Origin: Agelas oroides
Taxonomy: Eukaryota > Porifera > Demospongiae > Agelasida > Agelasidae
Direction: 5' to 3'
DNA length: 64,000 bases
Assembly (NCBI GenBank): GCA_949130485.1
Contig: OX422185.1
Span: 14,259,011 to 14,323,010, forward strand
Below are positions 1-64,000 of the stretch, piece after piece. The stretch's first letter is position 1; every line of letters begins with the position of its first letter. The position numbers were made by a program, and so were the translations under genes. The notes under the pieces are model-generated. The model was not told the origin of the DNA. It did no database searches and was given only the letters and a program-made list of their open reading frames with translations.

Positions 1-88
1 TTCATCGTAACCTTAATAAGAACCTCCCTGCATTGTCTCTGGTGTAAACTTAAACCCCCCCTAATTAAGTTGGGACCTCCTAACAATC

Positions 89-1562
89 TAGCCTTGTCCC
101 CAGGCCACTCCCAGATTTTATCTCGCAGCTGTGGAGAAAACTGCAGAAGGCCTGGGACCATTACTATGTTACAGACCAGAAATGGTACGTGGTGGACTCG
201 GTTTCGTAATGATGGTAAAACGTGCCCACGCAATAAGAAACCAGTACAGCAAGCGATCGAACAGTAAAACTACCTAGACGTTTTGCCAACAGCTACAGAC
301 TTTGTAAGTACCAAGTGACTAACGAAGAATGTGTAGACATAAGTGGAAGGCGTTATGCGTGTACATCGACTGAAGAAAGCAGCAGGCTGAGGGCAAGCAC
401 AGAGCACAAAATAAGATCTAATATTTGGTAGGCCATTTGTCAGACCAATATCAAATTTGATTGGCCACTTTTCCAAATTGCTTGGACAATAAGAGGAACA
501 CCCGCTACCACTCGCTCTAGCATGCTCTTGCTTCAGCAAACTCATTGCATAAATATGCTGGTCTGCTCATCCATGGTTGTGAATGTTGCTGGTGCATACT
601 GACTCGGCACCAAGAAGCCATCGTTCACTGAAGTTTCTTCTAGTAGCGATTCTTCTCTTGATCTTGGCACATACACTGCATCGAAGCTTCGTGACTATCT
701 TTTTTCTACCGCTCAGTTCCGTGTCACAATCAAGCCATGTGACTATCAGGCACTCATGATCCATATCCGATTCCATTTTTGGTACGTAGCATACACTACA
801 TTCCTTTTCTTGGGCTCTGGGGCCGACGCATCACTCGAACTCTGGGCTGTTTTCATGCTGCACTAGCTATAAACGCACTACTACAACTGACTACATAACC
901 ACGAAGTGCTGATCTAGCAATTTGACTCCACGTGCTTGTAGCGCGTGTGCGCATGCCTAGACCCCACCCATAAAACTCTTGTGATCGATTGTTCGGAAGG
1001 TAAGACTGACCGCGTAACATTTAACGCGGTCACTTTAGTTAAATGTCCGGAAATTGGCCGATGGCCGGCTGTTATTTTATGCTCTGCAAGCATGTCGCTC
1101 TGTGTCAAAGTGAGTGTCTGTACTCGGGCCACTATTCTCAAGGAGGCTCAGAGCCGGGGCTAGAACAGCTTAGATAATTTGTACATACCTACAAGTAGCC
1201 TTGCCATCTGTTTCTCCGTCCTTGAGGATAGTGGCCCGAGTGCAGACACTTTAATATTTTGACATGGAGGGACACGCTTGCCCTCAGCCTGCTGCTTTCC
1301 TCAGTCGACGTACACACATAACACCTTCCACTTATGTCTACACATCCTTCATACTTGCAAAGTCCGTAGCTGTAGGCAATATGTCCTGGCAAACTTCACT
1401 ATTTGATCGCTTACTGGCCACTTATTGCGCGGGAACGTTGCCATCATTACGAAACCGAGTCCACCATTTCCAGTCCATGACATAGTAATGGTCCCAGGCC
1501 TTCTGCTGAGTTTTCTCCACAGCTGCGAGATAAAATCTGGGAGTGGCCTGGGGACAAGGCTA
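89..1562. mobile_element. MULE-like nonautonomous DNA transposon with long TIRs
   Basis: The first roughly 300 bases (89-400) reappear as reverse complement at about 1270-1562, so the element has very long terminal inverted repeats starting TAGCCTTGTCCCC. It is flanked by a 9-bp target duplication with one mismatch, CTAACAATC at 80-88 and CTAACAGTC at 1563-1571. Long TIRs plus 9-bp duplications are the hallmark of Mutator-like elements. The interior (about 400-1270) holds only short ORFs below 80 codons and a second inverted pair (about 1103-1135 against 1222-1250). No transposase is visible, so the copy is nonautonomous. A hAT or Merlin origin (8-9-bp duplications) is the alternative. Confidence 0.75.
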
Positions 1563-1571
1563 CTAACAGTC

Positions 1572-1885
1572 TTTGATACTGTGGTTTGTGTGTACTTTGC
1601 GTGTGCTTGGAAGTCTTTGATTCGATGTTTGCATGTTTGAACCAATTTTCTGGGTATTCGTTTGCTAGGACATCCACATATCTGGATTGCCAAAACCAGC
1701 ATTCGTTGCAGCCCTAATGATTGTCACGTAGGTCATAGCTCTCGTGACTTGTCACTCATGATAGTCTTGGGTTACGTTCCCATGTAGTTAGGGTTCACAC
1801 AATTCTCAACAAAAAAATTTCTGTGAAAGATCATCTGTTTTCAAGTTTTCTCTTGTGAAGGAACAGTACAGTACATTACACTCTG
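1572..1885. other. Spacer between MULE-like element and satellite
   Basis: About 310 bases of AT-rich sequence. I see no ORF of note, no repeat edge and no RNA gene here. Confidence 0.5.
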
Positions 1886-3814
1886 TGGTTTGTGTAAGTG
1901 TATTCCCAGTCTCGTTCACAGACCATCAGTATGGTACTGGGTCTCACTGAGGGTCTGGGTGAGTGTATTCCCAGTCTCGTTCACAGACCATCAGTAGGGT
2001 ACTGGGTTTTACTGAGGGTCTGGGTGAGTGTATTCCATTAGTCTCGTTCACAGACTCTCAGTATGGTACCGGGTCTCACTGAGGGTCTGGGTGAGTGTAT
2101 TCCATTAGTCTCGTTCACAGACTCTCAGTATGGTACCGTGTCTCACTGAGGGTCTGGGTGAGTGTATTACATTAGTTTCGTTCACAGACTCTCAGTATGG
2201 TGCTGTGTCTCACTGAGGGTCTGGGTGAGTGTATTCCATTAGTCTCGTTCACAGACTCTCAGTATGGTACCGTGTCTCACTGAGGGTCTGGGTGAGTGTA
2301 TTCCATTAGTCTCGTTCACAGACTCTCAGTATGGTACTGTGTCTCACTGAGGGTCTGGGTGAGTGTATTCCATTAGTCTCGTTCACAGACTCTCAGTATG
2401 GTACTGGGTCTCACTGAGGGTCTGGGTGAGTGTAGTACATTAGTCTTGTTCACAGACTCTCAGTATGGTACTGTGTCTCACTGAGGGTCTGGGTGAGTTT
2501 ATTCCATTAGTCTCGTTCACAGACTCTCAGTATGGTACCGTGTCTCACTGAGGGTCTGGGTGAGTGTATTCCATTAGTCTCGTTCACAGACTCTCAGTAT
2601 GGTACCGTGTCTCACTGAGGGTCTGGGTGAGTGTATTACATTAGTCTCGTTCACAGACTCTCAGTATGGTACTGGGTCTCACTGAGGGTCTGGGTGAGTG
2701 TATGCCATTAGTCTCGTTCACAGACTCTCAGTATGGGAGTTGGTCTCACTGAGGGTCTGGGTGAGTCTATTCGATTAGTCTCGTTCACAGACTCTCAGTA
2801 AGATACTGTGTCTTGCTGGGGGTCTGGGTGAGTGTATTCCATTAGTCTCGTTCACAGACTCTCAGTATGGTACCGTGTCTCACTGATGGTCTGGGTGAGT
2901 GTAATCCATTAGTCTCGTTCACAGACTCTAAGTATGGTATCGTGTCTCACTGAGGGTCTGGGTGAGTGTATTCCATTAGTCTCGTTCACAGACCATCTGT
3001 ATGTGTTGGGTCTCGCTGAGGGTCTGGGTGAGTGTATTTCATTAGTCTCGTTCACAGACTCTCAGTAGGGTACCGTGTCTCACTGAGGGTCTGGGTGAGT
3101 GTATTCCATTAGTCTCGTTCACAGACCATCTGTATGGTATTGGGTCTCGCTGAGGGTCAGGGTGAGTGTATTTCATTAGTCTCGTTCACAGACCATCAGT
3201 ATGGTACTGGGTCTTGCTGAGGGTCTGGGTGAGTGTATTTCATTAGTCTCGTTCACAGACTCTCAGTATGGTACTGTGTCTCACTGAGGGTCTGGGTGAG
3301 TGTATTACATTAGTCTCGTTCACAGACTCTCAGTATGGTACTGTGTCTCACTGAGGGTCTGGGTGAGTGTATTACATTAGTCTCGTTCACAGACTCTCAG
3401 TATGCTACTGGGTCTCACTGAGGGTCTGGGTGAGTGTATTCCATTAGTCTCGTTCACAAACTCTCAGTATGGTACCAGGTCTCATTTAGGTTCTGGGTGA
3501 GTGTATGCCATTAGTCTCGTTCACAGACTCTCAGTATGGTACTGGGTCTCACTGAGGGTCTGGGTGAGTGTATTCCATTAGTCTCGTTCACAGACTCTCA
3601 GTATGGGACTTGGTCTCACTGAGGGTCTTGGTGAGTCTATTCGATTAGTCTCGTTCGCAGACTCTCAGTAAGATACTGTGTCTTGCTGGGGGTCTGGGTG
3701 AGTGTATTCCATTAGTCTCGTTCACAGACTCTCAGTATGGTACCGTGTCTCACTGATGGTCTGGGTGAGTGTATTCCATTAGTCTCGTTCACAGACTCTC
3801 AGTATGGTACCGTA

Positions 3815-3850
3815 TCTCACTGAGGGTCTGGTATTGCGTCTCGCTGAGGG
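3815..3850. repeat. Truncated 24-bp satellite unit (first of three)
   Basis: GGTCTG is joined directly to GTATTG, skipping about 43 bases of the 67-bp unit. The same junction recurs near 11555 and 13388, marking block duplication instead of independent deletion. Confidence 0.8.
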
Positions 3851-6800
3851 TCTGGGTGAGTGTATTTCATTAGTCTCGTTCACAGACTCTCAGTAAGCTA
3901 CTGGGTCTCACTGAGGGTCTGGGTGAATGTATTCCATTAGTCTCGTTCACAGACTCTCAGTATGGTACCGGGTCTCACTGAGGGTCTGCGTGAGTGTATT
4001 CCATTAGTCTCGTTCACAGACTGTCAGTATGGTACTGTGTCTCACTGAGAGTCTGGGTGAGTGTATTCCATTAGTCTCGTTCACAGACTCTCAGTATGGT
4101 ACTTGGTCTCACTGAGGGTCTGGGTGTGTCTATTCGATTAGACTCGTTCACAGACTCTCAGTAAGATACTGTGTCTTGCTGAGGGTCTGGGTGAGTGTAT
4201 TCCATTAGTCTCGTTCACAGACTCTCAGTATGGTACCGTGTCTCACTGATGGTCTGGGTGAGTGTATTCCATTAGTCTCGTTCACAGACTCTCAGTATGG
4301 TACCGTGTCTCACTGAGTGTCTGGGTGAGTGTATTCCGTTAGTCTCGTTCACAGACTCTCAGTATGGTACTGTGTCTCACAGAGGGTCTGGGTGAGTGTA
4401 TTCCATTAGTCTCGTTCACAGACCATCTGTATGGTATTGGGTCTCGCTGAGGGTCTGGGTGAGTGTATTTCATTAGTCTCGTTCACAGACTCTCAGTATG
4501 GTAGCGTGCCTCACTGATGATCTTGGTGAGTGTATTCCATTAGTCTCGTCCACAGACTCTCAGTATGGTACCGTGTCTCACTGAGGGTCTGGGTGAGTGT
4601 AAATCCGTTAGTCTCGTTCACGGACTCTCAGTATGGTACTGTGTCTCACAGAGGGTCTGGGTGAGTGTATTCCATTAGTCTCGTTCACAGACCATCTGTA
4701 TGGTATTGGGTCTCACTGAGGGTCTGGGTGAGTGTATTTCATTAGTCTCGTTCACAGACCATCAGTATGGTACTGGGTCTCGCTGAGGGTCTGGGTGAGT
4801 GTATTTCATTAGTCTCGTTCACAGACTCTCAGTATGGTACTGTGTCTCACTGAGGGTCTGGGTGAGTGTATTACATTAGTCTCGTTCACAGACTCTCAGT
4901 ATGCTACTGGGTCTCACTGAGGGTCTGGGTGAGTGTATTCCATTAGTCTCGTCCACAGACTCTCAGTATGGTACCGGTTCTCACTGAGGGTCTCGGTGAG
5001 TGTATTCCATTAGTCTCGTTCACAGACTCTCAGTATGGTACTGGGTCTCACTGAGGGTCTGGGTGAGTGTATGCCATTAGTCTCGTTCACAGACTCTCAG
5101 AATGGGAGTTGGTCTCACTGAGGGTCTGGGTGAGTCTATTCGATTAGTCTCGTTCACAGACTCTCAGTAAGATACTGTGTCTTGCTGGGGGTCTGGGTGA
5201 GTGTATTCCATTAGTCTCGTTCACAGACTCTCAGTATGGTACCGTGTCTCACTGATGGTCTGGGTGAGTGTATTCCATTAGTCTCGTTCACAGACTCTAA
5301 GTATGGTACCGTGTCTCACTGAGGGTCTGGGTGAGTGTATGCCATTAGTCTCGTTCACAGACCATCTGTATGTGTTGGGTCTCGCTGAGGGTCTGGGTGA
5401 GTGTATTTCATTAGTCTCGTTCACAGACTCTCAGTAGGGTACCGTGTCTCACTGAGGTTCTGGGTGAGTGTATTCCATTAGTCTCGTTCACAGACCATCT
5501 GTATGGTATTGGGTCTCGCTGAGGGTCTGGGTGAGTGTATTTCATTAGTCTCGTTCACAGACCATCAGTATGGTACTGGGTCTCGCTGAGGGTCTGGGTG
5601 AGTGTATTTCATTAGTCTCGTTCACAGACTCTCAGTATGGTACTGTGTCTCACTGAGGATCTGGGTGAGTGTATTACATTAGTCTCGTTCACAGACTCTC
5701 AGTATGGTACTGTGTCTCACTGAGGGTCTGGGTGAGTGTATTACATTAGTCTCGTTCACAGACTCTCAGTATGCTACTGGGTCTCACTGAGGGTCTGGGT
5801 GAGTGTATTCCATTAGTCTCGTTCACAGACTCTCAGTATGGGACTTGGTCTCACTGAGGGTCTTGGTGAGTCTATTCGATTAGTCTCGTTCGCAGACTCT
5901 CAGTAAGATACTGTGTCTTGCTGGGGGTCTGGGTGAGTGTATTCCATTAGTCTCGTTCACAGACTCTCAGTATGGTACCGTGTCTCACTGATGGTCTGGG
6001 TGAGTGTATTCCATTAGTCTCGTTCACAGACTCTCAGTATGGTACCGTATCTCACTGAGGGTCTGCGTGAGTGTATTCCATTAGTCTCGTTCACAGACTC
6101 TCAGTATGGTACCGGGTCTCACTGAGGGTCTGCGTGAGTGTATTCCATTAGTCTCGTTCACAGACTGTCAGTATGGTACTGTGTCTCACTGATGGTCTGG
6201 GTGAGTGTATTCCATTAGTCTCGTTCACAGACTCTCAGTATGGTACTTGGTCTCACTGAGGGTCTGGGTGTGTCTATTCGATTAGTCTCGTTCACAGACT
6301 CTCAGTAAGATACTGTGTCTTGCTGAGGGTCTGGGTGAGTGTATTCCATTAGTCTCGTTCACAGACTCTCAGTATGGTACCGTGTCTCACTGATGGTCTG
6401 GGTGAGTGTATTCCATTAGTCTCGTTCACATACTCTCAGTATGGTACCGTGTCTCACTGAGGGTCTGGGTGAGTGTATTCCGTTAGTCTCGTTCACGGAC
6501 TCTCAGTATGGTACTGTGTCTCACAGAGCGTCTGTGTGAGTGTATTCCATTAGTCTCGTTCACAGACCATCTGTATGGTATTGGGTCTCGCTGAGGGTCT
6601 GGGTGAGTGTATTTCATTAGTCTCGTTCACAGACTCTCAGTATGGTAGCGTGCCTCACTGATGATCTTGGTGAGTGTATTCCATTAGTCTCGTTCACAGA
6701 CTCTCAGTATGGTACCGTGTCTCACTGAGGGTCTGGGTGAGTGTATTTCATTAGTCTCGTTCACAGACCATCAGTATGGTACTGGGTCTCGCTGAGGGTC

Positions 6801-9800
6801 TGGGTGAGTGTATTTCATTAGTCTCGTTCACAGACTCTCAGTGTGGTACTGTGTCTCACTGAGGATCTGGGTGAGTGTATTACATTAGTCTCGTTCACAG
6901 ACTCTCAATATGCTACTGGGTCTCACTGAGGGTCTGGGTGAGTGTATTCCATTAGTCTCGTTCACAGACTCTCAGTATGGTACCGGGTCTCACTTAGGTT
7001 CTGGGTGAGTGTATTCCATTAGTCTCGTTCACAGACTCTCAGTATGGTAGTGGGTGTCACTGAGGGTCTGGGTGAGTGTATTCAATTAGTCTTGTTCACA
7101 GACTCTCAGCATGGGACTTGGTCTCACTGAGGGTCTGGGTGAGTCTATTCGATTAGTCTCGTTCACAGACTCTCAGTAAGATACTGTGTCTTGCTGGGGT
7201 TCTGGGTGAGTGTAGTCCATTAGTCTCGTTCACAGACTCTCAGTATGGTACCGTGTCTCACTGATGGTCTGGGTGAGTGTATTCCATTAGTCTCGTTCAC
7301 AGACTCTCAGTATGGTACCTTGTCTCACTGAGGGTCTGGATGAGTGTATTCCATTAGTCTCGTTCACAGACCATCTGTATGGTATTGGGTCTCGCTGAGG
7401 GTCTGGGTGAGTGTATTTCATTAGTCTCGTTCACAGACCATCTGTATGGTATTGGGTCTCGCTGAGGGTCTGGGTGAGTGTATTTCATTAGTCTCATTCA
7501 CAGACTCAGTAGGGTACCGTGTCTCACTGAGGGTCTGTGTGAGTGTATTCCATTAGTCTCGTTCACAGACCATCTGTATGGTATTGGGTCTCGCTGAGGG
7601 TCTGGGTGAGTGTATTTCATTAGTCTCGTTCACAGACTCTCAGTAAGCTACTGGGTCTCACTGAGGGTCTGGGTGAATGTATTCCATTAGTCTCGTTCAC
7701 AGACTCTCAGTATGGTACTTGGTCTCACTGAGGGTCTGGGTGTGTCTATTCGATTAGTCTCGTTCACAGACTCTCAGTAAGATACTGTGTCTTGCTGAGG
7801 GTCTGGGTGAGTGTATTCCATTAGTCTCGTTCACAGACTCTCAGTATGGTACCGTGTCTCACTGATGGTCTGGGTGAGTGTATTCCATTAGTCTCGTTCA
7901 CATACTCTCAGTATGGTACCGGGACTCACTGAGGGTCTGGGTGAGTGTATTCCGTTAGTCTCGTTCACGGACTCTCAGTATGGTACTGTGTCTCACAGAG
8001 CGTCTGGGTGAGGGTATTCCATTAGTCTCGTTCACAGACCATCTGTATGGTATTGGGTCTCGCTGAGGGTCTGGGTGAGTGTATTTCATTAGTCTCGTTC
8101 ACAGACTCTCAGTATGGTAGCGTGCCTCACTGATGATCTTGGTGAGTGTATTCCATTAGTCTCGTTCACAGACTCTCAGTATGGTACCGTGTCTCACTGA
8201 GGGTCTGGGTGAGTGTAAATCCGTTAGTCTCGTTCACGGACTCTCAGTATGGTACTGTGTCTCACAGAGGGTCTGGGTGAGTGTATTCCTTTAGTCTCGT
8301 TCACAGACCATCTGTATGATATTGGGTCTCGCTGAGGGTCTGGGTGAGTGTATTTCATTAGTCTCGTTCACAGACTCTCAGTATGGTACTGTGTCTCACT
8401 GAGGATCTGGGTGAGTGTATTACATTAGTCTCGTTCACAGACTCTCAATATGCTACTGGGTCTCACTGAGGGTCTGGGTGAGTGTATTCCATTAGTCTCG
8501 TTCACAGACTCTCAGTATGGTACTGGGTCTCACTGAGGGTCTGGGTGAGTGTATTCCATTAGTCTCGTTCACAGACTCTCAGTATGGTACCGGGTCTCAC
8601 TTAGGTTCTGGGTGAGTGTATTCCATTAGTCTCGTTCACAGACTCTCAGTATGGTACTGGGTGTCACTGAGGGTCTGGGTGAGTGTATTCAATTAGTCTC
8701 GTTCACAGACTCTCAGTATGGGACTTGGTCTCACTGAGGGTCTGGGTGAGTCTATTCGATTAGTCTCGTTCACAGACTCTCAGTAAGATACTGTGTCTTG
8801 CTGGGGGTCTGGGTGAGTGTAGTCCATTAGTCTCGTTCACAGACTCTCAGTATGGTACCGTGTCTCACTGATGGTCTGGGTGAGTGTATTCCATTAGTCT
8901 CGTTCACAGACTCTCAGTATGGTACCTTGTCTCACTGAGGGTCTGGGTGAGTGTATTCCATTAGTCTCGTTCACAGACCATCTGTATGGTATTGGGTCTC
9001 GCTGAGGGTCTGGGTGAGTGTATTTCATTAGTCTCGTTCACAGACTCTCAGTAAGCTACTGGGTCTCACTGAGGGTCTGGGTGAATGTATTCCATTAGTC
9101 TCGTTCACAGACTCTCAGTATGGTACCGTGTCTCACTGATGGTCTGGGTAAGTGTATTCCATTAGTCTCGTTCACAGACTCTCAGTATGGTACCGTGTCT
9201 CACTGAGGGTCTGGGTGAGTGTATTCCATTAGTCTCGTTCACAGACTCTCAGTATGGTACCGGGTCTCACTGAGGGTCTGCGTGAGTGTATTCCATTAGT
9301 CTCGTTCACAGACTGTCAGTATGGTACTGTGTCTCACTGAGGGTCTGGGTGAGTGTATTCCATTAGTCTCGTTCACAGACTCTCAGTATGGTACTTGGTC
9401 TCACTGAGGGTCTGGGTGTGTCTATTCGATTAGTCTTGTTCACAGACTCTCAGTAAGATACTGTGTCTTGCTGAGGGTCTGGGTGAGTGTATTCCATTAG
9501 TCTCGTTCACAGACTCTCAGTATGGTACCGTGTCTCACTGATGGTCTGGGTGAGTTTATTCCATTAGTCTCGTTCACATACTCTCAGTATGGTACCGGGA
9601 CTCACTGAGGGTCTGGGTGAGTGTATTCCGTTAGTCTCGTTCACGGACTCTCAGTATGGTACTGTGTCTCACAGAGCGTCTGGGTGAGGGTATTCCATTA
9701 GTCTCGTTCACAGACCATCTGTATGGTATTGGTTCTCGCTGAGGGTCTGGGTGAGTGTATTTCATTAGTCTCGTTCACAGACTCTCAGTATGGTAGCGTG

Positions 9801-11424
9801 CCTCACTGATGATCTTGGTGAGTGTATTCCATTAGTCTCGTTCACAGACTCTCAGTATGGTACCGTGTCTCACTGAGGGTCTGGGTGAGTGTAAATCCGT
9901 TAGTCTCGTTCACGGACTCTCAGTATGGTACTGTGTCTCACAGAGGGTCTGGGTGAGTGTATTCCTTTAGTCTCGTTCACAGACCATCTGTATGGTATTG
10001 GGTCTCGCTGAGGGTCTGGGTGAGTGTATTTCATTAGTCTCGTTCACAGACCATCAGTATGGTACTGTGTCTCGCTGAGGGTCTGGGTGAGTGTATTTCA
10101 TTAGTCTCGTTCACAGACTCTCAGTGTGGTACTGTGTCTCACTGAGGATCTGGGTGAGTGTATTACATTAGTCTCGTTCACAGACTCTCAATATGCTACT
10201 GGGTCTCACTGAGGGTCTGGGTGAGTGTATTCCATTAGTCTCGTTCACAGACTCTCAGTATGGTACTGGGTCTCACTGAGGGTCTGGGTGAGTGTATTCC
10301 ATTAGTCTCGTTCACAGACTCTCAGTATGGTACCGGGTCTCACTTAGGTTCTGGGTGAGTGTATTCCATTAGTCTCGTTCACAGACTCTCAGTATGGTAC
10401 TGGTTGTCACTGAGGGTCTGGGTGAGTGTATTCAATTAGTCTCGTTCACAGACTCTCAGTATGGGACTTGGTCTCACTGAGGGTCTGGGTGAGTCTATTC
10501 GATTAGTCTCGTTCACAGACTCTCAGTAAGATACTGTGTCTTGCTGGGGGTCTGGGTGAGTGTAGTCCATTAGTCTCGTTCACAGACTCTCAGTATGGTA
10601 CCGTGTCTCACTGATGGTCTGGGTGAGTGTATTCCATTTGTCTCGTTCACAGACTCTCAGTATGGTACCTTGTCTCACTGAGGGTCTGGGTGAGTGTATG
10701 CCATTAGTCTCGTTCACAGACCATCTGTATGGTATTGGGTCTCGCTGAGGGTCTGGGTGAGTGTATTTCATTAGTCTCGTTCACAGACCATCTGTATGGT
10801 ATTGGGTCTCGCTGAGGGTCTGGGTGAGTGTATTTCATTAGTCTCATTCACAGACTCAGTAGGGTACCGTGTCTCACTGAGGGTCTGTGTGAGTGTATTC
10901 CATTAGTCTCGTTCACAGACCATCTGTATGGTATTGGGTCTCGCTGAGGGTCTGGGTGAGTGTATTTCATTAGTCTCGTTCACAGACCATCAGTATGGTA
11001 CTGGGTCTCACTGAGGGTCTGGGTGAGTGTATTTCATTAGTCTCGTTCACAGACTCTCAGTATGGTACTGTGTCTCACTGAGTGTCTGGGTGAGTGTATT
11101 ACATTAGTCTCGTTCACATACTCTCAGTATGGTACTGTGTCTCACTGAGGGTCTGGGTGAGTGTATTCCATTAGTCTCGTTCACAGACTCTCAGTATGGT
11201 ACCGGGTCTCATTTAGGGTCTGGGCGAGTGTATGCCATTAGTCTCATTCACAGACTCTCAGTATGGTACTGGGTCTCACTGATGGTCTGGGTGAGTGTAT
11301 TCCATTAGTCTCGTTCACAGACTCTCAGTATGGGACTTGGTCTCACTGAGGGTCTTGGTGAGTCTATTCGATTAGACTCGTTCACAGACTCTCAGTAAGA
11401 TACTGTGTCTTGCTGGAGGTCTGG

Positions 11425-13257
11425 GTGAGTGTATTCCATTAGTCTCGTTCACAGACTCTCAGTATGGTACCGTGTCTCACTGATGGTCTGGATGAGTGTA
11501 TTCCATTAGTCTCGTTCACAGACTCTCAGTATGGTACCGTGTCTCACTGAGGGTCTGGTATTGGATCTCGCTGAGGGTCTGGGTGAGTGTATTTCATTAG
11601 TCTCGTTCACAGACCATCAGTATGGTACTGGGTCTCGCTGAGGGTCTGGGTGAGTGTATTTCATTAGTCTCGTTCACAGACTCTCAGTATGGTACTATGT
11701 CTCACTGAGGGTCTGGGTGAGTGTATTACATTAGTCTCGTTCACAGACTCTCAGTATGCTACTGGGTCTCACTGAGGGTCTGGGTGAGTGTATTCCATTA
11801 GTCTCGTTCACAGACTCTCAGTATAGTACCGGGTCTCACTGGGGGTCTGCGTGAGTATATTCCATTAGTCTCGTTCACAGACTCTCAGTATGGTACTGGG
11901 TCTCACTGAGGGTCTGGGTGAGTGTATTCCATTAGTCTCTTTCACAGACTCTCAGTATGGTACTGTGTCTCACTGAGGGTCTGGGTGAGTGTATTCCATT
12001 AGTCTCGTTCACAGACTCTCAGTATGGTACCGGGTCTCACTGAGGGTCTGGGTGAGTGTATTACATTAGTCTCGTTCACAGACTCTCAGTATTCTACTGT
12101 GTCTCACTGAGGGTCTGGGTGAGTGTATTCCATTAGTCTCGTTCACAGACTCTCAGTATGGTACCGGGTCTCACTGAGGGTCTGGGTGAGTGTATTCCAT
12201 TAGTCTCGTTCACAGACTCTCAATATGGTACTGGGTCTCACTGAGGGTCTGGGTGAGTGTATTCCATTAGTCTCGTTCACAGACTCTCAGTATGGGACTT
12301 TGTCTCACTGAGGGTCTGGGTGAGTCTATTCGATTAGTCTCGTTCTCAGACTCTCAGTAAGATACTGTGTCTTGCTGGGGGTCTGGGTGAGTGTAGTCCA
12401 TTAGTCTCGTTCACAGACTCTCAGTATGGTACCGTGTCTCACTGATGGTCTGGGTGAGTGTATTCCATTGGTCTCGTTCACAGACTCTCAGTATGGTACC
12501 GTGTCTCACTGAGGGTCAGGGTGAGTGTATTCCATTAGTCACGTTCACAGACCATCTGTATGGTATTGGGTCTCGCTGAGGGTCTGGGTGAGTGTATTTC
12601 ATTAGTCTCATTCACAGACCATCAGTATGGTACCGGGTCTCGCTGAGGGTCTGGGTGAGTGTATTTCATTAGTCTCGTTCACAGACTCTCAGTATGGTAC
12701 TGTGTCTCACTGAGGGTCTGGGTGAGTGTATTACATTAGTCTCGTTCACAGACTCTCAGTATGCTACTGGGTCTCACTGAGGGTCTGGGTGAGTGTATTC
12801 CATTAGTCTCGTTCACAGACTCTCAGTATGGTACCGGGTCTCACTGAGGGTCTGGGTGAGTGTATTCCATTAGTCTCGTTCACAGACTCTCAGTATGGTA
12901 CTGGGTCTCACTGAGGGTCTGGGTGAGTGTATTCCATTAGTCTCGTTCACAGACTCTCAGTATGGGACTAAGTCTCACTTAGGGTCTGGGTGAGTCTATT
13001 CGATTAGTCTCGTTCACAGACTCTCAGTAAGATACTGTGTGTTGCTGGGGGTCTGGGTGAGTGTATTCCATTAGTCTCGTTCACAGACTCTCAGTATGGT
13101 ACCGTGTCTCACTGATGGTCTGGGTAAGTGTATTCCATTAGTCTCGTTCACAGACTCTCAGTATGGTACCGTGTCTCACTGAGGGTCTGGGTGAGTGTAT
13201 TCCATTTGTCTCGTTCACGGACTCTCAGTATGGTACTGTGTCTCACAGAGGATCTGG
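11425..13257. repeat. Satellite higher-order repeat block, copy 1
   Basis: An 1833-bp block (27 full units plus the 24-bp truncated unit) matches the adjacent block at 13258-15090 variant for variant. Shared rare variants include GATGAGTG, the truncated junction, the 'AGTATTCTACTG' unit, 'GTTCTCAGACTC' and 'GGGACTAAG'. Differences between the copies are scattered single bases, implying recent duplication. Confidence 0.85.
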
Positions 13258-15090
13258 GTGAGTGTATTCCATTAGTCTCGTTCACAGACTCTCAGTATGG
13301 TACCGTGTCTCACTGATGGTCTGGATGAGTGTATTCCATTAGTCTCGTTCACAGACTCTCAGTATGGTACCGTGTCTCACTGAGGGTCTGGTATTGGGTC
13401 TCGCTGAGGGTCTGGGTGAGTGTATTTCATTAGTCTCGTTCACAGACCATCAGTATGGTACTGGGTCTCGCTGAGGGTCTGGGTGAGTGTATTTCATTAG
13501 TCTCGTTCACAGACTCTCAGTATGGTACTATGTCTCACTGAGGGTCTGGGTGAGTGTATTACATTAGTCTCGTTCACAGACTCTCAGTATGCTACTGGGT
13601 CTCACTGAGGGTCTGGGTGAGTGTATTCCATTAGTCTCGTTCACAGACTCTCAGTATGGTACCGGGTCTCACTGGGGGTCTGCGTGAGTATATTCCATTA
13701 GTCTCGTTCACAGACTCTCAGTATGGTACTGGGTCTCACTGAGTGTCTGGGTGAGTGTATTCCATTAGTCTCGTTCACAGACTCTCAGTATGGTACTGTG
13801 TCTCACTGAGGGTCTTGGTGAGTGTATTCCATTAGTCTCGTTCACAGACTCTCAGTATGGTACCGGGTCTCACTGAGGGTCTGGGTGAGTGTATTACATT
13901 AGTCTCGTTCACAGACTCTCAGTATTCTACTGTGTCTCACTGAGGGTCTGGGTGAGTGTATTCCATTAGTCTCGTTCACAGACTCTCAGTATGGTACCGG
14001 GTCTCACTGAGGGTCTGGGTGAGTGTATTCCATTAGTCTCGTTCACAGACTCTCAATATGGTACTGGGTCTCACTGAGGGTCTGGGTGAGTGTATTCCAT
14101 TAGTCTCGTTCACAGACTCTCAGTATGGGACTTTGTCTCACTGAGGGTCTGGGTGAGTCTATTCGATTAGTCTCGTTCTCAGACTCTCAGTAAGATACTG
14201 TGTCTTGCTGGGGGTCTGGGTGAGTGTATTCCATTAGTCTCGTTCACAGACTCTCAGTATGGTACCGTGTCTCACTGATGGTTTGGGTGAGTGTATTCCA
14301 TTGGTCTCGTTCACAGACTCTCAGTATGGTACCGTGTCTCACTGAGGGTCAGGGTGAGTGTATTCCATTAGTCACGTTCACAGACCATCTGTATGGTATT
14401 GGGTCTCGCTGAGGGTCTGGGTGAGTGTATTTCATTAGTCTCATTCACAGACCATCAGTATGGTACCGGGTCTCGCTGAGGGTCTGGGTGAGTGTATTTC
14501 ATTAGTCTCGTTCACAGACTCTCAGTATGGTACTGTGTCTCACTGAGGGTCTGGGTGAGTGTATTACATTAGTCTCGTTCACAGACTCTCAGTATGGTAC
14601 TGGGTCTCACTGAGGGTCTGGGTGAGTGTATTCCATTAGTCTCGTTCACAGACTCTCAGTATGGTACCGGGTCTCACTGAGGGTCTGGGTGAGTGTATTC
14701 CATTAGTCTCGTTCACAGACTCTCAGTATGGTACTGGGTCTCACTGAGGGTCTGGGTGAGTGTATTCCATTAGTCTCGTTCACAGACTCTCAGTATGGGA
14801 CTAAGTCTCACTTAGGGTCTGGGTGAGTCTATTCGATTAGTCTCGTTCACAGACTCTCAGTAAGATACTGTGTGTTGCTGGGGGTCTGGGTGAGTGTATT
14901 CCATTAGTCTCATTCACAGACTCTCAGTATGGTACCGTGTCTCACTGATGGTCTGGGTGAGTGTATTCCATTAGTCTCGTTCACAGACTCTCAGTATGGT
15001 ACCGTGTCTCACTGAGGGTCTGGGTGAGTGTATTCCATTTGTCTCGTTCACGGACTCTCAGTATGGTACTGTGTCTCACAGAGGATCTGG
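13258..15090. repeat. Satellite higher-order repeat block, copy 2
   Basis: Second copy of the 1833-bp block. Similarity to copy 1 is lost beyond about 15091, where the next unit switches to the ACCATCTG variant. Looser relatives with spacings of 22-26 whole units (1474-1742 bp) occur between about 4.1 and 10.5 kb. Confidence 0.85.
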
Positions 15091-15800
15091 GTGAGTGTAT
15101 TCCATTAGTCTCGTTCACAGACCATCTGTATGGTATTGGGTCTCGCTGAGGGTCTGGGTGAGTGTATTTCATTAGTCTCGTTCACAGACCATCAGTATGG
15201 TACTGAGTCTCGCTGAGGGTCTGGGTGAGTGTATTTCATTAGTCTCGTTCACAGACTCTCTGTATGGTACTGGGTCTCACTGAGGGTATGGGTGAGTGTA
15301 TGCCGTTAGTCTCGTTCACAGACTCTTAATATGATACTGGGTCTCGCTGAGGATCTGGGTGAGTGTATTCCATTAGACTCGTTCACAGACTCTCAGTATG
15401 TTACTGTGTCTCACTGAGGGTCTGGGTGAGTGTATTCCATTAGTCTCGTTCACAGACTCTCAGTATGGTACTGTGTCTTGCTGAGGGTCTGGGTGAGTGT
15501 ATTCCATTAGTCTCGTTCACAGACTCTCAGTATGGTACTGGGTCTCTCTGATGGTCTGGGTGAGTGTATTCCATTAGTCTCGTTCACAGACTCTCTGTAT
15601 GGTACTGGGTCTCACTGAGGGTCTGGGTGTGTGTATTCCATTAGTCTCGTTCACAGACTCTCAGTAAGGTACTGTGTCTTGCTGAGGGTCTGGATGAGTG
15701 TATTCCATTAGTCTCGTTCACAGACTCTCAGTATGGTACTGGGTCTCACTGAGGGTCTGGGTGAGTGTATTCGATTACTCTCGTTCCCCGGAAAACTTTT

Positions 15801-16890
15801 AAATTAGACGCTAGGAGATCATTTCTGAGGCCGTTTTCGGGAGCGTGACTTATCGCCTGCAGAGTTTTGATACTTGCTACACGTCCACACTGTGAGGTGG
15901 TGATTGCAGGTTGCTCGTACTGTAGCAGCTACAGTACTCCAAAGCAAGAGAGCAAATTTTTCAATTTTGGAAACTTTTAGCTGTAATGCTTGACACACAC
16001 ATCAAATGTGTTTACAAAGTACATAGGTGGTGATTGCAGATTGCTCGTAACCTGGCACACGTAGCAGCTATATATGGAAGGTGCCTACAGCAAATATTTG
16101 TGCTCCTTACTACCTATGATATGTTTCTTGGCAAGCAAAGTTCTGGTTGACTAGATTGCGACCGCATGGATCTGGATCTAGTGAATCATAGATTCCACGT
16201 TTCAACATAACAGTAGGCAACAATTCACATCTTTGGCTTCACTACAACGAAGGAATACACATCAAATGAACCGAAATGGCTTCAAATAGCGCAGAATCCT
16301 GATGTAGTGTCACCTTCTGTCAGCTTATGGAATAATGTTTACACGATGATGGGTACATGTAGGCTAGTTTTTCAGGGATGGCCCAGCTTATACTACCATG
16401 GATAATACACTCAAAGTGGACATGTGGCAAGTTGAAAAAGTGGTCAGGCCAAAACCCAACCTGCCTGACTGCTTGGTACGGCCATGGAGCTATCTTGTTT
16501 ATGCTATCAATTCAGTGGAGTTTGATTTGGCATATGTAATCTCACCAGTTGCAGTTTGGATTCATCCAGGTCTAGGCAGTGGCCCACCTCCTTTTACCAG
16601 GGTTTTGCCGCCATGGTTTAGATCCCTTTGGTTCCAGCAAAACATGAATTAGGTTCATTTCATAATTACATGTTTGTGCCAAATAGGGGAGGAACTCTGG
16701 CTATATTCATGTATTATTAGATGAACTCTGAAAATATTCATGTACTATGGGTTAACCTCTGTGCATTTTTACATAAGTATTCATGACTTATTGAGTGCAC
16801 AAAGGTTGCAAGGGTACACTGTGGTAAAAGTGGGAGGTAGTGTGGACCAAGGTCCTGCAACTGAAGTGACCCATCTTAGGTTAAACAACC
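15801..16890 (+). repeat. Dispersed ~1.1-kb repeat, copy A
   Basis: Starts immediately after the satellite with TTAGACGCTAGGAGATCA and ends near the sequence GACCCATCTTAGGTTAAA. It is repeated as copy B at 17118-18092. It contains an 84-codon ORF (16398-16652) also open in copy B. The two ORFs differ at 8 bases and all 8 change an amino acid, so there is no sign of protein-level constraint. Copy A carries about 120 bases absent from B near 15930-16060. The left edge matches the hAT-type module found elsewhere in the window. Confidence 0.85.
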
Positions 16891-17117
16891 TCTAGTCACG
16901 GTTTCATGAACAGGGGCTGGGTAACGACAGCAGGTCTGGTTAGATATTGCTTAGCAACCAAATTTTTGCATTCTCCAGATGGAACTGCGTAAGCCCAAAA
17001 AATGCATTGGCCCTCTGAGTTCTGGGCAATAGCAAGCTGTTTAAAGGTGGTGTGGCCAAAGCCTCGTGACGGTAAGCATGCAGCAGCTAGTGAGGTCTGG
17101 GGCATGTTCTCCCAGGA

Positions 17118-18092
17118 AAATTAGACGCTAGGAAATCACTTCTGTGGCCATTTTTGGGAGTGAGGCTTATATCGCTGAATTTTGATACTTGCTACATGTC
17201 CATACTGTGAGGTGGTGATTGCAGGTTGCTTGTAACTTGGCACACGTAGCAGCTATATATGGAAGGTGCCTACAGGCATGCTCCTGCAGCGAATATTTTG
17301 TGCTCCCTTCTACCTATGCTGTTTCTTGGCAAGCAAAATTCTGATTGACTAGATTGCGACCGCATAGATCTAGACCTAGTGAATCATAGATTCCACGTTT
17401 CAACATAACAGTAGGCAACAATTCACATCTTTGGCTTCACTACAGTGAAGGAATACACATCAATTGAAATGGCTTCAAATAGCGCAGAATCCTGATGTAA
17501 TGTCACCTTCTGTCAGCTTATGGAATAATGTTTACACGATGATGGGTACATGTAGGCTAGTTTTTCAGGGATGGCCCAGCTTATACTACCATGGATAATA
17601 CACTCAAAGTGGACATGTGGCAAGTTGAAAAAGTGGTCGGGCCAAAACCCAACCTGCCTGACTGCTTGCTACAGCCATGGAGCTATCTTGTTTATGCTAT
17701 CAATTCAGTGGAGTTTGATTTGGAATATGTAATCTCATCAGTTGCAGTTTGGATTCATCCAAGTCTAGGCAGTGGCCCACCTCCTTTTACCGGGGTTTTG
17801 CTGCCATGGTTTAGATCCCTTTGGTTCCAGCAAAACATGAATTAGGTTCATTTCATAATTACATGTTTGTGCCAAAAAGGGGAGGAACTCTGGCTATATT
17901 CATGTGTTATTATTGGATGAACTCTGAAAATATTCATGTACTATTGGTTAACCTCTGGGCATCGTCACACAAGTATTCACAACTTATTGGAACTTTGAGT
18001 ACACAAAGGTTGCAAGCATACAAGTGGGAGGTAGTGTGGACCAAGGTCCTGCAACTGAGGTGACCCATCTTAGGTTAAATCAACCTCCAGTT
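17118..18092 (+). repeat. Dispersed ~1-kb repeat, copy B
   Basis: Same order and orientation as copy A, offset 1193 bases over the shared ORF region (17591-17845). The 16891-17117 spacer between the copies holds nothing I recognise. Confidence 0.85.
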
Positions 18093-18095
18093 TTT

Positions 18096-18500
18096 TCTAG
18101 TGAAGCTAGAGTTGGTTGTTTGTGGAGATGGTCACATGTCACATGTGGTCAGGATCAGACAGACCTTTCCTTCTTGGTGGGTACAATATGAGTGTAAACT
18201 GTAATGGTTTCAGGTATCATGTCCATCTCATGGCCTGATAATGACATGTGCTCTAAACTTGAGAGTGAGTTTCTTACTAGTGCTTTTATATTACAAAAGT
18301 TGCCTCTGAGCTATCTTGTTTATACTATCAGGCTAGAGTCGGTGGTTTGTGCAGATGGTCACATGTCACATGTGGTCAGGATCAGACAGACCTTTCCTTC
18401 TTGGTCGTTAAAATGTGAGTGTACTAAACTGTAATGAACTGTGCTTTCAGGTCATGGTGTCCATCTCATGACCTGATAATGACCTGATAATGACATGTGA
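18096..18500 (+). repeat. Tandem duplication, ~227-bp offset
   Basis: The block containing GGTCACATGTCACATGTGGT at about 18130 recurs at about 18357, with the following CAGGATCAGACAGACC and the CATGTCCATCTCATG segments in the same order. The central CACATGTCACATGTG is itself near-palindromic. Confidence 0.8.
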
Positions 18501-18535
18501 CCTGATAATGACATGTGACCTGATTATAGATAAGT
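18468..18535 (+). repeat. Short tandem repeat, ~19-bp unit
   Basis: ACCTGATAATGACATGTG-type units are repeated about three and a half times, with the first and last units imperfect. Confidence 0.7.
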
Positions 18536-18725
18536 GACCTTTGCTATCAGAGTGCCAAATATTTAGGTACCTTCATTCACGGGTCTCCCCCATTTTTTGT
18601 TGTTCGGATTTGTGAAGGCAAATTGCCTTCACAAATGTACATGAAAGATAAGTGACCTGTCAGAGCTACACCCAAGCCAAATATTTGCACATAGGTAGCC
18701 TTGTAGGCCTTATGTCCATCTCACA

Positions 18726-18825
18726 TAAGCGTTCCCAGCCCTTCCCCATCTTTCTCACTGCTGTGTATTATTGTGAACACAAAACTGAATGACCAAAAAT
18801 GAGGGAGGCCTGTGAACGAGGCTGT
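18726..18825. mobile_element. MULE-family MITE, diverged
   Basis: Left end TAAGCGTTCCCAGCCC and right end GGCCTGTGAACGAGGCTG are imperfect inverted repeats resembling the TAG[TC]CTCGT-CCCAG termini of the better copies. Internal sequence TGTATTATTGTGAACACAAA resembles the copies at 60020-60083 and 61838-61902. Confidence 0.5.
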
Positions 18826-18829
18826 CTAA

Positions 18830-19250
18830 ATATTGGCTTAGCTATAGCTCTGATATCAGAGGTCACTTATTTTTGTGTATAGAATGATGAACAACCAAAA
18901 ATGGGGAAGGGGGAGGATGGTGCCCAGCTACAAATACGTGTGCTCTAAACTTGAGAGTGGGTTTCTTACCAGTGCTTTTATATTGCAAAAGTGCTTGGTC
19001 ATTGAATAAAATTTTTAAAACAGTGTTCTACTTTGTAGTGGTGGCTCTACTTTTGGTTTCTTTCATGAGATAGTTTCCCTATTTGAAATTACTGGGTCAA
19101 AAAGCATTTCCAGCAGACTTGGACAGTTATTCAGTCACTCTGTGCTGACCAATGCCTTTCTACAGCCAAGCACAGCAGCAGCCGTGTGCTAGTGACCTCT
19201 CCCAGTCTAATGTACTATGTATGACAAGTGGTTAGTGGTTAAAGGGTTAA
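18830..19250. other. Intergenic stretch with one small repeat
   Basis: 18942-18990 repeats 18250-18300 (CTCTAAACTTGAGAGTG and the following TTTATATT segment). No gene-like feature seen. Confidence 0.5.
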
Positions 19251-19257
19251 TTAAGTG

Positions 19258-19426
19258 TTACATTGGCACATGTACAAGTGCCAGTAAAGTGTTTCCAATT
19301 AATTTGTACTTGACTGCTACTTGTGTTTGTGTACATCTCAAGTGTTCATGAGTGTGGGTGGAGAAGAATGCTGCTTTACTGATAAGGAAATGTCATTTGA
19401 GTGACCCACTTCATGAATACAGCATG
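19258..19426 (+). repeat. Dispersed repeat, mate at 59216-59395
   Basis: GTAAAGTGTTTCCAATTAAT, TACTTGACTGCTACTTGTGT and ACTGATAAGGAAATGTCA occur in the same order in both places, 40 kb apart and in the same orientation. The family is not identified. Confidence 0.7.
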
Positions 19427-20240
19427 TGTCCTTGTCTGCAGTTAACCGTAACTCCAATCCAGGCATGATGCTAATAAAGTTCCTACTTCAAGACTGCATG
19501 CAACAGAATATTATTCTACCACGAAACACCAGTTTGAAATTTGGCACTGTCTTCAAGTTGCCACAAGGGAAGATTGTAGGCTTACTAAATACATTTTTAA
19601 GTTGTATCACACCCACCAACACACACACACATTTACAAGTACGTACACATTCTCTTCTACTGTCACACACATACAGATGACAACAGCAATTCATCAAGAT
19701 ATGGAGAAAATTCCCATGTACTCAGGTCAGTGAAGGCCTGGGTCCAGTAAGAAACTGCTGTATTCCAAGCAATTGAAAGGTGGACTATCGTAGCCGCTCT
19801 AATTTATAGATTCCATAAAACAATTCCATAAAAACAATTATTTTTGTGACCATTCGGCATTAATTAGAATGTAACAAAAATTATTTTCCATGGCATTCAA
19901 ACAAATTAGAATGGCTTGCAAAATGGTTTTTGAGATGGACTGCCTTGTTACTGACAAGATCTTTGAAGACTCACGATCAGGTACTCACTCTAGCGTAGCA
20001 CTGTCCCTGCTATACTGAGTATCTTGGTGACAAGTCACAGGATGATGTTGCCTAGGTAACAGGTTATGTCCCTGGGGGTCCTGTACATTGGTTTGGGCAT
20101 AATGTATGATTGACAAACGATTTGAATAACTTAAATTTTAGTGGGAGATTAGTGATGTTTACTCCAGTATTACTCACTGAATTCTTTTTCAGTTGCACAT
20201 AGATTAGTCATGTAACTATAGTAACTGAATCCCCATCCAC

Positions 20241-20257
20241 ACACACACACACACATT
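20241..20257. repeat. (CA)n microsatellite
   Basis: A short run of alternating C and A inside otherwise ordinary sequence. Confidence 0.9.
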
Positions 20258-20465
20258 ACTATGTATCTTGCAGGAAACAACAGTGAAAGCTTATCAAGAA
20301 GCTTCAACTCTTACAATTTCAATTGTTTGTGAACAATGTTTTTGTTGCTGTTACAACACACATTATTATTATAGTTATTCAGTTGTACTGTGAACTACTG
20401 AACTGCTAACCACTACAGTCAGGAGGAGGTTTAGAATGTGCTATATAGTGAGGGAGTGTAATAGC

Positions 20466-20521
20466 TAATCTCATTCCCAGTCTGTATTTTTATTGTGGAA
20501 AATAGTCTGGGAATGAGACTA
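20466..20521. mobile_element. 56-bp MULE-family micro-MITE
   Basis: TAATCTCATTCCCAG and CTGGGAATGAGACTA are inverted around about 26 bases. The flanks GTGTAATAGC (20456-20465) and GTGTATAGC (20522-20530) form a target duplication with one indel. It has essentially only termini and no interior. Confidence 0.75.
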
Positions 20522-20539
20522 GTGTATAGCTATTACCTG

Positions 20540-21500
20540 CACTACTACCTACATACTCCCATAGCTCAAACCTGGACAGCAGTGAAGGGCTGGGAACAAC
20601 GCTAACCTACCAGAGAAAAATTGGTTCAAATGTATAACTGGTTCATAAACATCTCGCACAGTGTTATTTAAAAAAAGGCCATGATTGTGTATGGAAGTGT
20701 CCCAGTAATGAGTTTGGGATTTTGATTTTTCGCTTGTGGAAGAGTAGAGAAAGTTACTTAACCATTAAACTTACAATAAGAGCAAAATCACTTATCTTTT
20801 TGTTATGTTTTGCTTATAGTAGTAATCATCACACTCTATAATCATGACTTGTACAATAACTTACCAACATGCAGTTGCTCGTACTTGGTACATCGCTGAC
20901 ACCACAATTACCAAATGGGGTAGAACTTATACCAACTGATGCATTGCTGACACCACTATCACATGAGGTATATCCCTGCTAATTCTAGCGGCATCTCATG
21001 TTGTAGAGGAGCTACAAACACCAGCTAGGCTGGCACTGTAGGAGACCTCAATGGGATGTACGTCCTATAAAATTACAGCTGAGAAGTGCTGTCAGCCTTA
21101 CAACCTACACTCAATGCTTATAACTCTTGCCTCACGTTGGAATAAAGAGAGTTTAGATGAACACTCACTACTGTTGACACAAAACTAGGCACTTTGTGGA
21201 AGAACAAGAAGACTGTATAGTATGGCCACAACTGCATTGACGAAGAAACTGCATTGACCGAGAAACTGCATGCAGTAAAGAGTGATGTAAGCAAAGGTAG
21301 TAACTCACGCAACCTAGGGGTAAATGCCATGGTAATTGCATGGGCTCTTCGATCCGGTACAGCAGGCTATAGGTAATTGTCATCCTAAAGAAATGAAGTA
21401 GCTATATTTTATACTTATTTACAAAATTCTCTCACAGGCGCCATGCATGCCATCATAGGATAACCATTCAAACTGAGATCTCACAAGGCTAATCAGGCAA
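20540..21500. other. Intergenic stretch, no recognised gene
   Basis: Only ORFs of about 70 codons on the minus strand, without conserved motifs. I see nothing supportable here. Confidence 0.5.
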
Positions 21501-21512
21501 CTGGTCTTAATT

Positions 21513-21815
21513 GTTCTTCGTTATTCCGCTGTATTTCCGTCATTCCTCGCTATTCCGCATTCATACCACGGAAAATACACGTTTAGTTATTGTCCGTAGT
21601 TGTTGCGCTGTTTATTTCGCTCTCGATTTGCTACGTTTTGTTGACTCGGGAATCACCGTCTGAAGTCACTTATTGTTGTCTAAGGTGAGCTCTCCTTTAT
21701 ACTGAGTATTTCCTTCTGCATGGCATCCATGATATGTTTGTCACACGGACACTGTACAGAATGCCTCCATTCACGTACTGGACTGGACTCCACTATCGAC
21801 TACGTTACTGGACTG
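21513..21815 (+). repeat. Dispersed repeat, mate at 55705-56035
   Basis: Shared landmarks in order: GTTCTTCGTTATTCCGC, TTCCGTCATTCCTCGCTATT, GCTGTTTATTTCGC, GATTTGCTACGTTTT, GACACTGTACAGAATG, CATTCACGTACTGGACTGGA. The copies have the same orientation and differ by small indels. The family is unknown. Confidence 0.8.
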
Positions 21816-22371
21816 ACATTATACCATCCTATAACAGTGCTAAATAGTTATTATAGTGTATTATAATTACTGAGACGAATTTCTGTGCCTCAACGTAAGG
21901 ATTATTGATTCTTGGCTTTAATGTCTAATGCAGCGTCTCAATTTCCTACAGTCAGACTATTGGACCTTCCCATAGATCTAAGTGTTAATAATTATTGTAC
22001 TACTGAGGCGAATTTCTGTGCCTCAACGTAAGGATTATTAGTTTTTGGTTCACATACTGGACTAGAATATTGACTTGCACTACTGGACTGTACTAAACAT
22101 TATCTTTATATAAGCCTAATGCAGCGACTCAATTTCCTACCGTCAGACTATTGGACCTTCCTATAGATCTAAGTGTTAATAATTATTATAGCTAGTGTAC
22201 TACTGAGGCGAATTTCTGTGCCTCAAAGTAAGGATTATTAGTTTTTGGTTCACATACTGGATTAGAATATCGACTGCACTACTGGACTGTACGTACTCTT
22301 TAAGTCTAATGCAGCGACTCAATTTCCTACAGTCAGACTACTGGACTTTCTATAGGTCTAACAGTGTATTA

Positions 22372-22740
22372 TGCACCTATCAATGATATACCTCACCTTG
22401 CATACCTGGGGCAGATGTTGGAAGATTTGCCGTCAGAATCCTCCCCGAGGGGTTGGTACTAAGTTGGGATTGTCTGGAATGGCATACACATTCTCTTTTG
22501 TTATGTTAAATGTCTTTGGAAAACTCTTTGTGAATTCCACAAACACCCATATCTCCTTGTCACACACTGTGCATGACAGGGAGATGTGGGGTTTTTGTAA
22601 GGAATATGTAGGGGGATGGTACACAGGTTTGTACCTCAGGTATGTATAGGCGTGTTCCATTAGGCCATGTAAATTCCCCTCCATGCAACTCCCCATCAAG
22701 CCCCAGGTGTTGTAGGTAGTCCATACCACTGATAGGCACA
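22372..22740. mobile_element. 369-bp PIF/Harbinger-like MITE
   Basis: Ends TGCACCTATCA and TGATAGGCACA are inverted repeats, with looser similarity continuing about 40 bases (to ACCTGGGGC on both sides). The element is flanked by TTA at 22369-22371 and 22741-22743. A 3-bp TTA/TAA target duplication fits PIF/Harbinger. ORFs of about 90-100 codons on both strands have no recognisable domain and are probably incidental. Confidence 0.65.
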
Positions 22741-22870
22741 TTACTGAGACGAACTCCTGTCCTCAACATAAGGATTATTGGTTCTTGGTTCACATACTGG
22801 ACTAGACTATCGACTGCACTAAACATTAGCTCTAAGTCTAATGCAGTGACTCAATTTCCTACAGTCAGAC

Positions 22871-22937
22871 TAGCCTCGTACCCAGGCTCCTACCCATGCC
22901 GCTTTTCGACATGGGGAGGAGCCTGGGTACGAGGCTA
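22871..22937. mobile_element. 67-bp palindromic MULE-family micro-MITE
   Basis: TAGCCTCGTACCCAGGCTCC and its reverse complement flank a short centre. An exact 9-bp target duplication, CAGTCAGAC, lies at 22862-22870 and 22938-22946. It is inserted into the fourth unit of the tandem array. The length equals the satellite unit by coincidence; the sequences are unrelated. Confidence 0.9.
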
Positions 22938-23067
22938 CAGTCAGACTACTGGACTGACATTATACTGTCCGTTTAAGTAATAATAATGTATTACCGAGAA
23001 GAATTTCTGTGCCTCAACCTAAGGATAATAATTATTGGTTCTACTGCAGGCTATTGCTGAGGCCCAA

Positions 23068-23126
23068 GAGTTTCTCTGACTATTTTGCTGAGGGAATAAT
23101 AAGGTAACAGCCTGCACTGAGAGATA
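23068..23126 (+). repeat. Dispersed repeat, mate at 56836-56886
   Basis: TTTTGCTGAGGGAATAATAA, GGTAACAGCCTGCACTGAGA and GATA occur contiguously at both places. Confidence 0.75.
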
Positions 23127-23129
23127 ACT

Positions 23130-23650
23130 GACTTTGTCTACTAGGCCACATCATAAATATTGAAGCACTAACTTCTTGCTTCTCAGATTCTGTTGCAGTG
23201 TCTAGTACTGCATTAAGTTCTTGTTTAAAACACCTATGTACGTGGAATGGTTGGTTGGTCAAGTTTCAGTGAGTTCTTACTACAGAGTGAGAATTGCTAT
23301 CTAGGGGATGACTGTCTGGTCAGTACCAAGCACAGTGCAGCTTGATGGATTGGAATGATATTATGTCTCCATCTGCTAGCTAATATAATCCATGATATAT
23401 AAGATTACATCAGCTATATAGCAGATGGTGCCATGTTACTACCATTCCATAGTACTCACCCACAAAGATTCCGTCAAGCATCATTAAGAACCTAATAGCA
23501 CTGGAGGACACTGGTCTCGAGAATGTTAGGCTGTGTTTATTTGGCAGTACTTGGAATGATTGCTTGTTTGATATTGTAATTGTTTGTTGATGTAGGGGGC
23601 ATGTATCTTTATATCTTAACCTCAGGTATAACCATTCTGTTGGTAAAATA
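23130..23650. other. Intergenic stretch, no recognised feature
   Basis: No ORF above 61 codons, no inverted-repeat edge and no RNA signal was seen. Confidence 0.5.
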
Positions 23651-23652
23651 AT

Positions 23653-24440
23653 TACCGTAGATCGGGAAATTTTCGTGTAGCTTTGTTTTCGCGTAAGAAA
23701 TGTGTGCGCATTTAATTTTCGCCGTGTGGCCAGGTGGCGAAAATTAAACTTTAAATTTTAAAATTTCGCGCATTTAATTTTCACACGCCTAAGCAGCCTG
23801 GCGAAAAATTTTTTAAGGTTACGGGATATCGCTCGCGCGCGCGTACTTACCGTATATTCTAAATTTACGTACGCGCGTTACAATTTTCACTGGAAACAGC
23901 CGCGATTAGATGTGTATTTTTCCAGCCAAAAATAGAGTTCAGCAGCTATGTATACGAAGCGGTTTAATGACAAAAGTGCTATAAAATGGACAACGCAGGT
24001 CCGGACGGAGAGCTTTCTGGGATAGCGTCAGCTGTCGTAAGTATACAGAAGTTAATAATTGTGTGGTACGTGCAGTTCAGCGGAAAACAGACTGTTTCTT
24101 AAAAAGCAAGAGGTGCTTTTCGAAAACGGCTTCGTCCGGACCTCGAAAATGTTACGAATTGTCTCCCTGCATTGCTGTTCCTTCCATCCGGTTGTTTGCG
24201 GAAGCGGAATTTGGCTGGAAAATTCGCGAACTTTGACCACGCGTGCACGACCGATCCTTAGAGATCTCTCGTTGCTTCTCGCTGTGCAAGTTTGTGTCGT
24301 GGCTCTCGACTCATCCTTCGTGTTTTGCAGCTGTAGCCTAACGTACGTAGCCACCGAGAGTTGGTCCATCTGGACCGCTGACCACGCCCACTTCCGTATC
24401 CCGTAAAAGGTTACGGCGAAAATTTCACGATCTACGGTAT
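23653..24440. mobile_element. CpG-rich inverted-repeat element (Tc1/mariner-like ends)
   Basis: TACCGTAGATCGGGAAATTT at the left matches the reverse complement of the right end (TTTCACGATCTACGGTA), and TA at both edges fits a TA target site. A second, inner inverted pair begins TTAAGGTTACGGGATAT at 23814 and ends TATCCCGTAA near 24408. The core contains a CGCTCGCGCGCGCG run. ORFs of 115 (+) and 130 (-) codons overlap each other and show no known domain. It could be two nested elements. Confidence 0.6.
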
Positions 24441-24800
24441 ACACTAGCTGCAGGAATTGGCAACTCCAGCAGCTTATTTACCTTACCAAACTGAGGCATT
24501 CTGATATACTACATCTACACCAGGCCCAGCCTTGTTTCCAGGTGCTTGGGAAAAAAATGGGAGTGCCATGAATAAGACTCATCCCGAAGTCGAAATATTG
24601 AGATTAAGTTTAAGCCACTCGGCTGTCTACTGTTGACGTGTCTACCGAGAACGCGGACCGCCCGCAGCAATGATGGACATGCCAGCTCCCTGCTTCCTCG
24701 CCCCTCAATGCTGAAGCTCGCCAGCCTACCGCTAGCATTGGAAGCATCTCTCTGCCTTGCGTTCTACGCTCAGCCCCCAAGTTAAGAGGCGTACACCCCT

Positions 24801-24822
24801 CCCCCCCCCCCCCCCCCCCCCC
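24801..24822. repeat. Homopolymer C22
   Basis: An uninterrupted run of C, a likely site of length error in assembly. Three other C runs occur at 30937, 34539 and 60634. Confidence 0.95.
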
Positions 24823-25007
24823 ACCCAACAAGACATCAAACATGCTTCCTTCGGACAACCTACATCATATATTAGTAGAAAATGCATGCACTAAAACACT
24901 GAAAATGACAAAATACACACTCACCTACAAGTTGGAAGGCTACAAATCACTAGCTAAGTTTATTAAAATGAATGACTAACCAGTTTAGAAGGTGGTACAG
25001 GAAGAGC

Positions 25008-25167
25008 TAGTCTCATGCCCAGCCCACATACGCCTCCCAGTGAGAAATAGTCCGTTGAACCAAGACAATTTTTGAGGCCTATTATCAAAAGTACACACTA
25101 ACACAAGAAATTTGATTTGGTTCACCAGATCATTTGTCCTTGGGAGAGGGTCGGATCTGGGCATAAG
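25008..25167. mobile_element. 160-bp MULE-family MITE
   Basis: TAGTCTCATGCCCAGCCCAC at the left and a decayed GGATCTGGGCATAAG at the right are inverted. The subterminal AGTCCGTTGAACCAAG and CTTGGTTCACC-like segments also pair. Flanks AGGAAGAGC (24999-25007) and ATGAAGAGC (25168-25176) match at 8 of 9. Confidence 0.7.
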
Positions 25168-25789
25168 ATGAAGAGCCTGAAGTTTAAAATATGCTTATAA
25201 AAAAAACGACAACAAACCAAAAATAAAAAAGCACTGACGGACTTGTATCAAATACACAGCAGGTTGCCATCAGATCAATGATAGCACTGCTGTAGTCTTG
25301 GTCTCTCAGTGATGATGGACTGCTTACAGCACAGTATGTGTGTTCTTGTATTCTGCTGACCAAGTCAACTGCTCTATCCTGGTGATTTCATTGTCCAGAT
25401 CAATGTCTCAAATCTAAACCAGGGTAAAGTGAAGAATTGGTTACGTATGATCAGCACACTGAATGAAACGCATACAGTAAAACCTCCGAACAAAGGACAC
25501 TTTGGGGACGGGCCATTTGTCCTTTGTAGAGAGGTTGTCCCCTTCTTGGAGGTTTTCTACTGGAAAGTCCTTAAAGACCAAAAATAACACTTTAAAATCT
25601 TTGAAATGTATTAATACATTTTGTTATATACCTAGTATACGCGCCAATAGTACTTCCCATATTATATTCTACACGTTTTTTTTTTCAATTGTGAGATAGC
25701 AAGAGCAATACTATACATGTATTAAAAATGTATAATGATTGCAATTATGATGTAATTACATAATTACACAGTAATTACATAAACGTACA

Positions 25790-26362
25790 CAGGCCGGTAG
25801 GCAGGGGGAGTTCGAGAGACCCCCTTTTGGCCTCCAAAAGATTTTATATGCACCGCTTAACTGTACATTTTAAGTGCCCTACCATTTGAAATTGGTCCAC
25901 TAGTCTTGCTGCTATATTGAAAATCACCACCGTCCAAATGAGTTTGGTTGCAGCTATGTAAGTTTGTTCATGGAAGACCAGCACGGAACGTGCGCATAAG
26001 CTGTTTACGCCACTGTGATGAAAGGATGCGCGTAAATACGTGCGTAAATAAATTGCTATTTCAGGCGCTCGAGACTAGTCCAGAGCTCACCAGTTGTCTT
26101 CCTAGTGATGTCACCCCACCTGTTAACAAATGTATACGTGGACAGCCAAAAATTAGATGCAATACTCCGCAAGCCATGTAACTACAATGGCTCCACTTCT
26201 GTCGCAAAATGGCCTCAGAAGCAATCTCAGAGCATCTAATTTCTAAAAATCTCCTGGGGGAGCATGACCCCAGACCCCCCTAGTCTTGCATGCTTATGCA
26301 TGCATACATACAAATCAGATATCCATGTAACCCCCCTTCTGAAAATCCTGGCTATGGGCCTG
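25790..26362. mobile_element. hAT-like MITE, CAGGCC..TAG termini
   Basis: CAGGCCGGTAGGCAGG at the left is inverted relative to CCTGGCTATGGGCCTG at the right. The right half contains the module GCCTCAGAAGCAATCTCAGA followed by CTGGGGGAGCATG, which recurs in many other places in the window. No clean 8-bp target duplication is seen. Confidence 0.6.
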
Positions 26363-26762
26363 ATACAATAGTTATTTATAACTGAAATATTTCATCATTT
26401 ACAAGTACAGTGGAAAGGACCACCGCTCGGAATACGAGGCTCCGTTACGAGCATTTGGTACACTTCCGGTAGGCATGGTAATGTATGCTCAGGCTGTTGA
26501 GCACAATGAGGTCACACGTTCGTACCTCTCTGTTGCTGTACAATGGTGAGAAAGGCTAGCACAATGAGAAGCAGTGCTAATATAATGCCCAGTCTTTGAA
26601 TCCAGCGATGGTGGCACACAATCTTACGAAAGTGGTCGACAAGCGTCTGCATTATGTACAAATTGTCGGTGGGTGTAGTTTCACTGTCCGTTTTCGGTGG
26701 TAATTTTGTATTGGCTTAGGTAAGTCCGGGACTGATCAGTGTCTGTTGTACGGAGTTGAGAG

Positions 26763-27523
26763 GTGTCTGCTTCTCGGAGGTTCGAAATGTATTCTATGGT
26801 AAAATCAATTCACGTGATGCCGTTCAAAGTGATTTTTGCATTGGTTTGTCTGGATCGTGTTCTCCTCTCTCTGAACTCTTTGGAGGAGCCCAGTCCTCTC
26901 AAATGGGGTCTAGAAGTTGAGAGTGTCCTACAGCCTTTGTTCTACAAAATTCTCTCCCCGTTCTCACTTTTTGCGGGTCGCCCCTACTTTCGACACCGAA
27001 ATTATTGCCAACCTATTAAGGTACTCAAGTCAAAATGGTGCATCTGGTTTTGCTTACTTATATGTGGCGATATTGAAGCTAACCCAGGGCCTTTTCCCTG
27101 CTCTGTTTGTGTGCAGGAGGTCCAAGATGACCAACAAGGACTGTACTGCGAGGTGTGTTTTAATTGGAATCACCGAGCTTGTGTAAACATGAGTGAACCA
27201 GAGTACTTCCATTGGGCAAATATTGACGATGGATGGGTCTGCCCAAAGTGCGACCAAGAGGCCCTACCCTTTTATGATGCTACCTTTCTCTCTTCAACAA
27301 TAGAATCGTCCTTCCACTCCTCCCAGATGATTATGCCTAAGAACAATTCTCTCAGAATTCTATCTTTCAATGCAAGGAGTTTACTCCCCAAAATTGACCT
27401 ACTGAGAGCCCTCTGTTTGAACGAACCCTACGATCTGCTGATTGTCACTGAGACCTGGCTTTCCCTGGATATCTTGAACTCTGAAATACGTATCTCCGGG
27501 TTTGATATTGCCAGAAAGGACAG
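26763..27523 (+). pseudogene. LINE N-terminal protein: 2A-like motif, PHD finger, start of endonuclease
   Basis: Numbering follows an ORF opened at ATG 26763. After a hydrophobic stretch, residues 102-110 read GDIEANPGP (27066-27092), which fits the D-x-E-x-NPGP 2A ribosome-skipping consensus. A complete C4HC3 PHD finger follows at once: C113, C116, C129, C132, H137, C140, C160, C163, with W158 two residues before the last pair. From residue 198, LRILSFNARSLLPK and then LLIVTETWL (E230) are the opening motifs of an APE-type endonuclease. The protein is cut after GFDIARKDR by the nested insertion, and the last 11 codons of the apparent ORF belong to the insert. PHD fingers and 2A motifs are both documented in some CR1-like LINEs; cleavage activity here is an inference. 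Confidence 0.85.
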
Positions 27524-28194
27524 AAGCGTGTTGAATGCTTTAAATATCTGGGCTTACTCTTAACATCAGATCTTTCCTGGTCCACCCATGTTGATTCTAT
27601 ATGCAGTAAGGCAAGGAAACTGCTGGGACTACTGTACAGAAAATACTACCAATATGCAGAGCCGCAGATCCTACTCCAACTGTATGTATCCCTGGTATTA
27701 GAGTATGCCAGCCCAGTATGGAACCCCTACTTGCGGAAAAATATCAACACGCTAGAGAATGTCCAGAAATTTGCCCTCAGAATGTGCTTCAAACGCTGGG
27801 ATCAGGCCTATTCCCAAATGCTCCAGTCATTTAACATCGCTGAACTGTCTGAACGCAGACTCTACCTTGACCTCTGCACCATGTTCAAAATTGTGCACGG
27901 ACTACTTAATTTTCCCTCTGGCATTTTTAATACTTACTCAGGTAGAACTCAAAGTACTAACAGACCCTTTTTGTTTTATAGACCTTTCGTCCACACTAAC
28001 TACTTCTATAACTCGTTTGTCCCTCGTACAGTTACTATATGGAACACACTTCCAGTCTCACTTGTGTCTAATAGTTACGTACCACATTTTAGATCACATG
28101 TATGGATGCATATTACACATTAGCTCTGCTATTTTATGTATCCCTTGCTATTTGGCATAAACTTTTATAGAAAAAAAATAAATAAAAAAAAATT
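27523..28194 (+). mobile_element. 5'-truncated LINE 3' end nested in the host LINE
   Basis: A 672-bp insert enters the endonuclease domain between ...GFDIARKDR and HGGGVAIYI. It starts in the middle of a reverse-transcriptase C-terminal region and ends with an AAAAAAAATAAAT-type tail at 28170-28192. This is the usual shape of a LINE copy truncated by incomplete reverse transcription. GACA stands at 27519-27522 and 28195-28198 as a possible short target duplication. Confidence 0.85.
27524..28123 (+). pseudogene. LINE reverse transcriptase, C-terminal fragment (nested copy)
   Basis: 199 codons open to a natural-looking stop. It opens with VECFKYLGLLLTSDLSW, the segment that follows the RT palm in APE LINEs, then SKARKLLGLLYRKYY and LEYASPVWNPYL. 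It ends with FVPRTVTIWNTLPVSLV, the conserved end of these ORF2 proteins. The host LINE has the equivalent FKYLGIWLSDDLTWSKHI (29850-29910) with clearly different residues, so the two are separate families. No catalytic motif is present. Confidence 0.85.
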
Positions 28195-28196
28195 GA

Positions 28197-29641
28197 CATG
28201 GAGGAGGTGTAGCTATATATATACGCAACACCATCCCCTATTCAAGACTTGAAATCCACCAACCTGATCTTGAATTGATCTTATGTGAATGCCACATTGG
28301 GAATCACCTGCAGACCATTGGTGGTTTTTACCGCCCCCCTAACTCAAACTCTGACGTTATGTCCAAACTCTCAAATGTAGTTTCTCTCCTGCGCCCCCAG
28401 AATCTAACAAACCTGATAATATGTGGTGATTTTAACATAAATATACAGGGGGCAGTCAACTGTCATCTTCACTCCCTCCAACAACTCCAACTCGATTTTG
28501 ATCGATCTCAGGTTGTAAATTCCCCTACAAGAGTTAGCAACTCAACTTCCTCCACTTTAGACCTTGTCCTTTTATCAAATCCAGAACAGCTTGAATCCTG
28601 TGATGTTCTACCTCCAATTGGTTCCTCAGATCATTCCTCTGTCTCAGTATCTTTGAGCCTGCCTCAGAAGAAAAGAGATAAACAACCTACTAAATCAGTG
28701 TGGATCTACAAAGCAGCTGACATGTCTAAAGCTAGGGAGCTCCTTCCCTCTCTTCCATTGTCCAACACCACAGATGATGTGGATATTGCCTGGCAGAAAT
28801 GGGTTAAAGAGTTTGTGACCATAATGGAAGAATGTATCCCCAAGAAATTGGTACCAATGGAGTCTGGAACTCCTTGGATTAATGGAGAGATTAGAAACGA
28901 CATCGCTAGACAAGAAAGACTCTACAATCGCTTCAAACGCTCTAAATCACTAGACATTTTACAAAGGTATAAATCACTAAGAAACTCTATTGTCAGTAAA
29001 ATCCGTCTAGCTAAGAAAACATTTTTAAACAATCTCTCATCTTCACTAAATGATGCTAAAAAATTTTGGTCCACGATCAGAAGGATTAACCCACGGCCTG
29101 ACCTGTCCTCCCTCTCGAACGTAGTTCCTATCCCAAAGGGAGACACAAAGAAAAACGAAGTTCAGTCCTTTAGACCTATTTCCCTACTACCGATTATCAG
29201 CAAGGTCCTAGAAAGACACTTCCATCAACTGATCTCAGAATTTACCTCCATAAACAATATCCTGACCGACGACCAATTCGGGTTTCGACCAGGCCGTTGT
29301 ACCACAACCCCCCTACTCCTGTCTATCCATGAATGGCACAAAGCACTTGAGAGCAGGAAGAGAGTAGCCTGTGTGCTTTTTGATGTAAAAAAAGCCTTTG
29401 ACAGTGTGCCTCACAATACACTGCTGAATAAAATCCACCATCTCAAAATTCCATCAATCATCCTTCACTGGCTGATTAGCTACTTGATGAACCGTTTCCA
29501 ACGAGTTGTCTTCAAAGGATGTTCTTCGACTTGGCTCCCAGTTAGATCAGGTGTGCCGCAGGGGTCTATACTTGGTCCGCTACTATTTCTGCTGTATATG
29601 AATGACATTTCAGATGTTCCCCTGACACCTAGAACAAAACT
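28197..29641 (+). pseudogene. LINE endonuclease (rest) and reverse transcriptase
   Basis: Resumes the host LINE frame at HGGGVAIYIR. With ATG 28275 as residue 1, the endonuclease motifs are GDFNIN (51-56) and SDHSSV (118-123). Reverse transcriptase follows with PIPKGD (285-290), FRPISLLPIISKVLE (299-313), FGFRPGRCTT (335-344), motif A FDVKKAFDSV (369-378) and motif B SGVPQGSILGP (425-435). Between KKFWSTIRRINPRPDL and VVPIPKGD only a few residues remain where related proteins have roughly 100, which suggests an in-frame deletion of the RT N-terminal part. An extra T in the run at 29640-29646 throws the frame just before the catalytic ADD box. Confidence 0.9.
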
Positions 29642-30360
29642 TTTTTGCTGATGACATCTTACTTTTTAAACCAATCAAGTCAGATTCTGACTTTTGCGAC
29701 TTCCAGAAGGACATCGACGCAATAAGCAATTGGACAGTTGCAAATCACTTAACCCTGAATGCTAACAAAACCAAAGTCATGCTAATTTCTCGCAACAGAA
29801 AATCACAATGTCCGTCATTTTCACTCAATGGTATTCAGATTGAGAAGGTGAGACATTTCAAATATCTAGGCATTTGGCTATCAGATGACCTCACATGGTC
29901 CAAACACATTGAAAGTGTTTGCTGCAAAGCACGGAGAGTTCTTGGATATATATATCGCACTTTCTCCCCTCACTGTTCCACTGAATCTATTCTGCACTTA
30001 TATAAAACCCAAGTTCTTCCCATAATTGAATACGGATGTGTTATCTGGGACCCACACTTCAAAAAGGACAAGATACTTCTGGAGAGCGTCCAACACTTTG
30101 CAATTCGAATTGCCACCAAGCCTTGGTCCAGTCACAACTTTAGTCCCCCATATGACCTACCATCTCTTGAATGACGGCGACAGTACCACAAACTACTTTA
30201 TACCTTTAAATTTTTAAATGGCCTTTCCTTTTGCCCTCCTGGCTTTTTTACAATTAAAAGTAACCCTAACTTAAGAATTTATCATACTAAATGTCTAGAA
30301 CAACCCTTCGCCAAAACTGTATCTTTTTTTAATTCTTTTTTTTGTTGGCTCAATTAAGCT
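29642..30360 (+). pseudogene. LINE reverse transcriptase, catalytic ADD box to C terminus
   Basis: Continues in the next frame with FADDILLFKPI, the catalytic motif C. Then come LNANKTKVMLIS (motif D), FKYLGIWLSDDLTWSKHI and LPIIEYGCVIWDPHF. A TGA at 30172-30174 stops the frame after DLPSLE. The same frame reads on after the stop through RRQYHKLLYTFKFLNG and FFTIKSNP, so the stop is a later mutation. An AT-rich 3' region and the A-rich tail follow. Confidence 0.85.
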
Positions 30361-30936
30361 TTGGAACTTCTTACCTAATGATTAATTGACTCTATTACTT
30401 CTTTTAAAGGTAATCTTAAAACCTTATTTTCATTGTAGCTCTCATCCGTATGAGCCATTGTCTTGTATACGTCACATTTTTTTTCTTGTTGTTGATGTTG
30501 TTTTTTTTTTTATTTTTTTTATTTTGAGGTCCTTTATACTAGCTTCGGCTATTGGACTGTACACTGAATTGTTATAATTCATTGTTCAACACAAAAATAA
30601 AAAAATTAAAAAATAAAAATTGGGGGCAAGTGACCTGTCCACTGTACAGAAGTAGTCCGCTTTTTGGAGGGTCTGTTATTAGAGGTTTTACTGTACATGC
30701 AATGTACTGTACTTCCTTGATCAGATACATTTAGTTTCAATGTTTCCTTTTGTGTAGCTACTATTCAAGAGTGGTGTATACGTATTCCTTTGGAAAGCCC
30801 ACAGATACAGACTAGCTACACATTTGCAGTACTACTTATGTACAATACAGCGAGGTCTGGAACTAGGACCAATGATACCCAGGGATTCATTTAGTGGGCG
30901 GTATTTGCCCCCTGCCCCCATGTCAAAATAATCTTG

Positions 30937-30954
30937 CCCCCCCCCCCCCCCCCC
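30937..30954. repeat. Homopolymer C18
   Basis: C run next to CCCCCTGCCCCCA, in a C-rich tract (30904-30958). Confidence 0.9.
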
Positions 30955-31352
30955 ACCCTAATTGGAACTTAAGTCTGAAGTGCCATACCAGCACTAGTAA
31001 ATGCAACCTGGTCCATTACTTGAAGAATGACCTCAGAGGGTCTAAATTTCAAAATTTCCTGGGGGTGGGGTGGGGGAGGCTGCCCCAGACCCCTGACATA
31101 GTTACTCTGCAAAGCACACCAAGTGAAGAATGCTTATTTAAGTCAAAATATCAAGAAAAGGTTTATTTATGCCACTCAGCTGTCTACAGTTAAAGTGTCT
31201 ACTGTGCAGATGTGCCAACTACTTTGTGGAAGCGCCTTGCTTTCTCGCCTCTCACCATATCATCATACTACTATTGTCAGCCAAATTCATGCTAATTTGT
31301 ATTATGTGTTACTGTTTTTGTACATGTACATGTTGTTTATATGTTGTGTATA

Positions 31353-31400
31353 CAGGGGCAGCGGAGCAAGTCTGGCAGACCCGGCGACCACCGGACCAAT
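31353..31400. mobile_element. Possible left end of a hAT-like element
   Basis: CAGGGGCAGCGGAGC, then GCAGACCCGG and CCACCGGACCAAT, resembles the reverse complement of the element end at 61430-61476. No matching right end was identified downstream. Confidence 0.4.
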
Positions 31401-31762
31401 GTTTTGACTGCCAACCCTTCGTTTGCAGGCGAGAAGCACGCTTATCGTCTGCACAGATCTGTGTCCACACGTACTTCATGGTCCGGACGTAAAAGATAGT
31501 TGTGGAGACTTGAAAACGAGCAGATTTTGAGCGCAGTGGCCACTGTGACATTCTTGGCCGGTGATGCTTGGAATCCGATCTAGACTATTACAAAGCAAAA
31601 CTCCGACCAGCTTGCGAACACCACTCCTTCACGTGGTTCCCTGGGTGCACAACCGCTGATGCTGAGGGACATTGATCTCCATCCGTGCAGACGTGAAGCG
31701 AATCAGAATTCTGTTACTATGCCACAACTAAAGCAAAGACTTGTAGTGACGTTTTAGGCCCC

Positions 31763-31843
31763 AAATTGGCCTCAGGAGCCATCTCAGAGCATCAAATTTC
31801 AAAAAGATTTCCTGGGGGAGTATACCTCCACACCCCCCTAGTT
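31763..31843 (+). repeat. hAT-MITE module fragment
   Basis: GGCCTCAGGAGCCATCTCAG, CATCAAATTTCAAAAAG and CCTGGGGGAGTAT are followed by ACCCCCCTAG and TGCATGCATGC. This module recurs at 26200-26285, 34275-34350, 47640-47700, 48018-48080 and 58805-58850, and inverted at 55320-55385 and 57765-57830. Confidence 0.7.
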
Positions 31844-31849
31844 TCTGCA

Positions 31850-32700
31850 TGCATGCCTAACGTACACACTCGGGCTCGGGTACAAGTATTGGTAAGCCAG
31901 ACCAATGGAATTTTGCTTCCACTGGGCCTAGTATAAGGTCATGTAACTTTGTGTTTGTGTTTTTGCTTGTACTCATGTTTGTGTACTTCAAAGTCTTCAT
32001 TGTGTTTTTGTGTTTTGTACTCATGTCCTGTAGTTTGCAGTCTTGTGGTTGATTATATTGTGCTTTGAGTAATAACAAACTGGCTTTTCTAAAAGCCACC
32101 AAATGTAAAAAGACTTAACCAATCTGCTTAATCAATAACTGTTGACTAGAAGCCTTGTGTGATTGACACATTACAGTGTTATCCACAACATTTTTAGCCC
32201 AGTCCTTAACATGGCTGTGGTGTGGGCTTGAGGGCATGACTAGTACTAAAATCGAGAGACTCGCAGTAAATCCGGGGCAAGTGGAAAATGCTGAAGTGCA
32301 GAAATGGAAGTACGGAAGTGAGAAGAAAAGCCGCCTATGTATCAGTGTCTGGTACCTTACTGACTCACGACTGTGTTTGTAGCCAAAGGGTGACTGTCTT
32401 CAAGTGATGTGAAAGCGCCGGGTACTGGGACCTCAAACTCCAGTGAGCACTAACCACTGTTGTTTAGCATGACACGCTGAGTGTAGTTTGGTCTTGTCTT
32501 GGTCTCATTCTGAGACTGCAGTGACCATTTTACTGATGAACTGTTACAAATTGCGATATGACAACAAATCACATCCAGTCTATTTTGGATTCTGATTGGC
32601 CAACTCTACATTCCTTCACGTCACTGTGAACAAATGCATTATACATGATAGATGGATACATGCACCATCACTACTGTTGACCTTCATTACTGCATAGATA
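31850..32700. other. Intergenic stretch, no recognised gene
   Basis: Contains a TTGTGTTTTTG-rich patch at 31950-32010. ORFs are below 82 codons and featureless. Confidence 0.5.
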
Positions 32701-32706
32701 GCAGAG

Positions 32707-33090
32707 CAGGGGTAGCGGAAGCAGCTCAAGAGTGGTCCAGCTCCTAATACGGAGGCCGCGCAGCGGCTGTCTGTTTTGTGCGCCGCATGCAAAAAATTTT
32801 TACGTACCTTCGTTATTTGAACTGTCAGGACAATGGTGGATGAGATGGTTGAGATCCTTCTGCGCTGATGGATGCCATGTGGATCTGTTAACAGCTGCTG
32901 TGCAGTCTAATGTGTTTACATTTAATCAGCATGCATGTGTGCAAAGGACACGCCCCTTGCAGCTTGGAGGCAGCCTTCCAAAGGGTGTGTCCTTCCGCTT
33001 CTGTACTGCACCGTTTGAATGTTGATTACTTGATTGCCAAAAAGCGGCCCGACCAAAACCAGACCAGCCGGACCGGTTTTGCCACCCCTG
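32707..33090. mobile_element. 384-bp hAT-like MITE
   Basis: Left end CAGGGGTAGCGG and right end TTTTGCCACCCCTG are imperfect inverted repeats of the CAGGGGYRGC type. GTGGTCC and GGACCGG form the subterminal pair. No clear 8-bp duplication is seen. The overlapping 97-codon ORF is not recognisable. Confidence 0.5.
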
Positions 33091-33099
33091 TAGAGTATA

Positions 33100-33655
33100 A
33101 GGATATGGATTGGAAATGCACGTAACTCATGTGATCAATCTGCCATTGACGCCCATACTGAATGCGGAATGCCCATTGATCTTATCCGTGTTATGCATTA
33201 CGCCTTGAAAATCACAGATCCAAACCCAAAAATGTGACACTCTGGGCCATTGCCTGTACTGCCTTCTTTGGATATTGATGCATGTATTTTCATGGAGCTG
33301 CTACCAGATGTTGGAAATGCCACAGTAGACTTAGCCTGGGGAGATGTAGTGGTTGATAACTGAGACAAACCTCAAATGATATGCATACACCAAAATGTGA
33401 TCAGTTTGAGATAGGGATTATAGGATGCACTAGCTTAAGCCTTTACCCTTTATTGCCCGACATATTGGGACAGCATGGGATGATTTTTCAGCTTACACAA
33501 AGCCTGTTCATATCTGAGTATTCGCAGTGTTTGCAACACTGCTGGTCTGCCACAGCACCACTATGCTAGCCACACCTATCGGGTAGGTGCTGCCACACCT
33601 GCGGCTCTCACCAGAGTTGAAGATTCAAGCTCTTGGTGGCAGCATAGTGCTTAAA
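33100..33655. other. Intergenic stretch, no recognised gene
   Basis: No ORF above 62 codons and no clear repeat boundary. Confidence 0.4.
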
Positions 33656-33659
33656 GTGC

Positions 33660-34680
33660 ATCCCAATGCACAAGGAGCAACTTGCATCACCCTCCTCAGT
33701 GTTGGCCTCCACAGGTAACAAACATTCCCAAGCAGCAAATATTTCCCCACCCCCGGCTTCCCCCTTCCCACACTAGCATGGTCTACAGGAAAACATGATC
33801 CGACTGACCAATGGATTGGCTAACCGTGTGCATCCCAGTCATCATGGCCATAGCAAGCGGTCGGGCTGGTCGGGTTTTGGCCTGACCACATTTACGCAGA
33901 CCCAACTTGCACATGCACATTTTGAATTATGTAGATCGAAGATAGCAGCTATACAAGCCCTTTCAGTCAATTAACTATTAACTCCTAACCCCCCACACAC
34001 TTTGCCCCAACACGAGTTGTCTGGCTGTACACGCCGCTAAGTTTAAACGTGGAATCTCCATGTGGTCACAGTGAATCAGAATCTAGCCGCTTGCCAAGAA
34101 ACATGGGTAAGAAGCTCTCCTAGCAAAATATTTGCTGTGGGAGCATATCCGCAGACACCTTGCTCACTAAAGTGACCTTACGCACGCAATCTGCAATGTG
34201 CTACCCCGCAGTGTGGACGTGTAGCAACTCTCAAAATTCTTGCCAAGGATTTTACAGGTATTTTTGGAAAAAAATGGCCTCAGAAGCATTTTCCGAGCGG
34301 CTAATTTATAAAATTACTCTGGGGGAGCCAGACCTCCCTAGCTGCTGCGTGCTTACAGTCAGGACTTTGGCCACACAACCTCTAAATAGCTTGCTACGGC
34401 AATGTGTGTGCCAAAAGACATAATTATGTAACTCACAATACTGTAACATAACACATGCTATGGCAAACCAAGCTAGCTATTTGCTCTCCTCAGTATTGGG
34501 CATCCACAGGTACACAACATGTCCAAGCAGGAAATAGTCCCCCCCCCCTTATGGAGTTACCACCACTTTGCCTGGTGTCACCTGTTTGTACCTACTTGAA
34601 GTGAGCCTGAGCATGTCCCAAACTAGCGTTGTCTACAGAAAAATGTGCCAATCAGCCAACCATGTTCATCCCAGTCATGT
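33660..34680 (+). repeat. Direct repeat pair with an inverted dispersed repeat between
   Basis: 33690-33845 recurs at about 34480-34680. Shared segments in order are CTCCTCAGTRTTGG, CATCCACAGGTA, CCAAGCAG, GTCTACAG and CATCCCAGTCAT. The sequence between them (33846-34350) is a reversed, diverged third copy of the repeat at 15801-16890 and 17118-18092. Confidence 0.65.
33846..34350 (-). repeat. Dispersed ~1-kb repeat, copy C (inverted)
   Basis: Reverse-complement matches to copies A and B: GGTCGGGTTTTGGCCTGACC, GAATCAGAATCTAGCCGC, GCCAAGAAACAT and CAGTGTGGACGTGTAGCAA. It is diverged and internally shortened, and ends with the hAT-type module at 34275-34350. Confidence 0.65.
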
Positions 34681-34689
34681 GTGCGCCAT

Positions 34690-35440
34690 ATGTGATGGCT
34701 CTCCTCTTGTGATAGCTGAAAGTCATCAATGTTTGTTGGTTGAGACGCCAGGGGAAACACGAGCATGAAATAACCAGGGGAAAAACTGTTCACGAACTCA
34801 AAGTCGGAAAAACTGTTTGTGGGTTCAAAGTTGCCAGTGGAAAAAGCGTTCACCGACTTGAAGTCACAACTGTGGGACCCCGTGGTTGAAACCCACCCAA
34901 TCACCAGCTGCATGGTTGAATCACACCTGCTGAACCAGTTGCCAGCTGTTCCACAACTAAAAGTGCAGACACCGACAATCAATACTTGCAACTTGCCGCT
35001 AATAAGTCTCTAGCCAGGTTTCTCTCTGATGACGCTTGACCATCATATAGCAGCTACTGCATGTGGATGTCATTATTTACTGTGGGGCAGTATGGTCTAA
35101 GTCAGATGGAGCCCTTACATGAAGGCTCTACCCTATACTAAAAAAAAGTATAGTGCAAACAGTAATCTCCATACCATGAGCACACAACTATGTTGTAGTA
35201 GCATAGAGAGCCCACCTGCAATAGTGCCCACCCCCAACATTTAGCTCAATTTCCTGCAACTCTTGGGCTTAGCCTTGTGTGGTCAGACCAGCAGAGAAGT
35301 GCTATGCATATCTGAGGTAATATAACTTTCCTTCACGAACTCAGGTGTCAATGTTTTCCATGCTTCTAGAGATGCAGTTAGGGCCTGCTTGCTTTGTACA
35401 TATGCAAATTTTCATGTAAACGGCCGTAAGGCCTTCAGAA
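34690..35440. other. Intergenic stretch with a three-part degenerate repeat
   Basis: 34775-34870 has three degenerate GGAAAAACTGTTCACGAACT-like units. A 122-codon minus-strand ORF (34623-34991) spans them and shows no known motif. The rest is unremarkable. Confidence 0.45.
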
Positions 35441-35448
35441 GAAATTTT

Positions 35449-35745
35449 CGTACTTTTATTTTAATATGCACCTGAACCGAAGTAATCTTCATCTCGACTC
35501 CCAACTTCTTTAAAAATGATGGATAGCTGCCTGGTTGCCATGCAGTGAGGCATACTTGCCAATCGCCGCCTGCTGCTTGGGTGTGAACTTGGCATATTTC
35601 CCTCTTGGCTTGCTTTGTGTTGCACTTCTCACAGCCTCGTTGGCATCTTTTATCACCGCAGGGCTACGGATGCACACAGAGGTCCACTGGCATCTGGAAG
35701 GCCGTCCGAAGGCTGGAGATACTGGTACAATGCCATTGCTTTATC
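35449..35745 (-). pseudogene. Helix-turn-helix protein fragment, probably transposon-derived
   Basis: Read on the minus strand, a frame without an ATG gives VIKDANEAVRSATQ, then KPRGKYAKFTPKQQAAIGKY and ASLHGNQAAIHHF. A loss of one T in the T run near 35511 then breaks the frame. The next frame continues smoothly as LKKLGVEMKITSVQVHIK. The pattern of a basic lead-in, an 'AAIGKYA..HGN.AAI.HF' helix pair and 'KKLGV' resembles psq-like or transposase DNA-binding helix-turn-helix domains. That assignment is from memory of the pattern, not from a search. The overlapping plus-strand 151-codon ORF is probably incidental. Confidence 0.45.
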
Positions 35746-36317
35746 ACCGCTTCCACGTGTTAGAATTGCCCGTTCAAGATTTGACGTTTCTAAAATTTTG
35801 CACGTTAAATTTTTTGTATTTTTTTTTTCGTATCGCCAGGTTTCATGCAAAATATATGAAAATTTGCGCCATTCAAAAATTTCCCGCTATACAGTATCAT
35901 GAGATGCTTTACTACTACAAACGTGGGCCACCTATCAAGTGTTTTGCAACGGATGCTTGCTGGCTGAATGCAAACATTGTAGTTTTGTGAAATAGGGCCC
36001 ACGGGCATAGCACCTTACATGTTCACCAAAGAGGTGGGTGGGCTCTCTCACAATAACACTTTTTTGATGTCTATTGTATTCCATAATATGTTCAACACAT
36101 TTACTAATGTAGGACTGTTCTGCCCGCGCGTAATCATACACTTGTTTACCAGAACACTCATTTGGCTGACTTACCAAACACAGGATGGTCTGTATGGAGT
36201 AACTGCCTGAATGGCCTCCATGCTGTAGCAATGTAAACACAAATAGTGTAAGTAGCATAAACATGCAAGTGAGATGACATCATTTTGTAAGCCAGCAAAC
36301 TGCCCAATGTTATCACT

Positions 36318-36633
36318 TAGTCTCGTGCCCCGCCCATGCGTGCCTCCCGGCGAGAAACGGTCTGGTGAACGAAGTCGAATTTCTTGGGCTTATTCCCGGT
36401 AATCACCAATGAGACTGCGAGATCGGTAATTATTACATAACACTTCCCTTACAACAGTAAAATTTGTTAATCCCCATTCGAGTATCTGTACCTTTTTTGA
36501 GCGGGTTGGCCACAAAATGTTTTGATCATTGCTAGGTTACATTGTCGCAAAAGTGTGCGCTAGCCCAAGAAATTCGACTTGGTTCACCAGACCGTTTCTC
36601 CTCGGGAGAGGGTGGGGTCTGGGGACGAGACTA
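36318..36633. mobile_element. 316-bp MULE-family MITE with perfect 9-bp TSD
   Basis: About 75-bp inverted termini begin TAGTCTCGTGCCCCGCCC on the left and TAGTCTCGTCCCCAGACC on the right (read inward). Shared subterminal segments include GAGAAACGGTCTGGTGAAC and GAATTTCTTGGGCT. GTTATCACT is duplicated exactly at 36309-36317 and 36634-36642. It has no coding capacity. Confidence 0.95.
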
Positions 36634-36654
36634 GTTATCACTGTAGGTCTACTA

Positions 36655-37595
36655 GTACACAATGTTTGGCATGCAAACTTCAAACACGGTTTATAGGCGA
36701 AGTTCCTATAGGACAACACAGATAATTATGCTTTCTTCAACTTCCTGTTGCACGTAACAAATAAATGGTAGCCATGCAATAAATAGTGGAAGGTATATGA
36801 AGGTCCATTTGGTTACTAATGGGTGTGACAATAAAGGCGGAAGTAATTTATCTCCTTTTGTGGTAAGATGTCTTGAGCAGTGTTAGCCATAGAGTGTACC
36901 CAGGACGATTAAGGCATGGTATTTAGTTTTCACGTAATTGCAGTGTAAAGCTCACCTGACTAACAGAAGAGGGTGTAACTGTAAAATGCGAGTGGGGTAC
37001 CTTCAGTTGAATTTGTATAGCAAGTTTGGTAGTGAGCAAATGTCCTGTTTCGCCTGTAGCAATATATTCTCGAATGTTAGCATAATTTATATTAGTGGTA
37101 ATTGATAGGCATGCCCACAAATGCAGTTTCCATGGTACCCTGCGTATAGCTTAGGGCTTCACATATACACAAATCAAGGTCTTTTAGATTTCCATACACA
37201 TTATTAAATACCTGTGTATCTAGTGCAAAAATGACGTGTCCCATCCCTTAATTCACCTGAGTACAAGAGTTGGTCCCTAAGTGCTCCGCTTATTACTATA
37301 ATCTCCACTTCACCCTTGTTTCTACAGCAACGGGTGGGTAAACCGACAGAAGCTGTAGATTCTGTTCACATACCACAGGAAGTTGTAAAATATGTTTCCT
37401 GTAAACTACCTTGTATGTACTGTGGCTGACTAGATCGGCAGGCAAACTGCAAACATGATTTTGAGGGCAAGTCCCTCTAGGACACTGCAGCTAACTATGC
37501 TTCATTTGACTTCCTGTTGCATGTAATAACTAACTCCAAGTCCAAAAATATGCAGCAATTGTGATAAATAGCAGAAGCTAAGTGCGGGTGTATTT
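36655..37595 (+). repeat. Local duplication, ~775-bp offset
   Basis: 36660-36845 recurs, diverged, at 37434-37595. Shared segments include GGCAWGCAAACT, CTATAGGACAAC/CTCTAGGACACTG, CTTCCTGTTGCA and the following AAATAG. Between them only sub-70-codon ORFs are present. Confidence 0.6.
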
Positions 37596-38071
37596 GACCG
37601 CTATTGGGGTTAATGGACAAAAAAAATTCACGCATTATGTAATGAAGCGAAGCGAACCCAACCCCGACAAAAGTCAGGAAGTCAACCTTAATTATTGAAG
37701 TGAACAGCTGTATACATGTAGCAACCATCTTCGCATCCCTAACAAAGAACAAGGGGCAGGAAGGCACTGACCAACCATTCACAGTGGCACTCAATAGAAA
37801 GTTGCACGCTCTGTTTTACAATCAGTATATGGTGTGACGTACAGTTTGTGTTCCATTTCCATTTTACTTACACTCTGTAATATTGACAATGTACGAACTG
37901 CCACTGGATATTGAGTAATGCAATTGCTACATTGAGTTTATGTTGTATTTATTATACATGATGTCACAGCCAAGAACAGCAGTAGGACCTGCAAGCAGTA
38001 CTTCATAGCCTAGTCAGGAAGTAGCAAGGATGGGCACTGTCAATCAATTACTGTGTACATTTAGCAAAATC

Positions 38072-38704
38072 TTAAGGTGGCGGGGTACTGTTGTGTGCGT
38101 ACGGCGCGCGCGCGTAGCAATAATTAAGATACCGTAATTCCTAATTGAACGTATATATGCGTATGTGCTATTCACTTTGAACTTTGAACTCAGCCGTTAC
38201 AGTGCAAGTTATCGAACTTTTTTGTAACCAAAAATAAAGTCGTGGAGACTGATTTACATCTAGCGAAGTCAGTGAAACCACGCAAAAATACTGTGCGAAG
38301 GGGGAATCGAAGCAATATCACCTTTGGTTGCAACGTTACGTTCCGTTGTTTCAAGGAAATTTGGTATTTTCTCATTCAAAGCTTTCTATTTTGAGTACCA
38401 TTTACCGTAGTGGTAAAAACGTTTCGAGCCGCCCTAGAGTTTATGAATGCGCATCTCCAACAGCGAGATCAAGTCACTAGCGAACTTCGTACTGTAGATT
38501 TTTGGTTAATAGTTTGCGGGGACACTCATGTGCTTACTGTGGCTACAAAGTGAGCTATTTCCACGTTTTTTTTCTGTACACATTCACTACCCTCCCTGCT
38601 TCATATTCAGCAGGTTTTGTTGTACTGGGATGAATTCTGTACGAGAAATTTTATGTTGATATATTTCATAAACCATGCCCACCGGGACTATCCCGCCACC
38701 TTAA
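38072..38704. mobile_element. 633-bp TTAA-flanked MITE
   Basis: TTAAGGTGGCGGGGTA at the left is inverted relative to TATCCCGCCACCTTAA at the right. TTAA at both edges is the target site of piggyBac and Kolobok elements. A GC alternation (GGCGCGCGCGCG) sits near the left end, as in the element at 23814. The pair may be one family. Confidence 0.7.
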
Positions 38705-38709
38705 TTGCT

Positions 38710-39610
38710 AACAATATGGGTCAGCTGTGTAAACAATAAGCTTGGCTGAAGTGGCAAGATGCATGTATACAAACAGCTTTTGCTACAAAATTGAAGTGAG
38801 GTGTCTATTTTGTCTGCATTTTTAAAGCAGAGTTTTTTTGCATGGTTGCCCTAAAGAGTCAACATCATAGGGACTCAAACTCTAGTGGCAAAAGTTTGAA
38901 CTGTGGAAACTGTAAACAGAACTGAACCTCCTTACCTCCCCTAGAAGTACCTTGTTTGCCAGCAGTTAAAGGTGTCATAGGAGGAAATTGAGTACATTAA
39001 GTTGTTTTTCACACAAATTCTGACCTTTTAATACTGAAGTCATTTATCTGCATTATTTTGGTAACTTTTATAAAAAAGAGTGTAGGTGAAATTCTGATTG
39101 TACATGCCATTTGCTTCAAGATGATACCAATAGAACAAATACAACGTACCATCTTTCAGCCAATCTTCAGCTAAATTGAGAGCTGCTAAAGGACAAAGTT
39201 TAATAAGGTCAAAGTTCAATCCTTTTTATCAAGCCCTTGCATGGAAATAAGTAGCCTTACAGTTGTGTAGATCGTAAGATGAGGATTACAAAGATGTGCA
39301 GATCGTGTGAATTCATCATCTCAGTTTTCAGCCAACTAACTTTAAAGTGTTCCACGCACAATTTCAGTGGAGCCTGGCTTCCTTGTAGCTGCAGGCCTGT
39401 TGGTGCGACATGCACCTACTTTATAGAATTGTACATGTTATTGTGTTGGGTTGACTGCGACCCATAGGGACCTGGACTCAAAAACACCACTGTTTACTGA
39501 GGATGGAAAATACCATATGTGGCAGTCAGGCATGTGAAGCCGAAAATTATTCAGTCATGTATTTTGAATGCATCACTGCATTTGAAGTGCTGTATCACTG
39601 AACTTCTGTA
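38710..39610. other. Intergenic stretch, no recognised gene
   Basis: No ORF above 62 codons. I saw no repeat boundary. Confidence 0.4.
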
Positions 39611-39614
39611 CCGG

Positions 39615-40013
39615 CAGGCCTAGAGCAAGCAAATATGAAGTGGTACGGCCACCAGGCTGCAATTTGCGCGGAAAAATTTTGCAATTTACGGAGTTCATGA
39701 AGCGCTCACATTGCTTTTCATGATCAGCTGACAAGTGGCAGTAGTCTTTCCAAATGATTGGTAGGGAAACTGTAAATTCTGAGGGTGATAGGGCTGATCT
39801 GGAAGGTCAAAAACTTCCTCCAGCTTTATAGGCATGCTCTCCAGACGTCGATTGGACGGCCCCTAGTCTTGATCTTGTGCCCAGACCTACGCGCCCCCAT
39901 CTGGGCACCAGACTAGTGCTGCCCGGAAGTTATGGTGTTAATTTATATTTGCGTATAGCGTAAGAAGTGGTATGGCTCTAGCCATGCTGGCCATACCGGC
40001 TCCTCCAGCCCTG
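39615..40013. mobile_element. hAT-like MITE containing a MULE micro-MITE
   Basis: CAGGCCTAGAGCAAGC at the left is loosely inverted relative to GGCTCCTCCAGCCCTG at the right, with GTGGTACGGCC and GGCCATACC as a subterminal pair. Within it, 39864-39915 is a 52-bp TAGTCTTG...CTGGGCACCAGACTA palindrome of the MULE family type, without a clear target duplication. The right end lies 13 bases before the Gypsy 5' LTR. Confidence 0.45.
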
Positions 40014-40026
40014 ACTGGTGAAATGT

Positions 40027-40192
40027 TGTAACTGCAGTGAATTGAACTTTTGACTTATTCTCATTTTTGTATCACTACGTCATTATATTACATAATCATT
40101 TTTGTTAACCACTAGCTTCTAGAATGTTCTCAACCACATGGTCATTCTTTTTTTTCTGGTCCATTATTCAGTCAGTAGTTAGTACGTCGACA
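40027..40192 (+). repeat. Gypsy 5' LTR
   Basis: TGTAACTGCAGTGAATTGAA to GTACGTCGACA. It shares GACTTATTCTCATTTTTGTA, GTTAACCACTAGCTTCTAGA and CAGTCAGTAGT with the 3' LTR. The two LTRs differ by several substitutions and by indels (for example a 12-base ATCTCCATTATG segment present only in the 3' copy), so insertion is not recent. Confidence 0.85.
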
Positions 40193-40212
40193 TTGGTGAC
40201 CCTGAACAAGCT
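40193..40212 (+). promoter_or_regulatory. Candidate primer-binding site
   Basis: TTGGTGACCCTGAAC directly follows the LTR's terminal CA. Position and TGG start fit a tRNA primer site. Which tRNA was not determined. Confidence 0.5.
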
Positions 40213-40233
40213 AAACTGTACCAAACTCTTGAG

Positions 40234-41141
40234 ATGACTGAATCCGACGCTCCCGCTGCTCACGTCCCAGGTGTTGAACGCCTTGCCCCCGTCCCCACCA
40301 TGGCTGCCGTTAGCATCAAGTACTGCCCTTCTGGCCCGCCGATCCCGAAGTCTGCTTCGCTCAGGTCGAGGCCCAGTTCACCACCAGGGGGGTGACAGCC
40401 CAGAAGACCCGCTTCGACTATGTGATCAGCTCCCTCAGTCCTGAGTTCGCCATGGAAGTCAGGGATCTTCTACTCAAGCCTCCAGCCGAGAGCCCCTATG
40501 ATACGCTCAAGGCCGAGCTCATCAAACGTACTGCAGCCTCCGAACAAAGTAAGCTGCAACATCTCATCAGTGGAGAAGAGCTCGGCGACCGCAAGCCAAC
40601 ACAGCTGCTCCTCCGATGCATGCAGCAACTCCTTGGGGACAAGCTTGGTACATCTGCCGATGCCAACTCCTTCCTTCGTGAACTGTTCCTGCAATGTCTC
40701 CCTCCCAACGTCCGGATGGTTCTCACCTCCACTGATGCCTCCATGGACCTCAACGTCCGGATGGTTCTCGCCTCCACTGATGGCTCCATGGACATCAACA
40801 TCCGGATGGTTCTCGCCTCCACTGATGCCTCCATAGACCTCAACGTCCGGATGGTTCTCGCCTCCACTGATGGCTCCATAGACCTCAACGTCTGGATGGT
40901 TCTCGCCTCCACTGATGGCTCCATAGACCTCAACGTCCGGATGGTTCTCGCCTCCACTGATGGCTCCATGGACCTCAACATCCGGATAGTTCTCGCCTCC
41001 ACTGATGGCTCCATAGACCTCAACGTCCGGATGGTTCTCGCCTCCACTGATGGCTCCATGGACCTCAACGTCCGGATGGTTCTCGCCTCCACTGATGGCT
41101 CCATAGACCTCAACATCCAGATGGTTCTCGCCTCCACCGGT
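40234..41141 (+). pseudogene. gag: Gypsy gag (capsid) with internal minisatellite
   Basis: An ATG at 40234 opens MTESDAPAAHVPGVERL, then the frame shifts near 40320. The new frame reads [17 protein letters not shown] and [20 protein letters not shown], with [12 protein letters not shown] and [19 protein letters not shown], a Ty3/Gypsy capsid signature. From 40707 the protein repeats a 15-residue motif [15 protein letters not shown] about ten times, always in frame. The usual downstream part of gag, including the CCHC knuckle, is missing. The frame then runs into sequence belonging to RT in another frame. Confidence 0.88.
40707..41141 (+). repeat. 45-bp minisatellite within gag, ~9.7 copies
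   Basis: Units start at 40707, 40752, 40797, 40842, 40887, 40932, 40977, 41022, 41067 and 41112. Each runs AACGTCCGGATGGTTCTCGC, CTCCACTGATGGCTCCAT, GGACCTC. Variation is limited (ATG/ATA, GTC/ATC, GGC/GCC), so expansion is recent relative to the rest of the element. The reverse strand is also open for 225-240 codons across it, as expected of a 45-bp periodic sequence. Confidence 0.95.
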
Positions 41142-41152
41142 GAACTGTTCCA

Positions 41153-42082
41153 GATCGCTACCTGGTCCCCCACACCCGTGACTTCTCGTCATTGCAAGGC
41201 GCCACCATCTTCTCCAAACTGGACCTCGTGTGTGCGTACCACCAAATTCCAGTTGCCCCCAAAGATGTCCCCAAGACCACCGTCACAACCCTATTTGGCC
41301 TGTTCGAATTTGCGTGAATGCCTTTCGGCCTCAGGAATGCTGCACAGACATTCCAACAGTTTATGGACCAAGTTCTCCGTGCCACTCCAGAACAACACCT
41401 CCAGGACTTACGGACTGTTTTCGAAAGACTCCACAACCACGGCATTGTCATCAACCCCAAGAAGTGTCTCTTCGGTGTCCGTGAACTTGATTTTCTCTGT
41501 CATCACACTGACCAACATGGTATCATTCCTCTACCTGTGAAAGTTCAAGCCATTCGTGACTTTCCTCAACCCCAGTATCAGCGCCCGTTGCGCCAGTTTA
41601 TTGGACTTGTGAACTTTTATCATCGATTTCTCCCTCACTGTGCCGACCTGATGCAACCCCTCCATGCTCTTCTCACCGCTTCCAAGCCAAAATCTCAGAC
41701 ACTCGCCTGGAATGATGCCGCCTTGGCCGCCTTCAAGGCCACAAAGGAAGCCCTAGTCAATGCCTCAACCTCTCATACCCCAAAGCTGATGACCCCATGT
41801 CTCATGACTGATACATCTAACACTGCTGTAGAGCAGTATGTCAACGGTATCTGGCGTCCCATCTCTTTTTTCTCCAGGAAGATGACGCCCACTGAGACCC
41901 GCTACAGCACCTTCGACAGGGAATTGCTGGCTGTGTATCTTGCGATCAAACACTTCCGCCATTTCCTTGAAGGCAGACACTTTCATGTCCTCACTGATCA
42001 CAAGCCACTCACATTTGCACTAAACACCCACTCCAATCGTGACTCTCCTCGTCAAGCTCGTCAGCTGGACTACATATCTTAA
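41153..42082 (+). pseudogene. pol: Gypsy reverse transcriptase and RNase H
   Basis: The frame reads [19 protein letters not shown], then motif A as [20 protein letters not shown] stands at 41315-41317 just before [17 protein letters not shown] (motif B region). FMDQVLRA joins straight to TPEQHLQDL, so the segment that should hold YxDD is deleted. The thumb/connection segment FIGLVNFYHRFLPHCADL follows. RNase H residues are visible in LMTDTS, STFDRELLAVYLAIKHF and VLTDHKPLTFAL. TAA at 42080-42082 ends the frame, and the same frame reads on as FTSTIRHVHRVDNEVADALS. Confidence 0.9.
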
Positions 42083-43385
42083 TTCACCTCCACCATCCGT
42101 CACGTTCACAGAGTGGACAATGAAGTTGCTGATGCACTTTCCCGTATTGAGACTAACGCGCTACTCTCTGGCCAACCACCCACTGTGGACTTTGCTGCTA
42201 TGGCTAAGACACAGGCCACTGACCCACAGCTCTCCAGTCCTCCCCATCTTCTACACTGGTCGTGGAAGCTATCCCACTGGCTAACTCTGGCACCCCACTT
42301 TACTGTGATATGTCCACAGGAACACAACGCCCCCTCGTCCCACTGGCATGGTGACGTACTGTGTTTGACTCCCTTCATGATCTGTCTAATCCAGGAATCC
42401 GAGCAACCCAGAAGCTCATTATGGCCCGGTTTGTATGGCCTGGTATGAACGCAGATGTCCACCGCTGGACTCGTTCCTGTGTACAGTGCCAATGTGCCAA
42501 GATTCGGTGACACTCTACCGCCCCACTCTCTTCCCAACCCCGAATGCTCGTTTTGATGTCATCCACATTAACTTCGTTGGACCATTTCCACCATCACGAG
42601 GATTCACACAGATCCTGTGTTGACCATTTCACTAGGTGGCCAGAAGCCATCCCTCTCACTTGCATCACTGCAGAAGCTGTGGCTCAAGCCTTCCTCAGTG
42701 GCTGGATCTCTCGCTTTGGTGTCCCTTCCCACTATTGTCACTCTGATGACACTCCTCAGATCCAAGCGAGCTCGCACAACCGCCTACCACCCCCAAACCA
42801 ATCAACGTTTCCACCACCAACTCAAGGCTACTCTGAAAGCACAACCCCAACCAGACTCATGGATGGATGTCCTACCATTTGTTCTCCTCGGAATCCGCAC
42901 CACTCTCCAGGAGGACATATCAGCAACGGCTGCAGAGATGGTGTACAGCACAACTCTCCGTCTCCCTGGAGAATTCTTCACCCCCTCTCAAACATCTTCT
43001 CTGCCTGACCCATCCAACTATGTATCCAACCTCAGAACTCACATGCAGATTATCCGACCTCTTCCACCCCGTCCCACCCAGCAGAACAGCAACATCATTG
43101 ATCTGCTACCCATGTTTTCATCCGGCATGATGCTGTCCGTAAACCTCTTCAACCACCATATGATGGACTATACCGCGTCATTAAAAGGACTGATAAACAC
43201 TTTACAATCGACATCAACGGTCGTAACAATATTGTCTCCATCGATCGCCTCAAACCTGCTCATCTCGATACCAACAACTTCCACCCCACCTCACAAACTG
43301 CGCCCCCAACCACTCAACCATGTCAAACCACTCACTTTGATCGTGTCCACTTCCCTCAGTATCTCTCCCAACACGTGTCGTAAGA
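42083..43385 (+). pseudogene. pol: Gypsy integrase, multiply broken
   Basis: After an RNase H tail (NEVADALSRIE), frameshifts scatter the integrase over all three frames. Recognisable pieces are NPGIRATQKLI and CVQCQCAK (zinc-binding region), [32 protein letters not shown] and [13 protein letters not shown]. Next come [20 protein letters not shown], then [15 protein letters not shown] and [18 protein letters not shown]. The C-terminal piece RKPLQPPYDGLYRVIK runs on to NNIVSIDRLKPAHLD. The first catalytic Asp position reads Asn (HINFVG). The stretch holding the second Asp is missing. The usual Glu after HPQTN is absent. Confidence 0.85.
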
Positions 43386-43387
43386 CA

Positions 43388-43403
43388 CTAGGGGGGGGAG
43401 TGG
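43388..43403 (+). promoter_or_regulatory. Polypurine tract
   Basis: AGGGGGGGGAGTGG lies immediately upstream of the 3' LTR, the expected plus-strand primer position. Confidence 0.75.
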
Positions 43404-43570
43404 TGTAGTGAACTGAACTTTTGACTTATTCTCATTTTTGTATCATTACATCTCCATTATGTCATTATATTACATCATCATTTTTGTTAACCACTAGCTT
43501 CTAGATCATTCTCAACCACATAGTCATTCTTTTTCTGGTCCATTGTTCAGTCAGTAGTAGTATGTCTACA
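43404..43570 (+). repeat. Gypsy 3' LTR
   Basis: Begins TGTAGTGAACTGAACTTTTG and ends TATGTCTACA. See the 5' LTR for shared segments. Confidence 0.85.
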
Positions 43571-43665
43571 CAACCATATGGTACCTAGGCACTAATTATA
43601 TAAGCGTGTTGCAGGTTTCTCACCCTCTTGTAGAGCTTTATTCGACTTCCACGATGCTAAAGCTT

Positions 43666-44001
43666 TTATGATGGTTGACCTTGCATGACATCAAAAGCTT
43701 CTACATTTGAGGTTACTTCCAATAAGGTTAGTGCATGATCAGTTATATCTATGTTGGACCAATCCCATTTCATAAGTTGTTTAACAGATTGCCTGACTTT
43801 TTTCTGCACGAGAAATAAGTTCCAATACAGCCTTAACATTTCTTGGAAGTCAACATTCAAAGTTGAAAGCCGTTTGCACCTGTGTATACACATAAATATA
43901 CACATGATACATGGATAGGATGTATGCTTAGCCTGTGAAAGTTGTTCTGTGTCTCCAATTACTATAACAGCCCCAATGTTAGCTGTTTGAATGGCCAACA
44001 A
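43666..44001 (-). CDS. Unrecognised ORF, possible exon
   Basis: A 111-codon minus-strand frame. A pyrimidine-poor but acceptable acceptor (GTGTATACACAG) sits at its middle, after which it reads CKRLSTLNVDFQEMLRLY, FLVQKKVRQSVKQLMKWDW and LLEVTSNVEAFDVMQG. The second half has the composition of a helical protein segment. I do not recognise a family. It may be chance, a decayed gene or a real exon. Confidence 0.2.
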   Translation of the reverse strand: MLAIQTANIGAVIVIGDTEQLSQAKHTSYPCIMCIFMCIHRCKRLSTLNVDFQEMLRLYWNLFLVQKKVRQSVKQLMKWDWSNIDITDHALTLLEVTSNVEAFDVMQGQPS

Positions 44002-44009
44002 TCAGCTTC

Positions 44010-45640
44010 AGGCTTTAAATGCAGCTGCAGTGCATAAATTGCTGCCTATCATGGGGAAAGTGCGTGGTTGTTTCCCACTTGTGAAAGATCAGTTATTGTA
44101 GCGTATGGATTGGTGCATGGTCGCTTCACCAGTACTGCAGGCAAGCAGGTGTGTACAGTTTAATATGCCAGAAGCTCATAATGAAAAAACAAAGTGTACA
44201 CAAAAAACACAAAATGATGACACGCTTTCTCCACGGTATGCAGCCAATCTGTGGACTCAGGGGAGTTAAGGACTGGGTCCACATGAAAACAGCAAAAATG
44301 ATGCAGGATTTCAACTGCTATTGTAACTTAGATGTGAATCACAAACTCTTGCTTCTATTCATAATTAAAGTTGTTTACCTTTGTACATTACACAACAAGA
44401 TAATTGCCCCGCCCACTTCATTGTTTACATGTTGTGGCGGCCAACGCCCACCTGGTTCAGCAATATAAACGCTTAAATGCGGAATTTTTCCCGCGGATGA
44501 ATGCTGACCTTCTCATCGCCGTGATAAGGTATTCGGTTGGTACTCTTAGTACACCAGTTGGCAAATGAGTTCGACTTGTGCAACGGTCGTAAAGCCCTAA
44601 CTTCCTGTCAAAAACAGCTACATCCGGTCGCTATTAGCGACGATATCTCGGTGACGTTAGGTGGGTGACTCTTGCCAACTCGAATACAAGTACAAGTCAA
44701 CAGGGCAAGTATCTCACCTTTGACCAGACCTACATCCAACAGGTGGAAAAATTCCGCCTGGGCTTGCTTCCGGTTTTGTCTTCTCCCAGCCGGCCATTTC
44801 ACCGCGAAGAGGCATAATTACATTCTTGTCACATGATTTGCGCGTGAATGGGCAGTGGAGCCAATTTAAGGTATAAGAAGTGAGTTGGTACTTTGGCTTG
44901 CTGATGATGTAGCTAGCTTGGATCCACAACTAGCTAGTGAGATGAAAGCCAGACCCTCGTTTGCTGGCATGCATGACTGCTGATTGTGATCTCGGATATA
45001 GGAAGGGTATAGACGTCTAGTAGTCGCGCATACTAAGAGTCTCTGTAGCCTGACGGAGTCTAGTAGAAGTGAATTGCGCATGCAAAGCAACTCATGAGCT
45101 GTATATCTGTTAGATTTACTAGTGGGTCTCGGGGTTTTCAGCATCAACTTGGAGCCTTTGTGTAACAGATTGTGCAGTAGCTGGAGTTTGTTATTTATTA
45201 TTTAGTGCATATATAAAATCACAGCCACAGCCAGTCAAGCTGTCGTATGAAGCCCTTGTTACTGTTTGGAATAGGTGTTGAAGTTGCATTCAGTCTCACT
45301 GGTGTTGAAAGAGCCCCAGAGTGATGCTGTAGAACTGAAACCCTGGATGACAATCTCTGACCTTTACTGTAGATTAACTGTCAAGTTTATACATAGGCCT
45401 ATTCACTCAATGACTAATCCTTTAACATCTTCATGACTTACTGTTATGCTGTTTGCCAGTTTGAAGGCCTATATACTAAGCTACAATCTAGAAACCCTAA
45501 AAGAAGTTGCATTCCTTTCTCATGACTATCATATCAATGCTAACAAAACCACAACTGTGAATAATTACTTACAGCTGTGAATAATCTCATGACAGTTTTG
45601 ATAAGAGGCGTGCGCGGGCAAAAAAGTACCCAGTCCTTAA
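44010..45640. other. Intergenic stretch, no recognised gene
   Basis: Mixed composition, with a CpG-richer part at 44450-44830 that could be promoter-like. No supported ORF. Confidence 0.4.
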
Positions 45641-45724
45641 CTGCCCTGAGGACTATGATTCTTGGCTATGTTCACAAATACAAAGTGACTACATACCTTC
45701 CCCACAGTATGCAGCCAATACATG

Positions 45725-45964
45725 TGTGACAGTCCAGTGTAGAAATCGAAGATTAGTCCGCCACACATTTCGATCACATTGCCGCGTTCGAAGCGCCATA
45801 TTGCTGAATGTCCGTTAAGAACGGGGCTCATAGTGCTTTGTAGATGTGTGAATATCTGATGAGTCCACGAAGTGCGTATAACGGAAGTTCAGTGATAAGG
45901 CGCTTCAAACACGGCAATGCAATCAAAATATGCAACAGAATAATTTCTACACAGGACTGCCACA
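45725..45964. mobile_element. ~240-bp MITE, GTGRCAGTCC termini
   Basis: GTGACAGTCCAGTGTAGAAA at the left is inverted relative to TTTCTACACAGGACTGCCAC at the right. A truncated relative lies at 50028-50202 (GCATGAATATCTGATATGTC, then GGACTGCCAC). No clear target duplication is seen. Confidence 0.6.
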
Positions 45965-45969
45965 TGTAC

Positions 45970-47340
45970 TACTATTCGTTGCTACTTTCACAAATGTAAA
46001 AAGATCACGCACCACAGGGAAGCAAAGAAGGTAGGACATAGTTGACCTTTGCTATTGAAATACCTGGTGTCACCACTAATTGATACCTATATCTCAACAA
46101 GCCCGCTTGGCTTTTACTGAGAAAGGTCCCACTTTCAAATCAAGATTTAAAGCTTGGTCAACCCATAGTAAAGGCTTTTATCATGCAAGATCCAAGAGCA
46201 ATTGCTGATGACCTGACCCCAGCCATTTGAATCAGCAAAGGTCAACCACATGCTACCTCCTCTGCTTCCCCAAGGTAAGCAGGAGATCTGTGATACTACT
46301 GGCTATGTTCACAAGCATGAAAACCACACACATCCCTTGTGTGCAATTATTCCTAGCTAGGCACAGTTTCTTGAGTAATTTAAGAAAATGCAACACAGTA
46401 TACAGAAAAAATTGAACACGTACTTATGCCTAACTACAAACACCATTCTATTGACCAGGATTGAATATGGAAACCATTTAACATACTTGCTAGAAATGTG
46501 GGGGTGAGCCTGAGCAAGCAGCTACTATGGCTACACATGAATAGACTAAGCTTCACGCTGAAATCATGAGCTGAATTGCTAGCATTTATGAGTGCCATTT
46601 TATGCACTGGTCTTACCTGAAATGGTCTCAAACCGGCATGTATAATTTGTACAGTCTGCGAGCAGCCTGCCGTTGATGCTTCAACTTGAGCCGTCTCTGC
46701 TATGGTTGCCGACGCTGCACTCCGGCAGTAGCCCAGCAATATCCTTCACCTATTGAGGCTACCTATACAAAGTGCACGAGGACGTTCAATTTTCGGGAAA
46801 TATTTATGCGCATTTAAAATTTACGGTATATGGCCACAAGCAAACAAACAGACATACACATGCGTCTTGCAATGGAGTCCTGCTAGTGTGGGGCTCACTC
46901 AGGCTCGCCCCAAATAACAGTGACAAGCCAGTAGTGGGCCTTGCCAGTGGCCTGATTTACACAAGGCAAGCTATAAACCCTGAACAGAATTGTTGAAATG
47001 AAACAAAATGGAACGAAATGAAACTGAATGGAACCAGAAACCACACCTAAGGGTCAAGCCCAAAAAAGAGCTATATCCTGGAGTTGTAGGCTACAGACAT
47101 GAAGTGAGCCTTTCAGAACATGTCCTAAAGCTTCAGCTGACTTCCATAGGTCACTAGATTGGCTGCTAGCATTGTATAAACATGCTGCCATGAAAAGCTG
47201 GCTGCATTTTTCACATACACCATGGGCCGACCCAGTTAGACTCTACTTTAGTGGGCAATAAACTCTGCAGTTCTCACCAGCTAAGTGAAAGTATTTCTTG
47301 AATTTGGAGCAAACCCGCCTGTTCATGGAATAATTTTCTG
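45970..47340. other. Intergenic stretch with fragments of dispersed repeats
   Basis: 46965-47020 (GCAAGCTATAAACCC...GAAACAAAATGGAACG) is the inverse of 47738-47785 and 48126-48173. 46780-46830 is an AT-rich piece resembling the element at 23653. No gene recognised. Confidence 0.45.
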
Positions 47341-47361
47341 GCTCAGCTGTAGGGCAGCCCT

Positions 47362-47444
47362 TAGTCTTGTTCCCAGGCTGCACTTTTTGCTCATGCTTGG
47401 TGAAATTAAATGACAAATGTAGTTCAGGTCTAGGTGCAAGACTA
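47362..47444. mobile_element. 83-bp MULE-family micro-MITE
   Basis: TAGTCTTGTTCCCAGGCTGC at the left and AGGTCTAGGTGCAAGACTA at the right form imperfect inverted ends. Flanks GGCAGCCCT and GGTAACCAG match only partly, so this is an older copy or a chance edge. Confidence 0.5.
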
Positions 47445-47521
47445 GGTAACCAGTGCGGTTTACTGAAGGATTTGTTTGTAGCTCCTCAACAGTAGCAATG
47501 GCGACCATGCTGTTGTACACT

Positions 47522-47603
47522 TAGTCTTGTATCCAGACCCCCCTTCAACCCTCCAAGTGGTTAGGTTCTTTCCTCTTTGGAGGGGGGTCTGGGTTCGAGA
47601 CTA
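47522..47603. mobile_element. 82-bp MULE-family micro-MITE
   Basis: TAGTCTTGTATCCAGACCCC and GGGGTCTGGGTTCGAGACTA are inverted. Flanks TTGTACACT (47513-47521) and TTGTGCACT (47604-47612) match at 8 of 9. Confidence 0.85.
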
Positions 47604-47628
47604 TTGTGCACTGTGTTGGCAAAGCATG

Positions 47629-47787
47629 GGAAGAGATCAAAGAGATCTCAGAGTAAATTTTTTCGTGGTGGGAGCATGTCCCAGGTCCCCTAGCAATGCT
47701 GTGCCCACGTAACTTGCTCATCCTGGCTACGCCACTGTTCATTTCCATTTTGTTTCACCATTTCTGTTCCAGGTTTATAGCTTGCAT
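47629..47787 (+). mobile_element. hAT-MITE right end with flank, duplicated 389 bp downstream
   Basis: GATCTCAGAGTAAATTTTTT through GGCTACGCCACTG (ending 47737), then TTCATTTCCATTTTGTTTCA. The same string recurs 389 bases later at 48018-48173. This implies a local tandem duplication in addition to the MITE itself. Confidence 0.75.
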
Positions 47788-47828
47788 GGGAAAGGATGTA
47801 GGCATCATTTTCAGTTTCATTTCATTTC

Positions 47829-48125
47829 CAGTGGCATAGCTACACCTGGGCATACCCGGGCCTGTGCCCACGTTAAATTCACTGGTGCCCGGGTAAAAAA
47901 AAATGTGGAGAGCTAAGGTCAAAGATCAGTTATTAGTATGATTGTGCAATCACAAGTTTCAAGCAGACATGAAGCAAGCATACAGGTTAGTATGAAGAAT
48001 GGTAATTGTGGCCGAAAACAGCCTCAGAAGCGATCTCAGAGTAAATTTTTTCGTGGCGGGAGCATGTCCCAGGTCCCCTAGCAATGCCGTGTCCACGTAA
48101 GTTGCTCATCCTGGCTACGTCATTG
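47829..48125 (+). mobile_element. 297-bp hAT-like MITE with 8-bp TSD
   Basis: CAGTGGCATAGCTACACC at the left is inverted relative to CTGGCTACGTCATTG at the right. Flanks TTCATTTC (47821-47828) and TTAATTTC (48126-48133) match at 7 of 8. CAGTGGCGTAG-type ends with 8-bp duplications are typical of hAT elements. It contains the GCCTCAGAAGCGATCTCAGA module. Confidence 0.85.
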
Positions 48126-48179
48126 TTAATTTCCATTTTGTTTCACCATTTCTGTTCAAGGTTTATAGCTTGCCTTTGC

Positions 48180-48855
48180 ACAGATAGTAGTAACTAGGCT
48201 AGACTAAATAACTGATCACGGCTAGGTAAGCATTTTGTACTTGTGTTTGAAGCTGTACACCATAGCTTACTTGCAATTAAGTTATTATACGTGGGAATGC
48301 AATTAAACCTCAAATGCAGAAACAGATTAACTTCACGTGATGTCAACTTGCGAAGCAAGCGTCAGGGAAGTCAAACGAAGCTCTACAGAGTGTAACAAGG
48401 GACAAAAGCTTTCCAGGGTTATTCTGAATCTAGGTATATACATTCCTGAAGTTATATGTAACTGGTTTACGGAGGATGCTTACCTGCCACATGTTTCTCA
48501 TACCGTCTTTGGCTTTGCTCATTGATTAACAAGGCACAGCTTGAGATCTGTCTTGATATTTATGAAGCCCAAGAGATGCTGTACCTCCGTAGTTAGCACT
48601 GTGCTTCTGCTTATTGGTGTTGAGAAGAAAACGTGGCTAAGTCGTTTTCTCGATTGACAACCAGCCGGGCTGTTATCCCTCACTATGCTCCGCCCCTTGA
48701 AGGCTTCTAGACCAACCAACGTGTACTAGTAGGGGAAGCCCCATGCTATCACAGACCGGATAGAAAGCTTATAGCTATTTACCAGAGGAGGTTGGAAGCT
48801 AGTAATTAGTGATACACGCGAAGTAGCAATTAGTCTTACATGAATGATGTAATCA
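48180..48855. other. Intergenic stretch, no recognised gene
   Basis: ORFs of 62-66 codons only; nothing distinctive. Confidence 0.4.
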
Positions 48856-48859
48856 TACA

Positions 48860-49152
48860 GGCTGCCTATAGTGAAAGGTGAAATCGATTTACACAAACAG
48901 CTTTTGTATGTTTGGGACTAAACTCAGTAGATGCTGCCAGGTGAGCTCTAGATTGACCACTATAGCTCTTCCTTATACGCGAAGCATTTGAGTGTTTCCT
49001 TGGGAATTCCCACGCAAAATTTTGCGCGTCATAAAATGCCATAGCGGTCAATCTAGAGCTCACTTGACAGTATCTACTGAGCGAGTTTTGTTTCAAACAA
49101 GAGCTGTTTGTGTAAATGGATTTCATCTTTTGTATGGGCCTTTATGGCAGCC
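48860..49152. mobile_element. 293-bp MITE with ~110-bp inverted arms
   Basis: GGCTGCCTATAGTGAAAGGT, GATTTACACAAACAGCT and GAGCTCTAGATTGACC on the left pair with GGTCAATCTAGAGCTC, AGCTGTTTGTGTAAAT and GGCAGCC on the right. The short centre includes CACGCAAAATTTTGCGCGT, itself near-palindromic. The superfamily is undetermined because no target duplication is clear. Confidence 0.8.
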
Positions 49153-49159
49153 CATATGA

Positions 49160-50025
49160 TCACGTCATTCACACAGCACTAATTAGTTACCCCGCGCGAT
49201 CGCATATGTCGCAAATTACTAGCTTCCTAGCTCCTCTGGCTATTCGCCCTGGGCAGTGATATTGCTTAGCCGTATCTGTGATGCCAATTGGCATCTATCG
49301 TGTTTTGTGAGATATGTGCGTACACCAACTGGTGTCTACCTCGTATAATTGGTTAAATGGTACTCATTGGCACTGAGCTTCTAAGGACCGTTCCAACAGA
49401 CTCAATTTCTAAGTTATTTGAAGGTAATACTCCAGTCATATGTGGAATCTGGAAGCTATTTGCTCCCTGTATTCAGGACAAAGCTTTGCGTTCGTCAGCC
49501 CTTGGCAAAATTCACAATCACAAACTAGTACTGCCCCTTCCTGCCTTTCCCAAGAATGAAAAGTGTGGCCTACACTTTTACAACACTCAACAGGCAGGGG
49601 TATATCCCTTAATCTCAACAGGCTTTGTTACTTCACATATAGAGTAAGTGACCAATTGTCGGACTGACTAATATTCGGACACTTGTTTCAGGCAAACGAA
49701 ATGTTTTCTGTATTTTCATCTTGCGCCAGTTTGTAGACCTACTTGCGTACTATTTGCAATCCAAAGATGAACTTGCTGCGGTATCGCTTCACGGTACTAC
49801 AGGCTAACAAAATTAGCATCCGAAAACTGCAGATTTCGGACAATACGATCAATTTTCGGACATTGCTTATACATAAGCTGGAGAAAGCGTAGAGTTACCA
49901 AATTCAGTAGGCAGGTACTCCTATCCTTCCCCTCAAAGCTCCAAATTTTGGGTTCTGCTGCACTTTGCCGATGTAATAGCAAGACGTCATTCGCATGGGG
50001 AGGTGCCTACATGAGTACGAGGCTA
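49160..50025. other. Intergenic stretch with a 96-codon ORF
   Basis: 49357-49647 (+) is open for 96 codons but carries no motif I recognise. 49640-49870 has repeated ATTCGGACA/TTTCGGACA segments that could be the edges of a small DNA element. Confidence 0.35.
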
Positions 50026-50027
50026 AC

Positions 50028-50202
50028 TGCTAATCGAATATTATTCCATGTAACGCATGAATATCTGATATGTCTACGAAGCGTGTATGAGCCCCGCCCT
50101 TAGTGGAAGCTCAGCGCTATAGCGCGTCAAACTTGGTGATGCGCTCGAAATACGCGATGGAATAATATTCGATTTCTATTCGGGACTGCCACAATTATGT
50201 TT
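50028..50202. mobile_element. Truncated MITE related to 45725-45964
   Basis: The right end GGGACTGCCAC and the GAATATCTGATATGTCTACG segment match the 45725 element. The left terminus is missing or unrecognisable. Confidence 0.5.
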
Positions 50203-50306
50203 TTCTAATCCTTCATAGGAAAGAACACAACATGTGCATTGAAATAGCAAATCTGGCCTAGAGCTAAATCACAGGCAATCAACTTTCATCGCAGATGAAA
50301 TCTACC

Positions 50307-50938
50307 TACTGTACTACCTCTAATTTAACGGACACGAGAAAAATAATTATTATGGCTACATGTATTGTCCGCAATAATTAGAGTACACAAAGATAAGTGT
50401 CTGAGAAATTAGAATAGCGTACGGTAAATTAGAAGGTGTGTGTGCCGTTGCCACGTGTACCTGTACAGCTAGCTATAGTGTTAAGTCAAGTGACAAGTCG
50501 ACGAAGTCAGTAAGTGTTCAGGAAGCCAATGTCACAGCAATGGTTAACGGCATGCAGAGATACCTTGAACTTCCCATTTGTGAAGGAGAAGAGAAGGAGA
50601 ATGATCCAGCGCCCATCAAGGTCAAGAACCAATTGACAATTACGAGTTTTGCCATCGCAACAGCTCGATATAGCCAAGAGCACGATCACCTATCCAATCA
50701 TCGCCTGTCAAGCGGATAGCTAAAACACCGGCTATCGAACTTGAACTAAGCTAACTTGATACATTTGTGATCGTGATTGTACTGTAAGCTTCACGTTGTG
50801 ATCGCGTCTTGTCCGGAATAATTAGAGTACGACCAATTCAAGAAATTTTGAATGTACGGTACAATTAGAGGTCAAAAAATAATTCGCAAAGCTGTCCGAA
50901 TAATTAGAGACGTCCGTTAAATTAGAGGTAGTACGGTA
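50307..50938 (+). mobile_element. 632-bp pogo/Tc1-like element
   Basis: The 27-base inverted termini TACTGTACTACCTCTAATTT and AAATTAGAGGTAGTACGGTA begin and end with TA, the usual target. Internal GTCCGCAATAATTAGAGTAC and GTCCGGAATAATTAGAGTAC repeat the subterminal sequence. It contains a short ORF that looks like a transposase tail. Confidence 0.75.
50438..50719 (+). pseudogene. Possible pogo-like transposase C-terminal tail
   Basis: 93 codons inside the pogo-like element, ending about 220 bases before its right end. Residues 30-63 are acidic and polar (LPICEGEEKENDPAP). Q65-LTITSFA72 then resembles a PCNA-interacting peptide (Q-x-x-[ILM]-x-x-F-[FY]), with Ala in the last position. Pogo-type transposases are known to carry such a motif near the C terminus. 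The DDE core is absent. The reading as a transposase tail is an inference from position and this motif. Confidence 0.35.
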
Positions 50939-50944
50939 CTTTGG

Positions 50945-52050
50945 AGATAGGTTTATTTGGCTACCTAAGCCACTGAGAAAGGGTCTGGTACACAGATCTG
51001 TGGATGTATAAAATACAAATGCTTAAAGTACCGGTACCGGTACTATAAGATATTGCCAAGTGAATTTTACTAGCTATAGCGCTTGTACTAAACAGCTTGC
51101 TGACCAAATGATATAATTTTGTAGCTCTTTCAATGCTCTATCTACTGATATTAAAATTGAACTTTGGTATCAGCAGGTATCGTCCCAAAAATTCAATTTT
51201 CATTACCGGTACTTTAGACACAGCGCTTTACAAAATACAGTTTAGCTCCTACCCATGCATCCTTCTGGACAGAGAATGGTTTGGAAACAATATGGGACTC
51301 AGAAGAGAAAGACTTAGTGGATGATCAAATAAACTACTAATCTTTCATCAAGGCTGTGGCTGTTGAAACAGTGACTTTTTCAGACGCAAGAGAAAGGGCG
51401 CGACACAGTACCCCAGGGTGTGCTTGCTCTCTCAACTCACACAAGAACCAACCACACAGTGAGCTCACCTCCACCTCTATCCAGAACACCGGTTATCTAC
51501 ATTCTGACCCCATGATTCAAGTTGGTGTGTACCTGAGGAGCAATCAGAGATAGAAAAAGAGGTTGATGCTCCCCCCTCAGAAGTAGGGCGGGAATGTAGC
51601 TACCACAGACTGTATAAATTGGACATTTCTGTATCAAACTCTAAGGCTTGTATCATGAAAGAGTTAACTGAGACACAAATACTAGCTACTTCACTGAAAA
51701 GCTGGATGCATTAGCTTCATTTTGATACCCTTTTTAGGCAAAAAGCAGTGACAAACCAAAAGTATGCAACTGTTTCTCTTACCCTATCCACACGGAGCTG
51801 TAGGGAGGGTGCCATGGAAAAGAGTGCCCCGAACCACGGTGGTACTTTTTCCCTCAAAAATGAGTGCTCTTTCCGTCTCAGTGGTCATGCCTCACCAGCT
51901 CAGCGCAAACCCGACTCGAATTCGTCATGTCGCTCACCAGTTCCAGCCTTACAAAAACTTGGTAGAAACTGCTCGATTTATCCGCGCTTCATCTCAATGT
52001 TACAAGAGGACTTCCGCCTTGCAAATAAATTCCCGGAAGTATCTACGTTA
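50945..52050. other. Intergenic stretch, no recognised gene
   Basis: Includes GTACCGGTACCGGTAC at about 51030. Several ORFs of 63-129 codons overlap in different frames with no motif. Confidence 0.4.
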
Positions 52051-52058
52051 GCCGGACC

Positions 52059-52662
52059 TAGCCTCGTCCCCAGGCTCTCTCCTCAAAAACGGGGGGGGAG
52101 GAGAGAGCCTGGTAACATCCGCGGGAAAAGTTGTTGACTTCCGGTGCGTCATCATTCATGTGATCAACGTAGGACGCTCCCACTTTAGTAATAATTGTCA
52201 TGTGATTTAATAACCTCCCATGCAATGTCAGTACTATACCTTGGTAGCAGCGCAAGCTATTTACAATTTCGCTCCTCATCTTCGAGGCATCCGCAGCTCT
52301 GTTGAGTTCCGTGACGCACTTTGCACATGTAAACTCGGAGCAGCGAAGTATGGTGAGCGAGTCGCTCACGCAAACCAACTACAGCGAACTTCGATCTTGG
52401 ACTCTCTGGACTTGCGCCCCTTCCGCACATTCGAAAACTGTTTTTCACCAACCTTAGAGGTGTAGTCTACGCTACAAGTTCATTTTCGAGTTGACAATTT
52501 TTTGCTGAGTGGGCAAAATGTCACGTGTACACGTGGTTTCGTTCTGCAATATGATTGGTACCGCCAGAGCAAGGCGCCGGAAGTCAACAACATTTCCCGC
52601 GGATGTTACCAGGCTCTCTCCTCCCCCCTCGTTTTTGAGGAGAGAGCCTGGGGACGAGGCTA
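52059..52662. mobile_element. 604-bp MULE-family element with hairpin termini and perfect TSD
   Basis: About 90-bp inverted ends start TAGCCTCGTCCCCAGGCTCT. Inside each end, CCAGGCTCTCTCCTC pairs with GAGGAGAGAGCCTGG across a G-rich loop, so each TIR is itself a hairpin. Next comes GTAACATCCGCGGGAAA and GTTGTTGACTTCCGG on both sides. AGCCGGACC is duplicated exactly at 52050-52058 and 52663-52671. The interior ORF (52220-52465, 81 codons) is not recognisable. Confidence 0.93.
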
Positions 52663-52955
52663 AGCCGGACCACTGTAACGTACTGTCGTTAATGGCTTGT
52701 CATGCGTCTACATGGTAAAAACTTCACCTAAGAGATTACCAATTTGTTACTTCATCTCTGACTACACGTACATGTAATAAAAGGCTCTTCATCAAAAGGA
52801 CACAGAAGTAGAGTAGCTCAACGCTTACCATGACAGGTTATAGTAGCGACTTTGTACCACGCCATCTAATTCATGCCGCATACTGTACAAAATACGAAAA
52901 AGTTTGTTATGAAAAGATGATTACATACGTGGCAAAGCAGCCAGAATACTTACCA

Positions 52956-53090
52956 GACACGACAAATGATCATGGCATGCGAACATCTCAGTTGTTGATC
53001 TCGTGGCCGCGAAGCCCACTGCACCGTACTGCGCATGCTCAAGGGTGATGTTGCTGCACATGCGCAATGCTATACACCGCGAAATACGAG
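52956..53090 (-). promoter_or_regulatory. Possible minus-strand promoter and first exon
   Basis: A CpG-richer patch (52990-53095) contains ACTGCGCATGCTC and CACATGCGCAATG, similar to NRF1-type sites. On the minus strand an ATG at 52986 opens MFACHDHLSCL, followed by CTG|GTAAGTATT, a consensus 5' splice site. No downstream exon was identified. Weak evidence. Confidence 0.2.
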
Positions 53091-53099
53091 CGACAAGAC

Positions 53100-55370
53100 C
53101 GTTACATTTCTACTGACACTTGCAACAGCAACAAATTTTGCATTATTCTTCTTATGAAGATGAACAAGATAACATACTTTGTACTGGAGGCCTAGTCTAT
53201 AGGCATAGTTTCAATTCAAATTAGCCTGAGTCTAACCCCATTGAATGTTGCTAACTCCATTTGACTGCAATCTCCATCACTCAACCAAATGCAACTACCT
53301 AGTGATGTAAAATATATCATGCCCATTTATGTACACCCACTTACCTCATGCTATATAAATGATACCATTACATTCCACATGCTAACTACTGCTGATGCAC
53401 ATCTTCGCACTGAAATCATTTCAAGATCTGTAATCATCCAAGCCTCAAGCTTATCAGCTGGAAATCCTACTACAAGGGCTCATTTTCAATGTGTGCTCAG
53501 AACATATTCTCGTGGTGAGAAGTGTGGATTTCCAGCCTATAAAGTAGTGATTGTAAAACTTGAATGATTTTCAGTGCAGCAGAAGTCATGCAGTCCAATT
53601 GTTTATTATAGTAGTGAATACACATCTGCGTGCAGTACATTGCACTCTGAAAATTGTATGTCAAATAATCCTGTTTGAATTTGATAATGAACAGGTGTAT
53701 TATGTCTAAGTATAATAGTTTATTATGCATGCATGTATTCAGAGTGTCGTCACATGTTCTCAGAGTGTAGTCATCACACTAATGTCCAGTCTTGCTTCTT
53801 CAATATACATCTGCAAAGTTGTGCAGTCCACAGACATGACTGTAATTTGTATATAGACACCTCTTTGCTCTGGGGTGGAGTTCTGGTGAGCCCCAGGGGT
53901 GGTGCTTAGATTCATGTACCCATTTGGGCTCAATTACATGTTCCAGCTGCATTCTTTCAATTGTTCCTGCTGAACACCTCACAAGCAAACACAGCACAGC
54001 ATTCCAGAGGAGATTTCAATTCTTTGTTCTCACAGCTGGTTGCTTTGTGACAACTTCTGCCATCTTCACTTGGCATCTACATGTGACAGAAAAATTGTCA
54101 CAAATTTCATAGAGTTTTGAAGGTTGGGGTCTTCTGTAGCGGCAGCTTAAGATATAGTGTTATGACAATGCAACCATTCAACAAATTTGTATATTGTAGC
54201 TTGTAGATAGACAAGTCTCAATGCACTTCAAGTTTAGGTTAAGTATAGAGTTTTGTGTTATTGTATGGTGGATGGAAACTCCATACAAGTCAAACTTTGA
54301 TGAGTTTTAAATAAATTTTTAGCCATACCTTAGATACAAATAAGGTCTATTACTCGTGCATGTGTACAGTTGTACAGCTTCATGCACAGTATATGTGCAT
54401 ATTAACAACAACTACAACAACAGGTAGTAGTATATATAACAAGGTTACAATAACCAAACATCCTTATATGTACAGTTATGTGTTTAGTATACATGTAACT
54501 GTACCAAGGACTTTTAATTTGGTGGTATGGGACATCCCAAAGACAATGCTTCACCTACTTCTAACTACTCATAAACCAATTATTCTTGCCAATGCTAGCA
54601 TGGAGTTTGTGATCGGCAGTTGTGTATGAAGGATACCATGTCTTCAAAACACTGTGCTCACAGAATCACATAAATGTGAAAGTGGCAGTTCATATGCTAC
54701 AGCACATGTAGCTACAGGGGAAGACAGGTACTTAGCGACACGCTCCCGATATGTCCACTCTCTAAACTTTTCTAACCGTAAAGGGGAATGGTGTCCTATG
54801 AACACAGCTACTCGTGATGCAGATGCACCAAACACTACTTACAAAATTAGTAGTAAGGGACAAATAGTTGTTGAAATTTAACATCCAGCAATCAATCAGA
54901 TTTAATTCCCACCAGTATATCTGGTCATACAGTAATGCATGATACTAAGCTATGGTAGCATTATTATTTAATCTCTACTTCACCCTTTTTTTTGACAGTA
55001 AGAGGTGTGCAATAGTTTCTACATACTCAAGGAAGTTGTACGTAGATTCAATTTCTTATTGTACATTGCTAGGTGGCTGCTAAGATTATTAAATCTATAT
55101 ACAAACCCACAACTTCTGACCAATGCGAAACCATGTGAGAATGCAAGATATTGCACTATCCATTGATTGTACACTACCTGCCACTCGTGGATACGAATAC
55201 AAGTGTTGCGGGCATTCTTCAAATGTTTTCAAGGATATTCTCGGAGTAGGGATAATAAGCTGGAAGAGGGGGGATGAGGGATGCACAGAGTGGAGATTGC
55301 TGTGCACATTCCATGCAGCACAATAGGGGTCTGGGGCCATGCTCCCCTGGGAAAATATTGAAAATTTGAG
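53100..55370. other. Intergenic stretch, no recognised gene
   Basis: Short ORFs (for example 53289-53567 and 54360-54629, both +) are open for about 90 codons but lack motifs. A (ACAACT)-like patch lies at 54404-54424. Inverted hAT-MITE module at 55320-55385. Confidence 0.4.
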
Positions 55371-55380
55371 CTTCTGAGAT

Positions 55381-55538
55381 GTGTCCAAGGGTGTTAGCTA
55401 ACAACGTTTACTAACATGCTGTCCAAGCCAGGGAGAACTGGACTTTGTTCATCAATACCCATGAACAGAATCATTGTGCATGATTCTCATAATTCATTTC
55501 TATATAGCTACACCGAACTCTCGAGAACTAACGAAGAG
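55381..55538 (+). repeat. Dispersed repeat, mate at 59768-59920
   Basis: GTGTCCAAGGGTGTTAGCTA, GCTGTCCAAGCCAGGGAGAA, GAACAGAATCATTGTGCATG and CACCGAACTCTCGAGAA occur in order in both, in the same orientation and with few differences. Confidence 0.85.
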
Positions 55539-55704
55539 CATTCTACCAACGATGAAGCCTGCCACACTCAAAATTGGCAAACTTGAGAAAAGGACTAGGG
55601 CAACATACTTCTTGAACTGCATTCACCTAAATTCATCACAGGCGTCTCTCAGCATGTATTATAGGCGGCAGACTGAGGTCTCAGACAAGGTTATTAACGA
55701 GTCT

Positions 55705-56035
55705 TGTTCTTCGTTATTCCGCAACAATTTCCGTCATTCCTCGCTATTCCGCATTCATACCATGAAAAATACGCCACTTACGTATAGTAGTAGTATCCGT
55801 GGTTGTATCGGTTTTGCGCTGTTTATTTCGCCCTCGATTTGCTACGTTTTTTGACTCAGGAACCATCGCCTCGAATCAAGTATTGTTGTCTAAGACTAAG
55901 GTGGGTTCTCTTATACATAGGGCGTATATCTTTCTGACATCCATGATAAGAAAATATGTTTGTCTTGAATACGGACACTGTACAGAATGGCTCCATTCAC
56001 GTACTGGACTGGACTATCGACTGCATTACTAACAT
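55705..56035 (+). repeat. Dispersed repeat, mate at 21513-21815
   Basis: See the mate for shared landmarks. It begins about 165 bases after the 55381-55538 repeat, and neither copy is recognisable as a coding element. Confidence 0.8.
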
Positions 56036-56230
56036 CAGCTCTAGGTGAAATGTAGTGGTTCAATTTCCACTACTGGACTGACATTACTTTCCTATAACAG
56101 CGTTATAAAGTGGTGGAAAACCAACTTCATTCTGAGTGATATATATACATGAACAATCAATGAACCACATCTCCCTTATAAACAGGCCTAGATGTTAGGT
56201 GAATTATACGGAACAGTTAGTATAGGCAAG

Positions 56231-56263
56231 AGCGCATAAGAACGGGCGGCGTTCTTATGCGCT
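56231..56263. repeat. Perfect hairpin, 14-bp arms
   Basis: AGCGCATAAGAACG, then GGCGG, then CGTTCTTATGCGCT. It stands alone 10 bases before the foldback element at 56274. Confidence 0.9.
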
Positions 56264-56273
56264 GTTGGTATAG

Positions 56274-56410
56274 GTAATAGCACAGTTTATTGTGGTATTT
56301 GGGATTAATAGCACGAGTAATGCCCTAAATAGCATGAGGCGAAGCCGAATGCTATTTAGGACATTACAAGTGCTATTAATCCCAAATTCCACAGTAAACT
56401 GTGCTATCAC
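56274..56410. mobile_element. 137-bp foldback element
   Basis: Arms 56274-56335 and 56349-56410 are 62 bases each and pair at about 56 positions. GTAATAGCACAGTTTATTGT is one terminus and GTAAACTGTGCTATCAC the other. The 13-base centre GAGGCGAAGCCGA can itself pair GGC with GCC. It could extrude as a cruciform, or be a foldback MITE. Confidence 0.9.
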
Positions 56411-56639
56411 ATGCTAATAGTAAACTATATTCTTCTAAGTATAAGCTATATTTGTATACTATAAACTATGCCATAATGTTTACATGCAGGAAACAATATC
56501 AGTGTACTGCTGTGCACATTGACCAATTAAATCACTATTACAACTTTTTCTCGGTAGACAGCCATGTGAGCAATCTCATTGGTTGTCCCAGATGCCTATT
56601 ACAAAAATAATTAGTGTAATAGACATAGGCACTTTATAC

Positions 56640-57560
56640 TGGGACTAAAACTAAGTATACTATTAGTTCAATAAACTGATTTCGTTAGCTCTGATTATGA
56701 CAATGTCCGGGCGGGCTGAGGTCCAGGATTTCAGCTGGGATGGTAGATTGGGGGTTATCAGTGGCTCTCAATCCTGGTAGATCTGCGCATAGTCTTTCTC
56801 CTGGTTGGAGACACTCCCTTAGACCGTTAGTCCCGGGTTCTTTTGCTGAGGGAATAATAAGGTAACAGCCTGCACTGAGAGATACTTCCCAACCAGGCTA
56901 CAATCATATTGGCCTCTAAACTTGTAGTCTATACAAACACTGGACTGGTGGACTGGACAGGTGGATTGGCCTGGTGGATTAAAATTCACTTTTAAGGTCT
57001 CTAATGAGAATTGCATCTGTAGGATATGAACCTGGAAACATAGCCACTTCACTTCACAGATGACATTAGGTACTTGAAAGTCTAGCAAGCCTTACTCACA
57101 GCATCCAGCATCGGTATTACAAATGTAGCTTGGAATGAGTCTACTGGCAGATTGATAATGCTTGCTGATTGGCACCATAAAAAGCCATCAAGTGTACAAG
57201 CCGTTCATGTCATCTGTGGTGACTGGAACCTTCACATCATAACGTGGAAGGAAGTAGTTATAATTAGTTCCCAAGCAGCGCACCTGGAAAAACTGGGGTC
57301 TGCATTGTATGGTACAAGGCTAAGTTACTGCAGCACACCAAGTATGAAGTTAAAGCAAGACCCTGCCATTGCTATATGATAGCATTACATTACATGTTGT
57401 CTGTTGACTTCAAGTCTGTGCAGAGAGAAGGATGTTGTGTGTTTCAAGGTTTATATAAACTGCATCATAACGAAAATGAATCATGGCAAAACCTACAGGT
57501 GAGCAAGTCTCATTTGAGAGCATAAAGTGATTTTTAACATGAACATGTCAGTCCACCAGT
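56640..57560. other. Intergenic stretch with a repeat fragment
   Basis: 56836-56886 repeats 23068-23126. No gene recognised. Confidence 0.45.
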
Positions 57561-57567
57561 CTAGCAG

Positions 57568-57840
57568 TAGTGGTGTAGCCAAGGTAGCCTCCTCGGTGGT
57601 GCACAATTGGGTACGTCCGCGACACAACTTGCTTGTAGGATCACATGATTATTGCCATGCCCCTCTGGGGGTCAGTTCCTTCTCGTTCTCAGCATACAAA
57701 ATGTATGGAAATGGCCACCGTGTTGCAGGGCCAGAAGCAGCTATTTTTGATGAGGACCACATGCAGGGGGGTCTGGGGGCGTGCTCCCCCAGGACAATTT
57801 TTGAAATTAGGTGCTCTGAGATTGCTTCTGTGGCCATGTT
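57568..57840 (-). mobile_element. hAT-like MITE, inverted copy
   Basis: CAGTAGTGGTGTAGCCAAGG starts the copy. GTGCTCCCCCAGGACA, then TTTGAAATTAGGTGCTCTGA and GATTGCTTCTGTGGCC, are the reverse complement of the shared module. The far terminus is not clear. Confidence 0.6.
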
Positions 57841-58618
57841 TGAGCCAAAATGCTACTAAAATCACCAGCTAGTGAAGCTGCTTGACTGATTGAACCATAG
57901 ATAGTAGAGTAGTAGGAGTGAACCAAGCTGCCTGAAATCACTGTCTCACAGGAGCACTCCTTGTGTGATTCTTGTTTGTATTTAGGCTGCATTTCACACT
58001 GCTCTGTCATTAGCCTTGGCCCAGCTCTACTTCTGTCAAAACAACTTCCAGGCTCCCAGAAGTTGACTCAGTAGATTTGTCTTCGGAAAATAATCAAGCC
58101 AATGTAGACTAACTGGACAGGACCATTTTAAGCCTTGGTGGCTCCCAGCTCAAAGCTTTGCCGAGTACAGTAGCAATTTATTAATGCTTGCATTTCAGTG
58201 AGCAGTACATTCCAGAGTAAGTCACCCACATACAAAAATTTACCAAGTACATTGTTGTTCTTGAGAACAGTAGATGAAAACACGCACCAATTAGCCTTAT
58301 ATATTACAACTTGGCAAATGGTACTTGAGAAACTACAGAATTGAACTCCTCTCAGCAGTGGAATGTATCAGCATAAAGTTGCTGGAGGTCAAAAATTAGT
58401 ATGTTGGGGCATGTGCATTTCAAGGCAGATGCTTCTAAGATTTGAATCCTGTGCACTTTTCACGCAAATTTGTTTGAGTGGTGAGGCTAAACAAATACTT
58501 TCTGCTTTATATCTCAGAAACTAGCTAATAATATGAAACACAATGCAGTCTGACAACATACAAACACACGCATACTCCAAAACAAGTACATTTTGGAGGG
58601 GAGAGGGGGGCTGGGAGG

Positions 58619-58899
58619 CAGTTGCGTAGGTACACCCAGGCATACCCAGGCCTGTGCCCACGAATAATTCGCTGGTGCCCGCATGAAAATAATGTGGAAA
58701 GCTAAGGTCATCATGATCAAAATCAGTTGTTAGCATGTGCAACCACAATTTTCATGTGAACGTGAAGCGAGCATACAGGTAAGACTGAAAGAATGGTATT
58801 TGTGGCTGAAAACGGTCTCAGAAGTGATCTCAGAGTGTCTAATTTTTTTTTATGCCCCTGCTGTGCCCACACAACTTGCTCATCCTGGCTACACCACTG
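58619..58899 (+). mobile_element. 281-bp hAT-like MITE
   Basis: CAGTTGCGTAGGTACACC and CTGGCTACACCACTG are inverted termini. Flanks CTGGGAGG and GTGGGTGG match at 6 of 8. It aligns along its length with the copy at 47829-48125, including CATACCCRGGCCTGTGCCCA and the CTCAGAAGTGATCTCAGAG module. Confidence 0.75.
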
Positions 58900-59215
58900 G
58901 TGGGTGGGGAATACACATCGGTAGATGTCGAAGGTCAGAATAGAAAATGTTCCTGCTTTCCTGTCAGGCTCATCACACAGAGCACAAGTCTACCCCCATT
59001 TGTTTGTATGTACTGAGATGTGGTGGCTTCATAGCTAGCTCCTGTGTATGTTTCAAGTAAATGCTTAGCTGTTATGACAAGCAACAAAGTTTATCCAATC
59101 TTCTAGTAGCAGAAAACCTATTCCTATTATCTCCAGATCATGCTTAGTAAATACAGTCAATCATGATGAATATTTAGAGTAACACTAGTCATCAGTGGTT
59201 AGAAAGATATCAGTG

Positions 59216-59395
59216 TTGTGTTGGCACATGCTCAAGTGTCTGTAAAGTGTTTCCAATTAAATTATACTTGACTGCTACTTGTGTTTGTGTAGGTAGAGGT
59301 AGCTAATGAGTTCAAGTGGGACAGTGGGATAAGAATGCTATGAATATCCTACTCGACTGATAAGGAAATGTCAATGAGTACCCAGATCATGAATA
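59216..59395 (+). repeat. Dispersed repeat, mate at 19258-19426
   Basis: Second copy; see the mate for shared segments. Confidence 0.7.
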
Positions 59396-59767
59396 CCTGC
59401 TTTACTGGAATGTGCTCCTTTCAAGCAGTGTGTCACTCTGTAACTCATGATGGCTTTGGTGTGATGTTGTTTATGTATTTTAACTCTCAAACTAATGCAT
59501 CCTGAGGGGTTCAATTAAGGGGTAGGCATAATGGTAATGATCCACTTGCTCACAGGGATGTTTGTGCTTCAGTAACAGTGCATGGCCTATAATTATGTAT
59601 ATATGTATACAGCAGGCTGAACTCATGCTTCCACAAAAATGAAATATTTAATATGCAGTACACTGCATGGTCTTTGCAGATACTGTTTCATCGGTATTGT
59701 TTTGTTTACACTGTTCTAAGGACTACACCTACTGCAGTCAATGATAAGTAAATAACCACCCTTCATT

Positions 59768-59920
59768 GTGTCCAAGGGTGTTAGCTACATTTACTAATAT
59801 GCTGTCCAAGCCAGGGAGAACTGAACTTTGTTCATCAATACCCATGAACAGAATCATTGTGCATGATTCCCATCATTCAATTCTATATAGCTACACCGAA
59901 CTCTCGAGAATAACAAAGAG
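59768..59920 (+). repeat. Dispersed repeat, mate at 55381-55538
   Basis: Second copy, interrupted by one small deletion relative to the first (GCTAACAACGTTTAC against GCTACATTTAC). Confidence 0.85.
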
Positions 59921-60019
59921 GTAGCCATCATTCGCAGGCATGCAACATTGAGTTTCGCATACGTTAGCCCTTTTGTGTGCTGGTCTTGCTCCCGATTGCC
60001 GTAAGGAAAATCTTCCGCT

Positions 60020-60083
60020 TCCGTGTATTATACTGGATGCAAACTGAAGAACAAAAAACCTGGAAGGCCTGGGAACGAGGCTA
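60020..60083. mobile_element. MULE-family right-end fragment
   Basis: TGTATTATACTGGATGCAAA, then GGCCTGGGAACGAGGCTA. The same arrangement occurs at 61838-61902 (TGTAATATACTGAATGCGAA, then GGCCTGGGAACGAAGCTA). Confidence 0.55.
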
Positions 60084-60633
60084 CCACCATAGTTGCTTAT
60101 GGTTTACAGTAACTTTCTGTAAGCTGGACAGTAGGAAGGCCTGGGAAGTTAACAGTTATCCAACTGAATAGCCAATTATACATATGTGGAGATTAGACAA
60201 GGAATTGCACTGTTTCCAAGATCTGCAGCACCTATTATTTCCTACAAAGTTATACAAGTACAAAAGACACTCCACTGTGAGTCTCTGGGTCTTTCTGCTG
60301 CAATAGATCAAATGACAGGTGTTCAGAATAGATAAACTGACATTTACTCATTCTATATATGAGTACCTTAATTCACAAAGGAACAAATTTGGCAGGTGAT
60401 GTATTTGAAAAACAAACTATGAGACAAAGAAATCATCATGATGATTTCATGGACACAACCACATTGAAATCCAGGTAGCTAGTTGGCTCTTAAGTAAATT
60501 AGCATTCTTTTGTCTTTTAGCACAGGTGAAGTCACATAACAGGCCCGTAGGAAGCAAATTTGAAATGGTCCGGCCGTATTACAGCGCAAAGCGCGCGCAT
60601 AATATTCTGGGGCACGCCCACTTCCCCTCCCCA

Positions 60634-60662
60634 CCCCCCCCCCCCCCCCCCCCCCCCCCCCC
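60634..60662. repeat. Homopolymer C29
   Basis: The longest C run in the window. It generates spurious poly-Pro and poly-Gly ORFs on the two strands. Confidence 0.95.
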
Positions 60663-61042
60663 ACCCGCGCCCCGGTATCCCACCCCTAGAATGTTACTGC
60701 TCTCAAATTACTCTTTACCCCGCTTTGAAGCCGTTGTCGCTGAGTCCTAACGATTCGGTTGCAGCAGTTACGCTTGAAAATGAGGCATTACTGTAAGCGT
60801 TTTTTATTGTCTTCGCCGCCGTAATGGCACGCATATTCGCGGTCTATTGTAGCTTCACAAAACTTACGCTTCGACGGGGACTTTCTTCAGGCGACAAAGC
60901 GTGCTTGCCTCCAGCCCCAACAGAAATCTTGTGGATGACAGCTGTCATCCGAGCTCCCTACTAGCGTAGCTACTCTTGGAGCAAGAATTGAACAACCCGC
61001 CGAACCTCATACGGCATTTTTGCGCGGGTTGGTTGCCCGAAT

Positions 61043-61430
61043 ATAGAGGTTCTGCTTGTGATGTCATCAAAAGGGTTAAATTTATTAATTGTAATTTAAT
61101 AGTCTTGTCAATTTTTCTAGGCAATATGGAAGGTCTAAATAGCTTAAATCTCAAGTGAAAATTCTAAATTAATGATAGTTGATTTTATATAAATTGTCAA
61201 AGTTTGATCTTTTAGCATTAACTTGTATGGCGAGTGGCAAATTTTGCCACTCGCTGTACAAATCCTATGCAAAATGTTTGACTTTAAGAATTTATATAAA
61301 ATCAATGGAAAGGAGTTAGGCCTTCATATTTTAGATTTGAGTTAGCTGGACCATCAGTATTACCTGCAAATGTTTGGAATGGCTAATTATGAAATTTTAA
61401 TTGGTGATGACGTCACTGCAGAACCTCTAT
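61043..61430. repeat. 388-bp imperfect palindrome with a perfect central hairpin
   Basis: Outer ends pair as above, with GATGTCATCA against TGATGACGTC. Mid arms pair through GATTTTATATAAATT and AATTTATATAAAATC. The centre, 61230-61254, is GCGAGTGGCAAA, T, TTTGCCACTCGC, an uninterrupted 12-bp stem. Confidence 0.85.
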
Positions 61431-61552
61431 TGGTCCGGTGGCCGCCGGACCTGCCGGACCTGCTCCTACGGCCCTGCATAAGCCACCTAATATATCCCTA
61501 ATAGAAGTTTCAAGCATATGACACATACAAGCATTGACCAGCATTTCACTTT

Positions 61553-61668
61553 GTCTAATTCCCAGACCTCCCCCTTTTTGTTTTGTTTTTTTTTGGTTTC
61601 TGTTCAATATTATAGTTACATGGAAGTGGAAGTGGCAAAAAATGGGAAAAAGCCTGGGAACGCTTATC
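61553..61668. mobile_element. Diverged MULE-family MITE
   Basis: TAATTCCCAGACCTCCCCC at the left and AAAAGCCTGGGAACGCTTA at the right are loosely inverted, like the copy at 18726-18825. Confidence 0.4.
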
Positions 61669-61837
61669 ATGTAATGTGGATGTGAGGTGGACGTGGGGAG
61701 GGCGGTCCCTGGCTACAAATACATGTGTAATAACCTGAGAGCAACTTTTCTTACCAGTCAAGTGGAGCACTCGTGATCTTGTGAACGTCTGGGGTCTTGC
61801 CTAGTGATGGAGTGCTTAATGATGAAGTCTACATTAC

Positions 61838-61902
61838 ATTTCGTGTAATATACTGAATGCGAACTGTGGAACAAAAATGAAGGAGGCCTGGGAACGAAGC
61901 TA
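61838..61902. mobile_element. MULE-family right-end fragment
   Basis: Matches the fragment at 60020-60083. Confidence 0.55.
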
Positions 61903-62255
61903 CATTTCACTTGGCAAAATTGTAAACTGTGATGGGTGCTCTGAGAATTGAGTTTGCTTTCCTTCCTACATACATCATTATAACATCATTTATCTGATTG
62001 AGTCACAATATTCCATGCAGCAGTTTACATACCAGTACCACGATTGTTGACTGTACACAAGGCTTGGATGCCTGTCAAGAATTATCAAACTTAATTCACA
62101 AATCACCGGTCCTGAATTCGCCTGTTGATGTAAATGACGTAATTCTTTCCCTATTCAAGTTTGTTTGCCTATATATTAGAGAATGTTTTATGTGTTGCAT
62201 GTGAAGTAAAAACAGGGTACTCCTCCACTGGCTCCTGAGCAAACTGGGTATGCAT

Positions 62256-62396
62256 GCTGGTGATATTCTGTTGTACAGGCCTATTAGGCAAGCATCTGAC
62301 TATCAACTTTTGCAGCAGGATGTTGAAGCTCTTAGAAAATGGGTTATCAATAACTATCTGACATTTAATCCTCCGAAATCTAAAGCCATGGCATAG
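62256..62396 (+). pseudogene. LINE reverse-transcriptase scrap (motifs C-D)
   Basis: A 46-codon frame AGDILLYRPIRQASDYQLL, then QQDVEALRKWVINNYL and TFNPPKSKAM, is the segment from the catalytic ADD box to motif D of an APE-type LINE. The first Asp of the box is Gly here. It parallels FADDILLFKPI...LNANKTKVM at 29645-29790 but is a different family. No upstream or downstream LINE domains were found. Confidence 0.75.
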
Positions 62397-62399
62397 GCG

Positions 62400-62725
62400 T
62401 GCACAGCAGTAGAGGGTTGGGGGGGAGAAGCATGCACAAAATTTATGATGTGCGGCACCACCACTCAGAGTAGAAGCTGAACATCCGCTTGACGAAGGGG
62501 TTGTTGCACGGTCGTTCGACGGAATCGGTGGACTCCTGGGCTGTTGCTCCTTCGACTGAATCAATGGACTCCTGGGCTGCTGCTCCTCCGACTGGATGAG
62601 TTGGCTTCTCTCTATCTTGAGTTACAAAGAATGTCTGATCTACGTATATATACCTAGCCGTGTAGATGATAGCATGGCGCCCGCCCCGCGACCTGGCCAG
62701 ACAGGCGGTTTGGGGGGGAGCAGTG
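62400..62725. other. Intergenic stretch with a short degenerate direct repeat
   Basis: TCGGTGGACTCCTGGGCTGT and TCAATGGACTCCTGGGCTGC occur in tandem (62526-62582). Nothing else recognised. Confidence 0.5.
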
Positions 62726-62728
62726 TGA

Positions 62729-62823
62729 AAAAGATGTAGGGATGGGGCATTGCCTTTATGTTGACTATGCTATCATCCCTACCTTGTTTGTATACTTTTT
62801 GGCATGCCATCCCTACATCTTTT
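62729..62823. repeat. Inverted repeat, ~20-bp arms
   Basis: AAAAAGATGTAGGGATGGGG pairs with CATCCCTACATCTTTTT. GATGATAGCATGG (62666) and CTATGCTATCATCC (62765) form a second, interleaved pair. This may be the remains of a foldback element. Confidence 0.6.
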
Positions 62824-62841
62824 TAATGTTTTTTATTCTTT

Positions 62842-63568
62842 GTTTCTGTACTTTTTTGATGTTAATCTCAGTTACAGCTAGACCTAATACTAAGATTTCG
62901 TTCAAGTGTAACTACAATCCTAGAACTTGAAACCTGTAGCATAAATTTGACAGTTTAGCAGTGGTTCCAAGCATGTAATATGCCAGCTGGAATCCGATGG
63001 AGGGTTAATAACTCTCTGTACCAGATTTTGAGCCCTTTGTGAAGCCTATTTCCTGATTTATGTCCACATGACAACTGACCAGCACAGAGAAAACCGTACT
63101 GACAGAGCATAAAAACTGACCATCCGGGCGTTACCTAAAGCTGTATTTTATAGTGTAGCTATAAGTAAGCAACTGAATACAGCTCCTTATACCTACGTGG
63201 TGTCAATTTTCTTGTTTCTGTACTTTTTTGATGTTAATCTCAGTTACAGCTAGACCTAATACTAAGAAGATTTCGTTCAAGTGTAACTACAACCCTAGAA
63301 CTTGAAACCTGTAGCATAAATTTGACAGTTTAGCATGTAATATGCCAGCTGAAATCCGATGGAGGGTTAGTAACTCTCTGTACCAAATTTTGAGCCCTTT
63401 GTGAAGCCTATTTCCTGATTTATGTCCACATGACAACTGACCAGCACAGAGAAAACCGTACTGACAGAGCATAAAAACTGGCCATCCAGGCGTTACCTAA
63501 AGCTGTATTTTATAGTGTAGCTATAAGTAAGCAACTGAATACAGCTCCTTATACCTACGTGGTGTCAA
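62842..63568 (+). repeat. Recent tandem duplication, 372-bp offset
   Basis: 62842-63206 is repeated at 63214-63568 nearly unchanged. Differences include a missing CAGTGGTTCCAAG-like 13 bases in the second copy, one extra AGA, and a few substitutions. Both end at ACCTACGTGGTGTCAAT. No gene is contained. Confidence 0.95.
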
Positions 63569-63569
63569 T

Positions 63570-64000
63570 AAGCCTTTCCCACAACCACGGGAATAGACCG
63601 TGCCAGCATAGATAATAAAGCACTGAAACTGTTCGTAGCTCTATTATCTATGGTGCCAGCCGTGCAGGTACGTACGTGGTCAACGCGCGCGCGATTTCGC
63701 GTGAGCACTAGTGTCGTTCCCCGTGCATGTAGATAGAGGAAACGATGAATATTCGGACACCAGCCATAATCGGACGCTCGTACACGGAGACTAAGCCACG
63801 CAGATACTCGGTTATGCCACGGAAAGGAAGGCGGAGTCCACCGTATCCGGCGACTGAGAAATGGAGTTCGAGCGTCAATCCCCGCTTGCGCTAGGGCGAT
63901 TAGCGTAACGGTCCGAAAATTTTGATAATCGGCAAAAAAAAAAAGGATTTTCGGACGCCGCTTCCTGTTCCCTCCCTGAAGCAACTCTCGGCAAGATTTC
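63570..64000. other. Right edge, possible start of a DNA element
   Basis: TATTCGGACACCAG, CATAATCGGACGC, GTCCGAAAATTTTGATAATC and TTTTCGGACGCCG are related motifs on both strands, as near 49660-49860. The 139-codon minus-strand ORF over this stretch has no recognised domain. The window ends before a boundary is seen. Confidence 0.35.

What the first reader, a model, noticed from the sequence alone, without database searches (positions are those of the whole stretch)
27066..27092. 2A-like ribosome-skipping motif directly before a PHD finger in a LINE
GDIEANPGP fits the 2A consensus, is preceded by a hydrophobic stretch, and is followed three residues later by a complete C4HC3 PHD finger. APE-type LINEs with N-terminal 2A motifs are known. 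Here it would release a roughly 109-residue leader from a PHD-endonuclease-RT protein.
Basis: partly seen in the sequence, partly recalled or inferred. Interest (0 to 1): 0.75.

Follow-up and report, generated by a model that had tools for sequence, protein, structure and literature searches.

The report
Conserved ribosome-skipping site in animal LINEs
A jumping gene in this genome carries a short, strongly conserved peptide signal that probably makes the ribosome release a small leader before making the enzyme, a trick already reported for related elements.

Summary
GDIEANPGP lies at 27066-27092, two residues before a C4HC3 PHD finger, in a LINE with PHD, endonuclease (EN) and reverse transcriptase (RT). 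The window copy is broken: a 664-bp insertion, about 333 nt missing, RT frameshifted. The motif is still not chance. Of 64 PHD-LINE loci here with the PHD start preserved, 59 carry NPGP before it; in 30 non-redundant ones N, P, G, P are kept in 29, 30, 29, 28 while codons vary. The DNA pattern occurs 104 times, its reversed control 0.

Best reading: a 2A/StopGo site that frees PHD-EN-RT from a leader with a signal-like N-terminus and a hydrophobic segment at the site. Skipping was not assayed. PHD-first single-ORF LINEs and 2A-bearing LINEs are both published: a new member of a known kind.

Two details may be new. Position 14, nearly always Glu in viruses, is free in LINEs (E in 21 of 30 here, 10 of 24 public LINE proteins). 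The leaders share a layout. In passing: a Death-domain gene family here also carries the site.

The parts
26787..27089 (+). Leader coding region from the first Met to the Gly of NPG, 101 codons (alternative Met at 26817, 91 codons)
26817..26873 (+). N-terminal hydrophobic, signal-peptide-like segment of the leader (MPFKVIFALVCLDRVLLSL)
   Evidence: the 18 leaders together are significant, this leader alone p=0.07
27027..27065 (+). Second hydrophobic stretch directly upstream of the motif (KSKWCIWFCLLIC)
   Evidence: this leader alone p=0.055
27066..27092 (+). 2A/StopGo-like motif GDIEANPGP; predicted break between Gly (27087-27089) and Pro (27090-27092)
27099..27251 (+). PHD finger C4HC3, Pygopus-type by sequence
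   Evidence: Pfam PF00628 E 2.1e-5; alignment A1; profile to PDB Pygopus chains E 2.5e-11
27360..27525 (+). Start of the AP-endonuclease domain, interrupted
   Evidence: homology with other LINEs; PF03372 only weak on this fragment, E 0.14
27526..28189 (+). Nested insertion, read as the 5'-truncated 3' end of another LINE
   Evidence: absent from L011/L079; open frame 27506-28123. No Pfam hit; the LINE assignment rests on my reading of RT-tail-like sequence and an A-rich 3' end
28200..28643 (+). Rest of the AP-endonuclease domain
   Evidence: PF14529 E 1.2e-10, PF03372 E 1.6e-7
29111..29112 (+). Junction where about 333 nt present in L011/L079 are missing
29142..29612 (+). Reverse transcriptase, first part
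   Evidence: PF00078 E 8.5e-28
29641..29877 (+). Reverse transcriptase, second part, in another frame (frameshift near 29640)
   Evidence: PF00078 E 5.3e-7
30560..30619 (+). A-rich 3' end of the element
   Evidence: homology with L079 ends at 30619

Best explanation
The motif is a 2A/StopGo site of an APE-type LINE of the Jockey superfamily (CR1/L2-like; clade inferred, not tested) whose intact relatives have PHD, EN and RT in one frame. The ribosome first makes a leader, usually 75-110 residues. The leader has a signal-peptide-like N-terminus and a hydrophobic segment that sits in the exit tunnel when the ribosome reaches GDIExNPG. No Gly-Pro bond is made; the leader is released and translation continues from Pro into PHD-EN-RT. 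Shown here: conservation of the motif, of the hydrophobic context and of the position just before the PHD, and its absence from the few two-ORF relatives examined. Inferred: that skipping occurs; that the leader goes to the ER or membrane while the freed enzyme, with its PHD now at the N-terminus, stays cytosolic and goes to the nucleus. In this lineage the leader stands where two-ORF relatives have the short basic start of ORF1. The window copy is a dead copy of such an element.
For: Motif 104 vs 0 in the reversed control. NPGP in 59 of 64 PHD loci with the PHD start preserved; in 30 non-redundant ones D 28, N 29, P 30, G 29, P 28, with 2-4 codons used per conserved residue. In 18 leaders the last 16 residues (combined p 1e-12) and the first 25 (combined p 1.3e-8) are more hydrophobic than shuffles. 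Leader dN/dS 0.18-0.35 in the three comparisons among L050, L052 and L077. Open frames of 1030-1162 codons at many of the PHD loci. P0001, 1079 aa, has motif, PHD, EN and RT in one protein. Of 46 public LINE proteins, 14 have a PHD by the local profile; 12 of these reach upstream of it and all 12 have NPGP there, and 12 more of the 46 have NPGP without a PHD call. Two-ORF PHD elements start ORF1 with a short Lys-rich stretch and lack NPGP (3 of 3 with a PHD read; 0 of 13 stretches, from 11 elements, hold NPGP in any frame). Published: core (D/G/C/N)(V/I)ExNPGP, and p14=H above 95 % active in vitro (PMC12846837, sections 9 and 14 read).
Against: No translation assay. In 9 of 30 non-redundant local PHD families and 14 of 24 public NPGP-bearing LINE proteins position 14 is not Glu, while viral sites are almost exclusively Glu, and a Glu-to-Gln change was cited there as only 26-56 % active (PMC12846837); some may skip poorly. 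Five of 64 PHD loci lack NPGP, and 22 of 46 public LINE proteins lack it (two of these start inside the PHD). The loci were gathered with a query that contained the motif, so the sample leans towards motif carriers. Singly, only 9 of 18 leaders are p<0.05 at the N-terminus and 12 of 18 at the C-terminus, and the leaders are related, so the combined p-values are too small. Three other leader comparisons were saturated in dS or nearly so. The fold model of a leader has mean pLDDT 56 and is confident only for the N-terminal helix. Only 3 two-ORF PHD elements were read although one search lists 130 ORF1-like places. The near copy L011 has N for D at p12 and is 5'-truncated.
Confidence: 0.78

Rival explanations
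1. GDxxxNPGP is conserved for another reason: as a joint between a membrane-targeting leader and the PHD, or as a protease site, with little or no skipping.
For: Position 14 is free in LINEs (E 21 of 30; 10 of 24), unlike viral sites (PMC12846837). Several long open frames carry H, Q or G there.
Against: The best kept residues are exactly the StopGo ones (D12, N16, P17, G18, P19). p14=H was above 95 % active in a viral context (PMC12846837). The motif sits at the same place, ahead of EN, in LINEs with and without a PHD call.
Confidence: 0.14
2. Skipping is real but the leader is only the tunnel context for the 2A site; it has no job of its own after release.
For: Leader middles are hard to align between distant families, the fold model shows no confident core, and three leaders gave no significant Pfam match.
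Against: Signal-like segments recur at the N-terminus, far outside the roughly 30-residue 2A context, in leaders taken together. One subgroup shares F-A...W...L-x-P (pairwise BLAST E from 9.7e-13 to 0.013 in a tiny database). dN/dS is below 0.4 in the one clade where it could be measured.
Confidence: 0.35
3. Chance or mere shared descent of neutral sequence.
For: Many loci are close copies of one another (cut 64 to 30).
Against: Reversed control 0 against 104. Amino acids are kept while codons vary in 30 families, and the motif recurs in 24 of 46 public LINE proteins.
Confidence: 0.02

Closest known systems
[quoted passage not shown] 2013)
   Same: 2A-like motif in APE-type LINEs; from memory, found in CR1, L2, Rex1 and Crack clades and linked with single-ORF elements
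   Different: Text not held here; only the title was seen. Whether its elements have the PHD next to the motif, the signal-like leader start or p14 variants could not be checked.
Type IIIA single-ORF LINEs with an N-terminal PHD (L2 subgroup 4, CR1 subgroup 6; PMC4120745)
   Same: One ORF, PHD first, then EN and RT; the PHD profile matches Pygopus structures best (their Table 1 gives 2vpb_A for L2_4, 1wep_A for CR1_6)
   Different: In the passages and sections read I saw no mention of 2A; my text search for it failed. [quoted passage not shown] Subgroup membership was not tested by phylogeny.
Sea urchin NLR 2A signal sequences (Roulston et al. 2016, PMC4981915; abstract, introduction part, discussion and passages read)
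   Same: Hydrophobic N-terminal 2A-like sequence ahead of a protein; acts as signal sequence when not skipped
   Different: A host immune gene there, a LINE here. The LINE leader has a separate N-terminal signal-like segment, typically 70-100 residues before the motif.
Viral StopGo/2A sites (PMC12846837; abstract, sections 9 and 14 and passages read)
   Same: Core GD(I/V)ExNPGP, Leu-rich upstream context as in some viral motif classes, no codon constraint
   Different: LINE sites are free at p14; viral ones almost exclusively Glu

Membership tests
2A/StopGo recoding site | Core motif (D/G/C/N)(V/I)ExNPGP | tested here: met
   window: GDIEANPGP. Family: NPGP in 59 of 64, but p14=E in 21 of 30 non-redundant
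2A/StopGo recoding site | Suitable upstream nascent-chain context (hydrophobic/Leu-rich in several classes) | tested here: met
   18 leaders, combined p 1e-12, 12 of 18 singly p<0.05; window leader alone p=0.055
2A/StopGo recoding site | Constraint on amino acids, not codons | tested here: met
   codon counts
2A/StopGo recoding site | Release of upstream product and continued translation | not testable with these tools
   needs a translation assay
Single-ORF PHD LINE (Type IIIA, CR1/L2 lineages) | N-terminal PHD, EN and RT in one frame | tested here: met
   P0001 1079 aa; L013, L014, L026 as far as fetched, PHD below Pfam's cut-off in L014 and L026. The window copy itself is broken
Single-ORF PHD LINE (Type IIIA, CR1/L2 lineages) | Placement in the CR1 or L2 lineage by EN-RT phylogeny | not tested
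   no named LINE reference set was available
Single-ORF PHD LINE (Type IIIA, CR1/L2 lineages) | No separate ORF1 upstream | tested here: inconclusive
   5' ends of elements were not delimited. Leaders start 68-102 residues before the motif in the 17 local families kept; no search for a further ORF upstream was made

The most novel reading that the evidence does not exclude
Single-ORF LINEs have replaced ORF1 by a 2A-released, ER-targeted leader peptide that is a gene product in its own right. Their StopGo sites also obey a looser code than viral ones: position 14 may be E, H, Q, N, A, L, S or G, set so that a measured share of the enzyme stays fused to the membrane-directed leader.
Probability: 0.22. 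Interest if true: 0.62.

Novelty: new member of a known kind. Interest (0 to 1): 0.38.

Why it matters
It gives a large set of natural LINE 2A sites in one genome, many in long open frames and with natural variants at a position thought nearly fixed, so the sequence rules of StopGo can be tested outside viruses. It also makes a clear question testable: how PHD-first LINEs with one ORF do without a separate ORF1, and whether the released leader has a role. The same genome holds a Death-domain gene family with the same site. That would extend the sea urchin immune-gene case and suggests the signal is used by cellular genes more widely.

Tried and rejected
Shared origin of the LINE leader and the Death-gene leader: profile comparison gave probability 1.5-1.9 %, and only the last 13-20 residues aligned; rejected beyond the hydrophobic 2A end. 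Independent second copy of the window element: L010 matches 99.4 % over 3774 nt including flanks and the nested insertion, so it is a duplicated segment, not an independent insertion. Intact twin L011: it is 5'-truncated at window 27021, so its upstream residues are flank. Target-site duplications: no shared word of 7 or more around the nested insertion and none of 9 or more for the whole element in the ranges tried. Folded leader core: not supported. Pfam on three leaders: nothing significant. Public proteins as a fully independent sample: P0002 and P0126 are identical over more than 600 residues to loci of this genome, so the database holds this or a very near genome; the 24 NPGP bearers are at most 74 % identical to fetched loci, but whether this genome holds them elsewhere is untested (one search did not complete). 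Host identity: not established; no named eukaryotic reference is searchable. Literature: searches answered; some searches were rejected for terms that were too short. Odon 2013, Luke 2014 and Rao 2025 are not held, so 'may be new' for p14 freedom and leader layout rests only on what was read.

Full report
Observation. The window at 27066-27092 on the + strand encodes GDIEANPGP in an open stretch of 267 codons (26760-27563). Upstream of it is KSKWCIWFCLLIC; downstream, after F-P, the first PHD cysteine. Pfam finds PHD (PF00628, E 2.1e-5, just above its cut-off) at residues 105-155, then, in the later frames, AP-endonuclease and reverse transcriptase. In an alignment of eight family members all eight zinc ligands of C4HC3 are invariant. 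A profile of these PHDs matches Pygopus PHD structures best (E 2.5e-11).

State of the copy. Compared with L011/L079 (matching pieces 95.7-98.8 % identical), the window copy has an insertion at 27526-28189, lacks about 333 nt at 29111/29112, and the shared sequence ends at 30619. The RT continues in another frame from about 29640. L011 is itself truncated at window 27021, and L010 is a duplicate of the whole locus (99.4 % over 3774 nt). Neither is evidence of independent conservation. They are included among the 64 loci below, but not as separate members of the 30 non-redundant ones.

Is the motif more than chance? The degenerate DNA pattern for GDIExNPGP occurs 104 times in the 259-Mb genome, the reversed pattern 0 times. 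To look without picking by motif, I took the 70 listed matches of the protein search whose alignment covers the PHD (one search counts 151 matches and calls its counts lower bounds) and read what stands before the PHD. Six lack the first cysteine pair and were set aside. Of the remaining 64, 59 carry NPGP. By an eight-position score (E, H or Q allowed at position 14) 49 have 8, 10 have 7, 3 have 6 and 2 have 5. The query contained the motif, so this sample leans towards carriers. After removing PHDs over 85 % alike, 30 remain: G 28, D 28, I/V 29, N 29, P 30, G 29, P 28. The codons for these residues vary (for example GGT 9, GGG 9, GGC 5, GGA 5 for the first Gly). Position 14 is E 21, H 3, Q 3, A 2, G 1. 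Loci with H, Q or G there include frames of over 1000 codons (L014, L015, L016, L018, L026, L045, L064, L051).

Public proteins. A search with LINE protein P0001 gave 45 proteins; with P0002, found only, 46 were examined. Fourteen have a PHD by a profile made from the local loci. Two of these start inside the PHD (P0002, P0126; both identical to loci of this genome). The other 12 all have NPGP at most 17 residues before it. Twelve more have NPGP with no PHD call; two of those are named Mytilus edulis. So 24 of 46 have NPGP and 22 do not. Over the 24, position 14 is E 10, H 4, N 4, A 2, S 2, L 1, Q 1; these were not made non-redundant. None of the 24 is over 74 % identical to a fetched locus, but their source organisms are mostly unnamed. 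In PMC12846837 (sections 9 and 14 read) viral p14 is almost exclusively E, with H a rare variant that was highly active.

Leader. Of the local families, 17 have a leader of 60 residues or more from the first Met; with P0001 that makes 18. Families with shorter or broken leaders were left out. The first 25 residues and the last 16 are more hydrophobic than shuffles of the same leader (combined p 1.3e-8 and 1e-12; singly p<0.05 in 9 of 18 and 12 of 18). The leaders are related to one another, so the combined values are too small. The window's own are p=0.07 and 0.055; L050 and L077 probably start inside a longer leader. A subgroup (L025, L031, L035, L051, L052, L072, L050, L077) shares a core with invariant F-A, W, L and P. 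The three comparisons among L050, L052 and L077 give dN/dS 0.18-0.35; of the other three listed pairs two are saturated in the leader and one gives 0.43 at dS 2.7. The fold model has two helices, residues 2-32 (confident) and 73-85 (low confidence); the middle is unresolved.

Contrast with two-ORF LINEs. I read 13 stretches, from 11 LINEs whose match covered only the endonuclease. None holds NPGP in any frame. Three (L081, L082, L091) have a PHD near the start of an ORF1 that begins with a short Lys-rich sequence; in L081 and L082 the endonuclease lies in another frame. L091's frame is open further upstream with hydrophobic stretches but no NPGP. One search lists 130 places like the L081 ORF1, so this contrast rests on a small part. 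It fits the report, recalled from Odon 2013 and not readable here, that 2A goes with single-ORF elements. It also fits PMC4120745, which describes single-ORF PHD LINEs.

Side finding. Eight motif places fetched as loci (L001-L008) are not LINEs. All eight have a leader with a membrane-like segment and a Leu-run before GDIE(T/M)NPGP; in L001 a Death domain follows in frame (E 1.5e-4, just under the cut-off). One search found 158 relatives and listed 120; 94 of these 120 hold NPGP, all 94 with E at position 14. The best one is identical to L001, so many may come from this genome or a very near one. Seven relatives that I chose all match the Death domain, four above the Pfam cut-off. Of the 104 motif places 100 were listed: 20 fall in the PHD loci, 8 are this gene family, and 72 were not identified.

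Verdict. The kind of element is known. What may be worth following is the free position 14 and the two-part leader.

Noticed in passing
L001-L008 (G000 contig C1, 4.6-404 kb): A cellular multigene family with a roughly 150-residue leader, GDIE(T/M)NPGP and, in L001 and relatives, a Death domain. It resembles the sea urchin NLR 2A case, in an unidentified host..
   Followed up: partly
G000 C1 first 0.5 Mb (13 motif places, all +) and C2 24.4-26.0 of 26.17 Mb (6 places, all -): Motif places cluster near contig ends and point away from the end; possibly a subtelomeric gene family. Only L001-L008 were read..
   Followed up: no
window 25287-29056 and G000 C3 near 15.82 Mb (L010): Duplicated segment, 99.4 % identical over the 3774 nt held, with the nested insertion inside..
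   Followed up: partly
L081, L082, L091: Two-ORF-type LINEs in the same genome with a PHD near the start of ORF1, a Lys-rich N-terminus and no 2A..
   Followed up: partly
window 31762-31852 and 34271-34328: Short pieces 85-86 % identical to one stretch of L010 that lies about 500 nt upstream of the LINE leader; probably a dispersed repeat..
   Followed up: no
L014, L015, L026, L044, L045, L051, L064 and P0128-P0135: 2A-like motifs with H, Q, G, A, L or N in place of Glu at position 14, several in long open LINE frames..
   Followed up: partly
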